The notes beneath the pieces were generated by a model that was not told the origin of the DNA, did not search any database, and saw only the letters and a list, made by a program, of their open reading frames with translations. Positions 1 to 64,000 of a DNA stretch of 64,000 bases are shown here, piece by piece (position 1 is the first letter of the stretch; each line of letters begins with the position of its first letter). Source of the DNA: Bryobacterales bacterium (GTDB lineage Bacteria > Acidobacteriota > Terriglobia > Bryobacterales > Bryobacteraceae). A program made the position numbers and the translations under genes. The DNA lies in contig JAFAQY010000027.1 of NCBI GenBank assembly GCA_019261985.1, forward strand, positions 62,001 through 126,000. The letters are read 5' to 3'.

Positions 1-786
1 CAGAGATTTCGTGTTTACTCAAGCTCCGGCGATTCGACGACCGGCGAAAAGCCGAGGTTGATCGATGAAGGCACGCATGGCTTAGCGAAGCTCGGGAAAG
101 TGCCACTGTTTGGGCTCCGAATGCCGGAAGGATTATGGATGCTGAACCGGGCGGGCTCATTGCAACTGGAGCACTTCAATAAATCGAACGCGCTGGCGTG
201 GGCACTGACGATGGGGCTGTTTGCGATGCCGGTGGTCTATTCCGATCGCGAATGGACACAGATGGTCGGCGAGAGCTACTACATCCAGCTCGGGCCGGGG
301 GACAAATTCGGTTGGACTGAGCCGGAGGGCAAGGTTTATCAGATCGCTTCGGACAACCTGATGCATTTGCAGGAGGAGATTTATCGCGTGTGTTATTTGC
401 CTCAGGCGGGAGGGTCGCTCGATAAGGGCGGCAGGCAATCCGGCCTGGCAAAGCAGATGGATTTTTCGATCACGCAAGAAGTTCTACGGGCGTATGGGGA
501 TTCGGTTAAGGACCAGATCCGGCGGGTTCTGCAAGCGATCGGGGCGGCACGGGAGGACGCTCTCGAGATCGGCGTTACAGGAATGGATGAGTTCGACATC
601 GCCGATTTTTCGACGGAGCTGGATAACGCGGAGAAATTGTTGGCGTTGGGCATGGCTTCGCCGACGTTGAAGAAGGAAGTTTTCAAGAGATTGGCATTGA
701 AGTATCTGAGCGATACGCGGCAGGACGTGAAGGATCGAATTGTCGGGGAGATTGAAGCGGGGGCTAAAGCCCCCGTTGCAGGCTGA
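1..786 (+). CDS. Phage portal-like protein, C-terminal part (5' end outside window)
   Basis: The frame is open from base 1, so the gene starts upstream and only about 261 C-terminal residues are visible. The TTG at 58 is only an internal codon. I infer a portal (head-tail connector) role from position, directly before a scaffold and a major capsid gene, and from the character of the protein: a mixed core followed by a charged helical C-terminus with recurring SITQEV, ELDNAEKLL and KYLSDTRQDVKDRI segments. Portal C-termini of the DUF935/DUF4055 kind look like this, but I cannot name the family firmly. The last eight residues (AGAKAPVA) and the stop are encoded by a dispersed palindromic repeat, so the native C-terminus was probably different. 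Confidence 0.6.
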   Translation, partial: QRFRVYSSSGDSTTGEKPRLIDEGTHGLAKLGKVPLFGLRMPEGLWMLNRAGSLQLEHFNKSNALAWALTMGLFAMPVVYSDREWTQMVGESYYIQLGPGDKFGWTEPEGKVYQIASDNLMHLQEEIYRVCYLPQAGGSLDKGGRQSGLAKQMDFSITQEVLRAYGDSVKDQIRRVLQAIGAAREDALEIGVTGMDEFDIADFSTELDNAEKLLALGMASPTLKKEVFKRLALKYLSDTRQDVKDRIVGEIEAGAKAPVAG

Positions 787-798
787 AGCCTGCTCCAC
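757..798. repeat. Paired-palindrome repeat, gggctgaagccc type
   Basis: Two adjacent palindromes (760-773 GGGGCTAAAGCCCC and 778-793 GCAGGCTGAAGCCTGC) are followed by TCCACC. The unit recurs with two differences at 2353-2398. It overlaps the 3' end of the portal frame and supplies its stop codon. Confidence 0.85.
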
Positions 799-819
799 CA
801 GAAGAGAAAGGAACAAGAG

Positions 820-1371
820 ATGGCCGAAGAAGGCGGAAAGAATAATATTCGGGAGATTGTGCAGGCGGTGGTCCAGGAGTTCGTGAGGGCGGAGCAAAGC
901 AAGGCGGAGCCAGGATACAAAACGGAACTGCTGGAGGAGAGACGCCGGCGGGAAACGCTTGAGCAGAGGGTGAATGAACTCGTTACTGAAACAGAGCGGG
1001 CTCGCGCGAAAGCGGAGGAGGCGGAGCGAAGCGCGTCGATTCGCGCGGAGCTGCAGAAGCTCGGGGTCGCGAAAGTGGAGCTGGCGTACAAGGCCGTGAA
1101 GGACGAAATTCAACGAGGCGAGGATGGCCGCCTGATGGCGCAAGACGGGGTCGATATGAAGGACTATCTGACGCGCTTCGTTGGAGAGAATCCGGAGCTG
1201 CTGCCGGCGAGGCTCGCGGGAGGATCGGGGGCAAGCGCCGGACAAAGAAGTTCGGGTGGACAGGCGGCCATTGATATCGACAAGATTAAGCCCGGCATGA
1301 GCGCGGAGGAGTTAGACCGGGTGCGGCAGGAGATCGCGAGGGTGGCGTCGCAGACGCTGCGCGGGATGTAG
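820..1371 (+). CDS. Putative phage scaffolding protein
   Basis: This 183-residue protein is very charged. A long predicted coiled coil occupies about residues 25-75 (ELLEERRRRETLEQRV, ERARAKAEEAERSA). A Gly/Ser-rich linker follows (about 130-148), then a short helical tail ending QEIARVASQTLRGM. Small, helical, acidic/basic-striped proteins just before the major capsid gene are normally scaffolds that template procapsid assembly and then leave. The function is inferred from position and coiled coil; there is no protease motif, so it is not a fused protease-scaffold. An AAGAGATG context precedes the ATG start. Confidence 0.6.
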   Translation: MAEEGGKNNIREIVQAVVQEFVRAEQSKAEPGYKTELLEERRRRETLEQRVNELVTETERARAKAEEAERSASIRAELQKLGVAKVELAYKAVKDEIQRGEDGRLMAQDGVDMKDYLTRFVGENPELLPARLAGGSGASAGQRSSGGQAAIDIDKIKPGMSAEELDRVRQEIARVASQTLRGM

Positions 1372-1417
1372 GCAGGACAGAAGAACAAAACACAACAGAA
1401 GAGAGGACTGAAATCGA

Positions 1418-2329
1418 GTGGCAATTCTTACTTCAGCAAATGTGGCGACTGCGATTGTCAAGCTCGTGGCAGCGGATGCGCTGCCCGCGCTCTTAGGGAA
1501 CCTTGTTATGGGCAACCTGGTCAATCGCGACTACGAGCCGGTGCTGGCGCAGACGGGAGACACGGTGAACGTGCCGATTCCGCCGACGCTGGTGGCGAAC
1601 AACATCGCAGAAGGCGGCACGGTGCAGACGCAGAATCCGAATTTGGGGAACGCGCAGATCGTACTGAATACGCATGTGGAAGCTACGTTCCAGATTCCGG
1701 ACGTTACGAAAGTGCTGGCCGTGCCGGACCTTTTGAAGCTTTACATGCAGCCGGCGGTGGTGGCGATTGCCGAGCGAATCGAGTCGGATCTGCTGGGCCT
1801 GTATCCATCGTTTACGGCGAACACTCCGGTGGGCACCGGCGGAACGCCGATTACGGAAGCGGTGGTGGATGCGGCAGAATCGACTCTGTTCCAAGCGCAG
1901 ATGCCGTCCAGCGCGGCGAAGTATCTGGTGGTGGATTCGGTGACGTATTCGACACTGCGACAGATTCCCCGGTTCAGCGAATTCCAAACGGCCGGCGAGG
2001 CGGGTCTGCGGGCGCTGATCGATGGCGCTGTAGGCAAGATGAAGGACTTCTACATCTTCCGTTCGCAGTTCGTCACGAAGACAGGCAGCAGCCCGGTAAC
2101 GACTCACAATCTCGCATTCGGGCGCGATGCGGTCGGTTTGGTAGTGCGCCGATTGCCGCAACCGCTGCCCGGGACGGGCGCCATCGCCGAGTACGCAGAA
2201 CTGGGCAACTTCGGTATGCGGGTCACCATGAGCTATCAGCCGAATACTTTGGCACAGCAGTTCACGGTAGACGCACTATATGGCGCGGGCGTGTTGCGGA
2301 ACGCGTTTGGCGTACAGGTGAACAGCTAG
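1418..2329 (+). CDS. Phage major capsid protein (P22 coat / HK97-fold type)
   Basis: The 303-residue protein begins at GTG with a GAGAGG ribosome site 12 bases upstream. Residues 25-75 carry the layout seen in P22-coat-like proteins: GNLVMGNLVNRDYEPVLAQ, then DTVNVPIPPTL, a phrase typical of capsid N-arm/E-loop regions. The middle (about 105-200) has the helix-rich peripheral-domain pattern, and the C-terminus (GVLRNAFGVQVNS) resembles coat proteins that end with rates of V/G strand residues. It should form the icosahedral shell. Position after a scaffold and before small connector genes supports this strongly. It lacks an obvious N-terminal delta domain, consistent with a separate scaffold gene upstream. 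Confidence 0.82.
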   Translation: MAILTSANVATAIVKLVAADALPALLGNLVMGNLVNRDYEPVLAQTGDTVNVPIPPTLVANNIAEGGTVQTQNPNLGNAQIVLNTHVEATFQIPDVTKVLAVPDLLKLYMQPAVVAIAERIESDLLGLYPSFTANTPVGTGGTPITEAVVDAAESTLFQAQMPSSAAKYLVVDSVTYSTLRQIPRFSEFQTAGEAGLRALIDGAVGKMKDFYIFRSQFVTKTGSSPVTTHNLAFGRDAVGLVVRRLPQPLPGTGAIAEYAELGNFGMRVTMSYQPNTLAQQFTVDALYGAGVLRNAFGVQVNS

Positions 2330-2352
2330 AGAGGGCGAGGGCGGGTAAGTCT

Positions 2353-2398
2353 GCAGCGGGGGCTGAAGCCCCCGTTGCAGGCTGAAGCCTGCTCTACC
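2353..2398. repeat. Paired-palindrome repeat, gggctgaagccc type
   Basis: This is the second copy of the unit at 757-798, here between the capsid gene and the next small gene. GGGGCTGAAGCCCC and GCAGGCTGAAGCCTGC are followed by TCTACC. Both palindromes can fold as RNA hairpins, so it could also dampen read-through after the highly expressed capsid gene. Confidence 0.85.
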
Positions 2399-2406
2399 GG
2401 TGAACT

Positions 2407-2703
2407 ATGGACTTACGCGTCTATTACCAGAAGATTCGAAAGATTGAGGCGGAACTCACGGAGCCATTTGTGGTGGTTGTGAGCCGGCGGACAGAAGAGG
2501 GCGGCAGAGCGGGCGTGAAATCGGAGGTGCCGAAGAAGCTGGCAGCTAAGCTCATCGCAGAGGAGAAGGCGGTGGTGGCGAGCACAGAGGAGGCGGCTGA
2601 GTTTCGCGCCGAGCAAGAACGGAAGTGGAAGGAGAGCCACGATGCCGCGGAGGCGGTGGACAAGATGGCACGGATCGCCACCAAGCCGTTGAAGAAGGCG
2701 TAA
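2407..2703 (+). CDS. Small charged protein in virion cluster, function unknown
   Basis: The protein has 98 residues, starts at ATG right after the repeat and ends six bases before the next gene. It is rich in Lys, Glu and Ala, with an early strand-like stretch (EPFVVVVSRRTEEGG) and a long helical C-terminal half. I do not recognise the family. Position between capsid and tail genes suggests a head-decoration, adaptor or head-completion role; nothing in the sequence decides between them. Confidence 0.5.
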   Translation: MDLRVYYQKIRKIEAELTEPFVVVVSRRTEEGGRAGVKSEVPKKLAAKLIAEEKAVVASTEEAAEFRAEQERKWKESHDAAEAVDKMARIATKPLKKA

Positions 2704-2709
2704 CACACC

Positions 2710-3477
2710 ATGCTCTTAACGGACGGCAGACCGAACAACATCGAGGATTTGAGGGTATATGGATCGTCGATTTTGGATCTAGCGAGCACAGAAAAAATCG
2801 AGTTGGATGCAAAGCTAGATCTGGCTTTGACAGAGATCAAAGAAGATGTGCTTGACGTGTTGCTGGACCATACGAGATCTAGCGATCCGCAATCGACGAT
2901 CCGGCGGACGATCGGGGTTTCGGATGTTGTCATTACTCCTCAAATGAAGCGCTGGCATGCGGTACATACGCTGGAGGTGGTTTACCGGGATGCGTTTAAT
3001 AATCAGCTCAACAACAGGTATCAAGCGCAATTTGAGCAATATCACGAATTGAGCAAAAACGCGCGAGAGCACACGTTGCGGTTCGGAATCGGAATGGCGC
3101 TGCTGCCGATTCCGATCGCGCAACCACCGTTGTTCAGCTACGTGGCGGGCTTGATTCCGGCGACTACTTACTACGTCCGGGTGAGCTGGGTGGGCACGGG
3201 AGGTAAGGAAGGCATGCCGAGTTGCGAGACGACTTACGACGCGCCCGCTGGGAGCTTGCCGGTAATTACCGCGGTACATCCGCCGCCGGTGGCGGCTGGT
3301 TTCAATGTTTATATGTCGCTTGCAGCGGGTTGTGAACGGTTGCAGAATGCGGCCCCCATTCCCTTGGGGAGCAGCTTCACGTTGCCGGGGACGGGTCTGG
3401 TGAATGGGACGGTGGTGGGAAACGGGCAGATTCCGGATACATACGTAATCGGCGGGCGGACTTTGAGGCGCGGATAA
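2710..3477 (+). CDS. Virion protein with C-terminal fibronectin-III-like segment
   Basis: This 255-residue protein has an N-terminal helical half. From about residue 142 it has a fibronectin-type-III-like module: GLIPATTYYVRVSWVGTGG is the classic L-x-P-x-T-x-Y-x-V-R-V strand pattern. A glycine-rich end follows (VIGGRTLRRG). Such modules are common in tailed-phage structural proteins and often bind surfaces weakly. The upstream half could be a head-tail connector or stopper. I do not recognise the full-length family. It is tightly packed, only three bases from the next gene. Confidence 0.5.
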   Translation: MLLTDGRPNNIEDLRVYGSSILDLASTEKIELDAKLDLALTEIKEDVLDVLLDHTRSSDPQSTIRRTIGVSDVVITPQMKRWHAVHTLEVVYRDAFNNQLNNRYQAQFEQYHELSKNAREHTLRFGIGMALLPIPIAQPPLFSYVAGLIPATTYYVRVSWVGTGGKEGMPSCETTYDAPAGSLPVITAVHPPPVAAGFNVYMSLAAGCERLQNAAPIPLGSSFTLPGTGLVNGTVVGNGQIPDTYVIGGRTLRRG

Positions 3478-3480
3478 GAA

Positions 3481-3978
3481 ATGGCGACAACGGCTAGCGT
3501 GGCAGCGCGAAAGATGGTCGGGTTTTTGCGCGATCCGAACACTGGTATTGCGCCGGTGGTGTCACAAATGGCAGACGATACCGGTGTGCCGCTTCCGCAG
3601 ATTCCGCCGGCGAACATTTTTAATCAAAATGTCGCGTTCGAACTTGCGGAGAAGGCACAAGCGTTGAAGTACCCGGTGATTTATGTGTATACGGACCGAG
3701 TGAAGAATTCGTTGACAGAAAAATTCCGCAAATTCTCAGGCACTGTTAGAACGGTGGCGGAAGTACGGATGTCGCAAGACCGGATTGAAGGGATTGAAGA
3801 GCAGGTGCGTCTCTACGTGGACGGGGTGACTCAGGTGTTGGACGGAAACCGCGGGAGTTGGGGTGAAGGCGCTTATTACACAGGAGGCTACGAGGTGGCA
3901 TTCGAGCCGGTGCGGCATGGGGGCAAGAACTACATTCAGGCGGCGAAGGTGAGCTTCGAAGTGGACTTTTCGCAATAG
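3481..3978 (+). CDS. Putative tail-terminator / neck protein
   Basis: This 165-residue protein lies between connector-like genes and the tail-tube candidate, where tail-completion (gpU or Gp17-like) proteins usually sit. The centre reads IYVYTDRVKNSLTEKFRKF, and the C-terminus (YEVAFEPV, KVSFEVDFSQ) is strand-rich like a tail-terminator sheet. It lacks signal or membrane segments. The assignment is by gene order and fold impression; an alternative is a second connector protein. Confidence 0.4.
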   Translation: MATTASVAARKMVGFLRDPNTGIAPVVSQMADDTGVPLPQIPPANIFNQNVAFELAEKAQALKYPVIYVYTDRVKNSLTEKFRKFSGTVRTVAEVRMSQDRIEGIEEQVRLYVDGVTQVLDGNRGSWGEGAYYTGGYEVAFEPVRHGGKNYIQAAKVSFEVDFSQ

Positions 3979-3998
3979 GAGCGAGTGGGGGTTTAACT

Positions 3999-5168
3999 AT
4001 GTCGTGTTACATATCGTCGAATAACAATCGGGTCTACGCCGCTTTGGAATCAAGTTATGGCCAGGTAGCGGCGATAACGGGACAGAATCGAATTCCGTTG
4101 TTGCGGCTGAATGCGAAGCAAACGCCGGTGACGACCGGGCGTAAGGATAAAACCGGGACCCGCACATTTATCGGTCTGCCAAACCGTATTCGCAAGACAT
4201 CGACGTTCGAGCTGAGCACTCCAATGACGGAGTGGACGAATACTTCCACTGCGCCGAGCCATGGGCCCTTGTTTCAAGCAGCGCTGGGCGCCGCTCCTCA
4301 GGCTTTTGGAGGCGGTACAGTGCAGTCGATCACGAATCAGACGCAACTCCAATTTGCAGGTCCGCACGGCTTGGCTCCGGGGCAGGCAATCACGAACGGC
4401 GGAGAGATTCGATTCGTAACCGCCGTGCAGAATACCACGACTTTATTCATCAATGCGCCTTTCAGTTTTTTAACCGGCGGGGCCACGGTGGGGAACACGA
4501 TGACATATGCCGTCGCGAACGATCTAAGCAGTGTCACGCTTTACGATTATTGGGACCCAAGCACAGCGGTGCAGCGAATTTTGAACGGTGCGGCAATGGA
4601 TAAGGTGCAAATCAAGGTGAATGGAGATTTTCACCAGTTCGATTTCAGTGGACCGGCGCGGGACGTGATGGACAGCGCCAGCTTCACGAGCGGAGAAGCC
4701 AACCTGACGCAGTTTCCGAGCGAGCCCTCCTCAGCGGGTTTCGATTACACCATTGTGCCGGGGCATTTGGGGCAGGTCTGGATGGGGGCGACTCCGGTGC
4801 AGTTTTTTACTTTGACGTCGGCCGAGCTGACGGTTCAAAATAATATTTCGCTGCGCTTGCATGAATTCGGCAGCGATTTCCCAGTGTGTATTCAAGCGGG
4901 CGCACGAGAGGTGTCGCTGAATGTCACGATTTTCGAACAGGACGATGCGCAGACGAAACAGTTGTACCAGGCCGCGCGGCAGCGGTCGCCGATTAGCGTG
5001 ATGATCCAGCTCGGGGAGCAATCGGGGCAGTTGTTTGCTGCATACATGCCGGCGATGGTGCCGGAAGTTCCGCAGTACGACGATCAGCAGACGCGGCTGC
5101 AATGGAAATTCCAGAACAGCAGGGCACAAGGGACCGCCAATGATGAGCTCTACGTTGCATTCGGATAG
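3999..5168 (+). CDS. Putative tail-tube (major tail) protein
   Basis: The 389-residue, strand-rich protein begins MSCYISSNNNRVYAALESSYG, a start seen in many tail-tube proteins, which often open with an ALE(S)(S/T)YG phrase. The middle (about 107-170) contains an FCCH-like insert (GTVQSITNQTQLQF, GLAPGQAITNGGEIRFVTAV), a beta module common in phage tail proteins. The last third has repeated strands and ends RAQGTANDELYVAFG. Being followed by a frameshifting chaperone pair strongly supports the tube assignment, since that order is conserved in long-tailed phages. It should polymerise into the tail channel. Confidence 0.6.
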   Translation: MSCYISSNNNRVYAALESSYGQVAAITGQNRIPLLRLNAKQTPVTTGRKDKTGTRTFIGLPNRIRKTSTFELSTPMTEWTNTSTAPSHGPLFQAALGAAPQAFGGGTVQSITNQTQLQFAGPHGLAPGQAITNGGEIRFVTAVQNTTTLFINAPFSFLTGGATVGNTMTYAVANDLSSVTLYDYWDPSTAVQRILNGAAMDKVQIKVNGDFHQFDFSGPARDVMDSASFTSGEANLTQFPSEPSSAGFDYTIVPGHLGQVWMGATPVQFFTLTSAELTVQNNISLRLHEFGSDFPVCIQAGAREVSLNVTIFEQDDAQTKQLYQAARQRSPISVMIQLGEQSGQLFAAYMPAMVPEVPQYDDQQTRLQWKFQNSRAQGTANDELYVAFG

Positions 5169-5187
5169 GGCAGGCGAGGGGAGTGGA

Positions 5188-5625
5188 ATGGAGGCTGCGT
5201 CTTCGCGCGGACAGGCGGGTTGGCAACCTGCCGCAGGTTGGCAACCTGCCCCACTCTCAGGCGTGTATGAGAGTTCGCGGTGGTTTGAGGCTGAAGCAAT
5301 GGCCGGCGTGCGGTATCGGATAGCGCGGATTTCACTGGGCCGGCGGATTGAGTTTGCGCGGCGAGTACGAGAGATCGGCAAGAGGCTTGAATTTCTGGAG
5401 GCGGGGAGCGACGCGCGGGAGAAGCTGGAAGCGGCGGTGTTGCAAGCGGAGATCGATCGCGCGTACTTGGAGTGGGGGCTGGAAGCGGTCGAGGGGCTCG
5501 ATATAGATGGAGAGCGCGCGACGCCGCAGATGCTTATCGAGCGGGGGCCGCTCAATTTGTCGATGGAGATTCTCGGCAAAATCCGCGCCGAATGTGGACT
5601 AACCGAGGACGAAAAAAAAAACTGA
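5188..5625 (+). CDS. Tail-assembly chaperone, short (G-type) product
   Basis: The best start is the ATG at 5188 (145 residues); the frame also runs back into the tail-tube gene, and a GTG at 5263 is an alternative. Residues about 9-23 (AGWQPAAGWQPAP) are encoded by an inserted dispersed repeat, so the ancestral start may lie after it. The rest is a helical, charged protein (RRIEFARRVREIGKRLEFL, EKLEAAVLQAEIDRAYLEW). Between tail tube and tape measure this is the place of lambda gpG-like chaperones, which hold the tape measure during tail assembly. It stops at TGA directly after an A10 run. Confidence 0.6.
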   Translation: MEAASSRGQAGWQPAAGWQPAPLSGVYESSRWFEAEAMAGVRYRIARISLGRRIEFARRVREIGKRLEFLEAGSDAREKLEAAVLQAEIDRAYLEWGLEAVEGLDIDGERATPQMLIERGPLNLSMEILGKIRAECGLTEDEKKN

Positions 5626-5951
5626 TCGTTGCCTTTCATTTCTTGCACTCCGATCCCGCGGCGTGGAAATGCGATCAGTGCAGACGGCAGGGTCTGGAGC
5701 GGAAGCGGCGGTGCGGTTTTTTGCCAGAGGCTGAACGAGCGCCAATAAGACTGGTGTGGACTCGCGCGCGGGCGTCGACCGATGAGTGTCCAAAATCGGC
5801 TGTAATGCCGGCGAGCATCGCCTTGGTTGAGAGTTTTTTTGCCTGGAAGTTTGCGGGCGGAGCGGACGTGCGGGAGTTGGCGGCTCGCGAAGCCGATGCA
5901 TTTTTGATCTTGGAAAAAGAGTGGCGGACGGAGCAGGCGAATGGCCAGTGA
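5188..5951 (+). CDS. Tail-assembly chaperone, long (GT-type) product made by -1 frameshift
   Basis: Ribosomes that slip back one base at 5616-5622 read on through the next frame to 5951. This adds about 109 residues beginning LIVAFHFLHSDPAAWKCDQC. The T-part has CDQC plus later Cys residues (RRCGF, DECPK) and a helical end (ALVESFFAWKFAGGADV). A frame-0 ATG at 5472 exists, but the peptide before the shift site in that frame is unlike a protein (Arg/Ala/Gly-rich), so independent translation is unlikely. The layout reproduces the conserved G/GT arrangement. The 3' end overlaps the next gene start by 11 bases. Confidence 0.65.
5212..5255. repeat. Paired-palindrome repeat, caggttggcaacctg type, inside coding frame
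   Basis: Two palindromes (GGGTTGGCAACCTG and CAGGTTGGCAACCTGCC) end in CCACT, the inverse orientation of the GTGGGGCAGG core. The copy lies in the 5' part of the tail-chaperone frame and encodes GWQPAAGWQPAP. Confidence 0.85.
5616..5622 (+). promoter_or_regulatory. Programmed -1 ribosomal frameshift site A AAA AAC
   Basis: In the chaperone frame the codons read GAA AAA AAA AAC TGA. The heptamer A AAA AAC fits the X XXY YYZ slippery rule and is followed at once by a stop. The downstream frame stays open for 109 codons. The ten-A run (5612-5621) could also cause transcriptional slippage, which would give the same products. Confidence 0.75.
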
Positions 5952-6585
5952 CATTTTGAAGAGTAATCTCAACGCAGTATTGGGCAAGACCCCTGAGACG
6001 GTCAGCGGGGTGGTCAGCGGTTCGTTGGCGGGAGCCCGCGGAAGTAGCGCGGTCGCCGATCAGTTCAATCAGCTTACGCAACAATTGCAACAGTTGCAGA
6101 CAGCCAGCCAGGCCGAAGCACAAACACTCGCCGAGAATACTCAGGCAGTCAATCAGAATACATCCCAGCTTGGGCAAGCGGGAACGTCGACGGCGAGTCA
6201 CGTGACCAGCACGCTACAAAGTACATTAGGCCTTTTTACGGGGTTAAGCCCGCTGATTACGGGCCTGGCAAGCTTATTTGGCGGAGGCGGTAGCAGCCAG
6301 CCGGGACCGCCAACTCCATTTCTGCTTCCACCGTCAGTTTCGGTGAATGCGGGAATGAGCGAGGCGGCTCCGACGCAGGCGTTTAGCGCGGATTATGCAG
6401 CAGGGGGACAGCCGCGATTAGATGCGACTTCAACATCGGCAGCACCGCAAATCACGGTTCAAGTGCAGGCGTTGGATAGCCAGTCGATTTTGGATCGCAG
6501 CCAGGATATCGCCGCGGCCGTGAGGCAGGCGATGCTCGAATCGAGCGTGCTTAACGACGTTATTCAAGGGGCCATGAATGGCTAG
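5941..6585 (+). CDS. Short tape-measure candidate / tail protein
   Basis: This 214-residue protein sits exactly where the tape-measure gene should be. Its N-terminal half is Gln/Ala-rich helix (FNQLTQQLQQLQTASQAEAQ), followed by a hydrophobic Gly/Leu stretch at about 95-120 (TLGLFTGLSPLITGLASLFG), a Pro/Gly linker and a helical C-terminus (DRSQDIAAAVRQAMLESSV). Helix plus hydrophobic patch is the tape-measure pattern, but the length is far below the usual 600-1500 residues. If it does set tail length, the tail would be very short. Alternatively it is only a tail-tip component. Confidence 0.5.
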   Translation: MASDILKSNLNAVLGKTPETVSGVVSGSLAGARGSSAVADQFNQLTQQLQQLQTASQAEAQTLAENTQAVNQNTSQLGQAGTSTASHVTSTLQSTLGLFTGLSPLITGLASLFGGGGSSQPGPPTPFLLPPSVSVNAGMSEAAPTQAFSADYAAGGQPRLDATSTSAAPQITVQVQALDSQSILDRSQDIAAAVRQAMLESSVLNDVIQGAMNG

Positions 6586-6934
6586 CTTCCCGACGCTCAA
6601 GACCGGCGCGGTCGCGCAGTATCCTTCCAGCCGGATGACACAGACTGCGACACAGGTATACCGATTTCTGGATGGGACTGAGCAGAGGTTCATCGCATTT
6701 GCGGCGCCGCTGCGCAAATGGCAAATCAAGTTGGAGCTGCTGGACGAGGCCGAGCTGAGCAATTTGGAGAATTTCCTAGCGAGTGAAGCGGGGCAATCGG
6801 GCAGCTTTTCGTTCACGGATCCGTGGGATGGGAGTGTTTATCCGAATTGCAGTTTCGCTAGCGATGCGTTTAAGGCAGATTTGAAAGGACAAGGGCAAGG
6901 CGGGACGGAGTTAATCGTGAGGGAGAACCGCTGA
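6578..6934 (+). CDS. Distal tail protein A (paralogue of next gene)
   Basis: The protein has 118 residues and overlaps the previous gene by eight bases. The sequence reads QYPSSR, FLDGTEQRF, a W-x-(I/L) core, then LDEAELSNLENFLASEAGQ and FSFTDPWDG. This last pair of motifs (helix, then F-x-F-x-DP-x-G) recurs in the next gene, so the two are tandem paralogues. It resembles the small distal-tail proteins that precede gpL/gpJ-type hub genes (the DUF2460 neighbourhood in GTA-like clusters). It probably forms a ring at the tail end; this is inference from order and motif. Confidence 0.5.
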   Translation: MASFPTLKTGAVAQYPSSRMTQTATQVYRFLDGTEQRFIAFAAPLRKWQIKLELLDEAELSNLENFLASEAGQSGSFSFTDPWDGSVYPNCSFASDAFKADLKGQGQGGTELIVRENR

Positions 6935-7701
6935 TGCCCGTGTTTCCGCAGATCACCATGTATCCGCTGGTACGGCAGCTCAATTTAAGAACGGTGGTAA
7001 ACACGCTTCCGGATGGGAGCACGGTCGTGTACACCGATCCGGATGCGTCGGCGCGGGCATGGGAGTGGCAGGCGAAGGGGCTGACGGCGGCGGAATGGAC
7101 ATCAATAGAGGCTTTCTTCCGATCGGCCTCCGGACAGTGGCAAACATTTACGTTTGTCGATCCTGCGGGAAATCTGTTAGCCGAGAGCGAAAATTTCAGC
7201 GCGGGAGCGTGGGCGAACGGTGCGCTGATTCAATTGACATCAGGCATAAGCGATCCGTTCGGGACCACGCGGGCAACCCATATCGTCAACGCGGGGCGAG
7301 CTGCGCAAGCGGTTCAGCAGACATTACCTGTGCCGGAGAATTTCCGGTATGCGCTGAGTGTTTGGGCGCGAGGCGGGGCGGGATCGAATCTAACGCTGAT
7401 TGCCGGCGCAGCCACGTTGCCGTGCCCGCTTACAACGCAATGGCGGAGGGTTTGGTTCCCGGTGAATTTGGGGCAAGGCAGCGTCGGCGTGACGTTTGGG
7501 TTGCAGTTGAACCCAGGCGGAGCGGTGGATATTTTCGGAATGCAGGTGGATGCACAAACCGCGCCATCGGATTACAAGATGACGGGAGCGACCGGGGGGG
7601 TTTACCTGAAAGCTCGTTTTGCGACGGACGCAATTACAGTACAGGCGCAGAGCACCGATGTTTATGACGCGACAATTCGGATCATGAGCACGGAGGGCTG
7701 A
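6934..7701 (+). CDS. Distal tail protein B with C-terminal carbohydrate-module-like domain
   Basis: The 255-residue protein overlaps the previous stop by one base. Residues 1-78 repeat the preceding protein's pattern (MYPLVRQ, LPDGSTVVY, AAEWTSIEAFFRSASGQ, TFVDPAGN). Residues about 85-215 add a jelly-roll-like module (SENFSAGAWANG, YALSVWARGGAGS, WRRVWFPVNLGQGS, VDIFGMQVDA). That succession is typical of phage carbohydrate-binding modules that start with a 'lie/se-N-F-s-x-W' motif. The C-terminus returns to short strands (VYDATIRIMSTEG). A receptor-touching tail component is likely. Confidence 0.5.
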   Translation: MPVFPQITMYPLVRQLNLRTVVNTLPDGSTVVYTDPDASARAWEWQAKGLTAAEWTSIEAFFRSASGQWQTFTFVDPAGNLLAESENFSAGAWANGALIQLTSGISDPFGTTRATHIVNAGRAAQAVQQTLPVPENFRYALSVWARGGAGSNLTLIAGAATLPCPLTTQWRRVWFPVNLGQGSVGVTFGLQLNPGGAVDIFGMQVDAQTAPSDYKMTGATGGVYLKARFATDAITVQAQSTDVYDATIRIMSTEG

Positions 7702-10700
7702 TGCCGACGATCAATACGCTGAAAGAACACGAAGCGGCACTCACGCCCCTGTTTCTGTTCGATTGCGCTCTGGCATCGGGGGCGCTTGAACGATGGAGCA
7801 CGCACGCCGTTACAGTTAATGGAAACGCCTATAATTCGCGGCTGCTGAAACACAACCTTTTCGAGCTGCAGGCTGGATCGGATATTGGGTTGGACGGCGC
7901 GGCGAAGATCACAATTACACTCGCGAACGCGGACTCGCATTTTTCAGAGATTGAGCGGCAGACCGGATTTCGTGGCGCGCGGGTCACGGTCAGCCTAGTG
8001 TTCTTCGATTTGGTTGCGGGGCTGCTGGTATCGGAAACGCGCGTAATCTTCTCAGGTGTCGGAAATGCCGCCGATGAGATAACGGAATCGGGGTTTAAGG
8101 TTACTTTCACGAACCGTCTGAACCTGCAGCGCATTTTACTGCCGGATGTACGAATCCAGCGCAGGTGCGCGTGGATTTTTCCTTCCTCGTCGGTCCAGCG
8201 GCAAGAGGCGCTTACGGGCGGAGCGAAGGGAATCTACTCGCCACTATACCGGTGCGGATACTCGCCGGATCAGGCGGGCGGCGTGGGAAATCTGAACAAC
8301 GGCACGCCGTTCCCGACATGCGATTACACGCGGGCGAATTGCGTAGCGCGAGGGATGTTCGATACGGACCAGTCGAATAATGTCACGCGGCGCTTCGGCG
8401 GCATCGAGTTTCTCCCTTCGCAGATTCTGGTGCGAAGCTTCGGCGAGCAGGGGACGCACTTATCGCCGCGAGCAGTGAACACGGCGCTGTACAACGACTT
8501 CGTTCCGCTGGTTTATGGAACGGCGTGGCAGACGCCCGCCGTGGTGTTCGCGCGCAACGACGGAAATCTGACGCGGATGGAAGTGCTGATCTCGATGGGC
8601 GAGATCCAAGGCATCGTTAAGGTGCTGGTGAACGACTACGAGATTCCGCTGGGCGTTTCGGGAGCGAATATGACGGCGACCGGTTGGTACAACGTGATCA
8701 GCACGGGGACACGGTCGGGCAGTTTCGATTACGACTTCACCGATTCGGCCGGCACGCCGCTGGGAGATCCGTTCGGCAGCATGGCGTATTTGAGCGTGGT
8801 GGTTCCAAACGCAATTAGCAGCGGGAACGCGCTGCCGCAGGTCAAGGTTCTGGTCCAAGGCATGAAGCTGGAGCAGTTCGATACGACCGGGGCATCGCTC
8901 GGCGTGTCGTTCACGAATAATCCAGCCTGGGTTTTGTTGGACGTGCTGCGGCGCACGGGATGGACCGAGGCGGATATCGATCTCGTGAGCTTCGCGAACG
9001 CGGCGACGTACTGCGGCGCGACGATTCAGACAACCGACCTTTACGGAAACACCGTATTGACTCCGCGGTTCGAGTGCAATTTGATTATTCAGAGCAGGAG
9101 AAGCGCCGCGGAAGTGGTGAAAGGGATTCGGCTGGGGTCGTCGTTGTTGTTGACGTTCGGCGTGAGTGGATTGTTGACGCTGCGAGTGGAGAACACCCTG
9201 GCTTTGCAACAGCCGGGTTTGCCGAACGGGAGCAACAGCACGCAGCCGCTGAACGGCGGCTGGCCTGCCTACGAATTCAGCGATGGCTCTGCGACGTTCT
9301 CGGGAATTTTGAGAAAGCCGAATGGGGAGCCAGACATCCGGCTGTTTTCGAAGAGCGGGGCCGATATCGCGAATCACCTCACGGTGGAGTTTCAAGACGA
9401 ATACAACGATTATCAGCAGGATAGTTTATCGCTGGTGGATGTTGACGATTCGCTGCTGACGGGGCGTGAAGTGACGGCGGCTTTCCAAGCGCTGGGATTA
9501 CCGAACTTCGACCAGGCGACCCGGATGATGGAGCTGCAACTCGCGAAGAGCCTCAGCGGCAATACTTTCGTCGAATTTGAGACCACCGTGAAGGGCGTTT
9601 GTATTTCTCCCGGCGACATAATCAGCGTTACATATTTGAAGGAGGGGTTGGAGCGGCAGCCGCTCCGGGTGGTTAAGCTCGCGCCGGGCATGAACTATCA
9701 AACCGTCTTAGTGACGGCGCAGTGGCACGACGATGCTTGGTACACGACGGGGGGAGCGAACGCGGCGGGAGGGCGGCGGCAAGGCGGCGCGGAGGGGGGG
9801 CTTCCGCGGCCGCTGGTGGGGAGCGTGCTGGATTCGAACGGAGTGGAGCAATTCGGTATTACCGAGAGCGTGACGCCGACGGCGGATGGAGGATACTCGG
9901 TCACGTTGAGGGTGGCGTTCGATACACCGGCCGTTCCGGCCGCGGCGGGAGTGAATATTCCGCTGCTGAGCCTGAATCCGACCGTAAACGTGACGGGCGG
10001 CACGCTCGCCGGAGGGCAGACGCTTTACTACGCGGTGAGTGCCCTGGATGGAAATGGAGCGGAGAGCGGGCTTTCATTTATCGTAAGAGCCGTGATTGCG
10101 GCTGGCGGAAACACGAATTCCGTGGAGTTGACGGGCTTAAGCTTTTCCCAGGGCTCGGGAAGCGTCAACGTTTATCGAGGGCCGAATCCATATCAGTTGT
10201 TATTGATCGCGAATACCGCGGTGGCGCAGACCTATACAGACGCGGGCGCTACAGCTAGTCTTGCAGGGCCTCCGGACGGCAATTATAATCACGCGAATTT
10301 CTACTGGAGGTTCGAGCTGCAACCGGAGAATGTCGTCGGAATCCATTCGCCGACGACAATCGGCAATAGCACGCTGGGGATGCTGCCGAACGATTTTGAA
10401 GGCGGGTTGGTGAGAATCACCCAAGGCAAGGGGGCTGCGCAAGAGCGGCTGGTGATAAGCAACAACGCGACCACACTTACCGTGAATCCGCCGTGGACGG
10501 TCGAACCGGATACCACGAGCTTCTTCGCGGTAACCGAGAGCACTTGGAAATTCGGGGGACTAAGCTCGACAAGCCCGGCACAGATCGACGTACCGAACCG
10601 GCCGGGAGCTACGGTGGAAATATCGGGGCGGTCCGCGAACGTTTTGGATCAAGAAAGCACGTACGATTTGAATCCGGTAACGCGATGGCAGATCGGTGGC

Positions 10701-11624
10701 GGGCTAGGCGGCGGGGTCGACACGGATGTGCCGCCGTTGCCGGTTTTCGGACTAAATTTAGCGGGGCAGGGCAGTATCGAGCTACTCGGTGTGGCGTTCA
10801 CGACATTGACGAACACGCACACGATTCAGGCGGGAACGCTTTCGCTGTTCTATTGGGATGAGCTGAGCAGCCCGACGGGTTTCTCGCTCGCTGCCGCGAT
10901 CGGCACGTCGGATAGCACGGTCACATTGAGCCCGTCGGGAACGGCTTTCCCGGGAGATCTGATCCAGATCGAAGCGGAGATTTTTCAGGTGAGCGCGGTA
11001 TCAAGCGGCGGGACGCAATATACGGTTACGAGAGCGTCGCATGGGAGCGCGGCGGCCGTGCATAACGCGGGAACGCCAATTTATCACCTGCAGCGCAACG
11101 TCACGATCGTGCCATTTGTGAAGGGATTCTTCGGAAGCCAGGCGAGCGGTAGCTTTGGCTACTCGATCTTTTTGCCGGACGTGCGCGTGGGGACGGCCGA
11201 ATTTTTCGTCACGAACACGATCGGGGGAAGTCCGGTGGCAGTGGGCGCGTTTGGAGCGACGGTGGACCAAGGCTTGAGAACACTATCGGGCGGCCAACTG
11301 TCGATTCAGGTGGAAGGATACCTCGCGATTCAGACCAATGCAGCGCCGCCATTGGTGATCGATACGACAGAGGCTGCGCGCGATATATTTGCGGTGGTTG
11401 GCGCGGCGCCTAGCGGCGCACCGGTGCAGTTGCAGTTGCGGCAAGGGAGCACTGTGTATTGCACTCTGACAATTGCGGACGGCGCAACAAATTCGAATGT
11501 GGTTAGCGGATTCGGGCTGCCACCGCTTTCGGCTGATGCTGCATTGAGTTTGGATATTCTGTCTGTTCCGACTGCAGCGAATACGGTTTCCGCTCAGGAT
11601 CTGACGGTCACGATAAGGCTGTGA
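7701..11624 (+). CDS. Tail hub / host-specificity protein with gpL-like four-Cys domain
   Basis: The protein has 1307 residues. Residues 1-150 look like DUF2163/gpL-type tail proteins (LFLFDCALASGALERWSTH, FEVTF-like strands, FTNRLNLQRILLPDV). Residues about 155-225 carry four cysteines (RRCAW, YRCGY, TCDYTRANC), the arrangement of the lambda gpL / BR0599 C-terminal domain that holds an iron-sulfur cluster. After that come gpJ-like hub sheets (about 240-680) and a chain of beta modules, including fibronectin-like segments (LAGGQTLYYAVSALDGNG) and tail-fibre strands. The fusion would put the gpL and gpJ roles in one chain. It overlaps its neighbours by 1 and 4 bases, so it is translationally coupled. 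Confidence 0.62.
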   Translation: MPTINTLKEHEAALTPLFLFDCALASGALERWSTHAVTVNGNAYNSRLLKHNLFELQAGSDIGLDGAAKITITLANADSHFSEIERQTGFRGARVTVSLVFFDLVAGLLVSETRVIFSGVGNAADEITESGFKVTFTNRLNLQRILLPDVRIQRRCAWIFPSSSVQRQEALTGGAKGIYSPLYRCGYSPDQAGGVGNLNNGTPFPTCDYTRANCVARGMFDTDQSNNVTRRFGGIEFLPSQILVRSFGEQGTHLSPRAVNTALYNDFVPLVYGTAWQTPAVVFARNDGNLTRMEVLISMGEIQGIVKVLVNDYEIPLGVSGANMTATGWYNVISTGTRSGSFDYDFTDSAGTPLGDPFGSMAYLSVVVPNAISSGNALPQVKVLVQGMKLEQFDTTGASLGVSFTNNPAWVLLDVLRRTGWTEADIDLVSFANAATYCGATIQTTDLYGNTVLTPRFECNLIIQSRRSAAEVVKGIRLGSSLLLTFGVSGLLTLRVENTLALQQPGLPNGSNSTQPLNGGWPAYEFSDGSATFSGILRKPNGEPDIRLFSKSGADIANHLTVEFQDEYNDYQQDSLSLVDVDDSLLTGREVTAAFQALGLPNFDQATRMMELQLAKSLSGNTFVEFETTVKGVCISPGDIISVTYLKEGLERQPLRVVKLAPGMNYQTVLVTAQWHDDAWYTTGGANAAGGRRQGGAEGGLPRPLVGSVLDSNGVEQFGITESVTPTADGGYSVTLRVAFDTPAVPAAAGVNIPLLSLNPTVNVTGGTLAGGQTLYYAVSALDGNGAESGLSFIVRAVIAAGGNTNSVELTGLSFSQGSGSVNVYRGPNPYQLLLIANTAVAQTYTDAGATASLAGPPDGNYNHANFYWRFELQPENVVGIHSPTTIGNSTLGMLPNDFEGGLVRITQGKGAAQERLVISNNATTLTVNPPWTVEPDTTSFFAVTESTWKFGGLSSTSPAQIDVPNRPGATVEISGRSANVLDQESTYDLNPVTRWQIGGGLGGGVDTDVPPLPVFGLNLAGQGSIELLGVAFTTLTNTHTIQAGTLSLFYWDELSSPTGFSLAAAIGTSDSTVTLSPSGTAFPGDLIQIEAEIFQVSAVSSGGTQYTVTRASHGSAAAVHNAGTPIYHLQRNVTIVPFVKGFFGSQASGSFGYSIFLPDVRVGTAEFFVTNTIGGSPVAVGAFGATVDQGLRTLSGGQLSIQVEGYLAIQTNAAPPLVIDTTEAARDIFAVVGAAPSGAPVQLQLRQGSTVYCTLTIADGATNSNVVSGFGLPPLSADAALSLDILSVPTAANTVSAQDLTVTIRL

Positions 11625-14413
11625 GTAATATGCTCGATAAACTGCGACCCGATGGGGATCTGGAGTGCTTTTTCTTTCATCCCTCCGCGATCGCCGCCTT
11701 GAGCAATGCTTCTCCATCCGGATTCACGTTATCAGGCACATGGCGGCAGCAGTTCGATTGGGCTGTGGTCGATTGGAACCGGGATAATGTGTACGATCAT
11801 CCCGCGCTGCGCAACTTGCCGGATGGCGATCTGAGCGGGCTTACGCTGACGTACAACGAAACTCGGACCAACTGTATCCCGTTGGATTCAGATTTGTATC
11901 ACACCGTGAGCTGGCCGTTTTTGCGGGTGTGGGCGCCAGATGCGAGCGGAACCGAGCAGGTTTATCAGGTGCCGCTGGCTCCGCTGGCGACTCCAGTCCA
12001 GGGGGCTTACGCCGAAGCGTACGCTGACTTCACGTTGTCGGGCACGTTAACCACGGGCGACTTTGTGGGGCTGGCGTATCTGAACGAACACGTCACGTAT
12101 CAAATTGGCGGATGGGAAGGGTCGATTGGAGGGGTCCTCGATCAGATAGTCCTCGCGTTTGCGTCGACGGCGCTATTGAGGGCGACGCGGACCGGATCGA
12201 CGATTCGCGTGTATTATACGGGCGGGGCGGCGATCGGATCGAGCACGACGGGCGTGAATGGAAACCGCTTTGCGCTGTATTCGTATGCGTGCTCGGCGAC
12301 CGGCGGCGCTTCGACGCTGAGCTGGGACGCGCCGACTAAACAGTTTGCGAATGGCACTTCGCCCACGCAGTGGAAGATTACGATTGCGTTCAACTCGCTT
12401 CAGGGCTACATCGATCCGGACTACACGACGCTCCATCCGATTGTTAATCCGAATCACGTTCGCCGATTGAGGTGGACCTACGCGGCGGACTTGCAGGCCG
12501 GCGCGTACGCACGAAGCGAGTTCCAGGTGCAGGTGACGAACTGGACCGTTACAGGAACCAATCGTGCTTATTCTGTGGCGGGGCCGGGAAGCCGACGTTT
12601 AGAGAACGATTCCTCTGCGTTGACGTACACGGGCGCATGGACGATGCTGCGAGGAAATTATTCGGGTGGGACGATTCAATATACACAGTCGCCGGGCAGT
12701 TCGGCGCAGTGCGTGTACGAAGCTCCAGCGGCACACACCTTGTATCTGGGGCTGCGCTACACCGGGAACGGGGCGACGGCGGCGATCACGGTGGATGGGC
12801 ACAGCGCGGGCGCGGCCAATCTCTTGAAAAGCGGTGAAGACGTGCTGATCCGGTGGCCGGTCGGCCAGTACGCGGCGGGCAATCACAGGCTGACGATTAC
12901 GCATCAAGGTCCGGCTAATGCCGATTTGTACCTCGATTTCGTCGAAGCGGCTGTTCCGGCGACCACAATGCCGAGCTTCACCGTCCAGCCACAAATGACT
13001 GCGGCTACTGATTGGGACACGGATCACTCGCTTGCGCTTCCGGCGGAGAGGACGGCGTGGTTCATCGATACGCTCGGGTTTGCAGGGCGGGCAAATCACT
13101 ACCTGGGCGCGCTGTGGTTTTATGAACTCACCATGCCGGGACAGATGTATGCCTCGGGAAAGGTGACTTTCACGGGCGGACCGGACACGAATCCGAGCGT
13201 AACGAATTCGGTGACCACTACCGTAGGTGGTACCGTGCTGACGAAACTCGCGCATATGGGCGATACGGCCTCGACGCTCGCTTTGGCATTCGCGAACGAG
13301 TTGAATCGCGGCTACATGAGCTTTTGGGCAAGCGCGACTGGAAATGTGCTCACGATTTATTCGCGCTCGATGGGTACGGCGGGAAATAGCATCACGCTAA
13401 CGGCGAGTTCGTCCGCTCCAGCAGTCTGGCAGTTGAATCCGACTGGCCCGCAGTTCTCTGGAGGAGTGGACGGGACCTGGCTTACGGACTTGAACGCGAT
13501 GCCGCGGTTGAATCGGGCGGCGCGCGATTGGACCCTCGCCTACTTTACCGCGCTGAAGGGCTATGGACTGGATGGCGCCGCGGCGTTTAGCATGGAATTG
13601 CAATTTGGCGATCCGTCACCCGCCGCGGGCATTGCGCAACGAGGTCCGCTCGGAGATCCGATCCTGCTTCCCACTCCATCCTTGCAGACGAATTTCTCGC
13701 CGGCCAGCCTGGCATTCTGGCAAGAAGTGTATGCGGAACTCGCCACCATTCAGGCGAACGCGGGGCTGCAGCCATATCTTCAATTCGGAGAGGTGCAGTG
13801 GTGGTATTTTCCGAACAACGGCATGTTGCCCGGTCCGGGATATGTCGATTTTCACGGGATGCCTTTTTACGATTCTTGGGCGGCGGCGCAATTTCAGGCG
13901 CAGTACGGCCGGCCGATGGCGCAGATTACGACAAACTCGGTGAGTCCGGCCGCCTATCCGCAGGAGACAGCTTTTCTCGCCGCGGTCCTCGGGAATTTCA
14001 CGACTACTATGATGAATTACGTTCGGTCGCGACAGCCCAGTTGCCGCTTCGAGGTTCTTTATCCGACGGACGTGAACGCGACTGCTTTTAATCAGGCGAT
14101 CAACTTTCCTGTGAGCGCTTGGACGCCGTCGACGCTGACCTGCTTGAAGACGGAGTGCTTCGGTTACACGCTGGGACGCAACCTGAATCAGTGCGAACAA
14201 ACTATTGACGATTCGTTCGGGTTTCCGCAAACGCAGCGCAGTCACCTGGTTGGGATCGGCGATTCTACGACCACGTGGCCGAAAGAGGCGCGATGCGCGT
14301 TGGGCAAGGGGCTAGAGAGCGTAGTGCTTTTTGCACTCGATCAGTTTTGCCTCATCGGCTACGGAGTTCCGCTGACCAAGGGATTGCGGCGGAGTTTGCG
14401 TATGGCATCCTAG
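11621..14413 (+). CDS. Large tail protein with C-terminal glycosidase-like TIM barrel
   Basis: The 930-residue protein starts inside the hub gene's stop (ATG at 11630 is a close alternative to the GTG at 11621). The N-terminal 250 residues are strand-rich and unfamiliar. Residues about 270-470 contain jelly-roll-like segments (LYLGLRYTGNGATAAITV, ADLYLDFVEA). Residues about 620-900 look like a glycoside-hydrolase TIM barrel: MPRLNRAARDWTLAYF, LQPYLQFGEVQWWYF and GYVDFHGMPFYDSW place Glu and Asp at strand ends. From memory, similar proteins are labelled 'non-contractile tail sheath, TIM-barrel'; I could not check this. Enzyme activity is uncertain. Confidence 0.5.
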   Translation: MSNMLDKLRPDGDLECFFFHPSAIAALSNASPSGFTLSGTWRQQFDWAVVDWNRDNVYDHPALRNLPDGDLSGLTLTYNETRTNCIPLDSDLYHTVSWPFLRVWAPDASGTEQVYQVPLAPLATPVQGAYAEAYADFTLSGTLTTGDFVGLAYLNEHVTYQIGGWEGSIGGVLDQIVLAFASTALLRATRTGSTIRVYYTGGAAIGSSTTGVNGNRFALYSYACSATGGASTLSWDAPTKQFANGTSPTQWKITIAFNSLQGYIDPDYTTLHPIVNPNHVRRLRWTYAADLQAGAYARSEFQVQVTNWTVTGTNRAYSVAGPGSRRLENDSSALTYTGAWTMLRGNYSGGTIQYTQSPGSSAQCVYEAPAAHTLYLGLRYTGNGATAAITVDGHSAGAANLLKSGEDVLIRWPVGQYAAGNHRLTITHQGPANADLYLDFVEAAVPATTMPSFTVQPQMTAATDWDTDHSLALPAERTAWFIDTLGFAGRANHYLGALWFYELTMPGQMYASGKVTFTGGPDTNPSVTNSVTTTVGGTVLTKLAHMGDTASTLALAFANELNRGYMSFWASATGNVLTIYSRSMGTAGNSITLTASSSAPAVWQLNPTGPQFSGGVDGTWLTDLNAMPRLNRAARDWTLAYFTALKGYGLDGAAAFSMELQFGDPSPAAGIAQRGPLGDPILLPTPSLQTNFSPASLAFWQEVYAELATIQANAGLQPYLQFGEVQWWYFPNNGMLPGPGYVDFHGMPFYDSWAAAQFQAQYGRPMAQITTNSVSPAAYPQETAFLAAVLGNFTTTMMNYVRSRQPSCRFEVLYPTDVNATAFNQAINFPVSAWTPSTLTCLKTECFGYTLGRNLNQCEQTIDDSFGFPQTQRSHLVGIGDSTTTWPKEARCALGKGLESVVLFALDQFCLIGYGVPLTKGLRRSLRMAS

Positions 14414-14423
14414 AGGTCAGCGC

Positions 14424-14460
14424 GATTGGCAATCGCGCGCAGGTTGGCAACCTGCCCTAC
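14424..14460. repeat. Palindromic repeat, gcaggttggcaacctgc type
   Basis: GATTGGCAATC and CAGGTTGGCAACCTG are followed by CCCTAC. The copy fills the gap between the last tail gene and the ABC ATPase gene, and creates a spurious upstream extension of the latter's frame. Confidence 0.8.
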
Positions 14461-14461
14461 T

Positions 14462-15676
14462 ATGCTCCGGGTTCAGAATGTTTCCAAGGTCTATCGCCTC
14501 TATCGCCGGCCGCTCGACCGGTTGATGGAATCCGTTCCCTTCATCAATCACCAGCCGGCTGCTGAGTTCTGGGCATTGCGCGATGTCAACCTGAGTGTTG
14601 AGCGCGGCGAGGTTCTGGGGGTGGTCGGGCCGAACGGAAGCGGCAAGAGCACGCTGCTGCAAATCGTCAGCGGAATTTTAGAGCCGACTCGCGGACGCGT
14701 GCTGGCGAGCGGGCGAATCGCAGCGCTGCTCGAACTCGGCGCCGGATTTAACCCAGAGTTTTCCGGCCGCGAAAATGTCTTTTTAAGCGGAGAAATTCTC
14801 GGCATAACGCGCCGGGAAATGGAGCGCGTATTTCCAGATATCGAAAAATTCGCGGAAATCGGAAACTTTATTGCCCGGCCCGTGAAGGAATACTCGAGCG
14901 GAATGTATGTGCGGCTCGCGTTTGCGACTGCGATTCACGTTGACCCCGAGATCTTAATTGTCGATGAAGCTTTGGCCGTGGGCGATGCCATTTTCGCGAA
15001 TCGCTGCATCAAAAAATTCGAACAGCTTAAAAAGCGCGGTGTTACGGTTTTGTTCGTATCGCACGATTTGGGGTTGCTGAAGCGGCTTTCGGATCGAGCT
15101 GCGTTGATGTTGAAAGGGCAAGTAGCTGCTTATGGAGCGCCGAGCGAGGTGGTGAATCGATATGTCGGGTTGGTGCTGGAGCGGCAGGAACCCGAGCGCG
15201 AAGTGCAGAGCAGCAAAATGGCGTCGGGCAGCTACCGTCATGGCGATGGCGCGAGCCGGATTCTCGATATCGAACTGCGCGACAAACGCGGGCCGGCGCG
15301 CAGCTTGGAGCCGGGCTCGCCGGTGACGATTCGCGTGCGGGCGCGAGCGGAGCGCGATCTCGAGAGTCCTGTCGTAGGAATGCTGATCCGCAACCGGCTG
15401 GGAATCGATGTTTACGGCACGAATACAAGAATCGAAGGTGTCGATCTCGGGCGTGTTCGGGCGGGGGAAACGTTCGAGGTCGATTTCAGTTTCGATTGCT
15501 TACTTACGCGGCAGGACTACACGCTGACAGTCGCCACGCAATACGCCGAGGGCTTCAGCCAGGACTGGCTGGATGACGCGATTGCATTTTCGGTGGTGGA
15601 TTCGCGCGACGTTGCCGGGCTAGCCAATTTTAAGACGACAGTGGAATTCCGGAAGGAAGCGGGAGTGATGCTGTGA
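14462..15676 (+). CDS. Wzt-type polysaccharide ABC transporter ATP-binding protein
   Basis: I chose the ATG at 14462 (MLRVQNVSKVYRLY); the longer frame is only repeat sequence. The 404 residues carry Walker A GPNGSGKST at about 57-65, the signature YSSGMYVRLAFA at about 145, Walker B EILIVDEALAVGD, and a switch His (LFVSHDLG). The order matches the TagH/Wzt class that exports O-antigen or teichoic-type glycans with an ABC-2 permease. Residues about 255-400 form a Wzt-C-like beta domain (GDGASRILDIELRD, VTIRVRARAERD) that recognises the glycan terminus. No permease gene is adjacent, so the partner is encoded elsewhere. Confidence 0.85.
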   Translation: MLRVQNVSKVYRLYRRPLDRLMESVPFINHQPAAEFWALRDVNLSVERGEVLGVVGPNGSGKSTLLQIVSGILEPTRGRVLASGRIAALLELGAGFNPEFSGRENVFLSGEILGITRREMERVFPDIEKFAEIGNFIARPVKEYSSGMYVRLAFATAIHVDPEILIVDEALAVGDAIFANRCIKKFEQLKKRGVTVLFVSHDLGLLKRLSDRAALMLKGQVAAYGAPSEVVNRYVGLVLERQEPEREVQSSKMASGSYRHGDGASRILDIELRDKRGPARSLEPGSPVTIRVRARAERDLESPVVGMLIRNRLGIDVYGTNTRIEGVDLGRVRAGETFEVDFSFDCLLTRQDYTLTVATQYAEGFSQDWLDDAIAFSVVDSRDVAGLANFKTTVEFRKEAGVML

Positions 15677-16842
15677 GGCTCGCGGAAATACAAGCAGCGT
15701 TTACGGAGGAAGGCCTGGATGGGTGGTTGTTTTTCGACCACCACCGGCGCGATCCGCTGGCGTATCGAGTGCTTCAGTTCACGCCGGGGTCGATGGTTAC
15801 CAGGCGATGGTTTTACTTTATTCCCGCCACCGGCGAGCCGCGGGGTTTAGCGCACCGGATTGAAGCCGACACTCTGAGGGAGTTGCCGGGTAAGACCGCA
15901 TTTTACGCGGGGTGGAAGGAACTGGTTGACGGCATTCGTTCGTTGCTGAGCGGCGCTCGGCGCGTTGCGATGCAATACTCGCCGAATTGCGCCGTTCCGT
16001 ATGTGGCGATGGTGGACGCCGGGACGGTGGAATTGGTTCGCGGACTGGATGTAGAGGTTGTAACATCGGCGAATTTGATCCAGTACTTCGAATCGCGATG
16101 GAGCGCGGAGCAGCTCGAGGCGCACCTGGAGGCTGGACGACGTGTGGATCGCATCCGGGCGCAAACGTTCCGGCGAATTTCGGAGAAAGTCCGGGCGGGC
16201 GAACGGATCACGGAATGGCAGATTCAGCAGTTCGTGCTCGCCCGGTTTCGCGACGAAGGGTTGTTTACGGATCACGGGCCTGATGTCGCAGTCAACGCGA
16301 ACGCCTCTAATCCGCATTACGAGCCGAAGCAGGATGCATGCTCGGAGATCCGTAAGGGCGATTTTGTGCTCCTTGATATGTGGGCCAAGCTGGACAAGCC
16401 GGAAGGCGTCTATTACGACATTACGTGGACCGGATATTGCGGGGAGCAGCCGCCGTCTGAAGTCGAGAATGTTTTTGGCGTGGTAAGGGAGGCTCGGGAT
16501 AGGGCGGTGCGGCGAGTTGTGGACGCCGTTGCCGCGAAGCAGATATTGCGCGGTTACGAAGTCGACGACGCCGCTCGCGCATGCGTGCGTGAAGCGGGAT
16601 ATGCACAATATTTTTTTCATCGCACCGGCCATTCAATAGGGTCGGAAGTGCATGGAACGGGCGCAAATATGGATAATCTTGAGACTCACGACGAACGCAA
16701 GATCATTCCATGGACCTGCTTCTCCGTTGAGCCTGGGATCTACCTTCCCGCGTTCGGTATTCGCAGCGAAGTAGACGTATTCGTCGACGATCAAGGCGCA
16801 CGAGTGACTGGCGAGATTCAACGCAGCATAGTGCTGCTATAA
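15673..16842 (+). CDS. M24 family metallopeptidase (Xaa-Pro aminopeptidase-like)
   Basis: The 389-residue protein starts at GTG inside the preceding stop (GTGA overlap). The N-terminal 150 residues are a creatinase/prolidase-like domain (GLDGWLFFDHHRRDPLAYR). The C-terminal pita-bread domain shows the metal ligands: Asp in VLLDMWAK and GVYYDITWT, His in HRTGHSIGSEVHG, Glu in FSVEPGIY, and a final Glu in VTGEIQRS. It should cleave N-terminal residues preceding proline, with two divalent metals. Cytosolic; no signal peptide. It is coupled to the ABC ATPase gene, which gives no clue to substrate. Confidence 0.85.
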   Translation: MRLAEIQAAFTEEGLDGWLFFDHHRRDPLAYRVLQFTPGSMVTRRWFYFIPATGEPRGLAHRIEADTLRELPGKTAFYAGWKELVDGIRSLLSGARRVAMQYSPNCAVPYVAMVDAGTVELVRGLDVEVVTSANLIQYFESRWSAEQLEAHLEAGRRVDRIRAQTFRRISEKVRAGERITEWQIQQFVLARFRDEGLFTDHGPDVAVNANASNPHYEPKQDACSEIRKGDFVLLDMWAKLDKPEGVYYDITWTGYCGEQPPSEVENVFGVVREARDRAVRRVVDAVAAKQILRGYEVDDAARACVREAGYAQYFFHRTGHSIGSEVHGTGANMDNLETHDERKIIPWTCFSVEPGIYLPAFGIRSEVDVFVDDQGARVTGEIQRSIVLL

Positions 16843-16852
16843 GCGGCTTCGT

Positions 16853-16876
16853 TAGGGCAAGCTCAAGCTTGCCCTA
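16853..16876. terminator. Palindrome between convergent genes (AGGGCAAGCTCAAGCTTGCCCT)
   Basis: A 10-base inverted repeat with a two-base centre lies between two convergent genes, where it can act as a bidirectional terminator. It has no T-run. The shape (short palindrome ending CCCTAC) also recalls the dispersed repeats of this window, so it may be a separate repeat family. Confidence 0.5.
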
Positions 16877-16877
16877 C

Positions 16878-19037
16878 TTAGCGTCGGTCGGGTAAAGCGA
16901 AAACGTACAGTTGCGCGCCGTAGTTCGGGTAGTGGACGTCGGGGTCGAGGACGCTCGGCACCATGCGGGGGCTGCCGCCCCCAAGTCCTGTCGTTACGGC
17001 AATGTACTGTTTACCGTTCACGCTGAACGAAAGCGGGAAGCCTTGGACCGAAGTGCCTAGACGAGTCTCCCAGAGCACTTTGCCGGTCTTCACGTCAACC
17101 GCGCGGAACATGCGGTCCATATCGCCGACAAATGCCACGCCGCCTGCCGTTGAAAGCACGGCGGTCATAAAGGGCGAATGTTGCTCAAGCTTCCAATTTT
17201 CTTTTAACGTGCGCACGTCATAGGCAGCGAGCTTGCCAACGTTGCCATTCGTTCCCGGCATTTCAAAGAACCGCCGGGCCGCGCCGCCGCCGTTACCGCC
17301 GCCTTCCACGAACTCGACTTTTTGCGCATTCATCTCCTGGCAGCTTTGCGCGACCGGAATGATGATCTGGTTCGTCGGCTGATTATAAGTCATTGCGTGC
17401 CAGTTGTGGCCGCCCTCAGAAGTCGGACAGCTTTGGATCCATTGCCCGAACTGCTGCTCGACGATGTCGTTGCGATAATGCGGCTCGCCGGTCTTTGGAT
17501 CGAAGGAATCGTAGACGTTCTGGAAGACGGTTTCCTTGTGGCCAAGATACTTGCCGTTGGCGCGGTCGAGCTTCCATAAAATCCCGACCTTGCCCGCGCT
17601 GAACACAAGCTTCTGGCCGTTATCGTCGACGAGAACGCGCTCGAAGACTTCGTCTAGGTCTAGCGACTCACCGGGAGCATGCGAAAAGTACCACTTCAGT
17701 TTGCCGGTGTCCGCATCCAGGGCGACAGTAGAGTTCGCGAAGAGGGTTGCGCCATTGCCGGATCCGCGGGAAATACGCATCCACGGCTTGGATTGCGCGG
17801 TCCCCCAATAGGTCATATTGAGATCGGGATCGTAGCTGCCGGTAATCCAGGTATCGCCGCCGGCGCGGAACGTGTCGCCAAGACTTCCCCACGTATCGCC
17901 GCCTGGCTCGCCGGTTTTTGCGATCGTATAGAACTTCCAGATAAGCTTTCCGGTGCGCGCGTCGTAGGCGCTAATAAAACATTTCTCATTTTGGTAGCGA
18001 GTGCAGCCCGCGCCGCCGAGGCCTTGCACTACCATTCCTTTGATGATGATGGGACCACTGCTGGTGGAGTAGTTGGTGACGCTCCGATCGCCGATAACCG
18101 TGTCCCAAACGTTCTTACCCGTGCGGGCGTCCAGCGCGAAGATGTGCGCGTCGCCGGTGGTGACGTAAATCTTGTCTTCGAACATCGCCAGGCCGCGCTG
18201 CGAATTGCCGGCATCGTTTTCCCCGACACGGTTTTCCCAAATGAGCTCGCCCGTCTTGGCATCCAGAGCCTGAACGATGTTGCCCGGATTGTTGATGAAC
18301 ATTACGCCGTTATGGACAATAGGCGCGGATTGATTCGTTCCGTTGTTCATCGCCCAGGTCCAAACCAGCCGGAGATCGTTCACATTCGCCGCCGTAATTT
18401 GATTCAGCGGGCTGAAATTGTTCGCTTTGTAATCGCGGCGGATCATGAGCCAGTCGCTGGGGTCCGGATTGCGAAGCATGGCATCCGTTACCGGAGTGAA
18501 GTTCTTCGCTTCGCCAGAGACCGTCACGCCGCGGGGACTTGCGGGGGCGGCCTGCTTACCACCACCTTTGGCCTGTTGCTTAGTTTGCTTTCCAGCGGCG
18601 CCGCCTGCAAGTTGCGCGGCGACTTGACCCGTCGCTACCGTGCGAATCGCAACTGCGTTTGCCGCAGCCAAGACCTGCGTGCCTGGCCGCGCGCCGTTTG
18701 AATCGAGAATAAACGCGGCTATGTTTATGTAATTTTGTTCGCCGAGCGTCGCATTGCCGGGAGGCATCGCCGATTGCATAAAGTTGATCAGCTCGCCTGC
18801 GGACCGTCCCCCCCAATTGGCCATGAACTGAGTGCCCGCGAGCTGCGGAGCATCGTTGCGGCCGGCGAGATCGGGGCCGTGGCAACCGACACAGTTAGCC
18901 TGATAAACAGTTCGCCCGGCCGCCGCTTGGTCCGCGGTGTACGGGCCGGCGGGACGCTGCTGACCGGTTAGTATCAGGACTCCGCATACGGAAACAAGAA
19001 CAAGAGCTATTAAGAGCTGGTTTCTGAGAGTTCGCAC
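16878..19037 (-). CDS. PQQ-dependent dehydrogenase with N-terminal cytochrome c
   Basis: The gene encodes 719 residues and starts at GTG behind a perfect GGAGGT. A signal peptide ([18 protein letters not shown]) is followed by a c-type heme site CVGCH at about residue 49 with an axial-Met region (MQSAMPPGN). An Ala/Lys-rich linker leads into an eight-bladed quinoprotein propeller from about 165: repeated DARTGK / DAKTGK blade motifs ([49 protein letters not shown]). It should oxidise an alcohol or sugar in the periplasm and pass electrons to its own heme. The heme domain is N-terminal rather than the usual C-terminal fusion. The substrate cannot be read off. Confidence 0.85.
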
Positions 19038-19065
19038 TTGGGACCTCCAAAATCTTATAGATTAA

Positions 19066-19127
19066 CAGCCCGCAAAACGGAGCGCACGGGCTGCTTACAA
19101 CGATGTAAAAGCGCGATTGCGCGCTTT
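19066..19127. terminator. Two hairpins between CHRD gene and PQQ dehydrogenase gene
   Basis: CAGCCCG..CGGGCTG (19066-19093) and AAAGCGCG-ATTG-CGCGCTTT (19108-19127, perfect eight-base arms) lie after the CHRD gene on the minus strand. The second is terminator-shaped but lacks a clear T tail. Confidence 0.35.
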
Positions 19128-19145
19128 GCCGGTGAAACCGCTAAT

Positions 19146-19580
19146 CTACTTCAATAACCAGCCCCACAGCACGCCCTCGGGAGTTCTCTCGGAATAGAGC
19201 TGAACGTAAAGGCCACCTTTTCGGTAATTGGCAATCTGCGGCTGAGTTAAATCGGCCGAGCCGCTTATGGAACCGCTGGTCGCTTTGGTGACGGTTAATT
19301 GCGTGATGAGCGGGCCTCGAACTCCGGGCGCGACGGCGCTGTGGAGTTCGGCCATAGTCGCCGGAGACTTCAACCCTTCGAAACTTCCATTGACGGTTAG
19401 CTTCGTGCCGGAGAGCGTCGCGGTTACGGACCCTGAACCTGCCAGATCCGCGCGCGTTTTCTGATCGGCGGGCACCGGAGATAGCCGGGCTTTGGTCGCA
19501 TCCTGCGCGATGGCTGAGATGGCGATCCAGATAATCCCCGCCGCAACTGCTCCCGCCGGAATGAATCGATGTATTCTCAT
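19146..19580 (-). CDS. Secreted CHRD-domain protein
   Basis: I chose the ATG at 19580 (MRIHRFIPAG), which has AGAGGGATCA just upstream; the longer frame adds an unlikely N-terminus. A signal peptide (GAVAAGIIWIAISAIAQ) precedes one CHRD domain: GSGSVTATLSGTKLTVNGSF, MAELHSAVAPGVRGPLI and SGSISGSADLTQPQ. The end is YVQLYSERTPEGVLWGWLL, the usual CHRD closing 'Y-V-x-h-H/Y-S-x-x-x-P-x-G-x-L-R/W-G'. CHRD domains are small secreted beta proteins of unknown binding role. Length (144 aa) equals a single domain. Transcribed toward the PQQ dehydrogenase but separated from it by hairpins. Confidence 0.8.
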   Translation of the reverse strand: MRIHRFIPAGAVAAGIIWIAISAIAQDATKARLSPVPADQKTRADLAGSGSVTATLSGTKLTVNGSFEGLKSPATMAELHSAVAPGVRGPLITQLTVTKATSGSISGSADLTQPQIANYRKGGLYVQLYSERTPEGVLWGWLLK

Positions 19581-19767
19581 TGATCCCTCTTGATCCTCTC
19601 GATTGTAAGCGATTTTCAGGCGAACGTCATGTTTTACGACTACAGCTTGCATTCATGTGAAGAGATCGTTAGGACAGCGAGCAGGTCGGGCGTGGATTGG
19701 TCCAATCCTCACCTCTACTTTTACAATGGCGAGAGCCGCGCGACTACAATCATTTGGTGAGGCACTG

Positions 19768-20157
19768 ATGCAAACACGACTTTTTTGGGCAGCGGCAGTT
19801 TTCGCCGCCTTCGTTATGGGCCAGGAGGGCCATCCGCTGGTCGGTTCGTGGCATGGCAATTGGGGACCGAACGCCAAAGACCGCACCGATGTGACGTTCG
19901 TGCTGAATTACGACGGTAAGAACATTACGGGCCTGGTTAACCCGGGACCTGATGCTGGAAAGGTACAGAACGCGTCGCTGGACGCCGGCAACTGGGGCGT
20001 GCATCTCGAAGCGGATCTTAAGGACCGTTCGGGCAAGCCGGTTCACGTCATTATAGAGGGCAAAATCGAAGACGTGACTTCCGTCCGCCGCGCCATTGTA
20101 GGGACGTGGATGCAGGGATCGATGAAGGGCGATTTTAAAGTCACTCGGGATGATTAG
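19768..20157 (+). CDS. Small secreted protein, beta-rich, unknown function
   Basis: I chose the ATG at 19768 with GGTGAGG before it; the frame further upstream is unlikely. It gives 129 residues with a signal peptide (MQTRLFWAAAVFAAFVMGQ). The mature part opens HPLVGSWHGNWGP and alternates strands (TDVTFVLNYDGKNITGLVNPG, WGVHLEADLKD, AIVGTWMQGSMKGDFKVTRDD). The repeated 'GxW' followed by polar strands resembles small lipocalin-like or calycin-like secreted proteins of soil Acidobacteria. I do not recognise a named family. Confidence 0.7.
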   Translation: MQTRLFWAAAVFAAFVMGQEGHPLVGSWHGNWGPNAKDRTDVTFVLNYDGKNITGLVNPGPDAGKVQNASLDAGNWGVHLEADLKDRSGKPVHVIIEGKIEDVTSVRRAIVGTWMQGSMKGDFKVTRDD

Positions 20158-20173
20158 CCGCGACGGACTTTAA

Positions 20174-21121
20174 TTACCCCGCGGTCTCCTGAGCTACCGC
20201 CGCGCACGGAAGCATCACCGCGCAATTGCGCCCTTGATGTTTCGCCATATAAAGCGCGTTGTCGGCGATGCGGATGAGGTTTTCGGGATGCGGATTCGTG
20301 CCGGGATGCCAGCTTGTGCCGCCGAAGCTCGCGCTGGCTTGGTAGCGAATATCGTTAATCAACATCGGCTCGCTTTCCAGGGCCGCGCGCATGCGCTCAG
20401 CCTGGCTGGACGTACAGTGCTCGTCGCAGCCGGGAAGCACTACCAGGAATTCCTCGCCGCCATATCTGCCGATGGCGTCGTAGGGTCGCATGCAGTTGAG
20501 CATACGGCGGGAGAACTCGCGGAGCACGGCATCGCCCGCGAAATGGCCATAAGTATCGTTCACAGCCTTAAAGGCGTCCAGATCGGCCAGTACAACTCCG
20601 ACGCTACGGTTTTCGCGGGCGGCACGAGTCAGCTCGCGATGCAGGATGTCGATGATGGAAGACCGGTTCCAAAGGCGCGTTAGGAAATCCTTGGTGGCTT
20701 GTTCGCGTAATTCCTCACGGGCCGCCAGAAGCTCGCGCTGAAGGTCGATGATGCGCGTGCCGGCCCGCAGCCGCACCTTAAGTTCGTGCAGGTCGAAGGG
20801 CTTTGTAAGATAGTCGTCCGCGCCCGATTCCATACCTTCAATAAGATCCTCGCGCTGGCTTTTGGAACTGAGCAGCAGCAAGTATGTATACGCGCCTTCG
20901 GAATCGCGGGAATGTTCCCGTACCTTTTTGCACACCTCTGGCCCGGTTAGACCCGGCATTACCCAATCCAGAATCGCAACCCTTGGTGGATTATCTCCTT
21001 GCAGAACGCGCCAAGCTTCGTTCCCGTCGGTCGCGACGACCACTTCATAACCCCATTTGCGCAGGGTTGCGTCGAGTAAATGGCGCGTGACGATGCTATC
21101 GTCCGCGATCAAAATGCGCAT
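20174..21121 (-). CDS. REC-GGDEF response regulator (diguanylate cyclase)
   Basis: The 315-residue protein has a receiver domain at 1-125: acidic pocket D7 D8, phospho-acceptor D52 in AILDWVMPG, and K at about 105 in YLTKPF. A short coiled linker (LQRELLAAREELREQATKD) follows, then a GGDEF domain at about 150-300 with the active signature RYGGEEFLVVLPG. RPYD sits five residues before GGEEF, matching the RxxD inhibitory site, so the enzyme should make cyclic di-GMP and be product-inhibited. Phosphorylation by an unlinked histidine kinase is expected to trigger dimerisation. It is divergent from galU. Confidence 0.9.
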   Translation of the reverse strand: MRILIADDSIVTRHLLDATLRKWGYEVVVATDGNEAWRVLQGDNPPRVAILDWVMPGLTGPEVCKKVREHSRDSEGAYTYLLLLSSKSQREDLIEGMESGADDYLTKPFDLHELKVRLRAGTRIIDLQRELLAAREELREQATKDFLTRLWNRSSIIDILHRELTRAARENRSVGVVLADLDAFKAVNDTYGHFAGDAVLREFSRRMLNCMRPYDAIGRYGGEEFLVVLPGCDEHCTSSQAERMRAALESEPMLINDIRYQASASFGGTSWHPGTNPHPENLIRIADNALYMAKHQGRNCAVMLPCAAVAQETAG

Positions 21122-21228
21122 AGAACGATTTTCCCTCGTTCCGCCCCGCTCCCCGCTTTAATGCGTTCGTAGTAAAAGGCGGCGTGTTGCCCGTCGATAA
21201 ACATATCGACTGTTAGAATCAAAAAGCG

Positions 21229-22113
21229 ATGATCGCTAAAGTACGGAAAGCCGTATTTCCCGCAGCGGGTCTGGGTACCCGGTTCCTCCCCGCCACTAAG
21301 GCGCAGCCGAAAGAAATGCTTCCGTTGGTGGATAAACCTTTGATTCAGTACGGGGTTGAGGAGGCGATGCAGTCCGGCGTACAAAACATCATCATTGTCA
21401 CCGGCCGGGGAAAGAGCGCGATCGAAGATCACTTTGACGTGAGCTTCGAGCTAGAGCATCTGCTCGAGACTCGCAGTAAAAAAGATCTGCTTGCCACAGT
21501 GCGCGCCGTTTCCGACATGATCGATGTATCTTATGTGCGACAAAAGGAAGCGCTAGGTTTAGGCCACGCAGTACTGCGCGCGCGGGAATTGGTCAATGAT
21601 GAGCCGTTTTCCGTAATTCTTTCTGACGATGTTATCGATTCCGAAGTGCCTTGCTTGCGGCAGCTAATCGATGTATATGAATTTTACGGCGCTCCCGTCG
21701 TCGCTCTGATGGAAGTTCCCACAGAAAATATTTCGGCCTATGGAGTGGTGGATGCCGAGCCGGTGGCCCACGCGGGCGGGCGGGACCGCTTATATCGTGT
21801 GCGCAATATGGTAGAGAAACCGAAAGCCAGCGACGCTCCTTCGAATTTGGCGATTATCGGACGATATGTACTGACCCCGGAGGTGTTCCGGTCGCTGGAT
21901 GCGATTGAACCGGGCAGCGGTGGAGAAATCCAATTAACGGACGGATTAAAGCATCTGTTACGTAGCAGGCCGATTTACGGCTACCGCTTTGAAGGGACGC
22001 GCTACGATGCCGGTGATAAGCTCGGATTTTTAAAAGCCACCGTGGAATTCGCTCTTAAGCGTCATGATTTAGGGGAGGAGTTCCGGTGCTATTTACAAGG
22101 ATTAAAGTTGTGA
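21229..22113 (+). CDS. galU: UTP-glucose-1-phosphate uridylyltransferase
   Basis: At 294 residues it has the full usual length. The nucleotidyltransferase signature is at 10-30 (GLGTRFLPATKAQPKEMLP), followed by VDKPLIQYGVEEA, the metal-binding LSDDVID, and the sugar-site strands GEIQLTDGL and GTRYDAGDKLGFLKATVEFAL. It makes UDP-glucose for glycan, trehalose and exopolysaccharide synthesis. A TAGAAT -10-like box lies 11 bases before the ATG, so the message may be nearly leaderless. The stop overlaps the next start (GTGA). Confidence 0.95.
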   Translation: MIAKVRKAVFPAAGLGTRFLPATKAQPKEMLPLVDKPLIQYGVEEAMQSGVQNIIIVTGRGKSAIEDHFDVSFELEHLLETRSKKDLLATVRAVSDMIDVSYVRQKEALGLGHAVLRARELVNDEPFSVILSDDVIDSEVPCLRQLIDVYEFYGAPVVALMEVPTENISAYGVVDAEPVAHAGGRDRLYRVRNMVEKPKASDAPSNLAIIGRYVLTPEVFRSLDAIEPGSGGEIQLTDGLKHLLRSRPIYGYRFEGTRYDAGDKLGFLKATVEFALKRHDLGEEFRCYLQGLKL

Positions 22114-23009
22114 AATTGCGCTCCCTGCTTGCGTTTGTGGCGGCCGCGGCGTTATCCGCCGAAGCGGAGTCCGCGATTATGCAGGATTTGGCGGGGCATC
22201 TTAACAACAACGACTTCGCGGGCGCTGCAAATGTGGTGGCGAATTACCGGCGCGTTCGTGGCGTCGCCCCCGACCTGCTGGAAGCCATGAGCTGGATGGG
22301 TCGCGCGGAGCTTGCGCGAAAGAATGTCCCCGGCGCGGAGAAGTACGCCCAGGAAACCTATCGGCTGAGCGTGGCGGAAACGAAGAAGCATCCGTTGGGC
22401 AAGGATCCGAACGCGCCCCTGGCATTGGCCTTAGGCGCCGCAATCGAAGTCCAGGCAGAGGCGATGGCGCTAAAGGGCGAGCGAACCGATGCGGTTACAT
22501 ACTTGAACGGCGAACTCTCGAAGTTTAAAGCCACTTCCATTCAGCCGCGCATCCAGAAGAACATCAATCTCCTTAGTTTGGAAGGGAAGCCCGCACCGGC
22601 GTTGCAAGGTGCCGCATTGCCCGCAGGCAAGACTGCCCTTCTGTTTTTCTGGGCGCACTGGTGCCCGGACTGCAAAGCCGAAGCGGCGATTCTTAAACAA
22701 CTGCGATCTGAGTTCGCCGCGAAAGGCCTGGTCCTGATTGCCCCGACGCAGCGCTACGGCTACGTTGCGAATGGCGATGATGCGACGCCTGCCATCGAGA
22801 ACCGCTATATCGATGAAGTTCGGCAGCGCTTCTATCCAGGATTGATTGAGGGGCCTTTGGTAATCAATCAACAAAACTTTCAGATATACGGGGTGAGCAC
22901 CACGCCGACGCTTGTGCTCGTGGATAAGAAGGGGACAGTGCGGATGTATCATCCGGGCGCGATGTCCTACCCCGAACTGCGCGCGCGCATCGTCGCGGCG
23001 CTATCGTAA
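22110..23009 (+). CDS. TlpA-like secreted thioredoxin-fold protein
   Basis: The GTG at 22110 overlaps the galU stop and gives a clean signal peptide (MKLRSLLAFVAAAALSAEA). Residues 20-160 form a helical region with TPR-like spacing (MSWMGRAELARKNVPGAEKY). Residues about 170-299 are a redoxin domain with the active site WAHWCPDCKAEA and the cis-Pro loop YGVSTTPTLVLVD. It probably reduces or oxidises disulfides in the envelope, perhaps for cytochrome c maturation. Translational coupling to galU looks incidental. Length is double that of a plain TlpA because of the helical front part. Confidence 0.82.
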   Translation: MKLRSLLAFVAAAALSAEAESAIMQDLAGHLNNNDFAGAANVVANYRRVRGVAPDLLEAMSWMGRAELARKNVPGAEKYAQETYRLSVAETKKHPLGKDPNAPLALALGAAIEVQAEAMALKGERTDAVTYLNGELSKFKATSIQPRIQKNINLLSLEGKPAPALQGAALPAGKTALLFFWAHWCPDCKAEAAILKQLRSEFAAKGLVLIAPTQRYGYVANGDDATPAIENRYIDEVRQRFYPGLIEGPLVINQQNFQIYGVSTTPTLVLVDKKGTVRMYHPGAMSYPELRARIVAALS

Positions 23010-23015
23010 GAACAG

Positions 23016-23597
23016 ATGTCGGCCGCATTACTTCTTCCACGCAAGAAATTCACACGCGAGGACGTGGAGCGCATGGTCGCCGCGGGTCTATTTGAAGACC
23101 AGCGTTATGAACTGATCGATGGAGAACTTATTGACAAGATGGGGCAAAACCCACCGCACGCCTCGACGATTCGTAGATCCGGAAATGCGCTCGGAAGCTG
23201 GTTCGGGTTTGAGCGGGTTCAGGCGCAACTCCCGATTGAGGCGGGCGTGCCGGATCGCGAGAGGAGCTTGCCGGAACCCGATCTCGCCGTGCTCCGCGAA
23301 TCGAAGCCGGATTACGACTGGCGGCATCCGCGAGGAGATGAGGTCCTTCTCGTCCTCGAAGTAGGCGATACAACGGCCCAGTTCGATCTGCAGCGCAAGG
23401 CAACGCTGTATGCCCGCGCCGGCGTGCCTGAGTATTGGGTCCTGGATTTGCCGCGGCGCCTGCTTGTCATCCACCGGCAAACGGACGGCAATCAATATAA
23501 GCTCGTCCAGATCTTCTCTGAGGACGAGATAGTTTCGGCGGAAGGGCGCTCCGAGGCAATCCGGGTCCGAGAACTGCTCCCGGTGCCAAGCGAATAA
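23016..23597 (+). CDS. Uma2 family (DUF820) putative restriction endonuclease-fold protein
   Basis: The 193-residue protein opens FTREDVERMVAAGLF and YELIDGELIDKMGQNPPHA. The PD-(D/E)XK-like core shows LPEPDLAVLRES, EVLLVLEVGDTTAQFDLQRKATLYARAG and PEYWVLDLPRRLLVIHR. In this family the Asp of PDLAV, the E of LVLEV and the K of RKATLYA form the nuclease triad, and all are present. The family is amplified in cyanobacteria and soil bacteria, with an uncertain cellular role. A second, divergent member lies at 40100-40720. Confidence 0.88.
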   Translation: MSAALLLPRKKFTREDVERMVAAGLFEDQRYELIDGELIDKMGQNPPHASTIRRSGNALGSWFGFERVQAQLPIEAGVPDRERSLPEPDLAVLRESKPDYDWRHPRGDEVLLVLEVGDTTAQFDLQRKATLYARAGVPEYWVLDLPRRLLVIHRQTDGNQYKLVQIFSEDEIVSAEGRSEAIRVRELLPVPSE

Positions 23598-23621
23598 GCG
23601 TAGACGAACGCTGAGCCACTA

Positions 23622-24386
23622 CTACCGCGCTATGCGGGTTTGGATGCGGTAATCCTCTACTGCCGGCATTTTGACTACCCTGCACATTTCGAATAACCGC
23701 GACCGGGCTCGCGTTCCAATCGCTTCCGCCAGGCTTCTGCGGTTCACCGCGACGCCACTCGCATCGCGGTAGCTGAGCTCGCGCCCCGTAATGTCTTCGT
23801 CAGCCAGATTGGTGGTCGCGATCAGAGGCTTGCGATGATTACAGCGGTACGTCACGATCGATGTGACCGTGTCCTCAACCCAGTCCGTTACGCGATGCGA
23901 ACCTAAATCGTCCAGCAATAGAATCTCGGAATCCAGCGCCGATCGGTAAGCTTCGCGGTCGCTGGCGCCCGAAGCCGTGTCGTAACTGGAGCGAATACGA
24001 TCAAGCAAGTTCTGGTAATCGAAAAAAATTCCTTCGTGTCCCTTTTCCAGAAGCACCCGAAATGCGGCGACAGCCAGATGCGTCTTGCCCGTGCCTGGAT
24101 CGCCGATCAGCAGCAAGCCTGGCCGTTGGGACGCCGGAAATTCGCGAACAAAGCCGCGGACCTGCATCAGTACAGTTCCCAGCCCCGCGCGCGCGGTGGG
24201 ATTATCCTGCGGAATTTTGAAGCTATCGAGCGTTGCAGTTTCGTAATTGGGCGGAATGCCCGCGCCTTCCCTAATCGCTTGCACCCGCGTGGCGGCGGCG
24301 CAATGGCAGCGTTCCGCGCCGGATAGGCCAGCCCGCTGCACGATCTTCCATCCGGTCCCGCCGCAAACCGCGCAACTCGATTCCAT
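23622..24386 (-). CDS. DnaC/IstB-like AAA+ ATPase with N-terminal zinc motif
   Basis: The 254-residue protein begins with CxxC..CxC zinc ligands (CAVCGGTG, ERCHCAA), as in DnaI-type helicase loaders and phage DnaC relatives. The AAA+ core follows: Walker A GDPGTGKTH at about 94-102, Walker B EILLLDDLGS, sensor I LIATTNLAD, and an arginine-finger region (RARSRLFEMCRVVKM). It may load the replicative helicase; an IstB transposition helper is less likely, because no transposase is adjacent and the zinc motif favours the loader type. It lies three bases from the carboxylase operon's last gene on the same strand, so it is probably co-transcribed. Confidence 0.82.
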   Translation of the reverse strand: MESSCAVCGGTGWKIVQRAGLSGAERCHCAAATRVQAIREGAGIPPNYETATLDSFKIPQDNPTARAGLGTVLMQVRGFVREFPASQRPGLLLIGDPGTGKTHLAVAAFRVLLEKGHEGIFFDYQNLLDRIRSSYDTASGASDREAYRSALDSEILLLDDLGSHRVTDWVEDTVTSIVTYRCNHRKPLIATTNLADEDITGRELSYRDASGVAVNRRSLAEAIGTRARSRLFEMCRVVKMPAVEDYRIQTRIAR

Positions 24387-24388
24387 TC

Positions 24389-24877
24389 TTACTCCACAAT
24401 CACCAATGGCTCACCCGGCCGCACGGCGGAGTCGGCGCGAGTGCGCACTTCCACAACCCGGCCAGCTTTGGGCGACTTCATTTCATTCTGCATCTTCATC
24501 GCTTCCACGACAAGTAATCCTTGCCCAGCTTCGACCATGTCGCCAGGCGCCACCAGCACGCGCACGACTTTGCCCGGCATGGGAGCAGAGACCTCTTGAC
24601 GGCCGCTGCCCGAAGTACTTGATTTGCGAGCACGCAGACCGCGCGGGTCGACAACCTCGACCGCAATGGGCCAGCCATTTACTAGCGTCTCGCCAGGCGC
24701 GCCCCGAGTAATGCGATAGCTTCGTCCTCCGATCAGTATTGTGTGCGTGCCGGCGTCTTGCCGCGCAGCGGAGAATTCGCTTTCGATCGACTGGCCATCC
24801 TCGCGTTCATAGCGGAAGTGCTGCCCCTCGAATCCAAGCCGTCCGGCGCGGCCCTGGATGATGGTTTCAACTTTCAT
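24389..24877 (-). CDS. Biotin carboxyl carrier protein subunit (acyl-CoA carboxylase)
   Basis: I chose the ATG at 24877, which overlaps the biotin-carboxylase stop as ATGA; the longer frame runs antisense-like through that gene. The 162 residues comprise a beta-rich N-terminal part (about 1-85) and a biotinyl domain at about 90-162 with the lysine site VVEAMKMQNEMKSPKAG. The biotinylated Lys carries CO2 from the carboxylase to the transferase. It is similar to the BCCP end of acetyl/propionyl/methylcrotonyl-CoA carboxylase alpha chains, here split into its own gene. Confidence 0.9.
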   Translation of the reverse strand: MKVETIIQGRAGRLGFEGQHFRYEREDGQSIESEFSAARQDAGTHTILIGGRSYRITRGAPGETLVNGWPIAVEVVDPRGLRARKSSTSGSGRQEVSAPMPGKVVRVLVAPGDMVEAGQGLLVVEAMKMQNEMKSPKAGRVVEVRTRADSAVRPGEPLVIVE

Positions 24878-26367
24878 CGAAGCTGAGACTCTCTCCCGAA
24901 GCTTAACCAGCGGCTGGCGCTTGGGCCGGAAAGGACGGGCATCGGGGCTGATTGCTCCAGGGCCATCGAAATCGCCGCCGCCGCTTCTGCTTTCAGGCCA
25001 ACCTCCGGAGGACAAGCTAAAGCATGTGTGACTAAAAAATCTGTCGATAACCGGCCTGAGCGAAAATCCGAGTCGGCCAAAATCTGCCGGAAAAATGCAG
25101 TATTGGCGCGAATTCCGCCAATCGCGTATTCGGCAAGCGCGGCGTCCAACCTGCCGATAGCGTGCTCGCGCGAGGGTGCCCAGGCGATAAGTTTCGCCAG
25201 CAGCGGATCGTAATCGAGCGGAACCGTCCAGCCTTCGTAAACGCCGGAGTCCAGTCGAATGCCCGGGCCGGACGGCTCGTTCAGGTATGTTATGCGACCC
25301 GGAGATGGCAGGAATTGATTCGCCGGGTCTTCTGCATAGATGCGGCATTCAATCGCCGAGCCACGCCAGGAAATATCCGCTTGCGATAACGTCAGCCGCT
25401 CGCCGGCCGCAATTCGCAGTTGCCACTCCACTAAATCGAGCCCGGTAACAAGTTCCGTCACCGGGTGCTCCACCTGGAGCCGCGTATTCATTTCCAGGAA
25501 ATAGAAATTGCGGTCGCGGTCCACCAGGAACTCCATCGTGCCCGCGTTGGCATATCCAGCGGCTCGCGCAATCTGCACCGCCGCTTCGCCCATCCGCGCT
25601 CTCAGCTCGGGGTGCTCCAGCATCACCGGCGACGGTGATTCCTCCAAAACCTTCTGATGCCGCCTCTGGATGGAGCATTCGCGCTCTCCCAGATGAATCA
25701 GGTTTCCGTGGCGATCGCCTAAAACCTGAATCTCGATATGCCGGGGCTCAAGAACGTACTTCTCGATGTAGACCTCGTCGTTGCGGAAGGCACGCAGGGC
25801 TTCGCTCGCCGCATCGCGCCAGGAAGCGGCCACGTCTTCCTCCGTATCGACTCGCCGCATGCCTTTTCCGCCGCCTCCGGCCGCGGCCTTCAGCAGCACC
25901 GGATAGCCGAGCCGCTGCGCGGTTTCGCGGGCCTGCTCCACGGTTACAATTCGTTCTTCCGTGCCGGGCACCACGGGCGCGCCCGCGGCAATGGCCACCT
26001 TCCGTGCCGCGGTCTTCGATCCCATTTTGCGGATCGCATCCGCCGGAGGCCCAATAAAAACGATTCTGGCCTCCGTACAAGCTTCGGCGAACTCCGCGTT
26101 TTCACTCAAGAAACCGTAACCGGGATGGATCGCTTCCGCTCCGTGCGACCGCGCGGCGTCGATGATTTTATCGATGCGCAGATAACTTTCAGACGATGGC
26201 GCAGGGCCGATGTGGGCAGCTTCATCGGCGAGGCTTACCGCGAGCGAGGCGCGATCTGCGTCGGAGTACACCGCCACGCTGGCGATACCGAACTCGCGCA
26301 GCGCGCGAATCAGGCGAACCGCGATCTCCCCTCGATTAGCCACCAGTACTTTACGGAAAAAAGGCAC
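24874..26367 (-). CDS. Acyl-CoA carboxylase biotin carboxylase subunit
   Basis: The 497-residue protein has the complete biotin carboxylase layout. The N-domain opens VLVANRGEIAVRLIRAL. The ATP-grasp carries the glycine lid AAGGGGKGMRRVD at about 163-175. The signatures HIEIQVLGD, RECSIQRRHQKVLEE and FLEMNTRLQVEHPVTE hold the catalytic Glu and Arg. The C-domain ends about residue 445, and a short non-conserved tail follows. It uses ATP and bicarbonate to carboxylate biotin. It is coupled to the carrier gene downstream, and starts right after the Smr gene. No carboxyltransferase is adjacent; a candidate lies at 40784-42352 on the other strand. Confidence 0.93.
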   Translation of the reverse strand: MPFFRKVLVANRGEIAVRLIRALREFGIASVAVYSDADRASLAVSLADEAAHIGPAPSSESYLRIDKIIDAARSHGAEAIHPGYGFLSENAEFAEACTEARIVFIGPPADAIRKMGSKTAARKVAIAAGAPVVPGTEERIVTVEQARETAQRLGYPVLLKAAAGGGGKGMRRVDTEEDVAASWRDAASEALRAFRNDEVYIEKYVLEPRHIEIQVLGDRHGNLIHLGERECSIQRRHQKVLEESPSPVMLEHPELRARMGEAAVQIARAAGYANAGTMEFLVDRDRNFYFLEMNTRLQVEHPVTELVTGLDLVEWQLRIAAGERLTLSQADISWRGSAIECRIYAEDPANQFLPSPGRITYLNEPSGPGIRLDSGVYEGWTVPLDYDPLLAKLIAWAPSREHAIGRLDAALAEYAIGGIRANTAFFRQILADSDFRSGRLSTDFLVTHALACPPEVGLKAEAAAAISMALEQSAPMPVLSGPSASRWLSFGRESQLR

Positions 26368-26649
26368 TTATCGCAGGGTAACAATGGTCGCGCCCCATCC
26401 CCCCGCTTCGGCGGGCGCGTCACGGTAATCCTCGACGAAAGTGGTTTCGGCTAGCACGCCGCGCACGATTTCCCGCTGTACTCCTATGCCCCGCCCATGT
26501 ATGATTCGCAGCGCCTTCAGGCCCTTCTCGCGCGCTTGCAAAAGGTATTCTTCGACCACGCCTTTCACGTCCCTTGGCGGAACGGAGTGCAGATCCAACA
26601 CGTCTTCGATGGGGAGCTCGACGGGACCGGGAAAAGGATCATGTCCCAC
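26368..26649 (-). CDS. Stand-alone Smr-domain protein
   Basis: The 93 residues are almost only the Smr domain: LDLHSVPPRDVKGVVEEYL (the LDLH motif), GLKALRIIHGRGIGVQREIV (the HGxG loop) and VEDYRDAPAEAGGWGATIV. Smr domains are nucleases or nucleic-acid binders found at MutS2 C-termini and as single-domain proteins linked to repair and ribosome rescue. No MutS2 part is present. The gene ends one base from the start of biotin carboxylase, so it heads the operon Smr-BC-BCCP-DnaC-like. Confidence 0.85.
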   Translation of the reverse strand: MGHDPFPGPVELPIEDVLDLHSVPPRDVKGVVEEYLLQAREKGLKALRIIHGRGIGVQREIVRGVLAETTFVEDYRDAPAEAGGWGATIVTLR

Positions 26650-26694
26650 GCCCCGATAATAACGCCTTCGCGAAACGCGCTATCATCGGCCCTG

Positions 26695-27393
26695 ATGACT
26701 ACGGATGAAGTCCTCGCGAAGTTGCAGGAAGCCGGAAGCGCGGAGAATGTCGCGGGCATGGCTCGTTTCGGCATCGCGCCGCCGGTGGCTTATGGGGTCG
26801 CGGCTCCTAAAATCCAACAGCTAGCGCGCGAAATCTGCTGCGATTCAAGGCTCGCTGGGGAGCTATGGAACACGGGAGTCCACGACGCCCGTATTTTGGC
26901 CGCCTACATCATGGACCCGGCCGACCTGACGCGCCGCGAGATGGAGCGCTGGGCGAAGCAGTTCGATTCCTGGGCGGTCTGTGATAACGCGTGCATGCAC
27001 CTATTCCGGAAGACCGGTTTCGCGTGGGAGAAAGCCGTCGATTGGAGCGCCCGCAAGGAGGAATACGTGAAACGGGCGGCGTTCGCGTTGGTGGCGACGC
27101 TCGCGGTGCATGACAAGAGAGCAGACGACCGCGTTTTCCTGGCCATGCTGCCTGTGATCGAGCGCGAATCCGCGGATGAGCGCAATTTCGTGAAGAAGGC
27201 AGTGAATTGGGCTTTGCGGCAAATCGGCAAAAGAAACCCCGCGCTGCGAAAAGCGGCAGTGAAAACCGCGGAGCGGCTCAAAAAATCGGAATCGCGCAGC
27301 GCGCGCTGGATTGGATCGGATGCGCTCCGCGAACTGCAGAAGCCGGCTAAGAAGCGAACGGTGGAAAGCGCGAACAAAGCCACGGCCCCGTAG
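26695..27393 (+). CDS. DNA alkylation repair protein (AlkD-like HEAT-repeat)
   Basis: I chose the ATG at 26695 (MTTDEVLAKL); the longer frame overlaps the divergent Smr gene. The 232 residues form stacked helical repeats. Family marks are FGIAPPVAYGVAAPKIQQLA, WNTGVHDARILAAYIMD, WAVCDNACMHLF, and FVKKAVNWALRQIGKRNPA. The Trp and Asp of the WD-type pocket seen in AlkD are plausible in FDSWAVCDN and FVKKAVNWALRQ. It is expected to excise bulky or positively charged alkyl bases. A Lys/Ala-rich tail ends the protein. The gene is divergent from the Smr operon. Confidence 0.87.
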   Translation: MTTDEVLAKLQEAGSAENVAGMARFGIAPPVAYGVAAPKIQQLAREICCDSRLAGELWNTGVHDARILAAYIMDPADLTRREMERWAKQFDSWAVCDNACMHLFRKTGFAWEKAVDWSARKEEYVKRAAFALVATLAVHDKRADDRVFLAMLPVIERESADERNFVKKAVNWALRQIGKRNPALRKAAVKTAERLKKSESRSARWIGSDALRELQKPAKKRTVESANKATAP

Positions 27394-27601
27394 ACTTGAG
27401 AGCCGGCCAAGTTTCATGGCGTAACTAATAGCCCGATTCTAACGCCATCCAACAGGAGGCGTGTGCGCTGCCGCATGTCGTAGAATTCAGCTAAGTTTCT
27501 GATTGCACGGCGGATATGCATGCAACAGGAACCAAACGGCGGTGGCGGAGAGCGCCGCGGAATGATATGATCGGCGAGTCGGTACACGTGTGGGAGGAAT
27601 C

Positions 27602-30025
27602 GTGAAAATATTTCTCGGAATTGGCTGCGCGGTGCTTATGCCGGTGCTTCTCTCCGGCCAGTCTTCCCAGCCGCCGGCGTCAAAGCCGCCGGTGCGCAAT
27701 GTCGCTCGCACGCAGGCTTCGGACGTTACAACGCAGCGCGCGGTTCTCGACGAGTACTGCGTTGTCTGCCACAACAAAACCGCCAAAACCGCGAACTTGC
27801 TGCTGGATCAACTGGATCTGGCGCACTTGGGCGACCACGCCGAGATCGGCGAAAAGGTGGTGCGAAAGCTTCGCGCCGGGATGATGCCGCCGAGCGGGAT
27901 GGAGCGTCCGGATGCGGCCACTCGCAATGCGCTGATTACCTGGATGGAAAAAGAGCTCGACCGCAGCGCGGTCACGTATCTCCCCGCGCCGGGTATTCAC
28001 CGTCTGAACCGTACCGAGTACACCAACGCCATCCGCGACGTGCTTGCGCTTCAGGTGGATGCCACCAAATTTTTGCCTTCCGACGATTCCACGCGCGGCT
28101 TCGATAATATCGCGGGCGCGCTGACGCTTTCTCCCGCATTGATGGAGGCCTACTTGTCTGCGGCGGGAAAAATCGCGCGGCTCGCCGTCGGAGATGTCTC
28201 CGCCCCCACACAGGCGGTCTTCGAAGTTCCCGCCGATACCGCGCAGAATTACCACATCGAAGGGCTGCCGTTCGGGACTCGCGGCGGTATCCTCATCAAG
28301 CATCAATTCCCGGCCGACGGCGAATATACATTTAAAGTCAAGGGCGTCACAGGCTACTTCCAGGCCGTGCTCGGCGGCGTAAAAGGCGAGCAGCTAGAAG
28401 TGACCGTAGATGGCGAACGAGTAAGGCTGTTCGATTGGGACAAGGAAATATCGAACACCACCGGGAACGGGAAATCGACGCAGCGAATTCCGGTAAAAGC
28501 CGGTTTACACACTGTCGGCGTAACGTTCCTTGCCACAAACGATGTGCCCGGCAGCGAATTGAATCGCCCGTTCCAGCGCACGATGAATACGCCCGGGTCA
28601 ATTCCCGGATTCTTGTTCTATCCGCATGTCGGGCAGGTCTGGATTGAAGGCCCTTATGCGGCCAAGGGCGCGACCGACACGGCGGCCCGCAAGAAGATTT
28701 TTGTATGCCGCCCAGCAAATTCTAAAGACGAGTTGCCCTGCGCGCGCACGATCACTTCAACGCTCGTGAAGCATGCGTACCGCCGCCCGGCAACGGCCGC
28801 GGATGTGTCCTCATTGATGGAGTTCTATCAACAGGGCCGGGCGGATGGCGGAAGCTTCGATGACGGCATCGAAGCCGTCGTACAGCGTGTGCTGGCCGAT
28901 CCCGAATTTGTATACCGCCTCGAACAGGAACCGGCGAACGTTGCGGCGGGCAAAGCTTACAGAATCGGCGATCTCGCGTTGGCTTCCCGGCTGTCCTTCT
29001 TTCTATGGAGCAGCGTGCCCGACGACGAATTGATTGATCTGGCGTCACAGGGCAAACTCAAAGATCCGGCCGTGCTGGAAAAGCAAGTGGTGCGCATGCT
29101 CGCCGATCCGAAATCCGACGCGCTGGTTTCGAACTTCACCGGGCAATGGCTGAACGTCCGTTCGCTGGCTAACAGCGATCCCGCGGTTAATCTGTTCCCG
29201 GATTTCGACGACAACCTCCGCGCGGCAATGCAAAAAGAAATCGAGTTATTTTTCAGCAGCATTGTCCATGAAGACCGCAGCATCCTGGACATGCTTACCG
29301 CGAACTATACGTTCGTCAACGAACGCTTGGCGAAGCACTATGGAATCCCGAACATTTATGGCCCGCAGTTCCGCCGTGTGACGCTGACGCCGGACCTGGA
29401 CATGCGCCGCGGCTTGCTTGGCAAGGGCGCGCTGATGACCGAGACGTCCGTGGCCGTTCGCACTTCGCCCGTCGCCCGCGGAAAATGGTTTCTGCAAACC
29501 TTCCTCGGCGTCAGTCCGCCCGACCCGCCGCCGGACGTTCCACAAATCAAAGACAAGCCGCCGGATGTGACCGGCAATGCTAAGGCGCCCACAATGCGCG
29601 AGACGATGGAAATGCATCATACCAATCCGGTATGCTCATCCTGTCACGCGATTTTCGAGCCTATCGGGCTGGCGATGGAAAATTTCGATGCTGTGGGCGC
29701 GTGGCGCACGCAGGAGGATGGCTCGCCAATCGATGCCTCCGGAATATTGGTGGACGGCACTAAGATCACCGGCATCGACGGCTTGCGTGACATGCTGGCG
29801 CGCTACTCCGATCAGTTCGAGCGCGTGGTCGCCGAAAAGCTAATGATCTACGGCCTCGGCCGCGGAGTCGAATATCAGGACATGCCGATGGTGCGCTCGA
29901 TCGTTCGCGAGGCGGCTCCGAGCAACTTCAAATTCTCGTCCCTTGTACTAGGAATCGTAAAAAGCCCCGCATTTCAGATGAACATGAAACCGGAGCCGAA
30001 ACCGGAGCAGCGCGTTTCAAACTAA
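27602..30025 (+). CDS. DUF1592/DUF1588-type secreted cytochrome c protein
   Basis: I chose the GTG at 27602, six bases after GGAGG; the result begins with a signal peptide (MKIFLGIGCAVLMPVLLSG). Domains in order: cytochrome motif CVVCHNK at about 57; DUF1587 (FHRLNRTEYTNAIRDVL-like, residues ~125-190); a PA14/CBM-like strand block; DUF1592 (AYRRPATAADVSSLM onward); DUF1588 (GILG-type MLTANYTFVNERLAKHYGI, RRGLLGKGALMTETS); a second heme CSSCH (FEPIGLAMENFDAVGAWR); and the final DUF1585 segment. This architecture is typical of Planctomycetes and Solibacteres. Its biochemical role is not established; extracellular redox is likely. Confidence 0.9.
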   Translation: MKIFLGIGCAVLMPVLLSGQSSQPPASKPPVRNVARTQASDVTTQRAVLDEYCVVCHNKTAKTANLLLDQLDLAHLGDHAEIGEKVVRKLRAGMMPPSGMERPDAATRNALITWMEKELDRSAVTYLPAPGIHRLNRTEYTNAIRDVLALQVDATKFLPSDDSTRGFDNIAGALTLSPALMEAYLSAAGKIARLAVGDVSAPTQAVFEVPADTAQNYHIEGLPFGTRGGILIKHQFPADGEYTFKVKGVTGYFQAVLGGVKGEQLEVTVDGERVRLFDWDKEISNTTGNGKSTQRIPVKAGLHTVGVTFLATNDVPGSELNRPFQRTMNTPGSIPGFLFYPHVGQVWIEGPYAAKGATDTAARKKIFVCRPANSKDELPCARTITSTLVKHAYRRPATAADVSSLMEFYQQGRADGGSFDDGIEAVVQRVLADPEFVYRLEQEPANVAAGKAYRIGDLALASRLSFFLWSSVPDDELIDLASQGKLKDPAVLEKQVVRMLADPKSDALVSNFTGQWLNVRSLANSDPAVNLFPDFDDNLRAAMQKEIELFFSSIVHEDRSILDMLTANYTFVNERLAKHYGIPNIYGPQFRRVTLTPDLDMRRGLLGKGALMTETSVAVRTSPVARGKWFLQTFLGVSPPDPPPDVPQIKDKPPDVTGNAKAPTMRETMEMHHTNPVCSSCHAIFEPIGLAMENFDAVGAWRTQEDGSPIDASGILVDGTKITGIDGLRDMLARYSDQFERVVAEKLMIYGLGRGVEYQDMPMVRSIVREAAPSNFKFSSLVLGIVKSPAFQMNMKPEPKPEQRVSN

Positions 30026-30051
30026 GAGTGCGCTGACTCGCATATTCAAAC

Positions 30052-30071
30052 CCCCGGCCTTGCGGCCGGGG
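30052..30071. terminator. Perfect GC hairpin CCCCGGCC-TTGC-GGCCGGGG
   Basis: Eight-base perfect arms with a four-base loop stand 27 bases after the DUF1592 gene, between convergent transcription units. No T tail follows on the plus strand. It may terminate both directions or be another dispersed palindrome. Confidence 0.5.
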
Positions 30072-30083
30072 TCGATCCAACAA

Positions 30084-30146
30084 TCATGACACCGCTTGTT
30101 TCGCCGCGCCCCACTTAGTCGGTTCGCGTTCGCGGCGCCACCACAT
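30084..30146 (-). pseudogene. 5' remnant of an ADOP/MacB-type permease gene
   Basis: Six bases after the PadR stop, an ATG opens a 20-codon frame that starts MWWRREREPTKWG and soon stops. Acidobacterial PadR genes are normally followed by a large ADOP/MacB-like permease whose N-terminus begins M-(R/W)-W-x-R-R-x-x-R. The short frame matches that start and nothing more, so I read it as what is left after deletion of the permease. A genuine 20-residue peptide cannot be excluded. Confidence 0.4.
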
Positions 30147-30151
30147 CGCAT

Positions 30152-30472
30152 TTACTCCTGTACCGGCTTCATGACTTTCGCGATTGCCGCGGCCATTTGA
30201 TCCCACTTCGACTGTTCAATGGCCAACTGGCTTCGGCCCTTGCGCGTGAGGCGGTACATCTTGAGCTCGCGATTATGTTCCTTGCTGTGTTCCCATTTCG
30301 ATTCAATCCAGCCCTTCTTTTGCAGGCGATGCAAAGCCGGATAGAGCGAGCCATGATCCACCTGAAGCACGTCGTCGGTAGTCCGTTGAATGTGAGTCGC
30401 GATCGCGTGGCCATGCGTCGGGCCAAACAGGAGCGTGCGGAGGATCAGCATGTCGAGTGTGCCGGGAAGCAT
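30152..30472 (-). CDS. PadR family transcriptional regulator
   Basis: I chose the ATG at 30472 (MLPGTLDMLILRTL), since the usual PadR start is MLpGTLdmLiLr; a TTG at 30496 would add eight residues. The 106 residues show the winged-helix pattern: ILRTLLFGPTHGHAIATHI, the VDHGSLYPALHRLQKKGWI recognition-helix/wing signature, EHNRELKMYRLTRKGRSQL, and a C-terminal helix for dimerisation. PadR proteins repress linked transporters in response to phenolics, antibiotics or lipids. Here the expected permease survives only as a 63-base remnant, so the regulator may be orphaned. Confidence 0.9.
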   Translation of the reverse strand: MLPGTLDMLILRTLLFGPTHGHAIATHIQRTTDDVLQVDHGSLYPALHRLQKKGWIESKWEHSKEHNRELKMYRLTRKGRSQLAIEQSKWDQMAAAIAKVMKPVQE

Positions 30473-30488
30473 AGTAGGTAGTCTACTA
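30472..30488. promoter_or_regulatory. Candidate PadR operator, TAGTAG-N5-CTACTA
   Basis: A perfect six-base inverted repeat with a five-base spacer sits directly upstream of the padR-like ATG. PadR regulators often bind such dyads in their own promoter, so autoregulation is plausible. Confidence 0.4.
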
Positions 30489-30516
30489 CGCTTCAATCCG
30501 TCCCGCTTGTTTGCCC

Positions 30517-32280
30517 CTATCGCGGTTGAACAGTTATAGTCGCTGCGGAGGATTTTCCCGCATATGAAGCGCTGATTCCCACGCTCGTGACTTGCGACAC
30601 CGCGGCTGCTGATATAGAGAATGACACTGAGATCGACCCCTCGGGCACGGTGACCGATTGAGGAACGGACAGAACCGCCGGATTTCCATTCTGCAGTGAT
30701 ACGGTGACGCCGCCGGCCGGCGCAGGCGCTGAGAGCGTAACAACGTTTCCGTTTACCGTGCCGCCGCCCGCCATCGATGTACTTGCCAATTTGATCGAAC
30801 CGAGGGAGGTCGCGGCTTGAATCGTCAACGGCGCGGAGAGGATCCTGCCGACAAATGTTCCCGAGATGGTCGCAACCGTGGACGCGGCGACGGGGGAAGT
30901 GTGGATGGCGAACGTGGTCGAATTCTCGCCCGGGGGAATCCTAACCGTCAACGGCAGCGAAGCGTGCGCGTCCGAGGAGGCAAGAGCGACCGTCACGCCC
31001 TGCGGTCCGGCGGGGCTGGTCAACGCAATTTTGTTCCCGCTGGTTGATTTGCCTCCAATCACGGAAGCGGGTTGGAGGCCCAGTGAACCGAGGGTCGGAC
31101 CAGCCGGGTTCAGCGAGCAGCCCAAAATGGGACCACCGCCATTGTACTCAAAGGCGCCTAAATCGATCGGCCCCGCCGCAAGGCGCACCTGCCCGCACGA
31201 GTTATAGACGTATTCGTAAGCCGGCGCCAAAGAAAAACCAGATGCCGAACCTGGAGTAGTGCCGGCATCGATTCCCGGCGACCCGGCCTGCAGCTGATAG
31301 TCGTAAGCGCCGCTGTTCACGTAGAGGGGAGTGCCGGCGAGATTGGTGGTGAGCACAGCAGTGGACTGGGTGGTGACGGTTCCGCCGCCGCTAAAGAAAT
31401 TATTTTCGAGGAGCGCCGGGGTGGTATCTCTCGAATCGACAAACACGAATGTTCCGCGGCCCAGGCTATTAAAAAACGTGTTGTTCACGACGTAAAGCGC
31501 CTCGGAAGGATTGCCGCTGGTAGTTCCTTCTTCGAGGTAGGTGAGCATGTGGTTGTTGCCCGTGGTGACGGATTGCTGGATGACATTGCCGATGACGTAG
31601 CTCACGCCGCCATTGGGAAGATCCAGTTCGTAGCTGGCCGTGCCGGTTTCATCGGTGAGGCGATTGTACAGGATGTAATTCACCGCGGCCCGTGACTTCA
31701 CCAGGTGGCCGACGTTCGCCAGGTGCGAGTAGCTGAACTGCAGAGTAAATTGCGCGACGTTGCCGATGTACATGTTGTGCGAGAAGCCGTCGCCGAAGCC
31801 GTTCTGGGCGAACTCGCTGTACTCAATTAAAATCGTGCTGCTGAGATTGTCGTCGGCAAGGATGCCTTCCTCGTTATTATGGAAATAACAGTTCCTGAGA
31901 GTCAGGTTCGTGCCTTCCGCGCGGATGGGCGTGCCGTTATGGCTGCTCACGGCAGCGCCGCTCATCTCCATGTTTTCGATAAGCATGTTGTTGCCGTAGA
32001 TGACCCAAATGCCCTTGCCTTGCGCATTGTTTCCGGCGGCATCGATGTGGGGGCGCCCGTTCACGCCGCGGATTGTCAGGTTGCTGCTATAGATGGCGCA
32101 CACATCGCCGTCATAGCTGCCGGCTGCGTCGATCTCGATGATATCGCCGTCTTGCGCCGCCAGCACAGCGGCGCATGGCGTGGCGTACTGGCCCTGAGGG
32201 CCGACCCGAAGGAGGGCCGCGGAAACAATTAACTGTGAAAAGAAAAAAATGAAAGGAAGTCGGCGAAGCGGACACCGCAT
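30517..32280 (-). CDS. Secreted right-handed beta-helix protein with Ig-like repeats
   Basis: The 587-residue protein starts with a signal peptide (FIFFFSQLIVSAALL). Residues about 25-360 show parallel beta-helix spacing: IRGVNGRPHIDAAGNNAQG, LIENMEMSGAAVSSH, LTLRNCYFHNNEEGI, ILIEYSEFAQNGFG, ALYVVNNTFFNSLGRG. These are typical of NosD/pectate-lyase-like folds. Residues about 395-587 hold two repeats of an acidobacterial Ig-like module, each with 'h-x-P-x-S-V-x-G-G', 'LT/LS-(S)-PA-x-x-G-V-T-V' and 'V-P-x-G-x-x-S-x-x-F-x-I'. A catalytic role (polysaccharide lyase or glycosidase) is possible, but no catalytic set is obvious; adhesion is equally likely. Confidence 0.8.
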   Translation of the reverse strand: MRCPLRRLPFIFFFSQLIVSAALLRVGPQGQYATPCAAVLAAQDGDIIEIDAAGSYDGDVCAIYSSNLTIRGVNGRPHIDAAGNNAQGKGIWVIYGNNMLIENMEMSGAAVSSHNGTPIRAEGTNLTLRNCYFHNNEEGILADDNLSSTILIEYSEFAQNGFGDGFSHNMYIGNVAQFTLQFSYSHLANVGHLVKSRAAVNYILYNRLTDETGTASYELDLPNGGVSYVIGNVIQQSVTTGNNHMLTYLEEGTTSGNPSEALYVVNNTFFNSLGRGTFVFVDSRDTTPALLENNFFSGGGTVTTQSTAVLTTNLAGTPLYVNSGAYDYQLQAGSPGIDAGTTPGSASGFSLAPAYEYVYNSCGQVRLAAGPIDLGAFEYNGGGPILGCSLNPAGPTLGSLGLQPASVIGGKSTSGNKIALTSPAGPQGVTVALASSDAHASLPLTVRIPPGENSTTFAIHTSPVAASTVATISGTFVGRILSAPLTIQAATSLGSIKLASTSMAGGGTVNGNVVTLSAPAPAGGVTVSLQNGNPAVLSVPQSVTVPEGSISVSFSISAAAVSQVTSVGISASYAGKSSAATITVQPR

Positions 32281-32322
32281 GAAATTTCCCTACGCAAGAG
32301 AGTTAGTATCGCACCCTGTGGG

Positions 32323-32435
32323 GCCGGATGCCATCCCGGATGCCATCCGGCGCGCGGTTGCCAACCGCGCTGGTCGGGCCAGGAGGAAAGGTCGGCAGGC
32401 GGGTTAACACCCGCCGCAGATTGGCAATCTGCCCA
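32323..32435. repeat. Cluster of palindromic repeats (three hairpins)
   Basis: Short palindromes GGATGCCATCC, GCGGTTGCCAACCGC, GCGGGTTAACACCCGC and CAGATTGGCAATCTG follow one another and end in CCCAC. Cores and spacing match the other repeats of the window (for example 56941-57050). The cluster fills the gap between the beta-helix gene and the secreted-protein gene. Confidence 0.8.
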
Positions 32436-32438
32436 CTG

Positions 32439-33206
32439 CTACTTCTTCGCGCCGCCGTCGTAGTCCGGAAACTTGATGCGTCCCTCAATCAAGCCGCGGT
32501 TGTTTTCCTCGCACGAATACTCCAGAATCTCCCAATCCGTCCGCAGCGTGAACGTGCGGTTGCTGACCAGCGGTTTGGTATATGTTTTGGGATCGTCGAG
32601 CGTCATCTGATACGCCAGGTGGCCGGCGTCTGTTCGCGTAAAGCGTTCGGTGACTTTTAATTCGTGACTGTGCGGATGGCCTACTGTGTCGAGTCGAGTC
32701 AGGCCGTTGAAGTTCGTAGTCTCAACCACCAACGTGTCGCCGTCCCAGTGCCCGGCGGAATCGCCGAACCAGGTCGGCACCTTCTTTTTCTGCGGGCGGC
32801 CATCGATCGGAAGGATCTTGAACCACGAATTCTGCTCATATAGAAACGCCAGATGCGTGGGCGTCTGCACAAGCTGGATGGGGTCGGGCGAATTGATCGA
32901 CCGCACATGACCGAATGGCAGACACGAGCCGGTGTAGTCGCCCTCTTCCGGGTTATAGCTTTCCCACTGTTGTTTTCCCCATTCGGTGAACGGCAGCTTG
33001 CCAACGCTGCGCTCAATATCCGGAACATAGGGGCGCTGCCAAACTCCGTTGATGTCGGGCGTGCCCCAGGGGGTTTTGGGCGCGGGGCCTTCGGGCGGTT
33101 TGTATCCGCCGCCCTTCGAAGCGCCCGGCCCGCCTTTGGGCTGGGCGGAAACAAGCCCCGCCGCGGCGACTAGAGCGGCGGCAACCATTGCAATGCGGCA
33201 CGTCAT
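32439..33206 (-). CDS. Conserved acidobacterial secreted protein, unknown function
   Basis: The 255-residue protein has a signal peptide (MVAAALVAAAGLVSAQ), then a Gly/Pro/Lys-rich linker (GGPGASKGGGYKPPEGPAP). The body contains TPWGTPDINGVWQRPYVPD, SCLPFGHVRSINSPDPIQLVQTP, GHWDGDTLVVETTNFNG and LKVTERFTRTDAGHLAYQ. The phrases 'TPDLxGxW', 'P..IVQTP..ha.hyE' and 'S.GHWeGDTLVVdTtnF' mark a family common in Solibacter and Acidobacteria, usually next to a DUF6152 gene as here. It is probably envelope-associated. No enzyme motif is visible. Confidence 0.8.
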   Translation of the reverse strand: MTCRIAMVAAALVAAAGLVSAQPKGGPGASKGGGYKPPEGPAPKTPWGTPDINGVWQRPYVPDIERSVGKLPFTEWGKQQWESYNPEEGDYTGSCLPFGHVRSINSPDPIQLVQTPTHLAFLYEQNSWFKILPIDGRPQKKKVPTWFGDSAGHWDGDTLVVETTNFNGLTRLDTVGHPHSHELKVTERFTRTDAGHLAYQMTLDDPKTYTKPLVSNRTFTLRTDWEILEYSCEENNRGLIEGRIKFPDYDGGAKK

Positions 33207-33216
33207 GATGGTTCTC

Positions 33217-33597
33217 CTAGCGCGATTCTTGCTGGCTCAGCAGCGTGCGCCCATCTTTCGACTTCACTACGCGCGTGCTGCAAATATTCGTTCCTCTCTT
33301 TGCCAACAAGCCGTCGAGCAGGATTTCTTCGCCCTCTTTTACCGAATCCGGCGTGAAGCCGGCGCGGGTCATCGCGTTCGGCGAGCCCAGCTCGCATTGC
33401 CACTTGTCCACGCCGCCACTCGCATTCTTCACGTCCATGAAGATGAAGGCGTGTGGATTGCGCCAGTCGAGCTTCGTGAGAGTTCCTTCGAGCTTCACGG
33501 GCTTTTTCTCGTCATATTCGGCTGCGAGGGAGTGATGGGCGGAAAGACAAGACGCGCCAACCAACCCGAGGCACAGGGATAACCAGAAACTTTTCAT
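33217..33597 (-). CDS. DUF6152 family secreted protein
   Basis: I chose the ATG at 33597 (MKSFWLSLCLGLVG), the natural signal-peptide start. The 126 residues show the DUF6152 pattern: SAHHSLAAEYDEKKPVKLEGTL, then TKLDWRNPHAFIFMDVKN, WQCELGSPNAMTRAGF, GEEILLDGLLAKRGTNICS. It has OB-fold-like strands and no catalytic residues that I can name. It is in the same operon as the following secreted protein, ten bases apart, and the pair recurs in acidobacterial genomes. Possibly a small-ligand or cofactor-binding envelope protein; the function is unknown. Confidence 0.83.
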   Translation of the reverse strand: MKSFWLSLCLGLVGASCLSAHHSLAAEYDEKKPVKLEGTLTKLDWRNPHAFIFMDVKNASGGVDKWQCELGSPNAMTRAGFTPDSVKEGEEILLDGLLAKRGTNICSTRVVKSKDGRTLLSQQESR

Positions 33598-33674
33598 AGA
33601 TCTCAACATATTTCAACATTTTCAGGGAGCTGTTTGCAATGAGAACTTTGACGGCCCCGGCGAACTAGCAAATA

Positions 33675-36272
33675 GTGCGAGATCCATTGATTATTCCGGC
33701 GGCCGCCCTCGCCGCGGGAATCTTGCTGGGCCACTGGTTCCCGTTCTCCGTGCGTGAAGCCGCATGCCCCGCGGTGGTTTTTTTGGCGTTGGCAATTCCG
33801 CCAAGGACGAAATGGCTCACTCACGTCTGCGTTGTTCTCGCACTCATTTGTGCGGGTGCATTAGTCGAGGCGTGGCGCCGGCCAGGTCCTCCTCCCCAGG
33901 TCGACGCGGGCTGGAAAGAGACCGTGATCCTGGGCGGGTGTGTCGTCGAGCCGACGGTCTTTTCGCCGGGGCGGGAGCAGTTCACGCTCGAGCTCGCGCC
34001 CGGCGCACGGGCCCGAGTAAGCCGCTCCGTCGACGACGACTCGCCCGCTCCGCGCCTGGCCTACGGCCAGACCGTCGAGATCGAGGGGCGTATCCGAAGC
34101 CCGCACAATTTCAATAACCCGGGTGCTTTCGATTATGCGGCGTATCTTTCGCGCCAGAACATCTACTGGACAGCCACCATGACGCGCGGCTCCGAACCCA
34201 CCCTGCTTCCGGGGCGCTGCGGCTCGCGCTTTCTCAGTTTCGTATATGGATTACGCACGGCCGCGCTCGATCGCTTGGAGCATCTGTACGAGGGCGATAA
34301 TTATGCCTCTGGAATGATGCAGGCGATTTTGATCGGAGAAACGGCAGGGATCCAGCGCGTGTGGACGGAAAGTTTCCGGCGTACGGGCACCTTTCATGCG
34401 CTGGTGATCTCGGGTGTACATGTCACGGTGCTTGCGGGAGTTCTATTGTTCCTGCTCAGGCTGTGCCTGCTGCCGGAGCTTTCCGCGCTCGCCTTAACGG
34501 CGCTAGCGGCGTGGGTTTATGCGCTGGTTTCGGGCTTGTCCGCTCCCGTAGTCCGCGCCGCCGGAGGCTTCACGCTGTTTCTCGCCGCGCGATTTTTGTT
34601 CCGGCGCACACGGGTCATGAATCTGCTGGCGGCGATCACGCTGGTGTACCTCGCGTGGGATCCGAATCAGCTTTTTGATCCGAGCTTTCAGCTCTCGTTT
34701 CTATCCGTAGCCGCGATTGGCGCCCTGGCTGCGCCGCTACTTGAACCGCGCATCGCGCCGCTGGCGCGGGGAATGCGAGATATATCCGATGCGGCCATCG
34801 ATCCGCACCTCGATCCGCGAGTGGCGCAAGCGCGCGTTGAGCTTCGGCTCGCCGCGGAGACGCTTCAGTTATGGACTCGTATCCCGCCTAAGTGGATCGA
34901 GGGCGGACTGGCGCTAGCGGCGCGCGCGGGTTTGTATGCGGTGGAAATGGTGGTGATCTCATCCGTCATTCAAATCGGCCTGGCTTTGCCGATGGCGGAA
35001 TATTTCCATCGCGTATCTCTCACCGGCGTGAGCGCGAACCTGCTGATCTGTCCGCTGATGGAGGCCGTAGTGCCGCTCGGGTTCGCCGCAATTTTCACGA
35101 ACTGGCATTGGGTGGCCGTTGTGACAGGCGCGCTGCTGAAATTCTCGGCGCGCGTGGCGGAGTGGCATGCGGGTCTCGAACCGTCGTGGCGGGTGCCGAA
35201 TCCGCCTCTATGGCTTGCGGTCGCGTTTCCAATCGCGCTGATTTTGCTGTCTCTGGCCGTGCGGCTGCGCACGCCTACTGGCAAATTGCACAAGTTCTCG
35301 TGTGAATCCCCCTGCGAACGCACGACGGTTTCCGAGCCGCGACCGCAAGGGAGCGGTGTACGTATTTTGATCACAGCAGTGGTGATAGCGCTCTTCGCAT
35401 TGCTTTTATGGCAGCCGTGGCCGGCCCCGGCGCAAAAAGGCGTCCTCGAACTCACGTCCATCGATGTGGGGCAAGGCGATAGCCTCCTGCTCACATTCCC
35501 CCAGGGAAAACGCATGCTCATTGATGGCGGCGGAATTTTGCAATTCGGGCGGGCGCGGAAATCGAACCTTGATATCGGCGAGGACGTGGTTTCGTCGTAT
35601 CTTTGGGATCGTGGCATTCGGTCCCTCGATTGTGTCGTGGAGACTCACGCGCATCAGGACCATATCGGCGGCCTCCCCGCCGTGCTCGAAAATTTCCGCC
35701 CCACAGAGCTGTGGACGGGGGCGAATGCATCCCCGCAACTCAACGACCAGGCAGCCACGCTTGGCGTTAAGGTGACACAGAAACACGCGGGCGAGGCGGT
35801 GGATTATTCTGGCGCACGTGTCGAAATTCTCTCGCCGCCGGTGGATTACCTGGCATCGAAAACCGGCAATAACGATTCACTTGCATTTCGAGTGTCGTAT
35901 GGATCCAGATCGTTTCTGCTGACGGGCGACATGGAGCGGCCCATGGAAGGCATACTGCTAGCGGACGAACGCGAGCTGCATGCGGACGTGCTCAAAGTCG
36001 GCCATCATGGTTCCCGAACATCGACGATGCAGCCTTTCTTGGATGCCGTCGGCCCTTCGGTCGCCATTATTTCAGCGGGATATGAGAATTCATTCGGGCA
36101 TCCGCATCGCGATGTTGTGGAAAGGCTTTCCGCACGACACACAGCGATTCTGCGGACCGATCAAGACGGGTTAGTGAACGTCGCGACGGACGGGGAGCGG
36201 TTGTGGTTCGATCAGATGGCCTGGAAACAAACGACTCTTTCGGGAGCAGCGGCGCCGCCATTCGGATGGTAG
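33675..36272 (+). CDS. comEC: ComEC/Rec2 DNA-uptake channel protein
   Basis: The GTG start gives 865 residues. The N-terminus has two to three membrane helices and a DUF4131 OB-like part (LEVDGRIR-type: AYGQTVEIEGRIRSPHNFNNPGAF). The central competence domain carries ILIGETAGIQRVWTESFRRTGTFHALVISGVHV and many membrane helices (about 240-540). The C-terminal metallo-beta-lactamase-like domain begins near 590: LELTSIDVGQGDSLLLTFPQ, then metal site THAHQDHIGG and KVGHHGSRTS. It should import single-stranded DNA. Between the parts, about residues 546-560 (TTVSEPRPQGSG) look like translated dispersed repeat rather than native protein. Confidence 0.9.
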   Translation: MRDPLIIPAAALAAGILLGHWFPFSVREAACPAVVFLALAIPPRTKWLTHVCVVLALICAGALVEAWRRPGPPPQVDAGWKETVILGGCVVEPTVFSPGREQFTLELAPGARARVSRSVDDDSPAPRLAYGQTVEIEGRIRSPHNFNNPGAFDYAAYLSRQNIYWTATMTRGSEPTLLPGRCGSRFLSFVYGLRTAALDRLEHLYEGDNYASGMMQAILIGETAGIQRVWTESFRRTGTFHALVISGVHVTVLAGVLLFLLRLCLLPELSALALTALAAWVYALVSGLSAPVVRAAGGFTLFLAARFLFRRTRVMNLLAAITLVYLAWDPNQLFDPSFQLSFLSVAAIGALAAPLLEPRIAPLARGMRDISDAAIDPHLDPRVAQARVELRLAAETLQLWTRIPPKWIEGGLALAARAGLYAVEMVVISSVIQIGLALPMAEYFHRVSLTGVSANLLICPLMEAVVPLGFAAIFTNWHWVAVVTGALLKFSARVAEWHAGLEPSWRVPNPPLWLAVAFPIALILLSLAVRLRTPTGKLHKFSCESPCERTTVSEPRPQGSGVRILITAVVIALFALLLWQPWPAPAQKGVLELTSIDVGQGDSLLLTFPQGKRMLIDGGGILQFGRARKSNLDIGEDVVSSYLWDRGIRSLDCVVETHAHQDHIGGLPAVLENFRPTELWTGANASPQLNDQAATLGVKVTQKHAGEAVDYSGARVEILSPPVDYLASKTGNNDSLAFRVSYGSRSFLLTGDMERPMEGILLADERELHADVLKVGHHGSRTSTMQPFLDAVGPSVAIISAGYENSFGHPHRDVVERLSARHTAILRTDQDGLVNVATDGERLWFDQMAWKQTTLSGAAAPPFGW
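35318..35354. repeat. Suspected repeat-derived insert in comEC linker
   Basis: The stretch contains GTTTCCGAGCCGCGACC and ends GGGAGCGG with CCGC/GCGG arms. It encodes TVSEPRPQGSG between the membrane and metallo-beta-lactamase domains. I recall this sequence as a recurring short repeat in Solibacter-type genomes, but there is only one copy in this window, so the call rests on memory. Confidence 0.35.
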
Positions 36273-36304
36273 CAAGGTCGAATTATGTCTAGATAAATAG
36301 GGAC

Positions 36305-36543
36305 AGTTTAAATATTTAAAGATCCGGAGGCACGCCGCCTGGCTCAGGCGAATCGCGGGCGAAAAGATGACTCATGTGGTTACGAAGCGCTGCGCGAGCG
36401 GTACAACCGTCTGCAAAACATCCGTACGAAAGCTTCTGTCCTGGAACTACTCGCGAATCGCGAAACGCGCGGCCACTTATGTGAGGCGTCCCTATGTCGA
36501 CCATGCGGAGCTTCTGTATGACGACCGATGCTTAACTAAATGA
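36305..36543 (+). pseudogene. Decayed VapB-type antitoxin gene
   Basis: Joining frames rebuilds a VapB-like protein: SLNI, KDPEARRLAQA, IAGEKMTHVVT, EALRERYNRLQNIRTKAS, then an intact C-terminal frame of 28 codons ending IAKRAATYVRRPYVDHAELL + YDDRCLTK. The start codon is gone (GAC where ATG is expected), and at least three frame changes break it. The last codons overlap the vapC start (ATGA at 36540), the usual antitoxin-toxin arrangement. The stretch 36273-36745 therefore holds a dead toxin-antitoxin locus, not empty sequence. Confidence 0.65.
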
Positions 36544-36611
36544 TCGTCGATTCTCGACTTCAGAAAGGCTGGCACCACGCCGGTCTTAATTTCGGCAATT
36601 GTTTCGCATAG
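36540..36611 (+). pseudogene. Decayed VapC (PIN domain) toxin gene
   Basis: The frame opens MIVDS, the classic VapC start, and after six codons jumps to GWHHAGLNFGNCFA, the C-terminal PIN motif (LNFGDCFAYALA). It stops at TAG, so about 100 internal codons are deleted. Out-of-frame scraps (KDRRYCRVV) follow. A ten-base hairpin (36578-36622) overlaps the end. From 36623 to 36745 I see no gene; it must hold the glucan phosphorylase promoter, which I cannot place. Confidence 0.6.
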
Positions 36612-36745
36612 AAAGACCGGCGTTATTGCCGCGTTGTAACATAAAGTCACAGTGGCAGTCCGCGTGCTAATGTCAAAAGCGCGCTCTGGTGGCTCTCTGC
36701 TATGCTGTTGTTCTCCGTCACGAGGGCCGAAATTCGCAGAGCTGA

Positions 36746-39310
36746 ATGTCGTTTCAAATCCGTCCTTCTAAGCAATTCTTGGTTCGCCCCGCCTTGCCTC
36801 TAGCCCTCCGAAGACTGCCTGAGCTGGGATTAAACCTGCTTTGGAGCTGGAACCATACGATCCGTGCCGTTTTCCGCCGGCTTGACCCTGCCATCTGGCA
36901 TGCATGTGGTTACAATCCTGTCGTCATGCTGGGGCAAGTTCCACAACACACGTTGGAACGGGCCGCCACCGACCCCCGATATCTGGCGCTGTACCGGCAC
37001 GCATGCGAGATTCACGATTCGTATGTTGCAGCCGCGCCCGCCGATGCCGGCTCCATGTTAGTCGCTTATTTCTCGATGGAGTACGGTCTGATAGACGCAA
37101 TGGCGATCTACTCCGGAGGCTTAGGTGTTCTGTCAGGCGACCATCTTAAAGCCGCCAGCGATCTAACGCTGCCGCTGGTCGGAGTGGGACTACTGTACCA
37201 AAACGGATATCTTGAGCAAACGCTTGCTCCAGACGGCTGGCAGATGGAAAAGACCCCGCTCAACGACTTTTATTCGTTACCGGTGACACCGGTCACGCGC
37301 GGCGACGGCAGTGACCTGATGGTCCAAGTACGTCTGGCGGGAGCAATGGTGTACCTGAAGGTTTGGCGCGTGGATGTGGGCCGGACGAAGTTGTACCTTC
37401 TGGACAGCAACGTTCAGCAGAATCCGGATCCCAGCCATCGCGAAATTACGGCCCAGCTTTACGGCGGCGATCTTCAGCAGCGCATCCGCCAGGAAATCGC
37501 GTTAGGAATCGGTGGGTTGCGAGCGCTCAAAGAGTTGGGTCTTCAGCCCACGGTTTATCACATGAATGAGGGCCACTCGGCGTTTTTGGCTCTGGAGCGT
37601 ATTCGGACCCTCATGAAGGAAGAAGGGTTGAGCTTCGAGGAAGCCCAGTATGCGACGCGTTCCAACAATCTCTTCACAACGCATACGTCGGTCCCCGCCG
37701 GGATTGACCTGTTCCCTCCTGCGCTGATGCACGAGTATTTCCGGGATTATTGCACCGATGTGGGGATGCGCATTGAGGATCTGCTGGCCCTGGGGCGGCG
37801 GCATCCGAATGATTCCGAGGAGCCGTTCTCGATGGCCGTCGCGGCCTTCAAGACCTCGGCTTACAGAAATGGCGTCAGCTTATTGCACCGCCGCATTTCC
37901 CAACAGATGTGGGAGGAGTTATGGCCCAAACTTCCGGTTTGGGAAGTGCCGATCACGTCGATCACGAACGGCGTCCACCTTCCCAGTTGGATTAACGGCG
38001 ATCTGGCGAACTTGTACGATCAGTATCTGCAGCCGGATTGGCGTGAAGGACACGCGGAAGCCCGCATTTGGGAGCAGATTTCCGAAATCCCGCCGGCAGA
38101 ACTGTGGGAAGCGCACCGCCGCCGAAAGCGCCGCATGGTAGGATTCGTGCGCGAAAGAGCCGTGGAAAGCGCCGTTGCCCGCAAAGCGCCGGCTTCGCAA
38201 ATAAAACAGTTGCACGATGTGTTGAACCCGGAAGCCCTCACCATCGGATTCGCCCGCCGCTTTGCCACCTACAAGCGCGCGACGCTGATTTTTCGCAACA
38301 TGGATCGTTTGAAGCGGATTCTGACGGACCCGGCTCGGCCGGTTCAGATCGTGATCGCCGGGAAAGCGCACCCGCTCGACGTTCCCGGTAAGACACTGAT
38401 TCGTGAGATCGTCCAACACTCGCGCAATCCTGAATTCCAGGGGCGGATCGTGTTCGTTGAGAACTATGGGATCCAGGTGGCGCGGGAACTCGTGGGCGGC
38501 GTCGACATCTGGCTCAACGCGCCGCGCCGCGGCGAAGAGGCCTGCGGAACCAGCGGCATGAAGGCCGGATTGAACGGCGTTTTGAATCTCAGCATTTTGG
38601 ACGGGTGGTTCGACGAGGCGGGCGAACTCACCGGCGGTTGGGTGATCGGCGACCGGGAGCCATACTCTCCCGATCGCGACGATGCACATGCGGCGGCGAT
38701 TTATTCGCTTCTAGAAGATGAGATCGTACCAATGTATTACAACAACCGCGAGCAGGGCGTCCCCATCGAGTGGATGGCCCGGGTGAAGCAATCGCTGGCG
38801 TACGTCAGCACGAATTTCAACTGCCAGCGCATGGTGGAGGAGTATACTTCGCAGCTCTATCAGCCAGCGCATCAGGGCTTTATCGAAACCAGTCGAGGCC
38901 ATTTCGCAAAAGCGCGGGCGCACAGCGCCTGGCTTCGTAGCATGAACGAAAAATGGCCGCGGATCGCCATCGTCGATTACGATGTTGCCTCCAATGGCAG
39001 CGCGGTCTTGAGCGGTTCTCCCGTGCCGCTGCGCGCGACCGTGGATTTGGCGGGGCTTGAACCGGCGGACGTTCGCGTGGAAGCGGTGGTCGGGCATGTC
39101 GGAGCCGAAGGTGAGCTGATCGACATGCAGGTGCTGGCCCTTGCTCCGCTGGAACAAAGTGGGACCAAGGTGGTCTTCGGCCGCGATTTCACACCGCTGG
39201 CCACAGGCCGCTTAGGTTGCTCCGTCCGTGTGAGTCCGAACCATTTCGACGACCCTCTCAACCGCCCGTGCAACGCCCCGCTAAAATGGGCAGATGAGCC
39301 AACCGCCTAG
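36746..39310 (+). CDS. Alpha-glucan phosphorylase (GT35)
   Basis: The 854-residue protein has an N-terminal DUF3417 domain (LGLNLLWSWNHTIRAVFRRLDP, typical for the maltodextrin/starch phosphorylase subgroup of bacteria and archaea). Catalytic-core motifs: YFSMEYGLIDAMAIYSGGLGVLSGDHLKAASDL, YHMNEGHSAFL, TTHTSVPAGID, GFARRFATYKRATLIF, and the PLP/phosphate region EEACGTSGMKAGLNGVLN with its Lys. It releases glucose-1-phosphate from alpha-1,4-glucan in the cytosol. The C-terminus (about 745-854) adds a beta-sandwich (PLRATVDLAGLEPADVRVEAV). It fits with galU in glucan and UDP-glucose turnover, though they are unlinked. Confidence 0.92.
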   Translation: MSFQIRPSKQFLVRPALPLALRRLPELGLNLLWSWNHTIRAVFRRLDPAIWHACGYNPVVMLGQVPQHTLERAATDPRYLALYRHACEIHDSYVAAAPADAGSMLVAYFSMEYGLIDAMAIYSGGLGVLSGDHLKAASDLTLPLVGVGLLYQNGYLEQTLAPDGWQMEKTPLNDFYSLPVTPVTRGDGSDLMVQVRLAGAMVYLKVWRVDVGRTKLYLLDSNVQQNPDPSHREITAQLYGGDLQQRIRQEIALGIGGLRALKELGLQPTVYHMNEGHSAFLALERIRTLMKEEGLSFEEAQYATRSNNLFTTHTSVPAGIDLFPPALMHEYFRDYCTDVGMRIEDLLALGRRHPNDSEEPFSMAVAAFKTSAYRNGVSLLHRRISQQMWEELWPKLPVWEVPITSITNGVHLPSWINGDLANLYDQYLQPDWREGHAEARIWEQISEIPPAELWEAHRRRKRRMVGFVRERAVESAVARKAPASQIKQLHDVLNPEALTIGFARRFATYKRATLIFRNMDRLKRILTDPARPVQIVIAGKAHPLDVPGKTLIREIVQHSRNPEFQGRIVFVENYGIQVARELVGGVDIWLNAPRRGEEACGTSGMKAGLNGVLNLSILDGWFDEAGELTGGWVIGDREPYSPDRDDAHAAAIYSLLEDEIVPMYYNNREQGVPIEWMARVKQSLAYVSTNFNCQRMVEEYTSQLYQPAHQGFIETSRGHFAKARAHSAWLRSMNEKWPRIAIVDYDVASNGSAVLSGSPVPLRATVDLAGLEPADVRVEAVVGHVGAEGELIDMQVLALAPLEQSGTKVVFGRDFTPLATGRLGCSVRVSPNHFDDPLNRPCNAPLKWADEPTA

Positions 39311-39318
39311 CAACCCGC

Positions 39319-39379
39319 TGTGGGGCAGGCTTAAGCCGGGCTTAAGCCTGCGGCGGGCTTCAGCCCGCCTGAGCGGTTA
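39319..39379. repeat. Paired-palindrome repeat, GTGGGGCAGGCTTAAGCC type
   Basis: GTGGGGCAGGCTTAAGCC, GGGCTTAAGCCTGC, GGCGGGCTTCAGCCCGCC and a trailing GCGGTTA form the unit. A near-identical copy (with small differences) lies at 60102-60165. Confidence 0.9.
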
Positions 39380-39438
39380 AGTGTAAGCACAAGGCGCCGG
39401 GTTTTAATTAAACCCCGCGTGCGTGCCTGAAAGGTCAC

Positions 39439-40122
39439 ATGCCCAAACTAAATGCAAAGCCGGAACCCATCGACATCGATTTCACCAAGTCGGCGGTTGT
39501 TGTCGTCGATATGCAAAATGCGTTCGCCAGCGAGCGAGGCTTGCTGGACCTTGCGGGCATGGACATTTCCGGCGCGCCGCAAGTGATCCGATGCGTAAAG
39601 CGAGTCATCGATGCGGCGCGGCAACGGAGCATGCCCGTCGTATTTCTTCAGATGGGCTACCAGCCCGATCTGAGCGACGGCGGCGGACCGGAATCGCCGA
39701 ACTGGCACAAGGAGCTCGCCATCCGGATGATGAATTGCGATTCCGCGCTGAAAGGCAAGCTGGTAACCGTCGGAGGATGGGACTTCGAAATCGTGGACGA
39801 ATTGAAGCCGCGCCCGGAAGATCTGGTCATCGTGAAAACGCGTTACAGCGGTTTCGCCCGCACATCGCTCGATGACGAGCTTCGCAAACGGGGCATTCGA
39901 TATCTGTTTTTCACCGGCATCGCTACCAACGTTTGCGTGGAATCGACCCTTCGGGACGCCTTTTTCCTCGACTACTGGCCGATTCTGATCGCGGATGCCG
40001 CGATGGCCACGGACGAAGCCTCGCATGAAGCCAGTGTGCGCAACGTAGAGAGATTTTTCGGCTGGACGATTCCCTCGTCGGAATTGGTTGGACAGCTTGC
40101 TACGCCAGCCCTCGCCAGATAG
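39439..40122 (+). CDS. RutB-like isochorismatase-family amidohydrolase
   Basis: The 227-residue cysteine hydrolase has a catalytic triad: Asp24 in VVVVDMQNAF, Lys in LVIVKTRYSGF, and Cys in FTGIATNVCVESTLRDAFF. RutB-specific phrases are also present: LLDLAGMDIS, GGGPESPNWHKELA, GGWDFEIVDEL and RTSLDDELRKRGIRYLFFTG. It therefore probably hydrolyses ureidoacrylate-type intermediates of pyrimidine degradation. No other rut gene is nearby, so a broader amidase role is possible. It overlaps the 3' end of the convergent Uma2 gene by 23 bases. Confidence 0.85.
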   Translation: MPKLNAKPEPIDIDFTKSAVVVVDMQNAFASERGLLDLAGMDISGAPQVIRCVKRVIDAARQRSMPVVFLQMGYQPDLSDGGGPESPNWHKELAIRMMNCDSALKGKLVTVGGWDFEIVDELKPRPEDLVIVKTRYSGFARTSLDDELRKRGIRYLFFTGIATNVCVESTLRDAFFLDYWPILIADAAMATDEASHEASVRNVERFFGWTIPSSELVGQLATPALAR

Positions 40123-40720
40123 GCGCGAGCTTGAGCACGAACCCTTTTACAGGGTCTTCGCCGGCGAGTTCGGTAATCGCGCGATGAACTTTCGGCGCAC
40201 GATTTTTGCGGTAGACGTACACAGTGCGCGCGTCGGCGTCGATAAGCCAGCCAAGTTGCGCGCCATTTTCGATCCACAGCTCCATTCTGCGCTTGGCCTC
40301 TGAAAGGTTGTCGCTAGGAGAGCGGACTTCAATCACAAATTCGGGACAGAGTGGAAGAAACTCCTTCCGCTGTTTTGGCGTCAGCCCGGATAGAGCTGCA
40401 TTTGAGACCCAGGAGGCATCAGGGCAAAGTATGGAGCCATCTGATAGCCGGAACCCAGCGCTAGAATCGAAGCCTTCGCCACGACCGTCTTCATCCGCCC
40501 AGACGGAGAGTTGGGCGCTCGCCTTAAGGTTGCGGTTAGAAGCTTCCCCTCCAGCAGGCGGCATTACGATGATTTCTCCCTGAGCATTCCGCTCGACTCT
40601 CAAATTGGGGTTTGCCCGGCAGAATTCAGCAAACGCGTCATCGGAGAACTTGCCCTCACAGCCCTTGCGCAGGTGGAAGGGGGGCTCTAACGATTCCGGC
40701 AGTGCCACCACGATTTGCAT
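40100..40720 (-). CDS. Uma2 family (DUF820) nuclease-fold protein
   Basis: The 206-residue protein has the DUF820 core: FAEFCRANPNLRVERNAQGEI, SWVSNAALSGLT, LPLCPEFVIEVRSPSDNLSEAKRRMELWIENGAQLGWLID, and RTVYVYRKNRA. The E of FVIEV and the K of AKRRMELW stand at nuclease-fold positions. The expected Asp motif PD is CPDASWVS. It differs strongly from the member at 23016-23597, so this is not a recent duplication. No partner gene is evident. Confidence 0.88.
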   Translation of the reverse strand: MQIVVALPESLEPPFHLRKGCEGKFSDDAFAEFCRANPNLRVERNAQGEIIVMPPAGGEASNRNLKASAQLSVWADEDGRGEGFDSSAGFRLSDGSILCPDASWVSNAALSGLTPKQRKEFLPLCPEFVIEVRSPSDNLSEAKRRMELWIENGAQLGWLIDADARTVYVYRKNRAPKVHRAITELAGEDPVKGFVLKLAPIWRGLA

Positions 40721-40783
40721 TACTTGATTTTACGCTCCACGCCCGCCGTAACATGGTATTTGACCCCGACCGCAACCGACCAC

Positions 40784-42352
40784 ATGCGCGCTCTCGTGGA
40801 GGAGTGGCAGCAGCTTGAGGACAAATTGCGTCTTGGTGGCGGCAACAAAAAAATCCAAAAGCAGCATGCCGACGGCAAGTTGACCGCGCGCGAGCGCATT
40901 GCGGCGCTCATCGATCCGGCATCGATGTTTCTCGAGATCGGGCTGCTGATCGCGTATGACAAGTACGACGGACAGGCCCCGGCGGCAGGAGTCGTTACCG
41001 GGCTGGCTCGCATCGAAGGCCGCCCTTCGGTGATTGTGGCCAATGACGCCACCGTAAAAGCCGGAGCCTGGTGGCCGGAAACGATTCACAAGATTTTGCG
41101 CGCGCAGGAAATCGCGATGCGCAACCGCCTGCCGATTATTTATCTGGTCGATTCGGCGGGCGTGAATCTGCCGTATCAGGATGGCATTTTCCCTGGCGAG
41201 TACGGAGCCGCGCGAATCTTCTATTACAATTCGCTGATGCGCCGCAGGCTTCACGTCCCCCAGATCGCGGCGGTGATGGGCATGTGCATCGCCGGAGGGG
41301 CATATCTTCCGGCGCTCTCCGACGTGATCGTCATGGTCGAAAAGACCAGCTTCATGGGTCTGGGCGGGCCGAATCTGGTTAAAGGCGCGGTGGGCCAGGT
41401 CGTGGATGCGGAGGCGCTGGGCGGCGCTTCGCTGCACACGGAAAAAAGCGGTGTCGCGCACTATTCGGCGAAGGACGACCGCGAGTGCTTGCGCCTGATT
41501 CGTCAGAAGATGCGTGAATTGCCGGCTCCTCCTCCGCTCCCCAAAGGTACTGCTCCCGCCAAACCAGCCGAAGGGCTTTACGATCTGCTGCCCCCCGATC
41601 ACCGCTTGCCCTACAACGTGGAGGAAGTGATCGCGCGCATCGTGGATGCAGACGACTACCTCGAGTTCCAGCCGCATCATGCCACGGAAATGCTGTGCGC
41701 CAATGCCCGGCTTGGCGGAAGGGCAATCGGAATCATCGCGAACCGGCGTGGGTTTCTCAAAACGCCCGACGGTCCGCGAATCGGCGGAATCGTTTACACC
41801 GAGTCGGCTCGCAAGGTTGCGTACTTCGTGGAAGGCGCGGAAAGGCACGGCTTACCGCTACTCTACTTTCAGGATGTTTCCGGTTTTATGGTGGGGACCG
41901 AAGCCGAGGGCGAAGGAATCATTCGCGCGGGAGCGGAGATGGTGGAGTCCATGGCTTGCGCGACGGTTCCCAAGATCGTCGTCACGCTGAATCACGCGAG
42001 CGGCGCCGGCTACTATGCCATGGCCAGCCAGGGCTTCGATCCGAACTTCACCTTCGCATGGCCCACCGCTCGGATTGGAGTGATGGAGGGCGATGCGGCG
42101 GTGCAGGCCGTGCATGGGGCGGAGCTCGCCAGGTTAAACGCGGCCCGCCAATCCGTTCCGCCCGAGCTGGAGCGGCGCATGGCGCAAACGCGCGCGGATT
42201 ACGAGCGCTGGCTCGATCCGCGCTACGCGGCCGCGCGCGGGCACGTGGACGCGATCGTCGACCCACTGGAAACGCGGCGGGTATTAGAATTCGCTTTGGA
42301 GGCGGCGACCGCTTCGGGACACCGAGAGCATTTGGTTTTAGAATTGACGTGA
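40784..42352 (+). CDS. Acyl-CoA carboxylase carboxyltransferase subunit
   Basis: I chose the ATG at 40784 (MRALVEEWQQLEDKL), since the frame upstream overlaps the divergent Uma2 gene; no strong ribosome site is visible. The 522 residues show the two crotonase-like halves. The N half has KLTARERIAALIDPASMFLE, VIVANDATVKAGAWW, YLVDSAGVNLPYQDGIFPGE and MGLGGPNLVKGAVGQ. The C half has ARLGGRAIGIIANRRGFL, YFQDVSGFMVGTEAEGEGII and LNHASGAGYYAM. This is the methylcrotonyl/propionyl-CoA carboxylase beta family. It may partner with the BC/BCCP pair at 24389-26367; the exact acyl-CoA cannot be told. Confidence 0.9.
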   Translation: MRALVEEWQQLEDKLRLGGGNKKIQKQHADGKLTARERIAALIDPASMFLEIGLLIAYDKYDGQAPAAGVVTGLARIEGRPSVIVANDATVKAGAWWPETIHKILRAQEIAMRNRLPIIYLVDSAGVNLPYQDGIFPGEYGAARIFYYNSLMRRRLHVPQIAAVMGMCIAGGAYLPALSDVIVMVEKTSFMGLGGPNLVKGAVGQVVDAEALGGASLHTEKSGVAHYSAKDDRECLRLIRQKMRELPAPPPLPKGTAPAKPAEGLYDLLPPDHRLPYNVEEVIARIVDADDYLEFQPHHATEMLCANARLGGRAIGIIANRRGFLKTPDGPRIGGIVYTESARKVAYFVEGAERHGLPLLYFQDVSGFMVGTEAEGEGIIRAGAEMVESMACATVPKIVVTLNHASGAGYYAMASQGFDPNFTFAWPTARIGVMEGDAAVQAVHGAELARLNAARQSVPPELERRMAQTRADYERWLDPRYAAARGHVDAIVDPLETRRVLEFALEAATASGHREHLVLELT

Positions 42353-42353
42353 G

Positions 42354-42381
42354 ACCCGGCGGAGACAGGCGGGTTTCTTTT
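42354..42381 (+). terminator. Possible terminator after carboxyltransferase gene
   Basis: A short stem (ACCCG..CGGGT with GC extension) is followed by TTCTTTT two bases after the stop. The stem is weak. The stretch 42382-42657 beyond it holds no frame that I can support on either strand. Confidence 0.3.
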
Positions 42382-42657
42382 GCGTTGTCTGCGTATTTGC
42401 GAGATGTCTTGCAACGTTCTTTCCTTCGCAGCCCCGGGGTCCACGGAGATTGCGGGTAGATGTTGCCCTTTGCCCTGGCTCTAAGGACGTCCTGACGGTT
42501 TCGATATCTCTCGCAAAGACGCGCGTACGAATAGCATCCCAATGTTTCGTGCGGATGCCGAGAACTATTTGCAACACCTTATCGGAGCATGGGGGCTCGG
42601 AGAATCGAGTTGAATGTACCGATCCGAAACGGATTGCGGGTCTTACCCAGGCCGGCT

Positions 42658-42768
42658 GGCCCGAGGACCGATCCGAGGCTGGCTGACGGCATCCTCGACC
42701 GGCTTGTTCACAATGCCCATCCCATTGAGATGCGTGGCGATTCAATGGCCAAAATCGGGGCAAACTGA
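42658..42768 (+). pseudogene. 3' remnant of an IS21-family istB gene
   Basis: The frame reading [20 protein letters not shown] followed by MRGDSMAKIGAN and TGA is the characteristic C-terminus of IstB transposition helpers ([24 protein letters not shown]). The upstream part of the gene and the transposase IstA are missing, so this is an IS21 scar. It ends 82 bases before the frameshifted TIGR03435 gene. Confidence 0.65.
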
Positions 42769-42850
42769 ACGGATAACTTCAGGTAAACCATGGCTCGCGT
42801 TCGGAAACATTACGCGAGAAGATGGGAACGATTCGGTTACTATTGGTTTC

Positions 42851-43680
42851 ATGGCAGATCGAATCAATCGGATAGGCCGACGGTTCGTCGTGTCTGTTTC
42901 AGTTGCTGCCGCTGTGGTCTCTATGAGTTGGAGCATACCCACCCGGGCGCAATCATCGCCGAAGCCCCAATTCGCCGTGGCCTCTATCAAGCAGCGGACC
43001 GATGGGGGTAGTGCCTCGGCGTGCTGTCTTGGTGCTGGCGGTAGATTGAATGTCAAGAATCAGCGTGTCTCGAACATCATTGGTTTCGCTTGGACGATGA
43101 AGTATTACCAGTTAGTCGGCGGGCCGAGTTGGTTGGAGTCCGACCGCTTCGACATCGAAGCGACAGCCGAGGGCAGCCCTAGCCAAGATGAGATGAAACA
43201 GATGCTTCAATCGCTGCTGGAGGAGCGGTTCCATCTTAAAGTCCATCAAGAGACGCGTCAACTTCCGGCCTACACGCTAACTCTGGCGAAGGGCGGGTCC
43301 AAAATGCAGGCGTTCAAAGAGGGAGACTGCATCAAGTACGACCCGAGCACGCCTGCGTCGCCATCAACGCCCATTAGGCCTCGCGATTTCTGTGGTTTCA
43401 ACGTCTTGACGCAAGGCAGATGGAACGCGTCTGGAATTACGATGCAGCAGGTTACGTCCGCGCTTGCCGACATCACCAACCGCCCGGTCATAGATAATAC
43501 CGAACTGTCTGGCTTGTTTAATATCCACACGGAATATCCCGAAGATGAACTGTCACCAGATTCAGCGGCCCATCGATCTTCACCGTAATACAGTCGCAGC
43601 TTGGGCTGAAGTTGAAATCGACAAAGGGCGCCGCCACAGTTCTCGTGATTGACCACGTGGAAAAACCATCAGCGAACTAG
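42851..43680 (+). pseudogene. TIGR03435 family secreted protein, frameshifted near 3' end
   Basis: The ATG at 42851 opens a signal peptide (VVSVSVAAAVVSMSW). The family pattern follows: PQFAVASIKQ, LNVKNQRVSNIIGFAW, QLVGGPSWLESDRFDIEATA, MLQSLLEERFHLKVHQETRQLPAYTLTLAKGG, ITMQQVTSALADITNRPVID and NTELSGLFNIHTEY. At about 43563 the frame is lost: the native ending (GPSIFTVIQSQLGLKLKSTK ... VLVIDHVEKPSAN) continues in another frame to the TAG at 43680. One missing base (or two extra) explains it. It could be a sequencing error, but decay fits the neighbourhood. Confidence 0.75.
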
Positions 43681-43960
43681 TTGCTCTACGAGCCTGGTAG
43701 CGACTTCATTGTTAATATAAATCGCGGCCTAATGGCGAGGTGGCGATCACTCCAGTCAACTGCGCTCCGTGACTCTCCAGGGTTGAGCGGGGACAAGGGC
43801 TGCCGCCCCTTTCCCCGGACCCCTTTCTCTGCTTGCGGCTTCCTCGCTTGGTTCCGGACAGGTTTGTCTTGATGAAGCCGAACGCTTCTTCCACAATTGA
43901 ATTGCCAGCGTCGCTACGCTCCGATTGTGTTCGGGATCACGCCGGAATGCCGTCCGGCTT
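43681..43960. other. Non-coding stretch without recognised features
   Basis: Between the frameshifted TIGR03435 gene and the hicBA relic I see no plausible gene, RNA or promoter. GC-rich direct text (GACAAGGGCTGCCGCCCC) is present but not clearly structured. Confidence 0.4.
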
Positions 43961-44093
43961 CTATTCGGAAAAACCGTTCAGCTTCGCCGGAATCCCCACG
44001 ATGTGGTTTCCGGCCTGATGGACCTCGCCGTAATGCCACTTTCGGCAGAGACTTCGGCTAATTGCTTCCAGAGGCATCCCTGGGAATCTTCAG
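43961..44093 (-). pseudogene. Decayed HicA-type toxin gene
   Basis: Reading the minus strand after the HicB relic, one frame gives KIPRDASGSN then a stop, and the next frame continues AISRSLCRKWHYGEVHQAGN + HIVGIP to a stop at 43961. HicA proteins run 'K-(I/L)-P-R-D-(L/V)-S-G-x-x-L-x-x-x-L...G-Y-x-x-x-(R/H)-Q-x-G-S-H-(I/L)', which this matches across one frameshift. The catalytic His is present in GNHIV. The end of the gene is lost. Confidence 0.5.
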
Positions 44094-44095
44094 CT

Positions 44096-44218
44096 TCAGC
44101 GACGTTCTTTCGCAAACTCCTCCCAGGAGTTTCCCTCAGTGAAGATGTTTTCGGTCAGGCGCTCGGCGGAGAATCCGCCATCCTCTTCTTGAACGACCTC
44201 GAAAACCAGTTCAGGCAT
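44096..44218 (-). pseudogene. Decayed HicB-type antitoxin gene
   Basis: The ATG at 44218 gives MPELVFEVVQEEDGGFSAER then LTENIFTEGNSWEEFAKERR and stops. HicB antitoxins begin with exactly this kind of partial RNase-H-like sheet ('h-x-F-E-V...D-G-G-(Y/F)-x-A...I-x-T-E-G-x-(T/S)-x-E-E-h...N-V-x-E-A'). One base change of frame would restore KNVAEAED, so a frameshift truncates it. The rest of HicB is missing before the HicA relic. Confidence 0.5.
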
Positions 44219-44329
44219 TCCGTCGAGGTAGCTTCCTAGCTTTTAGTCTACTCTGCCTTCCGCGTTCATTGTCGCCCGAACCACCGTTTGAAATGCCCCT
44301 GCCTTCATAATCGTCTCATCTAAAGGAAG

Positions 44330-45871
44330 ATGAAATACCACAAAATACTGGTGTGTTCGGCTCTTGTGGCGGCGACCCTCCCGCTCGTCAACGGCCAAGC
44401 GGCAACGCCGCCTGTTGCCCGTGAACTGCCGTCCGCACAACCGCTTCCTCTCTCAGGCCGCGAACCAACCGGAGCGGTGATAACGATCGAAACGCCGCAA
44501 ACCGGCGCTGGCGCGAATTCCGTTAACACACTGAATCCCTCCATTCAAATACAAGGCGCTTATCAAGGCAGTACGCCGGTTGGCACAGCGGCGGCCGAGC
44601 CCCTCGCTTTAACTCTGGAAGATGCAATTAAGCGCGGGATTCAGTACAACCTCGGGAGCATTGGCGCCAGCCAGGCTGTGCGCCAGGCCCGAGCGCAACG
44701 GCTGTTAGCGGGCGCGCAACTGCTGCCGGATGTCGCGGGCGGTTTACGGGAAACCGTTCAGCAGATCGATCTCGCTACTATCGGCTTACATCCCAATATT
44801 CCGATTCCCGGCTTCAGCTTTCCTACCATCGTCGGACCATTCAATTATTTCGATTTGCGCGCGAGTTTCACCCAGTCGTTTAGCATGACCGGCCTTCGCA
44901 GCTGGCGATCCAGCCAGGAGAACACCCGGTCTTCGGAGCTTTCCTTTAAAGACGCGCGGCAAGTAGTGACGCTAGCAGTCGCCGGGTCGTATCTGCAACT
45001 CCTCGCCTCCGCGGCACGCATCGATACGGCCCGGGCGCAGATCGAAACCGCGCAAACGGTTTACCGGCAGGCGGTGGATAGGAATCTCAGCGGATTAAAC
45101 GCGCGCATAGACGTGAACCGCAGCCTCGTGGAATTGCAAACGGAGCAGCAGCGGCTCACATCGATCCTCAACGATTTCGAAAAGCAGAAACTCGCGCTTG
45201 CCCGCCTGATCGGACTGCCGATGGCGCAGCGCTTTACACTGTCCGACACGATTCCATATCGCGAGCTCCCAGCCCCGAACTTGGATGATTTGATTCAGCG
45301 TGCATTTTCAGGCCGCGCGGACGTGCAAGCGGCTGCGACGCAGGTCAAAGCAGCCGAACTGGCGAAGAAAGCCGCGACCTCCGAATATTATCCTTCGCTC
45401 GATGTGGCGGCGGATTATGGCGTTACGGGCGTCAATCCGTCGCAGTCGCACGGAACTTTTTTAGCTACAGCCGCCGTAAATTTCCCAATATTCAGGTCCG
45501 GCCGGATTCGCGCATCCATCGAGCAAGCTGACGCCGCGCTTGCGCAGCGCAGGGCGGAATACGAAGACATCAAGGCGCAAGCGGAGCAGGATGTGCGTAA
45601 CGCCGCTCTTGACGCCGAAGCAGCTTCCGCTCAGGTGCGTGTTGCCGAATCCAACCGCAAGCTTGCCGCTGATACGTTAACGCAGGCCCGGGACCGTTTC
45701 CGTGCCGGAGTCGCCGACACGGTCGAGCTGGTACAAGCGCAGGAATCCGTGGCCACGGCTGAACAGGATTACATCAACGCGGTCTTTGCTTTCAACCTCG
45801 CGCAAGTAAGCCTGGCCCGGGCGATGGGCCAAACGGAACAGGGGATCGCATTGCTGCTTCAAGGAAAATAA
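44330..45871 (+). CDS. TolC-family outer-membrane efflux protein
   Basis: The 513-residue protein has a signal peptide (ILVCSALVAATLPLVNGQ), then a Pro/Ala-rich segment. The OEP body carries LTLEDAIKRGIQYNLGSIGASQAVRQA, helical coiled regions (AARIDTARAQIETAQTVYRQAV, LNDFEKQKLALARLIGLPM), FSGRADVQAAATQVKAAELAKKAATSEYYPSLDVAADYG and AGVADTVELVQAQESVATAEQDYINAVFAFNLAQVSLARAMG in broken family style. It should form the trimeric outer-membrane/periplasm channel for the EmrA/EmrB-like pair two bases downstream. The three genes clearly make one efflux operon. Confidence 0.9.
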   Translation: MKYHKILVCSALVAATLPLVNGQAATPPVARELPSAQPLPLSGREPTGAVITIETPQTGAGANSVNTLNPSIQIQGAYQGSTPVGTAAAEPLALTLEDAIKRGIQYNLGSIGASQAVRQARAQRLLAGAQLLPDVAGGLRETVQQIDLATIGLHPNIPIPGFSFPTIVGPFNYFDLRASFTQSFSMTGLRSWRSSQENTRSSELSFKDARQVVTLAVAGSYLQLLASAARIDTARAQIETAQTVYRQAVDRNLSGLNARIDVNRSLVELQTEQQRLTSILNDFEKQKLALARLIGLPMAQRFTLSDTIPYRELPAPNLDDLIQRAFSGRADVQAAATQVKAAELAKKAATSEYYPSLDVAADYGVTGVNPSQSHGTFLATAAVNFPIFRSGRIRASIEQADAALAQRRAEYEDIKAQAEQDVRNAALDAEAASAQVRVAESNRKLAADTLTQARDRFRAGVADTVELVQAQESVATAEQDYINAVFAFNLAQVSLARAMGQTEQGIALLLQGK

Positions 45872-45872
45872 T

Positions 45873-47204
45873 ATGCCAGACGACCGGAGCACGTTTGCGC
45901 CACCGGAGCACGAAGCGCCGCCGGAGCACGAAGCGCCACCGGAGCACGAGGCTCCTCCGCGCGATGAAGCTCAGGAACCGCGACGGGAACAAACGGCCGA
46001 GCCGCCGCCGGACAAAGGCAAGCGTCCGCAGCGCAGAAGACCGCATCCATTGCGCAAATGGCTGCTGATCGGCGCCGTTCTCGTTGTGGCGATCGCGGCG
46101 CTGTTGTGGTATCTGCACTCGCGGCAGTTTGAAAGCACCGACGACGCGCAGGTGGACGCTCATACGAGCGGAATAGCTTCCCGCATCGCAGGCACCGTGA
46201 TCGCGGTTCACGCGGAGGAGAATCAGTATGTTCAAGCGGGGCAGGTTCTTGTAGATCTCGATCCTCGCGATTATGAGGTCTCGGTGGCTCAGGCCCGCAG
46301 CCAGGTAGCTCAAGCGCAAGCTGAAACGACGGCTGAGCAGCCGAACGTTCCGGTCACCCAGGTTACGAACCAGACCACGATCGCTACCGCGGCGTCGGAG
46401 GTTGCGAGCGCGCAGGCAGGTGTAACCGCGGCCGAGCACGATTATGATTCCGCGGTTGCAAATGTGCGCGCGGCGGAAGCGAATAACATAAAGGCGCAAG
46501 CCGACGTGGAGCGCTACCGGCCTCTCGCGGTAAAAGACGAGGTGCCGCAGCAGCAATTCGATCAGGTTGTCGCTACGGCCAAAGCACAAGCGGCGACAGT
46601 GGCCGCGAGCCAAGCCACCGCTGCCGCGGCCGCCAAGGCGGTGGAACAACGGCGCGCGGATCTAGCCGCGGCGCAAAAACGCGCCCTGCAGGCCCAGCAG
46701 ACCGCGCAGCCCCAACTTCAGATCCGCCAGGCGAATGTGCAGGCGCGCCAAGCCGCGATGGGCGGCGCGCAGGCGCAGCTCGCGCAAGCGCTGCTCAATT
46801 TGTCGTATGCCAATATAGCGACTCCGGTGGACGGGATAGTGGCCAAGCGCGTGGCCGAGGTCGGCGACCGCCTATCGCCCGGGCAGCAGGTTTTCCTCGT
46901 TACTCAAATCGCTGATGTGTGGGTGACGGCCAATTTCCGGGAAACTCAACTCCGCCGGATGCGCCCCGGCCAATCCGTCCGCATTCACGTTGACGCGCTC
47001 GGAACGGATTTCGACGGCTATGTGGAAAGCATGCCCGCGGCCACAGGCGCTGTCATCAGCCTGCTGCCTCCTGAAAATGCCACCGGCAACTTTGTGAAAG
47101 TGGTGCAGCGGCTGCCGGTGCGTATCCGCTTCAAAGCGGGCCAGGCGGGACTCGAGGACCTCCGGCCGGGAATGTCCGTCGAGCCGAAGGTGACGGTGGG
47201 ATAG
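45873..47204 (+). CDS. HlyD/EmrA-type membrane fusion protein
   Basis: The 443-residue protein begins with a cytoplasmic, disordered Pro/Glu-rich tail (about 1-52) containing tandem PPEHEA repeats, followed by one membrane helix (LLIGAVLVVAIAALLWYL). The barrel and lipoyl parts read SRIAGTVIAVHAEENQYVQAGQVLVDLDPRDYEV, with coiled coils between about 150 and 300 and VDGIVAKRVAEVGDRLSPGQ, VWVTANFRETQLRRMRPGQSV. The ending GLEDLRPGMSVEPKVTV is typical of EmrA. It links the MFS pump to TolC. The long acidic tail is unusual. Confidence 0.9.
   Translation: MPDDRSTFAPPEHEAPPEHEAPPEHEAPPRDEAQEPRREQTAEPPPDKGKRPQRRRPHPLRKWLLIGAVLVVAIAALLWYLHSRQFESTDDAQVDAHTSGIASRIAGTVIAVHAEENQYVQAGQVLVDLDPRDYEVSVAQARSQVAQAQAETTAEQPNVPVTQVTNQTTIATAASEVASAQAGVTAAEHDYDSAVANVRAAEANNIKAQADVERYRPLAVKDEVPQQQFDQVVATAKAQAATVAASQATAAAAAKAVEQRRADLAAAQKRALQAQQTAQPQLQIRQANVQARQAAMGGAQAQLAQALLNLSYANIATPVDGIVAKRVAEVGDRLSPGQQVFLVTQIADVWVTANFRETQLRRMRPGQSVRIHVDALGTDFDGYVESMPAATGAVISLLPPENATGNFVKVVQRLPVRIRFKAGQAGLEDLRPGMSVEPKVTVG
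45900..45953 (+). repeat. Three 18-base tandem repeats encoding PPEHEA
   Basis: Near-identical 18-base units (consensus CCACCGGAGCACGAAGCG) repeat three times, and a degenerate fourth unit encodes PPRDEA. They lengthen the cytoplasmic tail of the fusion protein and could vary in copy number by slippage. Confidence 0.8.
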
Positions 47205-47206
47205 AT

Positions 47207-48796
47207 GTGCCGCAAGCGCCGGACGACATAGCAGCGCACGGCTGGCATCCCGGCCATAACCCCTGGGCGGTGGCGCTGACCGTCACGATCGCGACGTTCA
47301 TGGAGGTCATGGACATCTCGATCGCGAACGTCGCTTTGCCGCATATCGCGGGCGGGTTGTCGGCGGGCGTGGACGAGTCCACCTGGATTCTCACCAGCTA
47401 TCTGGTCTCAAACGCGATCGTTCTGCCCATCTCCGCCTGGCTCAGCGACCGCTTCGGTCGAAAACGCTTTTACATGAGCTGTGTCGCGCTGTTTACGGCG
47501 AGTTCATTCCTCTGCGGATTGGCTCCGAGCCTGGGCGCGCTGATCTTCTTTCGCGTCTTGCAGGGCCTCGGCGGCGGAGGCTTGGGACCAAGCGAACAGG
47601 CCATACTAGCCGATACCTTCCCCGCCGCCAAACGCGGTATGGCCTTCGCGGTGTACGGAATGGCGGTGGTGTTAGCGCCCGCCATCGGCCCGACGCTCGG
47701 CGGCTGGATTACGGATCAGTACAGTTGGCGTTGGATCTTCTTCATAAACGTGCCATTCGGCATCCTGTCGCTCAGTCTCGTGAGCTTTATGATTTCGGAC
47801 CCTCCGCATATGCGTAAGGCAAGGGAGGAGGCCCAGCGGAGTCCTATCGATTTCACTGGACTGGTTCTGGTGGCCACCGGATTGGGCGCGCTGCAAGTCG
47901 TTCTCGACAAGGGCCAGCGCGACGATTGGTTCGCCTCGCCGTTCATCACGTGGTTCACGATCTTTTCTGTTTCCGCGCTGGTTGTGTTCGTTATATGGGA
48001 ATGGCGTCAGAAGCACCCAATCGTGCATTTGCGTCTCTACAAGAACTCGAGTTTCGCCGTTGCAAATCTGCTGATGCTGCTCGCGTTTTCGTCGTTGCTC
48101 GGCGCGACCCTGCTGATTCCTCAGTTCGCGCAGATCTCGCTCGGCTACACGGCGGAGAAAGCCGGCGAGCTCCTTTCGCCCGGAGGTTTCGCGATATTAG
48201 CGTTCATGCCGCTTGTCGGCTTTCTTTCATCGCGAGTGGATGCGCGCTATATCATCGCGTTCGGATTGCTGGTTGTCAGCTTCGCCCTGTTCCGAATGAC
48301 CAATCTGACTCTGGGCATCGATTATAAGACCCTGATGATGTGGCGCGTGTACCAGGCCGCGGGGATGGCGTTCATTTTTGTGCCCGTGAATACGCTTGCC
48401 TACACGGACATGCGCCCGGAGTCCAGTAATCAGGTCGCCGCAATGACGAATTTGGCGCGGAACATCGGTGGCAGCGTCGGCATCTCCGCGGTAACGACGC
48501 TCCTCGCGCGCCGGACGCAGATACATCAGGATTATCTTTCGCACCACATGTTCCAATACAATCCCCGGCTTCAGCAATTGCTTTCGGAGATGACGAATCG
48601 CGCAGCCACGCGCGCCGGCTCCGCCCAGGCGCTGCGGCAATCCTATGCGCGTTTGTATTTCCTCCTTCAGCAACAAGCATCCGTGCTTGCATACATCGAC
48701 ATTTTCTGGATTCTGGGGATCATAACCATGAGCGCCATCGTGCTCCTGTTTTTCGCGAAGAAGCCGAAGCCGGGCCAGGCGGCGATGGGGCATTAA
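47207..48796 (+). CDS. DHA2-family MFS drug exporter (EmrB-like)
   Basis: The GTG start gives 529 residues with about 14 membrane helices. DHA2 marks are FMEVMDISIANVALPHIAGG (motif with D), WILTSYLVSNAIVLPISAWLSDRFGRKRFY (motif A), FRVLQGLGGGGLGPSEQAIL, and VYGMAVVLAPAIGPTLGGWITDQYSWRWIFFINVPFG (motif C). The sequence before the end, FFLLQQQASVLAYIDIFWILG, is typical of EmrB. It expels lipophilic toxic compounds by proton antiport through EmrA and TolC. No linked regulator (TetR/MarR) is present; a dead hicBA locus stands upstream. Confidence 0.93.
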   Translation: MPQAPDDIAAHGWHPGHNPWAVALTVTIATFMEVMDISIANVALPHIAGGLSAGVDESTWILTSYLVSNAIVLPISAWLSDRFGRKRFYMSCVALFTASSFLCGLAPSLGALIFFRVLQGLGGGGLGPSEQAILADTFPAAKRGMAFAVYGMAVVLAPAIGPTLGGWITDQYSWRWIFFINVPFGILSLSLVSFMISDPPHMRKAREEAQRSPIDFTGLVLVATGLGALQVVLDKGQRDDWFASPFITWFTIFSVSALVVFVIWEWRQKHPIVHLRLYKNSSFAVANLLMLLAFSSLLGATLLIPQFAQISLGYTAEKAGELLSPGGFAILAFMPLVGFLSSRVDARYIIAFGLLVVSFALFRMTNLTLGIDYKTLMMWRVYQAAGMAFIFVPVNTLAYTDMRPESSNQVAAMTNLARNIGGSVGISAVTTLLARRTQIHQDYLSHHMFQYNPRLQQLLSEMTNRAATRAGSAQALRQSYARLYFLLQQQASVLAYIDIFWILGIITMSAIVLLFFAKKPKPGQAAMGH

Positions 48797-48814
48797 GGCG
48801 TCGTGGGCCCAGAT

Positions 48815-51800
48815 CTAGAACGTCAGCCGGAGCGACATCTGAATGAATCTTGGGCTGCCGATGGTGCGCGAAATATAGCCGGCCGTGCTTGAGGGCGCGC
48901 GGACAGTCACCTTCCCGCTCGAAACGCTGTACAGGCTCACGCTATTGTTCGGCACGTCGAAACTGGGGTGGTTCAGGACGTTGTAGAACTCGGCGCTGTA
49001 GCGGAGGCCGAACCGTTCGGTGATGCGCCAAGTCTTCGCGATGGACTGGTCCCAGCGGCTCTGGAACGGACCGCGGAAAACATCGCGGCCGCTGTTGGCC
49101 CAGCCCGTTTCCACAGTGTCGCCGGCGGGAACACCGCTTGTGCCGGGGGCAATCACCGGAATGTAAAGCTTGCTCACATCGATGTACGGCTTGGCTGGAT
49201 TTACGCCCATCGTGCCCTGAAGCATCGCCATGCTGGGCGTGACACCTTGCTGGAACCCGATGATCGGATCGGAAACGTTGGGGAAGCTACCGTTATAGAC
49301 TCCGGAGACGGCGCCCGAAAAATCGTACATGTTGAATGGCTGCCCGCTTTGGGCCGTGATCATTCCGGCCAATTGCCATCCATTCACCGCGGCGGCCGTC
49401 CACGATCCTTTTTTTCCGGGCGAAGGCAATTCATAGAGGTAACTGGTGATGAACACGTGCGTGCGGTCGTAAGCGGAATTGCCGTAGGAAAGGTGCGGAT
49501 ACGTGGGATCGTTGCCGTTGAAGAACAAACCGAGGCCGCTTTGCTCATCGAGCGAATGGGACCACGTATAGGATGCCGTAATCTGCAAACCGGACGAGAG
49601 CCTCTTCCGCAGACCTACCTGAAGCGCATTGTATGTCGAGATTCCGATCGTCTTATAGAACACCGACTGCGTGTCAAACCCGAGATAGGGGACTCGAATA
49701 CTCGCATTGCCTCCGCCGAATGTTTTCAGGCTCTCCGAAGCTACGGCATTGAATCCATAGGACGTCGTCTCGCCATTAATTGCGTTGGATGCCGTAGCTA
49801 TCAACGGCTGATTGAATGGAATCGGCAGCACCTGATGCACGCCATGGTTGCCGACATACCCGGTGGAAATGAGCCAGCTATTGGCCGGTTGCCACTGCAC
49901 ATCGAAGGACCAGTTTTCCGTGTAGGGCAGGGTGTTGGACGGATCGTATCCCCCGAAAACATACGTGTTGGCGCCGTTTTTGATCTGTGCGAGGTTCGGC
50001 AGCAGGGCGGTGACCGCGTTCGGATTATTCGGCGGCGGAGGCGGGACGGAACCGAAAGGGTTCTCCAGCGTGCCCGAAGAGGTCGCGGACACCTTAGTCA
50101 CAAATGGCGCGGCTAATGTAATACCGAACGGGCCTCCGGTGCCATTGGGACCGCTCCCCGGAGAAAGATATGAGAAGTATTCACCGCGATCGTAGTAGAT
50201 TCCCGCGCCCGCGCGCATCGTGAGATTTTTCACGAAACGCGGACTCCACGCGATGCCCACCCGCGGCCCGATTCCCCATTGCCGGTCCGTAAGCGTCGAA
50301 TCGCTCACGCCTTTCGTTCCGAGAGTGGGATTATTCCCGGCCACGACGACCCCGCTGCTAATGTACGTGTCAGTGGAAGCGTTGTATTGATACGCGTCCG
50401 GATGAAAGCTGCTCAAGTTGCCGTACTTTTCGGAAAACGGCCCATTGAAGTCATACCGAACTCCCGCGGTAATCGTCAGATTGCTTTTGATCTTCCAAGT
50501 ATCGGTAGCATACGCTCCAGCAGTGTTGGCGCGCAGATAGCGGTTCGCCGCGCCGTTGTACAGATAAGAAAACGGAGTGTACAACGTGCCTCGCAGGAAA
50601 CCGGGGAAATCGTTCGTGGCCACGCCGGCGACGTCCGTCGCGCCGTTGATGATATTGAGTTGTGTCCGGTTGAACGAAAATCCGAAATATACCGTATGCC
50701 GTCCAGCGACCCAATTCAGGTTCGTCGACACATCGCCGCGGTTTTGGTCCGCGGCGTTGTTGGAAAAATTCGAGCCGTTCCGCGGTCCGACGAACAGCGA
50801 GTTCGTTAGCGTACCGTCGGCGGTACGGATTTCGAACGCCGGAAAATTCGTGCCGCCGAATAGATTCATGCCGATGTCTTGCGGCGTGAGCGCCTGGGAT
50901 GTCACCGCGGCTGCGCCTTGGCGGACTACGCCGATGCGCTGCTCCCAGGTGAGATTCGGTCTTACCACGTAGGTGTTGTTCAACGAAACTACCCAGCTTT
51001 CCGCGTCCAAGCTCTGGGGGAATCCGATGACGTTGCTCTGCGCGAACGGACTCTTATTTGGGTTTTTGCTGATGAAGAATTTCCCGGAGAGCCGGTCTTT
51101 GTCGTTGGGATTCCAATCCAGATTGCCGTTGGCCATATCGGCTCGGAAGACGGATGGAACCCCGTTCACCAGCGCGTTGTACCCGAGCTGTTTCGCCACA
51201 TTAGGATCCGTGACGGTCGCGGAAGGAATCACATATTGGCCATTGACTTTGGCCTGCATCAGTTTGAGCGCCACTGGGTCGATCTGCGCCGGCGTGACCG
51301 GGTTGCCGCCAATCGTCGAGGCGAAATCCTGATTGGCCACGGCGGCAAGCGCTTGCGGGCTGCGGTCGTCCGTCAGGTGTTGCGGAACTGTGTCCGTCGC
51401 CTGGCTGCTGAGCGCGTCATGGTCGATTAGGCCTTGATAAGAGACAAAGAAGAAGACCTTGTCGTGCTTGATGGGTCCTCCAAGCGCCACGCCGTACTTG
51501 TTGAAATGTAAAGCCGGCACCTTTCCGCTAGCAGGAATGGATGGGTCCGCGTTGCGGAAGAATTGCGCGGCGTTGAAGGCGTTGTTTTGAACATAGTAAT
51601 AACTCTGGCCATGGAGCTGATTGGTCCCGGTCTTCGTGATCAGAGCGATCTGAGCTCCCGAAGTCCCGCCCTGCGAGGCATCGTATTGCGAAGTATTGAC
51701 CCGCAACTCTTCAATCGTTTCGGGCGGCGGAGTCGGCAGTCCCTGACCGATTGCGTTATACACGGTCGTAGCCGTCTGCGCCTCGTTGCCGGTATGGTTC

Positions 51801-52477
51801 AGCACGAATTGTCCCGTGTTCAGGATGAACCGGTTCTCGGTGACCTGGCTGGAGGACTTACCGTTGAACAGATTATTCGTGCTGACGCCATTCATCGAAA
51901 AACTATTGCTGGTGTCCCTCTGGCCATTAGCCCAGATGTTCTGGTTGCCGAGGCCCGCGTTCGTTCCGGACCCAGGCAGGAAATCGGCGCTGACGCCGGG
52001 GCTCAAGATCGCCAATTGCGTGAAGCTACCGGTGCCGAGGGGCGTGTTCTGGATGGTCAGCGAGTCAAGAACATAGCCCACGGTCGCGTCCACCTCGTTG
52101 CGCAGCGGCGTGCCGGTTACTTCTACCGTTGTGGCAACCTGTCCCACTTTCATCTGTGCGTCCACGGTAGTAGTACGGTTCGCCTGCACCAGAATCTCGC
52201 TAAAAACCTCTGTTGAGAAGCCCTCATGCGAAAAAGTAACCGAGTACGTCCCAATCGGCAGATTCGCGATCTGATAAGAACCGTCGGGCTGGGTTGCCGC
52301 GGTAACCAGGAGGTTGGTATCCAGGTTCTTGATCTCAACCTTCACGTTCGGCACCACCGAGTTTTGAGGATCGGTGACTGTGCCGGTGATATTGCCGAGC
52401 ACGAGTTGTGCATGAATGGCGGGGCTGAACATAGCGGCGAGAGTCAGGGCAAGGATGTAGCGCGGCGAGATTCTCAT
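48815..52477 (-). CDS. Oar-like TonB-dependent receptor with N-terminal carboxypeptidase-regulatory-like domain
   Basis: The 1220-residue protein has a signal peptide (ILALTLAAMFSPAIHA), then a CarboxypepD_reg-like/Cna-B domain at about 28-110 (NITGTVTDPQNSVVPNVKVEIKNLDTN, GSYQIANLPIGTYSV). The plug lies at about 120-260 (VDATVGYVLDSLTIQNTPLG, TIEELRVNTSQYDASQGGTSG). The very long barrel has many aromatic strands, and the C-terminus ends RFIQMSLRLTF with the outer-membrane Phe. This is the class expanded in Acidobacteria, probably for uptake of large glycans or other polymers. No classical TonB box is obvious, which is usual for this group. Confidence 0.92.
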   Translation of the reverse strand: MRISPRYILALTLAAMFSPAIHAQLVLGNITGTVTDPQNSVVPNVKVEIKNLDTNLLVTAATQPDGSYQIANLPIGTYSVTFSHEGFSTEVFSEILVQANRTTTVDAQMKVGQVATTVEVTGTPLRNEVDATVGYVLDSLTIQNTPLGTGSFTQLAILSPGVSADFLPGSGTNAGLGNQNIWANGQRDTSNSFSMNGVSTNNLFNGKSSSQVTENRFILNTGQFVLNHTGNEAQTATTVYNAIGQGLPTPPPETIEELRVNTSQYDASQGGTSGAQIALITKTGTNQLHGQSYYYVQNNAFNAAQFFRNADPSIPASGKVPALHFNKYGVALGGPIKHDKVFFFVSYQGLIDHDALSSQATDTVPQHLTDDRSPQALAAVANQDFASTIGGNPVTPAQIDPVALKLMQAKVNGQYVIPSATVTDPNVAKQLGYNALVNGVPSVFRADMANGNLDWNPNDKDRLSGKFFISKNPNKSPFAQSNVIGFPQSLDAESWVVSLNNTYVVRPNLTWEQRIGVVRQGAAAVTSQALTPQDIGMNLFGGTNFPAFEIRTADGTLTNSLFVGPRNGSNFSNNAADQNRGDVSTNLNWVAGRHTVYFGFSFNRTQLNIINGATDVAGVATNDFPGFLRGTLYTPFSYLYNGAANRYLRANTAGAYATDTWKIKSNLTITAGVRYDFNGPFSEKYGNLSSFHPDAYQYNASTDTYISSGVVVAGNNPTLGTKGVSDSTLTDRQWGIGPRVGIAWSPRFVKNLTMRAGAGIYYDRGEYFSYLSPGSGPNGTGGPFGITLAAPFVTKVSATSSGTLENPFGSVPPPPPNNPNAVTALLPNLAQIKNGANTYVFGGYDPSNTLPYTENWSFDVQWQPANSWLISTGYVGNHGVHQVLPIPFNQPLIATASNAINGETTSYGFNAVASESLKTFGGGNASIRVPYLGFDTQSVFYKTIGISTYNALQVGLRKRLSSGLQITASYTWSHSLDEQSGLGLFFNGNDPTYPHLSYGNSAYDRTHVFITSYLYELPSPGKKGSWTAAAVNGWQLAGMITAQSGQPFNMYDFSGAVSGVYNGSFPNVSDPIIGFQQGVTPSMAMLQGTMGVNPAKPYIDVSKLYIPVIAPGTSGVPAGDTVETGWANSGRDVFRGPFQSRWDQSIAKTWRITERFGLRYSAEFYNVLNHPSFDVPNNSVSLYSVSSGKVTVRAPSSTAGYISRTIGSPRFIQMSLRLTF

Positions 52478-52548
52478 ATGGGGTTAGGATGCCACAGAGA
52501 TGTTGCAGAACGGTAACAGAATCTTCAGTAGTTGGATGCCGTATACTG

Positions 52549-53484
52549 ATGCCGATGGCACGGGCTGCTAGTGGTCTTCTTTTCGTTCCGATGCTTGCTT
52601 TGGCGCAAGCGCCGGCATTTGAGGTGGCATCGATCCGGCCCGCGACGGATCAGCGCCGGCTTGCGCCCGAGCCCTTCTTCTGCGCATTTGGATGCTTCAA
52701 CGAGGGCCGCTTGAGGATCTCCGGATCGCGCGTGGACATCGGCTTCATGCCGCTCGATCAAATTATCGTTCGCGCACACCGCATCCGGCCCGATCAGCTC
52801 TCCGGTCCGGACTGGATGCACCAGCAGAGGTTCGATATTCTGGCGAATCTTCCCGAGGGCGCTGCAGCGGCGCAGGTTCCCGAGATGCTTCAGAAGCTAC
52901 TGGCCGATCGATTCAAGCTGGCAGTGCATCGCGAAATGAAGGAGCAGCCAGTGTATGCGCTTTCAGTTGACAGAAACGGACCGCGATTGAAACCGGCCGC
53001 GACTAATTCTCCGGCAACTAAGGATAGCGATGAGAAGCTGAACTCGCCACAGGGGCCATTGCAAGCCCGTCAAATCGATGGGCATTTGGTGGTAACTCAA
53101 GGACCATGGGGGCCGATGCGCATGAGCCGCACGGAGAGCGGGCAGCAAGCGCCGGAGATCGAAATGCTTAGCGTGACGATGCCATTGCTCGCCGATGCTA
53201 TGACCCAATTCATGGATCGTCCCGTCATCGATAAGACCGGGCTGGAGGGCGCCTACGAAATTTGGATCTGGGCGCAGGATATGGAGCCGTTCATGGCGAC
53301 CAAGTTCGCGGCATTGAAGGGGAGCCGCCCTCCATCAGGCGACCCTGCCGCGGCATCGGACCCGGCGGGCGGCTCGACCATTTTCAAAAACATGGAGAAA
53401 CTTGGGTTAAAGCTGGAGCGGACAAAGCTGCCCGTGGAAATACTGATCGTTGATCATCTGGAAAAGACCCCGACGGAAAATTAG
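52549..53484 (+). CDS. TIGR03435 family secreted protein (intact copy)
   Basis: I chose the ATG at 52549 (MPMARAASGLLFVPM); the longer frame lacks a signal peptide at its start. The 311 residues show the family frame: APAFEVASIRPATDQ, GRLRISGSRVDIGFMPLDQII, DQLSGPDWMHQQRFDILANL, MLQKLLADRFKLAVHREMKEQPVYALSVDRNGP, MPLLADAMTQFMDRPVIDKTG, and the C-terminal LKLERTKLPVEILIVDHLEKTP. The ending VDHLEK/VDHVEK is shared with the broken copy at 42851. The family is confined mainly to soil Acidobacteria and has no known function. It is divergent from the receptor gene. Confidence 0.88.
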   Translation: MPMARAASGLLFVPMLALAQAPAFEVASIRPATDQRRLAPEPFFCAFGCFNEGRLRISGSRVDIGFMPLDQIIVRAHRIRPDQLSGPDWMHQQRFDILANLPEGAAAAQVPEMLQKLLADRFKLAVHREMKEQPVYALSVDRNGPRLKPAATNSPATKDSDEKLNSPQGPLQARQIDGHLVVTQGPWGPMRMSRTESGQQAPEIEMLSVTMPLLADAMTQFMDRPVIDKTGLEGAYEIWIWAQDMEPFMATKFAALKGSRPPSGDPAAASDPAGGSTIFKNMEKLGLKLERTKLPVEILIVDHLEKTPTEN

Positions 53485-53564
53485 GCAACGACCAGCTACT
53501 TCTTCCCCTGGAACGGGAGGGTGAAGCACCAACTAGTCCGTGTGGTTCTACCGCCGCAAGCGCA

Positions 53565-54842
53565 TCACGCTTCAGCGATCTCCCGGAGCCAATCGAAAAA
53601 TTCCGGGAACGAAACCCCGGCGCATTCCGCGCCCTCGATCGTGCAAGGGCCGTCGGCGGCGAGAGCGGCCACGGCAAATGCCATCGCAATGCGGTGGTCG
53701 CCGGCCGGGTCGATCTCGGCGGCGTGGAATAACTGCCCGCCCGGAACGCGAAATCCGTCGGGCGCTGTTTCGATCTCCAGGCCCATGCGCCGGAAATTAG
53801 ATTCGATCGTCGCGATGCGGTCGGTCTCCTTGATGCGCAGCTCGGAGGCGTCGCGAACCGTCAGTCCGTCGCGCGATGACGCCCCGAGGACGGCCAGGGC
53901 GGGAATCTCGTCAATAAGGGCGGTGGTCATGGCGCCCTCAATCACGCCGCCGGCGATCTGCGACGTCCGCACACGCAGGTTGCCGATCAGCTCGCCCGCG
54001 GTCTGATGCAGATCGAGTACTTTGATCGAAGCGCCCATCGAGACCAGAAAATCGAGCAGCGCCGAACGCGTGGGGTTCAGCCCCACGCCCTGGATGATCA
54101 GGTTCGCCTCTTTCGCCATCAGTGCTGCCACTAAGAAGAAACATGCCGATGAGAGATCGCCTGGAACGTAAAGCTCGCGGCCTTTGAGCCGGGCTCCGGC
54201 GCGCAGTCTGATCACACGCTTTTCCGATTCGATATCCGTGCCAAACTCGCGCAGCGCGATTTCGGTGTGATCGCGCGTGCGAACCGGCTCGCGCACAATT
54301 GTGTCGCCTTGCGCGAAAACTCCGGCGAGCAGGATGCAGCTCTTCACCTGGGCGCTGGCCACAGGCAGCGTATAATCGATGCCCTGCAGGGTGCGCCCAT
54401 GGATCGTCAATGGCGGATAGGAACCGTCGCGAGCCTCGATGCACGCGCCCATTTCCGTCAGTGGTTTCATGACGCGAGCCATCGGACGTCGCGAAAGCGA
54501 CTCATCGCCGCCGATCTGGGAAGTGAACGGCTGGGCTGCGAGAATCCCGGAGAGCATGCGGATGGTTGAACCGGAATTCCCCGCATCAAGCTGCGCCGCG
54601 GGTTCTCGGAGAGCGCCGCCCTCTATCACTACCCGGCCTTCTTCATCGCGGTCAATCTTAGCCCCCAGCGCGGCCATGCAGCCGAGCGTAGACTGGCAGT
54701 CCGCGCCAGTCGAATAATTCGCAATCGTGCTGCGGCCCTCGGCTACGGCGGCCAGCATGCCATAGCGATGCGAGATGGATTTATCGCCGGGTAATGTAAT
54801 TACGCCATCGATTTTGCGCGCCGGCGAAATGGTTTCTCGCAT
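53565..54842 (-). CDS. aroA: 3-phosphoshikimate 1-carboxyvinyltransferase (EPSP synthase)
   Basis: The 425-residue protein is full length. Motifs are LPGDKSISHRYGMLAAVAEG (phosphate and shikimate binding), DAGNSGSTIRMLSGIL (the GNSGTT loop with Ser for Thr), GDESLSRRPMARVMKPL, YTLPVASAQVKSCILLAG, and DASELRIKETDRIATI near residue 345. It transfers the enolpyruvyl group from PEP to shikimate-3-phosphate in aromatic amino-acid synthesis. The G-D-E-S-L-S-(R)-R-P-M form with GNSGS suggests the class II type, though this needs alignment. It heads downstream of ridA and ilvA on the same strand, one base from ridA. Confidence 0.95.
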   Translation of the reverse strand: MRETISPARKIDGVITLPGDKSISHRYGMLAAVAEGRSTIANYSTGADCQSTLGCMAALGAKIDRDEEGRVVIEGGALREPAAQLDAGNSGSTIRMLSGILAAQPFTSQIGGDESLSRRPMARVMKPLTEMGACIEARDGSYPPLTIHGRTLQGIDYTLPVASAQVKSCILLAGVFAQGDTIVREPVRTRDHTEIALREFGTDIESEKRVIRLRAGARLKGRELYVPGDLSSACFFLVAALMAKEANLIIQGVGLNPTRSALLDFLVSMGASIKVLDLHQTAGELIGNLRVRTSQIAGGVIEGAMTTALIDEIPALAVLGASSRDGLTVRDASELRIKETDRIATIESNFRRMGLEIETAPDGFRVPGGQLFHAAEIDPAGDHRIAMAFAVAALAADGPCTIEGAECAGVSFPEFFDWLREIAEA

Positions 54843-54843
54843 G

Positions 54844-55233
54844 CTATTCCGCGATCACCGCGATCACTTCGCAGGAAACCAAAGCGCCGTAGGGCTGGTC
54901 GGCATCGAGAAACGTGTGACGCGCCGGCCGGGAGTGCGGATTCGGGAACATCGCGAGCCACTCGGGGTTCAGATGAACCCGATCATCTTTATTCTTCATC
55001 CAGACATTCACTTTAACGACGTGCTCCGGGGTCGCACCGCCTGCTTCCAGCACGCGGCGAATGTTCTCAAACATCAGCTTGCATTGCCCCGCCGCGTCGG
55101 GCGCGAGTTGGCCCGTCGCAGGATCTTTTCCGTAGATGCCGCCGGTCACCAGCAGTGGCCCAACACGGCTGGCGTTGGGAATAGGATGGGTGTGTTCAAG
55201 GCCGGGGATTTCAATGCTGCGGCGCTTTAGCAT
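54844..55233 (-). CDS. RidA family enamine/imine deaminase
   Basis: At 129 residues it has the usual RidA length. Motifs: GPLLVTGGIYGKDPATGQLA, AAGQCKLMFENIRRVLEAGG, HVVKVNVWMKNKDDRVHLN, and FPNPHSRPARHTFLDADQPYGALVSCEVIAV. The active-site Arg is in RPARHT, though the usual Glu after it is replaced in the EVIAV strand region. RidA destroys the reactive enamine made by threonine dehydratase, and the ilvA-like gene lies directly upstream on the same strand (23 bases), which makes a functional pair. Confidence 0.88.
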   Translation of the reverse strand: MLKRRSIEIPGLEHTHPIPNASRVGPLLVTGGIYGKDPATGQLAPDAAGQCKLMFENIRRVLEAGGATPEHVVKVNVWMKNKDDRVHLNPEWLAMFPNPHSRPARHTFLDADQPYGALVSCEVIAVIAE

Positions 55234-55256
55234 GCGAAGTTTTTATCATAACGGCT

Positions 55257-56465
55257 TCACAAGATCCGCTCGTACCGGTAACCCGCGTCCGACAGCTTCC
55301 GCAGCAGCTCGCCGGCGTGTTCGCGGCCGCGTGTCTCGACGGTGATATCCACGATCCCTTCTCCCAGATGCACGCCAAAATAAGCGCGGTCGTGTATTAC
55401 TTGGATGATGTTGGCGTACTCGGAAGCCAGAATGGCCGTGAGCCGCTGCAGCGCTCCAGGGTGGTCCGGGAGCGGAATTCGCAGACGAACCAGGCGGCCG
55501 CCTTTCACCAGGCCGCGCTCGATAATGCGCGATAGCAGCGTGACATCTATGTTCCCGCCGCCGATAATCACCCCGACCTTCTTCCCTTCCAAGCGGGTCT
55601 TCTTCTGAAGCAGCGCGGCAACGCCCGCGGCTCCGGCGCCCTCGGCAACCACTTTCTGAGTTTCCAATAGCCGCAAGATCGCGATCGCGATTTCCTCATC
55701 GTCCACAAGAACCAAGTCATCGACATACTTCTCGACGAGCTCAAACGTTAATGCGCCCGCCTTGCGCACCGCGATGCCATCGGCGATCGTCGGAGCCGCT
55801 TCGAGCAGCACGGGCCGGTGCGCTTCCACCGCGGCCTTCATGGAAGGCAGCGCGGTCGTCTGCACGCCGATCACTTGAACTCCTGGTTTTGATTCCTTTA
55901 CCGCGCAGCCGATGCCGCCGATCAAGCCCCCTCCGCCGACGGGAACGACGATCGCATCGAGGTCGGGAACCTGCTCCAGTAATTCCAAGCCGATAGTCCC
56001 TTGTCCGGCGATAATTGCTTCGTCTTCAAAGGCGTGAATGAAGATCAGGCCTTCGGCCGCTTCGCGCCGCCGCGCCTCCGCTAAGGACTCCTCGAAATTC
56101 TTGCCGTGCAGGATGACTTCCGCGCCCCAGCCTTGTGTCGCCGATACTTTCACCAAAGGGGTAAAACTCGGCATGCAGATTTGGGTGTGGATGCCGCGGC
56201 GGCAGGCATGGTACGCGACCCCCTGCGCGTGATTGCCCGCCGATGCCGCGATTACGCCCCGCGCGCGCTCTCCCTCGGTCAACAGCAGGATGCGATTCAG
56301 CGCGCCGCGCTCCTTGAACGAGCCCGTGACGTTCAACGTTTCCAGCTTTAAATAGATGCTTGCGCCCGCCTCGCGCGAAAGGTTTTCCGAATATGGAGCC
56401 GGAGTCACCCGGATGGTATCCTGAATCCGCGTGCGAGCGGCACAGATGGCGGCCAGCGAGAGCAT
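55257..56465 (-). CDS. ilvA: Threonine ammonia-lyase (with ACT domain)
   Basis: I chose the ATG at 56465 ([14 protein letters not shown]); a TTG at 56474 is less likely. The 402 residues comprise a PLP fold with the Schiff-base lysine in [48 protein letters not shown], and the Ser/Gly strand [16 protein letters not shown]. From about 325 there is a single ACT domain ([20 protein letters not shown]). It converts threonine to 2-oxobutanoate and ammonia. One ACT domain fits the TIGR01127 subgroup. Its start overlaps the divergent cas6 start by about 20 bases. Confidence 0.93.
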
Positions 56466-57372
56466 TTCTATCAACAGTAACGCGTGCGCGGAGCTGACAT
56501 TCGATTTTTATCCGCTGCGCTTCCGGTTCGTGGCAGACCGGCCCATTCACTTCGCCGCGGGCGAAAGCGCGAACTTGCTCCGAGGCAAGTTCGGAAAGGC
56601 GCTGCTGCGGCAGTCGCCCGAAGCATATCGACGGTTGTTCGCGCCGTCAGCTTCCAGCGGGCCGAGCGGGTTGCATGATCCACCCCGCCCGTTTGTGTTG
56701 CGCGCCGCTCATTTGGATGGCGTCCGTGTTCAGACGGGCGAAGCGTTCGAGATCGGCATCAACCTATTCGAGATGGATCAGGCCATGATCGATCCCGTGG
56801 CCAGCGCGATTCGCGGGGCAGTGCACGCGCCCTTCGTCGCATTAAAAGGCGCCCAACCAGTACGGCTTTCGTTAGCCGCGGCATCGCGCCCGATCCGTAA
56901 AGTACGAGTTCAGTTCGTGACACCCACCGAATTGAAAGGAGTGGGGCAGGATGCTATCCTGCGGCGGGTTGCCAACCCGCCTTCGCACGCTGACATGCCG
57001 GCGCTGCGCGAGTGGCAATCGCGCGCAGGTTGGCAACCTGCCCCACGCTTTCCAGTGCTGTTTTCCCGCATCCGTGACCGCGTGAGCACCTTGCGCTCGC
57101 TATACGGAGCAGGCCCATTGCCCATCGAATTCAAAGCCATGGCCGAGCGCGCCGAGTCCGTGCAAATGATGCGCTGCGATTTGGATCACATCGAGGCCGA
57201 GCGCGTCAGCCGGAGGACGGGCCAGCGCCACTCGCTCGGCGGATTTATCGGTGTGGCCGAATACGAAGGCGATCTGGCGGAATTTGTTACGTATTTAGAA
57301 GCCGCCCGGTGGACCGGCGTAGGACGTCAGACCGTTTGGGGGAAAGGTGAAATCGCCTGGGAAGAAATTTGA
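56446..57372 (+). CDS. cas6: Orphan Cas6-family CRISPR RNA endoribonuclease
   Basis: The ATG at 56446 gives 308 residues; a GTG at 56431 is possible. The two RAMP/ferredoxin-like domains fit the CRISPR_Cas6 (PF10040-type) group: N-terminal ANLLRGKFGKALLRQSPEAY and RLFAP, then SGPSGLHDPPRPFVLRAAHL (its hallmark), FEIGINLFEMDQAM, and the C-terminal glycine-rich loop GFIGVAEYEGDLAEFVTYLE with RWTGVGRQTVWGKG. The Cys cluster usual before RLF is replaced here. A dispersed repeat encodes about residues 166-200 (GQDAILRRVANPP, AGWQPAPR). No CRISPR array and no other cas gene is in the window. Confidence 0.82.
   Translation: MAASESISINSNACAELTFDFYPLRFRFVADRPIHFAAGESANLLRGKFGKALLRQSPEAYRRLFAPSASSGPSGLHDPPRPFVLRAAHLDGVRVQTGEAFEIGINLFEMDQAMIDPVASAIRGAVHAPFVALKGAQPVRLSLAAASRPIRKVRVQFVTPTELKGVGQDAILRRVANPPSHADMPALREWQSRAGWQPAPRFPVLFSRIRDRVSTLRSLYGAGPLPIEFKAMAERAESVQMMRCDLDHIEAERVSRRTGQRHSLGGFIGVAEYEGDLAEFVTYLEAARWTGVGRQTVWGKGEIAWEEI
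56941..57050. repeat. Composite palindromic repeat in cas6, inverted ends
   Basis: The unit begins GTGGGGCAGGATGCTATCCTGC, continues GGCGGGTTGCCAACCCGCC, then after 35 bases has TGGCAATCGCGCGCAGG and TTGGCAACCTGCCCCACGC. Its outer ends GTGGGGCAGG and CCTGCCCCAC are inverted copies of each other. It is in frame and has no stop. Confidence 0.9.
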
Positions 57373-57982
57373 GCGGCCGCTGGTGCGCGGATGGCTGCAC
57401 GAACCGCAAGGCGAGCCACGAGCGGCCATGGCTCTGTTTCACGGCGCCGGAGGCAACTGCGAAGGGGCGCTGCTGAAGGCCGCCGCTGCAGCATTCTGTA
57501 ACAGCGGGTTTATCGTCCTGCGCGGAGATCTCCCGTTTCGCCAGGACCGTCCGAAGGGTCCGCCACGCGGGAATCCGAAGCGCGATCAAGATGGAATTCG
57601 CCGGGCGGCCGAGGAACTTCGTCAAATGGTGAGCGGCAAACTGCTCTGCCTGGCAGGCCACTCTTATGGCGGCCGGCAATGCACCATGGTGTCTGCCGAG
57701 GATCCGCGGATTGCCGGGGGAATGTTGTTGTTGTCCTACCCACTGCATCCTCCCGGCGCCGCCGCTAAGCCGCGAGTGGAACATTTCTCGTCTCTTCGCA
57801 TACCTGCTTTGTTTGTGCATGGTACGCGCGATCCCTTCGGCACGATTGAAGAGATGCAAGGCGCCGTCGCGCTAATCCCCGCGCGCACGAAGCTGGTTAC
57901 GGTTCAAGGCGCCGGCCACGGAGTGCCGGAGGCCACGGCCGCATCGATGCCGGGCTGGCTGTCGGAGATCATAGATGTTTGA
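57347..57982 (+). CDS. Alpha/beta-hydrolase (KANL3/Tex30-like dienelactone-type)
   Basis: The GTG start lies 26 bases inside cas6. The 211 residues show the alpha/beta-hydrolase fold: AMALFHGAGGNCEGAL (oxyanion), CLAGHSYGGRQCTM (nucleophile Ser in GHSYGG), LFVHGTRDPFGTIEEM (Asp), and VQGAGHGVPEATAA (His). The size and motifs fit the KANL3/Tex30 family of small hydrolases with unknown substrates. It is translationally coupled both to cas6 upstream and yggS downstream (TGATG), so the run is one operon. Confidence 0.85.
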   Translation: MKSPGKKFERPLVRGWLHEPQGEPRAAMALFHGAGGNCEGALLKAAAAAFCNSGFIVLRGDLPFRQDRPKGPPRGNPKRDQDGIRRAAEELRQMVSGKLLCLAGHSYGGRQCTMVSAEDPRIAGGMLLLSYPLHPPGAAAKPRVEHFSSLRIPALFVHGTRDPFGTIEEMQGAVALIPARTKLVTVQGAGHGVPEATAASMPGWLSEIIDV

Positions 57983-58638
57983 TGCTACGCGAGAATATCG
58001 CCAGGGTTGAGGACCGGATCGAGAACGCAGTGCGCCGCGCGGGCCGCGGACGCTCGGATGTGACGCTTGTCGCCGTGACAAAAAAATTTCCGGCGCGCGT
58101 CATTCGCGAAGCATTCGATCTCGGCCTGCGAGTGTTTGGCGAGAATTACGTGCAAGAGTTTGAGTCGAAGCACGGCGAGGTCAAGGACCTCGCGGGCGCC
58201 GAGTTTCATCTCATCGGGCATTTGCAATCGAATAAATCGCGCGTCGCCGGGGATCTATTTAGCGCCATTGAAACCGTGGACTCTCCGAAGCTCGCCAAGC
58301 GGCTCGATGGCGGCGGCAAGGCGATTGAAGTGATGATCGAGGTCAAGCTGTCGGAAGAGGAAACCAAAGCCGGGGCGGCCCCGGAAGAACTGCCTGCCCT
58401 GATCGACTGCATTCGCGGCTGCGCGAACCTGCGGCTGACCGGACTGATGACCATGCCGCCGTGGAATGACGATCCGGAAGTCACGCGGCCATACTTTCGG
58501 CGTCTCGCCGAACTGGCTCGCGCGCATTCGCTGCCTAAACTGTCCATGGGCATGTCGCACGATTTTGAAGCCGCAATCGACGAAGGAGCGACGCATATCC
58601 GGGTAGGCACGGCGCTCTTCGGCCGCCGTCCGAAATGA
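57982..58638 (+). CDS. YggS/PLPBP family pyridoxal-phosphate homeostasis protein
   Basis: I chose the ATG at 57982, which overlaps the previous stop as TGATG; a TTG at 57979 is the longer option. The 218 residues comprise the fold type III barrel: VTLVAVTKKFPARVIREAF (PLP Lys), VFGENYVQEFESK, FHLIGHLQSNKSR, VDSPKLAKRL, EVMIEVKLSEEETKAGAAP, GLMTMPPWNDDP, and LSMGMSHDFEAAIDEGATHIRVGTALFG. It binds PLP and buffers vitamin B6 and amino-acid pools. The C-terminus lacks the usual G-x-R-x-x extension but is complete. It starts right after the hydrolase gene. Confidence 0.93.
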   Translation: MLRENIARVEDRIENAVRRAGRGRSDVTLVAVTKKFPARVIREAFDLGLRVFGENYVQEFESKHGEVKDLAGAEFHLIGHLQSNKSRVAGDLFSAIETVDSPKLAKRLDGGGKAIEVMIEVKLSEEETKAGAAPEELPALIDCIRGCANLRLTGLMTMPPWNDDPEVTRPYFRRLAELARAHSLPKLSMGMSHDFEAAIDEGATHIRVGTALFGRRPK

Positions 58639-59735
58639 AAGTTGGCTCGTTCGCGCCTCTTCCGCCCGCTCGCACGGGTGTTGCAGATTATGCTGCGACG
58701 CTTCTTTCCGCCCTAAGCCGATACGGTGAGACAACCGCAAACGCTCACGACGCCGATGTCGCGCTCTATCACATCGGCAACAATCAACTGCACCGTGAAA
58801 TATATGCGCGCGCAGTGAGCCGGCCCGGCGTTGTGGTTCTGCATGACGCCGTCCTGCACCATTTTTTTTTGGGCACGCTCAGCCGCGCAGCCTACATCGA
58901 AGAGTTCGTCTACAACTACGGCGAATGGAACCGAAGCTTGGCGGAGACGCTGTGGGCGACCCGGGCGCGCTCGGCGGCCGATCCGCGCTACTTCGAATAC
59001 CCGATGCTGAAACGGCTGGTTTGCGCCTCGCGCGCGGTAATCGTACATAATCCTGCGGCGGCCCGGATCGTACGCGCGCACAACCCGCAGGCACGCGTGA
59101 TCGAGATCCCGCATTTTTTCGAAAGTCCAGTGTTGCCGGATCCAGTTGACAGAGTCCGATTTCGAGATCGCCTCGGGCTTAGGCCGAGAACGTTACTGGT
59201 TGGAGTGTTCGGGCATCTGCGCGAAACCAAGCGCCTTCCGGTGCTTCTGCGGGCGATGCAGCGGGTCTGGGCGGCCGGCATCGATGCCGTGCTGCTGGTT
59301 CAAGGCGATTTCACCTCGCGCGATCTGAAGCGGTCGCTAGCGCCGCAGCTTGATCGCCATCCCACAATCCTTCGAGCCGGATTTTTGAATGCAGGCGACT
59401 TCTGGAAGTGGGCAGCAGCCACAGATGTCTGCGTAAATCTTCGCTTTCCCACGGCCGCCGAAACCTCCGGCATCGCGATCTCGATGATGGGTATCCGAAA
59501 GACAGTCGTGTTTTCAGAGGGAGAGGAGATAGCCCGAATTCCGGAAAACGCATGCTTACGCGTAGACCGGCGCCCTGGCGAGGAGGACACCCTTGCGGAA
59601 TATCTACGCTGGCTAGCAGGGGACCGCGAGGCAGCGCTGGAAATCGGATCCCGCGCGGCAGTTCATATCTCGGGTGAACACGCGTTGGACAAAGTCGCGT
59701 CGCGATATTGGCAGGTACTAGCGAGTTCTTACTGA
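58635..59735 (+). CDS. GT4-like glycosyltransferase
   Basis: The 366-residue protein overlaps yggS as ATGA. The N-terminus (GSFAPLPPARTGVADYAATLLSAL) is a GT-B donor-loop start with 'P-x-x-T-G-V-A-D-Y', and the middle carries LYHIGNNQLHREIYARAVSRPGVVVLHDAVLHH. The C-terminal nucleotide domain begins about residue 175: VGVFGHLRETKRLPVLLRAM, VLLVQGDF, and VNLRFPTAAETSGIAISMMG, in which the Glu and following Gly mark the retaining GT4 active site. It ends with a short helix. The sugar and acceptor cannot be told. Cytosolic; no membrane segment. Confidence 0.85.
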   Translation: MKVGSFAPLPPARTGVADYAATLLSALSRYGETTANAHDADVALYHIGNNQLHREIYARAVSRPGVVVLHDAVLHHFFLGTLSRAAYIEEFVYNYGEWNRSLAETLWATRARSAADPRYFEYPMLKRLVCASRAVIVHNPAAARIVRAHNPQARVIEIPHFFESPVLPDPVDRVRFRDRLGLRPRTLLVGVFGHLRETKRLPVLLRAMQRVWAAGIDAVLLVQGDFTSRDLKRSLAPQLDRHPTILRAGFLNAGDFWKWAAATDVCVNLRFPTAAETSGIAISMMGIRKTVVFSEGEEIARIPENACLRVDRRPGEEDTLAEYLRWLAGDREAALEIGSRAAVHISGEHALDKVASRYWQVLASSY

Positions 59736-59744
59736 ATTTAGCCT

Positions 59745-60062
59745 GTGCGGAACAAGGCATTCCGAAAGCCGCGTTATCGCCACACGCCGGACCGCGGATT
59801 GGTTGCTCGCCAACTCCTCGACGAAGTCGAGCGCGGTGAGACGTCAATCATCACGAGGCACGGCCGGGCAATCGCCCGCATTGTTCCGGAGCGCGCTCGC
59901 CGGCAGGAAGAAATCGATCGAGCTCACGCCGCGATATTGGAGCTTCGCAAGCACGCGAAAAAGGTGACGGTCACAGAGATTCTTCCGCCCGCGACGAGGG
60001 CCGTAAGCGCTGATGGCGTTCGTATTGGATGCAGCCGTCGTAGCGTGCTCGGCACGTCCTGA
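59745..60062 (+). pseudogene. Phd/YefM-type antitoxin, C-terminus frameshifted
   Basis: The middle is a clear antitoxin: LLDEVERGETSIITRHGRA and IARIVPERAR, followed by the helical neutralising tail (EEIDRAHAAILELRKHAKK, VTVTEIL). The canonical end, 'EILxxRDEGR' with a TGATG overlap of the toxin start, is present in another frame (RDEGRKR then TGA at 60010-60012), so one base was lost or gained near 59988. The frame as it stands runs 50 bases into the toxin. The N-terminus (MRNKAFRKPRYRHTP) is also atypical. Confidence 0.55.
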
Positions 60063-60182
60063 AGAATCACTCGAGAACCTAATAGCAGAAGTTGGCAGCC
60101 CGCAGTGGGGCAGGCTTAAGCCCGGCTTAAAGCCTGCGGCGGGCTTCATGCCGCCGGTGCGGTTATCGAACCTCTGCAATTA
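60013..60182 (+). pseudogene. Truncated PIN-domain (VapC-like) toxin cut by a repeat
   Basis: The ATG at 60013, overlapping the antitoxin's ancestral stop, opens MAFVLDAAVVACSARPEESL then ENLIAEVGSPQ. 'M-x-F-V-L-D-(A/S)-S-V-(A/V)' is the PIN start with the first catalytic Asp. From 60102 the frame runs into a dispersed repeat (QWGRLKPGLKPAAGFMPP) and stops at 60182. About 100 residues of PIN domain are missing, so the toxin is dead. Confidence 0.6.
60102..60165. repeat. Paired-palindrome repeat, GTGGGGCAGGCTTAAGCC type
   Basis: This is a close copy of 39319-39379, with the same order of palindromes and the trailing GCGGTTA, plus a few single-base changes. It joins the truncated PIN toxin gene and lies 150 bases before rpmI. 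Confidence 0.9.
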
Positions 60183-60272
60183 AAGCCTAGCCCAGCGAAT
60201 CCGCGAGTCCGCTGATCTTTGGGGCGAACCATCTGAGGCGAAGGCCGCCCTTTCTGTGTTATCCTGACAACG

Positions 60273-60300
60273 GTTGTCGCCTGCAGCGCCTCGCGGCAAC
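60273..60300 (+). promoter_or_regulatory. Leader hairpin before rpmI
   Basis: GTTGTCGC and GCGGCAAC pair over eight bases (one G-U) with a 12-base loop, ending 16 bases before the rpmI start. A TATCCT -10-like box lies at 60259. Ribosomal-protein leaders often fold for autoregulation by L20; here this is only structural suspicion. Confidence 0.35.
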
Positions 60301-60316
60301 TTCCTAGACAATCTTT

Positions 60317-60511
60317 ATGCCAAAGCTAAAGACCCATAAGGGTGCGGCCAAGCGGTTCAAGAAGACGGCAACCGGCAAGATTAAACGCCGGCATGCATTC
60401 GCCCGTCACATCTTGACCTCGAAGGCGCGCTCGCGGAAACGGCGCCTGGGCCAAGGGAAAGTGGCGGACGACGCCAACAGCCCCGAAATCCATCGCATGC
60501 TTCCTTACTAA
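60317..60511 (+). CDS. rpmI: 50S ribosomal protein L35
   Basis: At 64 residues it has the usual length and very high Lys/Arg content. The L35 signature is [20 protein letters not shown] at the start, then [26 protein letters not shown] in family style and the end [10 protein letters not shown]. It binds 23S rRNA in the large subunit. It is the first gene of an rpmI-rplT operon. The usual infC upstream is missing; a dead toxin locus stands there instead. Confidence 0.97.
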
Positions 60512-60512
60512 C

Positions 60513-60528
60513 CCCCGTTTTTGCGGGG
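60513..60528 (+). terminator. Short hairpin CCCCG-TTTTTG-CGGGG between rpmI and rplT
   Basis: A five-base stem immediately after the rpmI stop. It is probably an RNA-processing or attenuation element, because rplT lacks a clear promoter of its own. Confidence 0.3.
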
Positions 60529-60594
60529 ACCGGTGGACAGTGCGCCGCACGTGCCTGATTCGCCGCATTTGAATTTCTACAAGGAGAGACAAAC

Positions 60595-60975
60595 GTGCCG
60601 AGAGTAAAACGTGGTACGAAGCGCCGTAACAGCCGGCGCAAAACACTCGCCCTCGCCAAGGGCTTTTTCCTTACTAAAAGCAAGCTGTATCGCGCAGCGC
60701 AGGAAGCGGTCGAGAAGTCGCTGCGGTACGGTTACGTGGGCCGCCGGCTTAAAAAACGCGATTTCCGGTCGCTGTGGATCGTGCGCATTGGCGCGGCTTG
60801 CCGGGCCGGGGACATTTCCTACAGCCGGTTCATGAGCGGCTTGAAAAAAGCAGGCATCGAGCTCAACCGCAAAACTCTTGCGGACATGGCCATGAACGAT
60901 CCCCAGGCGTTCAGCGCGCTTGTAAGCCAGGCCAAGACGGCGCTCGATCAGGCTCCAGCGGCGGTAAAGGCGTAA
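60595..60975 (+). CDS. rplT: 50S ribosomal protein L20
   Basis: The GTG start is preceded by AAGGAGA. The 126 residues match L20: [63 protein letters not shown], and [23 protein letters not shown]. The C-terminus ([16 protein letters not shown]) is complete. It is needed early in large-subunit assembly and often represses its own operon. The next gene starts four bases on. Confidence 0.97.
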
Positions 60976-60978
60976 AAC

Positions 60979-61254
60979 ATGGATTCCGCGGCTCCCCTTT
61001 TGCAATCTGAATCGCTCGAAGACGATGCTCTCGCCAGTCTGGAGGATCGCATTCGCCGCGCCGTCGATCTGGTAGCAACGCTGCGCGGAGAACGCGACTC
61101 GGCGCTGGCCGAGGTAGATGCGGCGCGCAAGGCGAATAGCGCCGCTTCATCCGAGAATCAAAAACTCCGGCAGGAGATCGATACGCTTCGCACCGAGCGA
61201 AAGCAGGTGAAGGCGCGGATCGAAAAGCTGCTGGGACAGATGGAGCTGTTGTAG
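60979..61254 (+). CDS. Small coiled-coil protein, ZapB-like
   Basis: The 91-residue protein is nearly all coiled coil from residue 18 (LEDRIRRAVDLVATLRGERD, ENQKLRQEIDTLRTERKQVK, RIEKLLGQMELL). It sits directly upstream of zapA and is co-transcribed. Length and layout resemble the ZapB-type partner of ZapA that links Z-rings to MatP, but coiled-coil sequence alone cannot prove it. In many bacteria a gene of this kind precedes zapA. Confidence 0.6.
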   Translation: MDSAAPLLQSESLEDDALASLEDRIRRAVDLVATLRGERDSALAEVDAARKANSAASSENQKLRQEIDTLRTERKQVKARIEKLLGQMELL

Positions 61255-61263
61255 CCGGCGGCC

Positions 61264-61557
61264 ATGGACTCGGCGGGCTCGAACACGGTTCGCGTCACAA
61301 TCTTCCACCAACAATACTCGGTCACCGCGACCGAGGAATCGGGCGATATCGAAGCGCTTGCGCAGGAGATCGATGAACTCATGACCTCCATCGCGCAGCG
61401 CGCTGGAAACATCGATGCCACGCGCGTGGCCGTTCTCGCGTGTCTGCATTTGGCGGACCGGCAGCGCACCATTGAGCGGGAGCTAGCCGCCTTGAAAGCG
61501 CGCGTGAGCGATAAATCGCGCCAGTTTTCAGTGTTGTTAGACCGGGCGATTGAGTAA
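61264..61557 (+). CDS. zapA: Cell-division protein ZapA
   Basis: The 97-residue protein has the ZapA pattern: NTVRVTIFHQQYSVTATEES (N-terminal sheet), DIEALAQEIDELMTSIAQ (helix), TRVAVLACLHLADRQRTIER, and a C-terminal coiled coil (LKARVSDKSRQFSVLLDRAI). ZapA cross-links FtsZ filaments at the division site. Translated nine bases after the ZapB-like gene. No 6S RNA is visible in the 43 bases before the convergent motB gene. Confidence 0.87.
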   Translation: MDSAGSNTVRVTIFHQQYSVTATEESGDIEALAQEIDELMTSIAQRAGNIDATRVAVLACLHLADRQRTIERELAALKARVSDKSRQFSVLLDRAIE

Positions 61558-61599
61558 GGGCGGAGCAGGCTCGAGTTCTGCGAAACGAAACCGCGGAGG

Positions 61600-62364
61600 C
61601 TAATCCTTTTCGTTCGCCGCGGCCGCGGCATCAGCCGCATCCCCAGCATTCTTATAACGCACGATCACAGAAATTCGCCGGTTCGACGCCGCTTCGGGAT
61701 TATTTTTATCGCGCAGGTTCTGCGAAGCGAACCCGCGCACCTGGACGACCTGCCCCTCGCGGAGACCGTTTGCCTGCATGATCCGCCGCGCCGCATTGGC
61801 GCGGTCCGCCGAAAGCTCCCAGTTGGTGTAGTCCGTTCGGCCAAATGGCCGCGCATCCGTATGGCCCTCGATCAGCAAATCGTTTTCGAGTTTCCCGAGC
61901 TGCTCTGCGAGGCTAATAATCAACTCTTCCCCTATGCCGGTCGGAACCGGACTCCCCGATTGAAAAAAGTTCCCCTTCTCGCTTTCCAATAACTCTACAC
62001 GGAGCCCTTCGCCGGTCACGCTCATTTGAACGTAATCCTTCAATTTCTCGAACTCGGGGCTCCTCTTCAGCGCTTGTTCTAACTGATCCTTCAGGCGCGA
62101 CATATTTTCTTTATTGATTGAAACCGTTTCACCGGTTCCCGTGGTGGCGCTCCCGGCATGCTGGCCGGTTCCGGAAGGATCGCGGAAATACGCGCTGATT
62201 GCTTTCCTTATTCTCTCGCTCGATCCCATGAGCCATAACACGATGAACAGCGCCATCATCGCGGTCACGAAATCAGCGTATGCGACCTTCCACGCGCCAC
62301 CGTGGTGTCCGCCGTGCCCGCCCTTCTTCCGGACGACAATTAGAGGACGGTTCTGATCGCTCAT
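61600..62364 (-). CDS. motB: Flagellar motor protein MotB
   Basis: I chose the ATG at 62364, which overlaps the motA stop as ATGA; the longer frame reads back into motA. The 254 residues comprise a basic N-terminus (MSDQNRPLIVVRKKGG) and a His/Gly-rich stretch (GHGGHHGGAWKVAYADFVTA). One membrane helix with the essential Asp in YADFVTAMMALFIVLWLMG follows, then a plug/linker, and an OmpA-like domain (LLIEGHTDARPFGRTDYTNW, ELSADRANAARRIM). It anchors the stator to peptidoglycan. The tail is Ala-rich. Confidence 0.95.
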   Translation of the reverse strand: MSDQNRPLIVVRKKGGHGGHHGGAWKVAYADFVTAMMALFIVLWLMGSSERIRKAISAYFRDPSGTGQHAGSATTGTGETVSINKENMSRLKDQLEQALKRSPEFEKLKDYVQMSVTGEGLRVELLESEKGNFFQSGSPVPTGIGEELIISLAEQLGKLENDLLIEGHTDARPFGRTDYTNWELSADRANAARRIMQANGLREGQVVQVRGFASQNLRDKNNPEAASNRRISVIVRYKNAGDAADAAAAANEKD

Positions 62365-63248
62365 TTGTCGTCTTTCCCCGCGGCGGCGCCCGCCGCCGAT
62401 CCGCCCCTGCAAGCAGCTTCAAACTCCTTAAAGCTCGGCCGTAATCCGGAGGGTATGCTGCGCCGCGCAAACTCCACTGCCAGCATCGGAGACGATCCCC
62501 GCACGAATGCCATCACTCCCTGCCGGAGACAGCGCAGATAATCGGTTTCGGCGTCATTCAGCTTTTGCAGATTCAAAGCCAGCGGCCCGAGGAATCCATA
62601 GCACAGCAGAATGCCCAGAAACGTCCCCACCAGCGCCGCGGCCACTTTGTGCCCGATCTCCTCCGGAGGCCCTCCCAGCGCTCCCATGGTGATTACGACC
62701 CCCAGCACCGCCGCGACAATCCCCAATCCCGGCAGCGAATCCGCCACAGTCGTAAGGGCGCTCACGGGCTGCGACGCTTCGTGGTGGTGAACGTCCATAT
62801 CCGCCTCCATCATCTGGTCCAAATCGAACGCCGCCACGCCTCCGCTGATGGCCATGCGCAGCGTATCGCACACGAAAGCAGTGGCATGATGGTTCGCCAG
62901 AAATTGCGGGTATTTCGTGAATATCTGGCTTTTATCGGGGCTCTCAATATCCTCCTCCAGCTTCACCATCCCCTGCTTGCGCGCCAGCATGAACAGATCG
63001 CTGAGCATTTTGAGCGAGCTCAGATAGAAAGCCTGATTGTACTTGCTCCCCTTTAGCACTGCAATCAATCCGGAAACGATCCTCGTAATGGTCGAGAGCG
63101 GATTGGCGATCAGCAGCGTGCCTAGCCCCGCCCCGCCGATAATCACCAACTCCGCGGGTTGAAGAAGCACCTTGAGCTGGCCGTGCTCCATCAAATACCC
63201 ACCCATTACTGCACCCAAAACAACGACGAATCCGATAATGGCAAACAT
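62361..63248 (-). CDS. motA: Flagellar motor protein MotA
   Basis: The 295-residue protein has four membrane segments: FAIIGFVVVLGAVMGGYLM, AELVIIGGAGLGTLLIANP, GLGIVAAVLGVVITMGAL and AALVGTFLGILLCYGFLGPL. A large cytoplasmic loop carries charged helices. The phrase GGPPEEIGHKVAAALVGTFL is the conserved proton-channel stretch. With MotB it forms the proton-driven stator. No other flagellar gene is nearby. The two genes overlap by four bases. Confidence 0.95.
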   Translation of the reverse strand: MFAIIGFVVVLGAVMGGYLMEHGQLKVLLQPAELVIIGGAGLGTLLIANPLSTITRIVSGLIAVLKGSKYNQAFYLSSLKMLSDLFMLARKQGMVKLEEDIESPDKSQIFTKYPQFLANHHATAFVCDTLRMAISGGVAAFDLDQMMEADMDVHHHEASQPVSALTTVADSLPGLGIVAAVLGVVITMGALGGPPEEIGHKVAAALVGTFLGILLCYGFLGPLALNLQKLNDAETDYLRCLRQGVMAFVRGSSPMLAVEFARRSIPSGLRPSFKEFEAACRGGSAAGAAAGKDDK

Positions 63249-63305
63249 GTAGTGGAAGGTTAACCCAGTAAATGGCTCATCGTCAGAAGTGGATCAGGCT
63301 TTAAA

Positions 63306-63346
63306 GTGGGGCAGGTTGCCAACCTGCGGCGGGTTGCGAACCCGCC
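63306..63346. repeat. Paired-palindrome repeat, GTGGGGCAGGTTGCCAACCTGC type
   Basis: GTGGGGCAGGTTGCCAACCTGC and GGCGGGTTGCGAACCCGCC follow one another. The order matches the core in cas6 (56941). It lies between motA and the STAS gene. Confidence 0.9.
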
Positions 63347-63445
63347 TGGCCGATGCGTGCACAAATCGCCCGGCGCGATGGCAATCGGGCGCGAAGCGCA
63401 CCGTCAAATCGTTTCAAAGTGCGCTAAACTTTTCCCTTGCGGCCA

Positions 63446-63793
63446 ATGCCCCTGGAGCTCCAACACCGCGACATCGAAAGCTCAACGGCGCTCGTCACCT
63501 TGAGTGGCAGACTACTGCTCGGCAAAGAGTCGCAAGAACTCGCCGCGCTGGTCCCGGAATTGATCGCCACCGGCCATAAGAACCTGATCTTCGATTTAAA
63601 GGGCGTGACTCACATCGATTCCACCGGTATCGGCCGTTTCATCGATACCTACACGCGCCTGATGAAGATCGGCGGCAAAATGCGCCTGATCTGCTCCACA
63701 GGCGCCGTCCGCGATTCCTTTCACGTGACACGCCTCGACACGGTGTTCTCGTTCTACCCGACAGTGGAAGCCGCCTGCCAAGGTCTGACGTAG
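63446..63793 (+). CDS. STAS-domain protein (anti-sigma factor antagonist type)
   Basis: I chose the ATG at 63446 (MPLELQHRDIESST); a TTG at 63437 is the longer option. The 115 residues form one STAS domain: ALVTLSGRLLLGKESQELAA, KNLIFDLKGVTHIDSTGIGRFIDTY (phospho-acceptor Ser in HIDSTGIG), and GGKMRLICSTGAVRDSFHVTRL. The Ser-Thr-Gly motif suggests partner switching with an anti-sigma kinase, which is not in the window. It stands divergent from motAB. Confidence 0.88.
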   Translation: MPLELQHRDIESSTALVTLSGRLLLGKESQELAALVPELIATGHKNLIFDLKGVTHIDSTGIGRFIDTYTRLMKIGGKMRLICSTGAVRDSFHVTRLDTVFSFYPTVEAACQGLT

Positions 63794-63806
63794 ACAGAGT
63801 AGGCTT

Positions 63807-63896
63807 TTAGCACCAGCGACCGGATAGACCCGCCGCTCGGCGCGCCGGAACGTAATTCGTCGCCAAGCCCAGCAGCGCCAAGACAGTGTGACAGAG
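63807..63896 (-). pseudogene. 3' remnant of an ADOP/MacB-type permease gene
   Basis: A minus-strand frame reads VLALLGLATNYVPARRAAG and stops soon after. ADOP and MacB permeases end 'A-x-x-A-x-Y-(V/I)-P-A-R-R-A-(A/T)-R-V-D-P-(M/V)-x-A-L-R'. The closing RV-x-PV-x-A is present in a neighbouring frame (RRVYPVAGAKS), so a frameshift breaks it. No upstream part of the gene is seen to 64000; the rest of that stretch (63897-64000) holds nothing I can support. Confidence 0.4.
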
Positions 63897-64000
63897 AAAT
63901 ACGAAACCGGATGCTTCACAGGCCAAGGGCCAATGGCGATCGCGTTGAAGACCTTTCAGATGCGCCCCACTCCGCAGCGGAGGCTCCCTCTCGAAGCTCT

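Follow-up and report, generated by a model that had tools for sequence, protein, structure and literature searches.

In the DNA of a Bryobacterales bacterium, a reading frame resembling a phage tail assembly chaperone ends in a run of A residues, and an overlapping frame in the −1 register carries on past its stop codon. The locus raises the question of whether one gene here yields two tail assembly chaperones and, if so, whether the ribosome or the polymerase changes frame, and what kind of element would use the two products. The window, by which we mean the whole stretch of 64,000 nucleotides that was analysed, carries the following features at the site.

5188–5625, + strand: putative G-like tail assembly chaperone ORF in the 0 frame, 145 aa from ATG 5188, with its stop at TGA 5623–5625
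5214–5252 (limits approximate), + strand: copy of a dispersed palindromic repeat within the start of the 0-frame ORF, recognized in the sequence
From near V26 (GTG 5263), + strand: conserved part of the G-like ORF, as judged from homologue sequences
5612–5621, + strand: A10 run, which is A6 in 73 of 76 homologous loci
5616–5622, + strand: slippery heptamer A_AAA_AAC, with 0-frame codons AAA AAC
5622–5951, + strand: putative T-like extension in the −1 frame, from CTG 5622 to TGA 5949–5951, 109 codons plus TGA

The 0-frame ORF closes with GAC GAA AAA AAA AAC TGA at 5625, as the initial annotation had read it, and the A10 run, the A_AAA_AAC heptamer and the 109-codon −1 frame lie where it had placed them. 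The repeat copy falls within approximately residues 3–26 of the 0-frame product and is outside the conserved protein, which starts near V26. In the proposed mechanism, most ribosomes would stop at TGA 5623 and release G, and a minority would slip back one base on A_AAA_AAC, enter the −1 frame and produce the fusion protein GT. Following the lambda model, G would coat the tape-measure protein and the T part of the rarer GT would recruit tail-tube subunits; these roles of lambda G and GT, and the G–T frameshift as a conserved property of long-tailed dsDNA phages, are described in PMC5009743. Frameshifting in tail chaperones itself is already well known, and what is new here is the covarying pseudoknot described below together with the vertically inherited Bryobacterales setting.

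The frame relation and the heptamer were examined by comparison across genomes. A protein search with the −1 product in 151 genomes, including that of the window, gave matches in 81 at E ≤ 0.01; at E ≤ 1e-5 the product was matched in 73 of the 91 sampled genomes of the window's family, nearly always once, and five genomes from outside the family, but within its order and class, also gave usable matches. One locus was taken per genome, 78 in all; without L080, truncated at a contig end, and the N-masked L088, 76 could be assessed. Of these, 74 have the heptamer AAAAAAC, one has AAAAAAT (G076) and one GAGAAAC (L028, from G039), the last being a non-slippery heptamer in a locus that nevertheless keeps G and T. 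The preceding codon is CGA in 39 loci and AGA in 30, and the 0-frame stop follows within 0–1 sense codons in 71 of the 76; the stop lies further downstream in G024, G091, G098, G111 and G119, four of which belong to other families, and the heptamer is kept there. In the same ORFs AAA accounts for 27% of Lys codons, A-ending codons for 22% of Arg codons and AAC for 65% of Asn codons, so that the conservation of AAAAAAC goes far beyond codon use and bears out the earlier claim of a −1 slip at this heptamer. Across the homologous loci, the homology in the −1 frame starts at the slip base.

Two further sets of 80 loci each yielded 66 and 50 with a T match and enough upstream sequence; both share species with the 76 loci, and L128 and L237 probably represent the exceptional genome of L028, since these two and the contig of L028 are all 12,733 bases long. 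On the genome contigs of named species AAAAAAC is present in 63 of the 66 usable loci, the three misses being one N-masked locus, one with the string outside the tblastn frame and one with the G039 sequence. Among the 50 IMG/VR loci it is present in 48, with AAAAAAA and the G039 sequence as the two exceptions. Where the heptamer is present in these two sets, the A-run itself measures A6 in 59 of 63 and 46 of 49 loci, respectively. The A-run to which attention had been drawn is thus real at the site, but it is not the conserved unit: because the run is A6 in 73 of the 76 loci and A10 is exceptional, that unit is the heptamer. The A10 of the window arose without a change of length, the Arg codon CGA or AGA of its relatives being AAA here.

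Past the heptamer, most of the relatives share a structure that was revealed by the alignment of 75 downstream stretches (L085 was left out). Its elements occupy the following positions in the window.

5628–5638, + strand: 5′ arm of stem 1, 5 nt past the heptamer, from the alignment
5654–5662, + strand: site of the stem 2 5′ arm, which most relatives keep and which has decayed in the window
5664–5675, + strand: 3′ arm of stem 1, with one bulged base, from the alignment
5689–5697, + strand: site of the stem 2 3′ arm, likewise decayed here

Stem 1 has 11 pairs, GUCGC-N-UUCCA with UGGAA-N-UGCGAC, begins 5 nt past the heptamer and encloses a loop of 25 nt in 66 of the 75 rows. The loop segment CCAGGCCGG pairs with CCGGNCUGG directly after stem 1, which gives an H-type pseudoknot. 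In the 66 ungapped rows, from which nine further loci with loop indels were left out, 87.8% of the 1320 cells of both stems form standard pairs compared with at most 44.2% when the arms are slid, and for stem 2 alone the values are 80.1% and at most 53.9%. Doubly changed cells number 50 in both stems compared with a shuffle mean of 16.5, and none of 500 shuffles reaches 50. Of 500 shuffles, 28 reach the number of pairs with any double change when both stems are taken and 144 when stem 2 is taken alone; the number of further pair types is reached by one and 110, respectively. Two of the five covariation measures are weak. The covariation falls at synonymous third positions. In 65 of the 66 rows the wobble base of an Ala codon (column 18) finds its partner in column 54 or 55, and 59 of 60 cases use GTC for the Val of the stem, a codon that makes up 16.8% of Val codons elsewhere in the ORFs.

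Because relatedness inflates covariation counts, paired changes were also counted on edge-disjoint pairs of a tree built from the other columns of 64 rows (without L011 and L083). This tree has low branch support, and the greedy pairing drew on every branch of the best tree regardless of support. For 18C/54G, 13 pairs changed the same way and one the other way (p = 0.0018), and for 47C/74G the counts were eight and zero (p = 0.008). The eight stem pairs together gave 39 compared with two, the other six not being significant singly, and six control column pairs gave 25 compared with 20. Restricted to supported branches, the test found just 2–3 independent pairs in most of the cases listed, too few for a decision. 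Another 111 loci with the heptamer and 111 bases were filtered for a TGG codon at a fixed place, leaving 96 further ungapped loci with some overlap of species; all 96 form at least nine of the 11 stem 1 pairs, and 75 form at least six of the nine stem 2 pairs.

Stem 2 is weak, with at most five of nine pairs, in 11 of the 66 loci, and the window shows such a case: its stem 1 keeps ten of 11 pairs (seven Watson–Crick and three G–U) and its stem 2 forms four of nine, which is about the level of the slid control. A run of A10 is also present in L199, an IMG/VR contig identical to the window over this stretch, and in L170 from another genome. A link between a longer A-run and loss of the pseudoknot is not supported among the relatives: four of the five A7 loci score seven or eight of nine stem 2 pairs and several A6 loci also have a weak stem 2, with the fifth A7 locus (L222) and the second A10 locus (L170) not scorable for stem 2 owing to indels. 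Single-sequence folding for a downstream hairpin gave a mean z of −0.7 compared with +0.2 for the control, and plain folding of the window and L049 did not show the pseudoknot. The pseudoknot region had no match in Rfam. A conserved Shine–Dalgarno-like stimulator upstream was rejected, as 42 of the 76 loci contain none of the short G-rich words tested.

The covarying H-type pseudoknot found in most relatives, with stem 1 starting 5 nt past the heptamer, probably promotes the slip. PMC5009743 describes A_AAA_AAC as a far weaker site than A_AAA_AAG in E. coli, and a need for a stimulator fits this weakness. The initial annotation had allowed two mechanisms, and transcriptional slippage, in which A10 gains one A (A11) or loses two (A8) and normal translation of the altered transcript gives GT, has to be weighed against ribosomal slippage. 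Slippage of the polymerase needs a run of about A8–9 or longer. The A10 of the window is long enough under this rule, a second genome (L170) has A10 as well, and in the window's lineage A10 coincides with the loss of stem 2, as if the mechanism had shifted. The A6 runs of 73 of 76, 59 of 63 and 46 of 49 loci are, however, too short under the same rule, and a conserved pseudoknot in the translated RNA would play no role, so that transcriptional slippage is a very unlikely explanation of the frame change. From the conserved heptamer, the pseudoknot and the A6 run in 73 of 76 loci it follows that ribosomal −1 frameshifting would be ancestral, and the A6 relatives (73 of 76) should use ribosomal slippage. 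Of the two mechanisms first envisaged, the ribosomal one is therefore supported, and the transcriptional one is possible as a lineage-specific addition at the A10 of the window, where a shift toward it may have taken place.

The two mechanisms would leave different products. In a tandem slip AAA and AAC are both decoded beforehand, and the junction would then read EKKN-LIVAFH, with the tryptic peptide NLIVAFHFLHSDPAAWK; the junction KKK-LIVAFH named in the initial annotation, with LIVAFHFLHSDPAAWK after KKK, would mark A11 transcripts or a slip in the P site only. Reads with A9 and A11 had both been suggested as signs of transcriptional slippage; the sequence agrees for A11 (or A8), which opens the T frame, and disagrees for A9, which does not.

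A third explanation makes T a gene in its own right, started independently, with an overlap that is incidental or a decayed fusion. In its favour, many genomes have a −1 frame that stays open far upstream, a good part of these, the window included, offer in-frame starts at −30 or −150, and T persists in G039 where the heptamer is gone. It is nevertheless extremely unlikely: 25 of the 76 loci have no ATG, GTG or TTG in the −1 frame from the upstream stop to +60 nt, protein similarity in that frame sets in at the slip base, and codon use falls far short of explaining the conserved heptamer. Since no such codon is in frame up to +60, T in these 25 loci cannot start from ATG, GTG or TTG; the other 51 loci have a start codon available to T and are uninformative either way. 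Conservation of T as a protein with its own start, which had been named as the observation that would speak against a G/GT pair, is thereby excluded for the family as a whole. The heptamer, the frame relation, the absence of starts and the gene order across loci support the G/GT reading, and one gene very probably yields two tail assembly chaperones via a −1 frameshift.

The AlphaFold2 model of G (5263–5622) has a mean pLDDT of 88 and aligns with the HK97 chaperone 2ob9 over nearly its whole length (Z 5.9, r.m.s.d. 3.5, 87 of 107 residues, 13% identity). This predicted fold match is suggestive, not decisive, as 2ob9 ranks seventh by Z among unrelated, mostly shorter helical matches of similar Z, and Foldseek gave no match to the G model at E ≤ 0.001; G also has no Pfam family match. 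The T model has a mean pLDDT of 95, and four Cys residues (C17, C20, C31 and C56) are invariant in the alignment. Searches by sequence, family and fold linked T to no known T domain, and phage records gave no match either.

The surrounding cluster runs from a TerS candidate to a gene of 930 aa and comprises 16 ORFs over ~16.7 kb in the window's contig. It is flanked by genes that, on reading their sequences, we take to be purM-purN-coaX on one side and an ABC transporter gene and an M24 peptidase gene on the other. The part of the cluster in the window is as follows.

1–786, + strand: portal protein, 3′ part; the full gene begins before the window (L097:11390)
820–1371, + strand: scaffold candidate (PHROG 2303, E 6e-4)
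1418–2329, + strand: major capsid protein of the P22 coat family (PF11651 above cut-off; PHROG 283)
2407–2703, + strand: 98-aa ORF, conserved in position
2710–3477, + strand: head–tail connector candidate (PHROG 8040, E 6e-4)
3481–3978, + strand: 165-aa conserved ORF in the position of a tail terminator, a guess from gene order (no family match)
3999–5168, + strand: tail-tube candidate by position (PHROG 290, minor tail protein, E 4e-11)
5941–6585, + strand: short tape-measure candidate, 214 aa, by position (weak match to PHROG 3779, E 9e-4)
6578–6934, + strand: distal tail candidate (PHROG 2913, glycoside hydrolase, E 2e-6; PHROG 14, minor tail protein, E 0.005)
6934–7701, + strand: DUF2460-like distal tail protein (PF09343, E 6.5e-6, below the Pfam cut-off)
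7701–11624, + strand: tail tip protein with a Phage-tail_3 domain (PF13550 above cut-off)
11621–14413, + strand: last cluster gene, 930 aa (PHROG 6040, E 1e-19)

Genes for TerL, the portal, the P22-type coat, the DUF2460-like protein and the Phage-tail_3 protein were identified, and both neighbours of the chaperone pair, the tail tube and the tape measure, are candidates from their position and weak to moderate family matches. A weak match to a family named for lysis (PHROG 2975, E 0.0012) lies within the tape-measure candidate. All 15 marker genes were found in 29 of the 78 loci and at least 13 in 48, the shortfall elsewhere reflecting divergence or truncation at contig or locus ends. For the genes found the order is collinear in all 78 loci, save for a swap of two mutually similar genes in L086, and the coat has a mean column identity of 84% among 24 sequences. 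The order of tail-tube candidate, G and T that had been pointed out at the outset holds in every locus in which these genes were found. The accompanying expectation of a tape-measure gene after the pair holds in part: in 71 of 74 loci the gap between T and the next tail gene is of suitable size, with a median of 214 codons, but G036, G051 and G061, which keep G, T and the heptamer, have gaps of just 9, 95 and 66 nt and no room for one. In G098 the gap after T is 4.2 kb. The ORF after T has a median length of 208 (119–342; 73 loci, including loci without a tape-measure gene).

As to what the cluster is, it is most likely a domesticated element resembling a gene transfer agent, and its particle would probably have a very short tail. 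That selection keeps the heptamer and the pseudoknot pairs across tens of genera is strong evidence that the cluster still makes particles, and the ratio set by the frameshift would be useful only if tails are really built. Such particles might be tail-like or empty, a tailocin-like weapon or structure that transfers no DNA. Domesticated tail clusters are common and the last genes of the cluster encode large tail-tip proteins, as would suit such a structure, but the terminase, the portal, the scaffold candidate and the P22-type coat are all kept and conserved, which makes the tailocin-like reading unlikely. Because these head genes are conserved, DNA-filled heads would be expected.

Inheritance was followed by comparing a tree of TerL, portal, coat and tail tube with an rpoB tree. 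The comparison used 26 of the 40 genomes with an rpoB stretch, RpoB and all four element proteins being required; RpoB ORFs were chosen by a conserved RpoB motif, and G119, which has no such ORF, was dropped. The two trees have 12 of 23 splits in common, compared with a mean of 0.26 and a maximum of three in shuffles, and all 11 element splits with support of at least 95 are compatible with all supported rpoB splits. The Mantel r is 0.76, a value that none of 2000 permutations reached, and it is 0.66 when only family members outside the window's genus are compared. Downstream, ten of 35 flanks, representing at least seven genera, have the same ABC transporter gene 3′ of the element, and in most of these the M24 peptidase gene comes next; the other 25 downstream flanks lack this gene and the upstream neighbours vary between genomes. 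A conserved upstream insertion site at purM-purN-coaX was rejected, since among the matches listed coaX adjoins the element only in the genome of the window.

Losses also leave traces. In the window's genus T is absent from eight of 23 genomes, four of which carry clear scars. In G013 and G020 one identical in-frame junction joins the start of TerL to the final gene of the cluster, and both genomes continue with one and the same pair of host genes. This pair also stands downstream in G004, where TerL, portal and scaffold survive and the cut runs from the capsid into the final gene. In G001, TerL reads into the end of that gene, and a fragment of TerL lies at a contig end in G014. These in-place deletions, from TerL or capsid to the last gene, indicate that the element was lost from an ancestral state in which it was present. 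Named hosts are nearly all recorded as Bryobacterales or, at a wider rank, Acidobacteria, and one of them is the isolate KBS 96 (L179, entered as an Acidobacteriaceae bacterium), which is included in a prophage survey of the phylum (PMC5900883). A few hosts under other names look like misassigned bins.

A rival reading is an ordinary prophage family that repeatedly infects Bryobacterales and is not domesticated. Besides the element, G053, G062 and G075 contain prophage-like regions with capsids 71–79% identical, at least 566 stretches in IMG/VR encode proteins related to the element's capsid, and the varied upstream neighbours and the 25 of 35 downstream flanks without the ABC gene would suit repeated insertion. 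Against this stand the presence of the element in 73 of 91 family genomes, nearly always once, the agreement of all 11 supported splits with rpoB, the ABC gene downstream in ten of 35 flanks of at least seven genera, and losses by deletion in place. Furthermore, no integrase, repressor or replication family was matched in the 15 of 16 ORFs scanned (the 98-aa ORF excluded and the portal represented by its part in the window), and the contigs of the best 80 of the at least 566 IMG/VR matches are all no longer than 18.5 kb. Repeated infection is therefore quite unlikely, and the domesticated, gene-transfer-agent-like element remains the preferred reading. Gene transfer agents are defined in PMC9662315; the cluster has particle proteins derived from Caudoviricetes, is fully endogenized, with host genes on both sides in the window's genome, and is inherited mostly vertically.

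A fuller reading, to which we give an even chance, is that the locus represents an unreported gene transfer agent lineage of Acidobacteriota (Bryobacterales), independently domesticated from a phage with a P22-type coat and kept family-wide, in which a frameshift stimulated by a pseudoknot and kept by selection would set the two chaperones of a shortened tail; in the species of the window the pseudoknot would have decayed and A10 might mark a switch from ribosomal to mixed or transcriptional slippage. In the part of the open-licence literature searched, no report of such an element for Acidobacteriota was found. Should host DNA be packaged in the particles, an entire family of abundant soil bacteria that are hard to grow would possess gene-transfer machinery of its own. 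The pseudoknot, with stem 2 present or lost and runs of A6, A7 and A10, offers a natural series on how stimulators set chaperone ratios.

As in lambda G/GT, overlapping ORFs lie between the tail-tube and tape-measure genes, with a −1 heptamer near the end of the first ORF and a short and a long predicted product; unlike lambda, neither product has a family match, T has four invariant Cys residues, the heptamer is A_AAA_AAC, a conserved pseudoknot lies downstream and the cluster is chromosomal and vertically inherited. The likeness of the G model to HK97 2ob9 is one of predicted fold, whereas the identity is low, the Z score is not decisive and Foldseek is silent at the threshold given above. 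With RcGTA and other gene transfer agents the cluster shares its small head–tail make-up and vertical inheritance. RcGTA has a short tape-measure gene with a DUF2460-type gene downstream, as is predicted for the Bryobacterales cluster, but belongs to another phylum, and the P22-coat-family capsid and the frameshifted chaperone set the present cluster apart from it. The frameshift pseudoknots of bacterial IS elements and RNA viruses, as described in PMC5009743, likewise have an H-type fold a few nucleotides past an X_XXY_YYZ site, whereas the present one has no Rfam match and belongs to the tail chaperone gene of a host-fixed element.

Among the related prophages, the T frame of L101 begins at G_GGA_AAC, and in L100 the change of frame falls on a G6 run where only the P-site codon re-pairs perfectly. 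The −1 products of L100 and L101 are 45% identical, and the one from L100 was matched to the T alignment with a probability of 98%; L099 gave no G or T match in the stretch searched. L101 and L100 thus share the frame arrangement of the element, but at other slippery runs. The ORF after T encodes 944 aa in one of the two, with tape-measure PHROG matches, and 999 aa in the other, with no match. Both have a sliding clamp gene upstream, and one of them has an exonuclease gene.

The G gene, the first of the two probable tail assembly chaperone reading frames, begins with a short insertion:

Window 5214–5252 (approximate limits): copy of a dispersed palindromic repeat, in frame and directly 3′ of the ATG GAG of the G gene.

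This repeat is found at about 120 places in the genome from which the window comes, is absent from 22 of the 25 relatives searched and, as an in-frame element, adds approximately 24 residues to the G protein. Palindromic elements within proteins are known from Rickettsia, and the repeat inserted in the G gene resembles these. In T, which would be read in the −1 frame past the slippery heptamer, a CxxC...C...CP pattern (window 5670–5790) contains four cysteines that are invariant across 75 sequences, and because of this pattern T may be a metal-binding protein.

Several loci depart from the usual arrangement. In three genomes, G036 (L065), G061 (L053) and G051 (L062), G, T and the heptamer are all retained, whereas no tape-measure gene is present at the usual place, as the gap from T to the next tail gene is only 9–95 nt. 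In genome G039 (L028:1480–1510) the heptamer is replaced by GAGAAAC; G and T are both retained, and the pairs of the pseudoknot 3′ of this site are intact (10 of 11 in stem 1 and 7 of 9 in stem 2). In genome G098 (L067/L108), T is separated from the next tail gene by 4.2 kb, about 3.5 kb above the usual distance.

The far end of the head–tail cluster is represented by the following features:

Window 11621–14413: last gene of the cluster, 930 aa, matching PHROG 6040.
L104:7746–10376: TerL–last gene fusion, open frame of 876 codons.
L105:7223–9835: TerL–last gene fusion, open frame of 870 codons.

A 957-aa gene in a related prophage region matches a TIM-barrel entry in Pfam that belongs to non-contractile tail sheath proteins. 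Two species of one genus (L104 and L105) share one in-frame fusion, which joins the start of TerL to the last gene and from which everything between these two points is gone; the frame is still open in both, and the fusion may be in use.

The prophage-like regions L099, L100 and L101, together with L279–L283, encode capsids closely related to that of the cluster and are good outgroups for studying its domestication. Two of the first three contain long ORFs of tape-measure size with a sliding clamp gene nearby. Copies of the chromosomal cluster are themselves catalogued as viral genomes in IMG/VR (L199–L278), and among the best 80 matches every contig is 18.5 kb or shorter.
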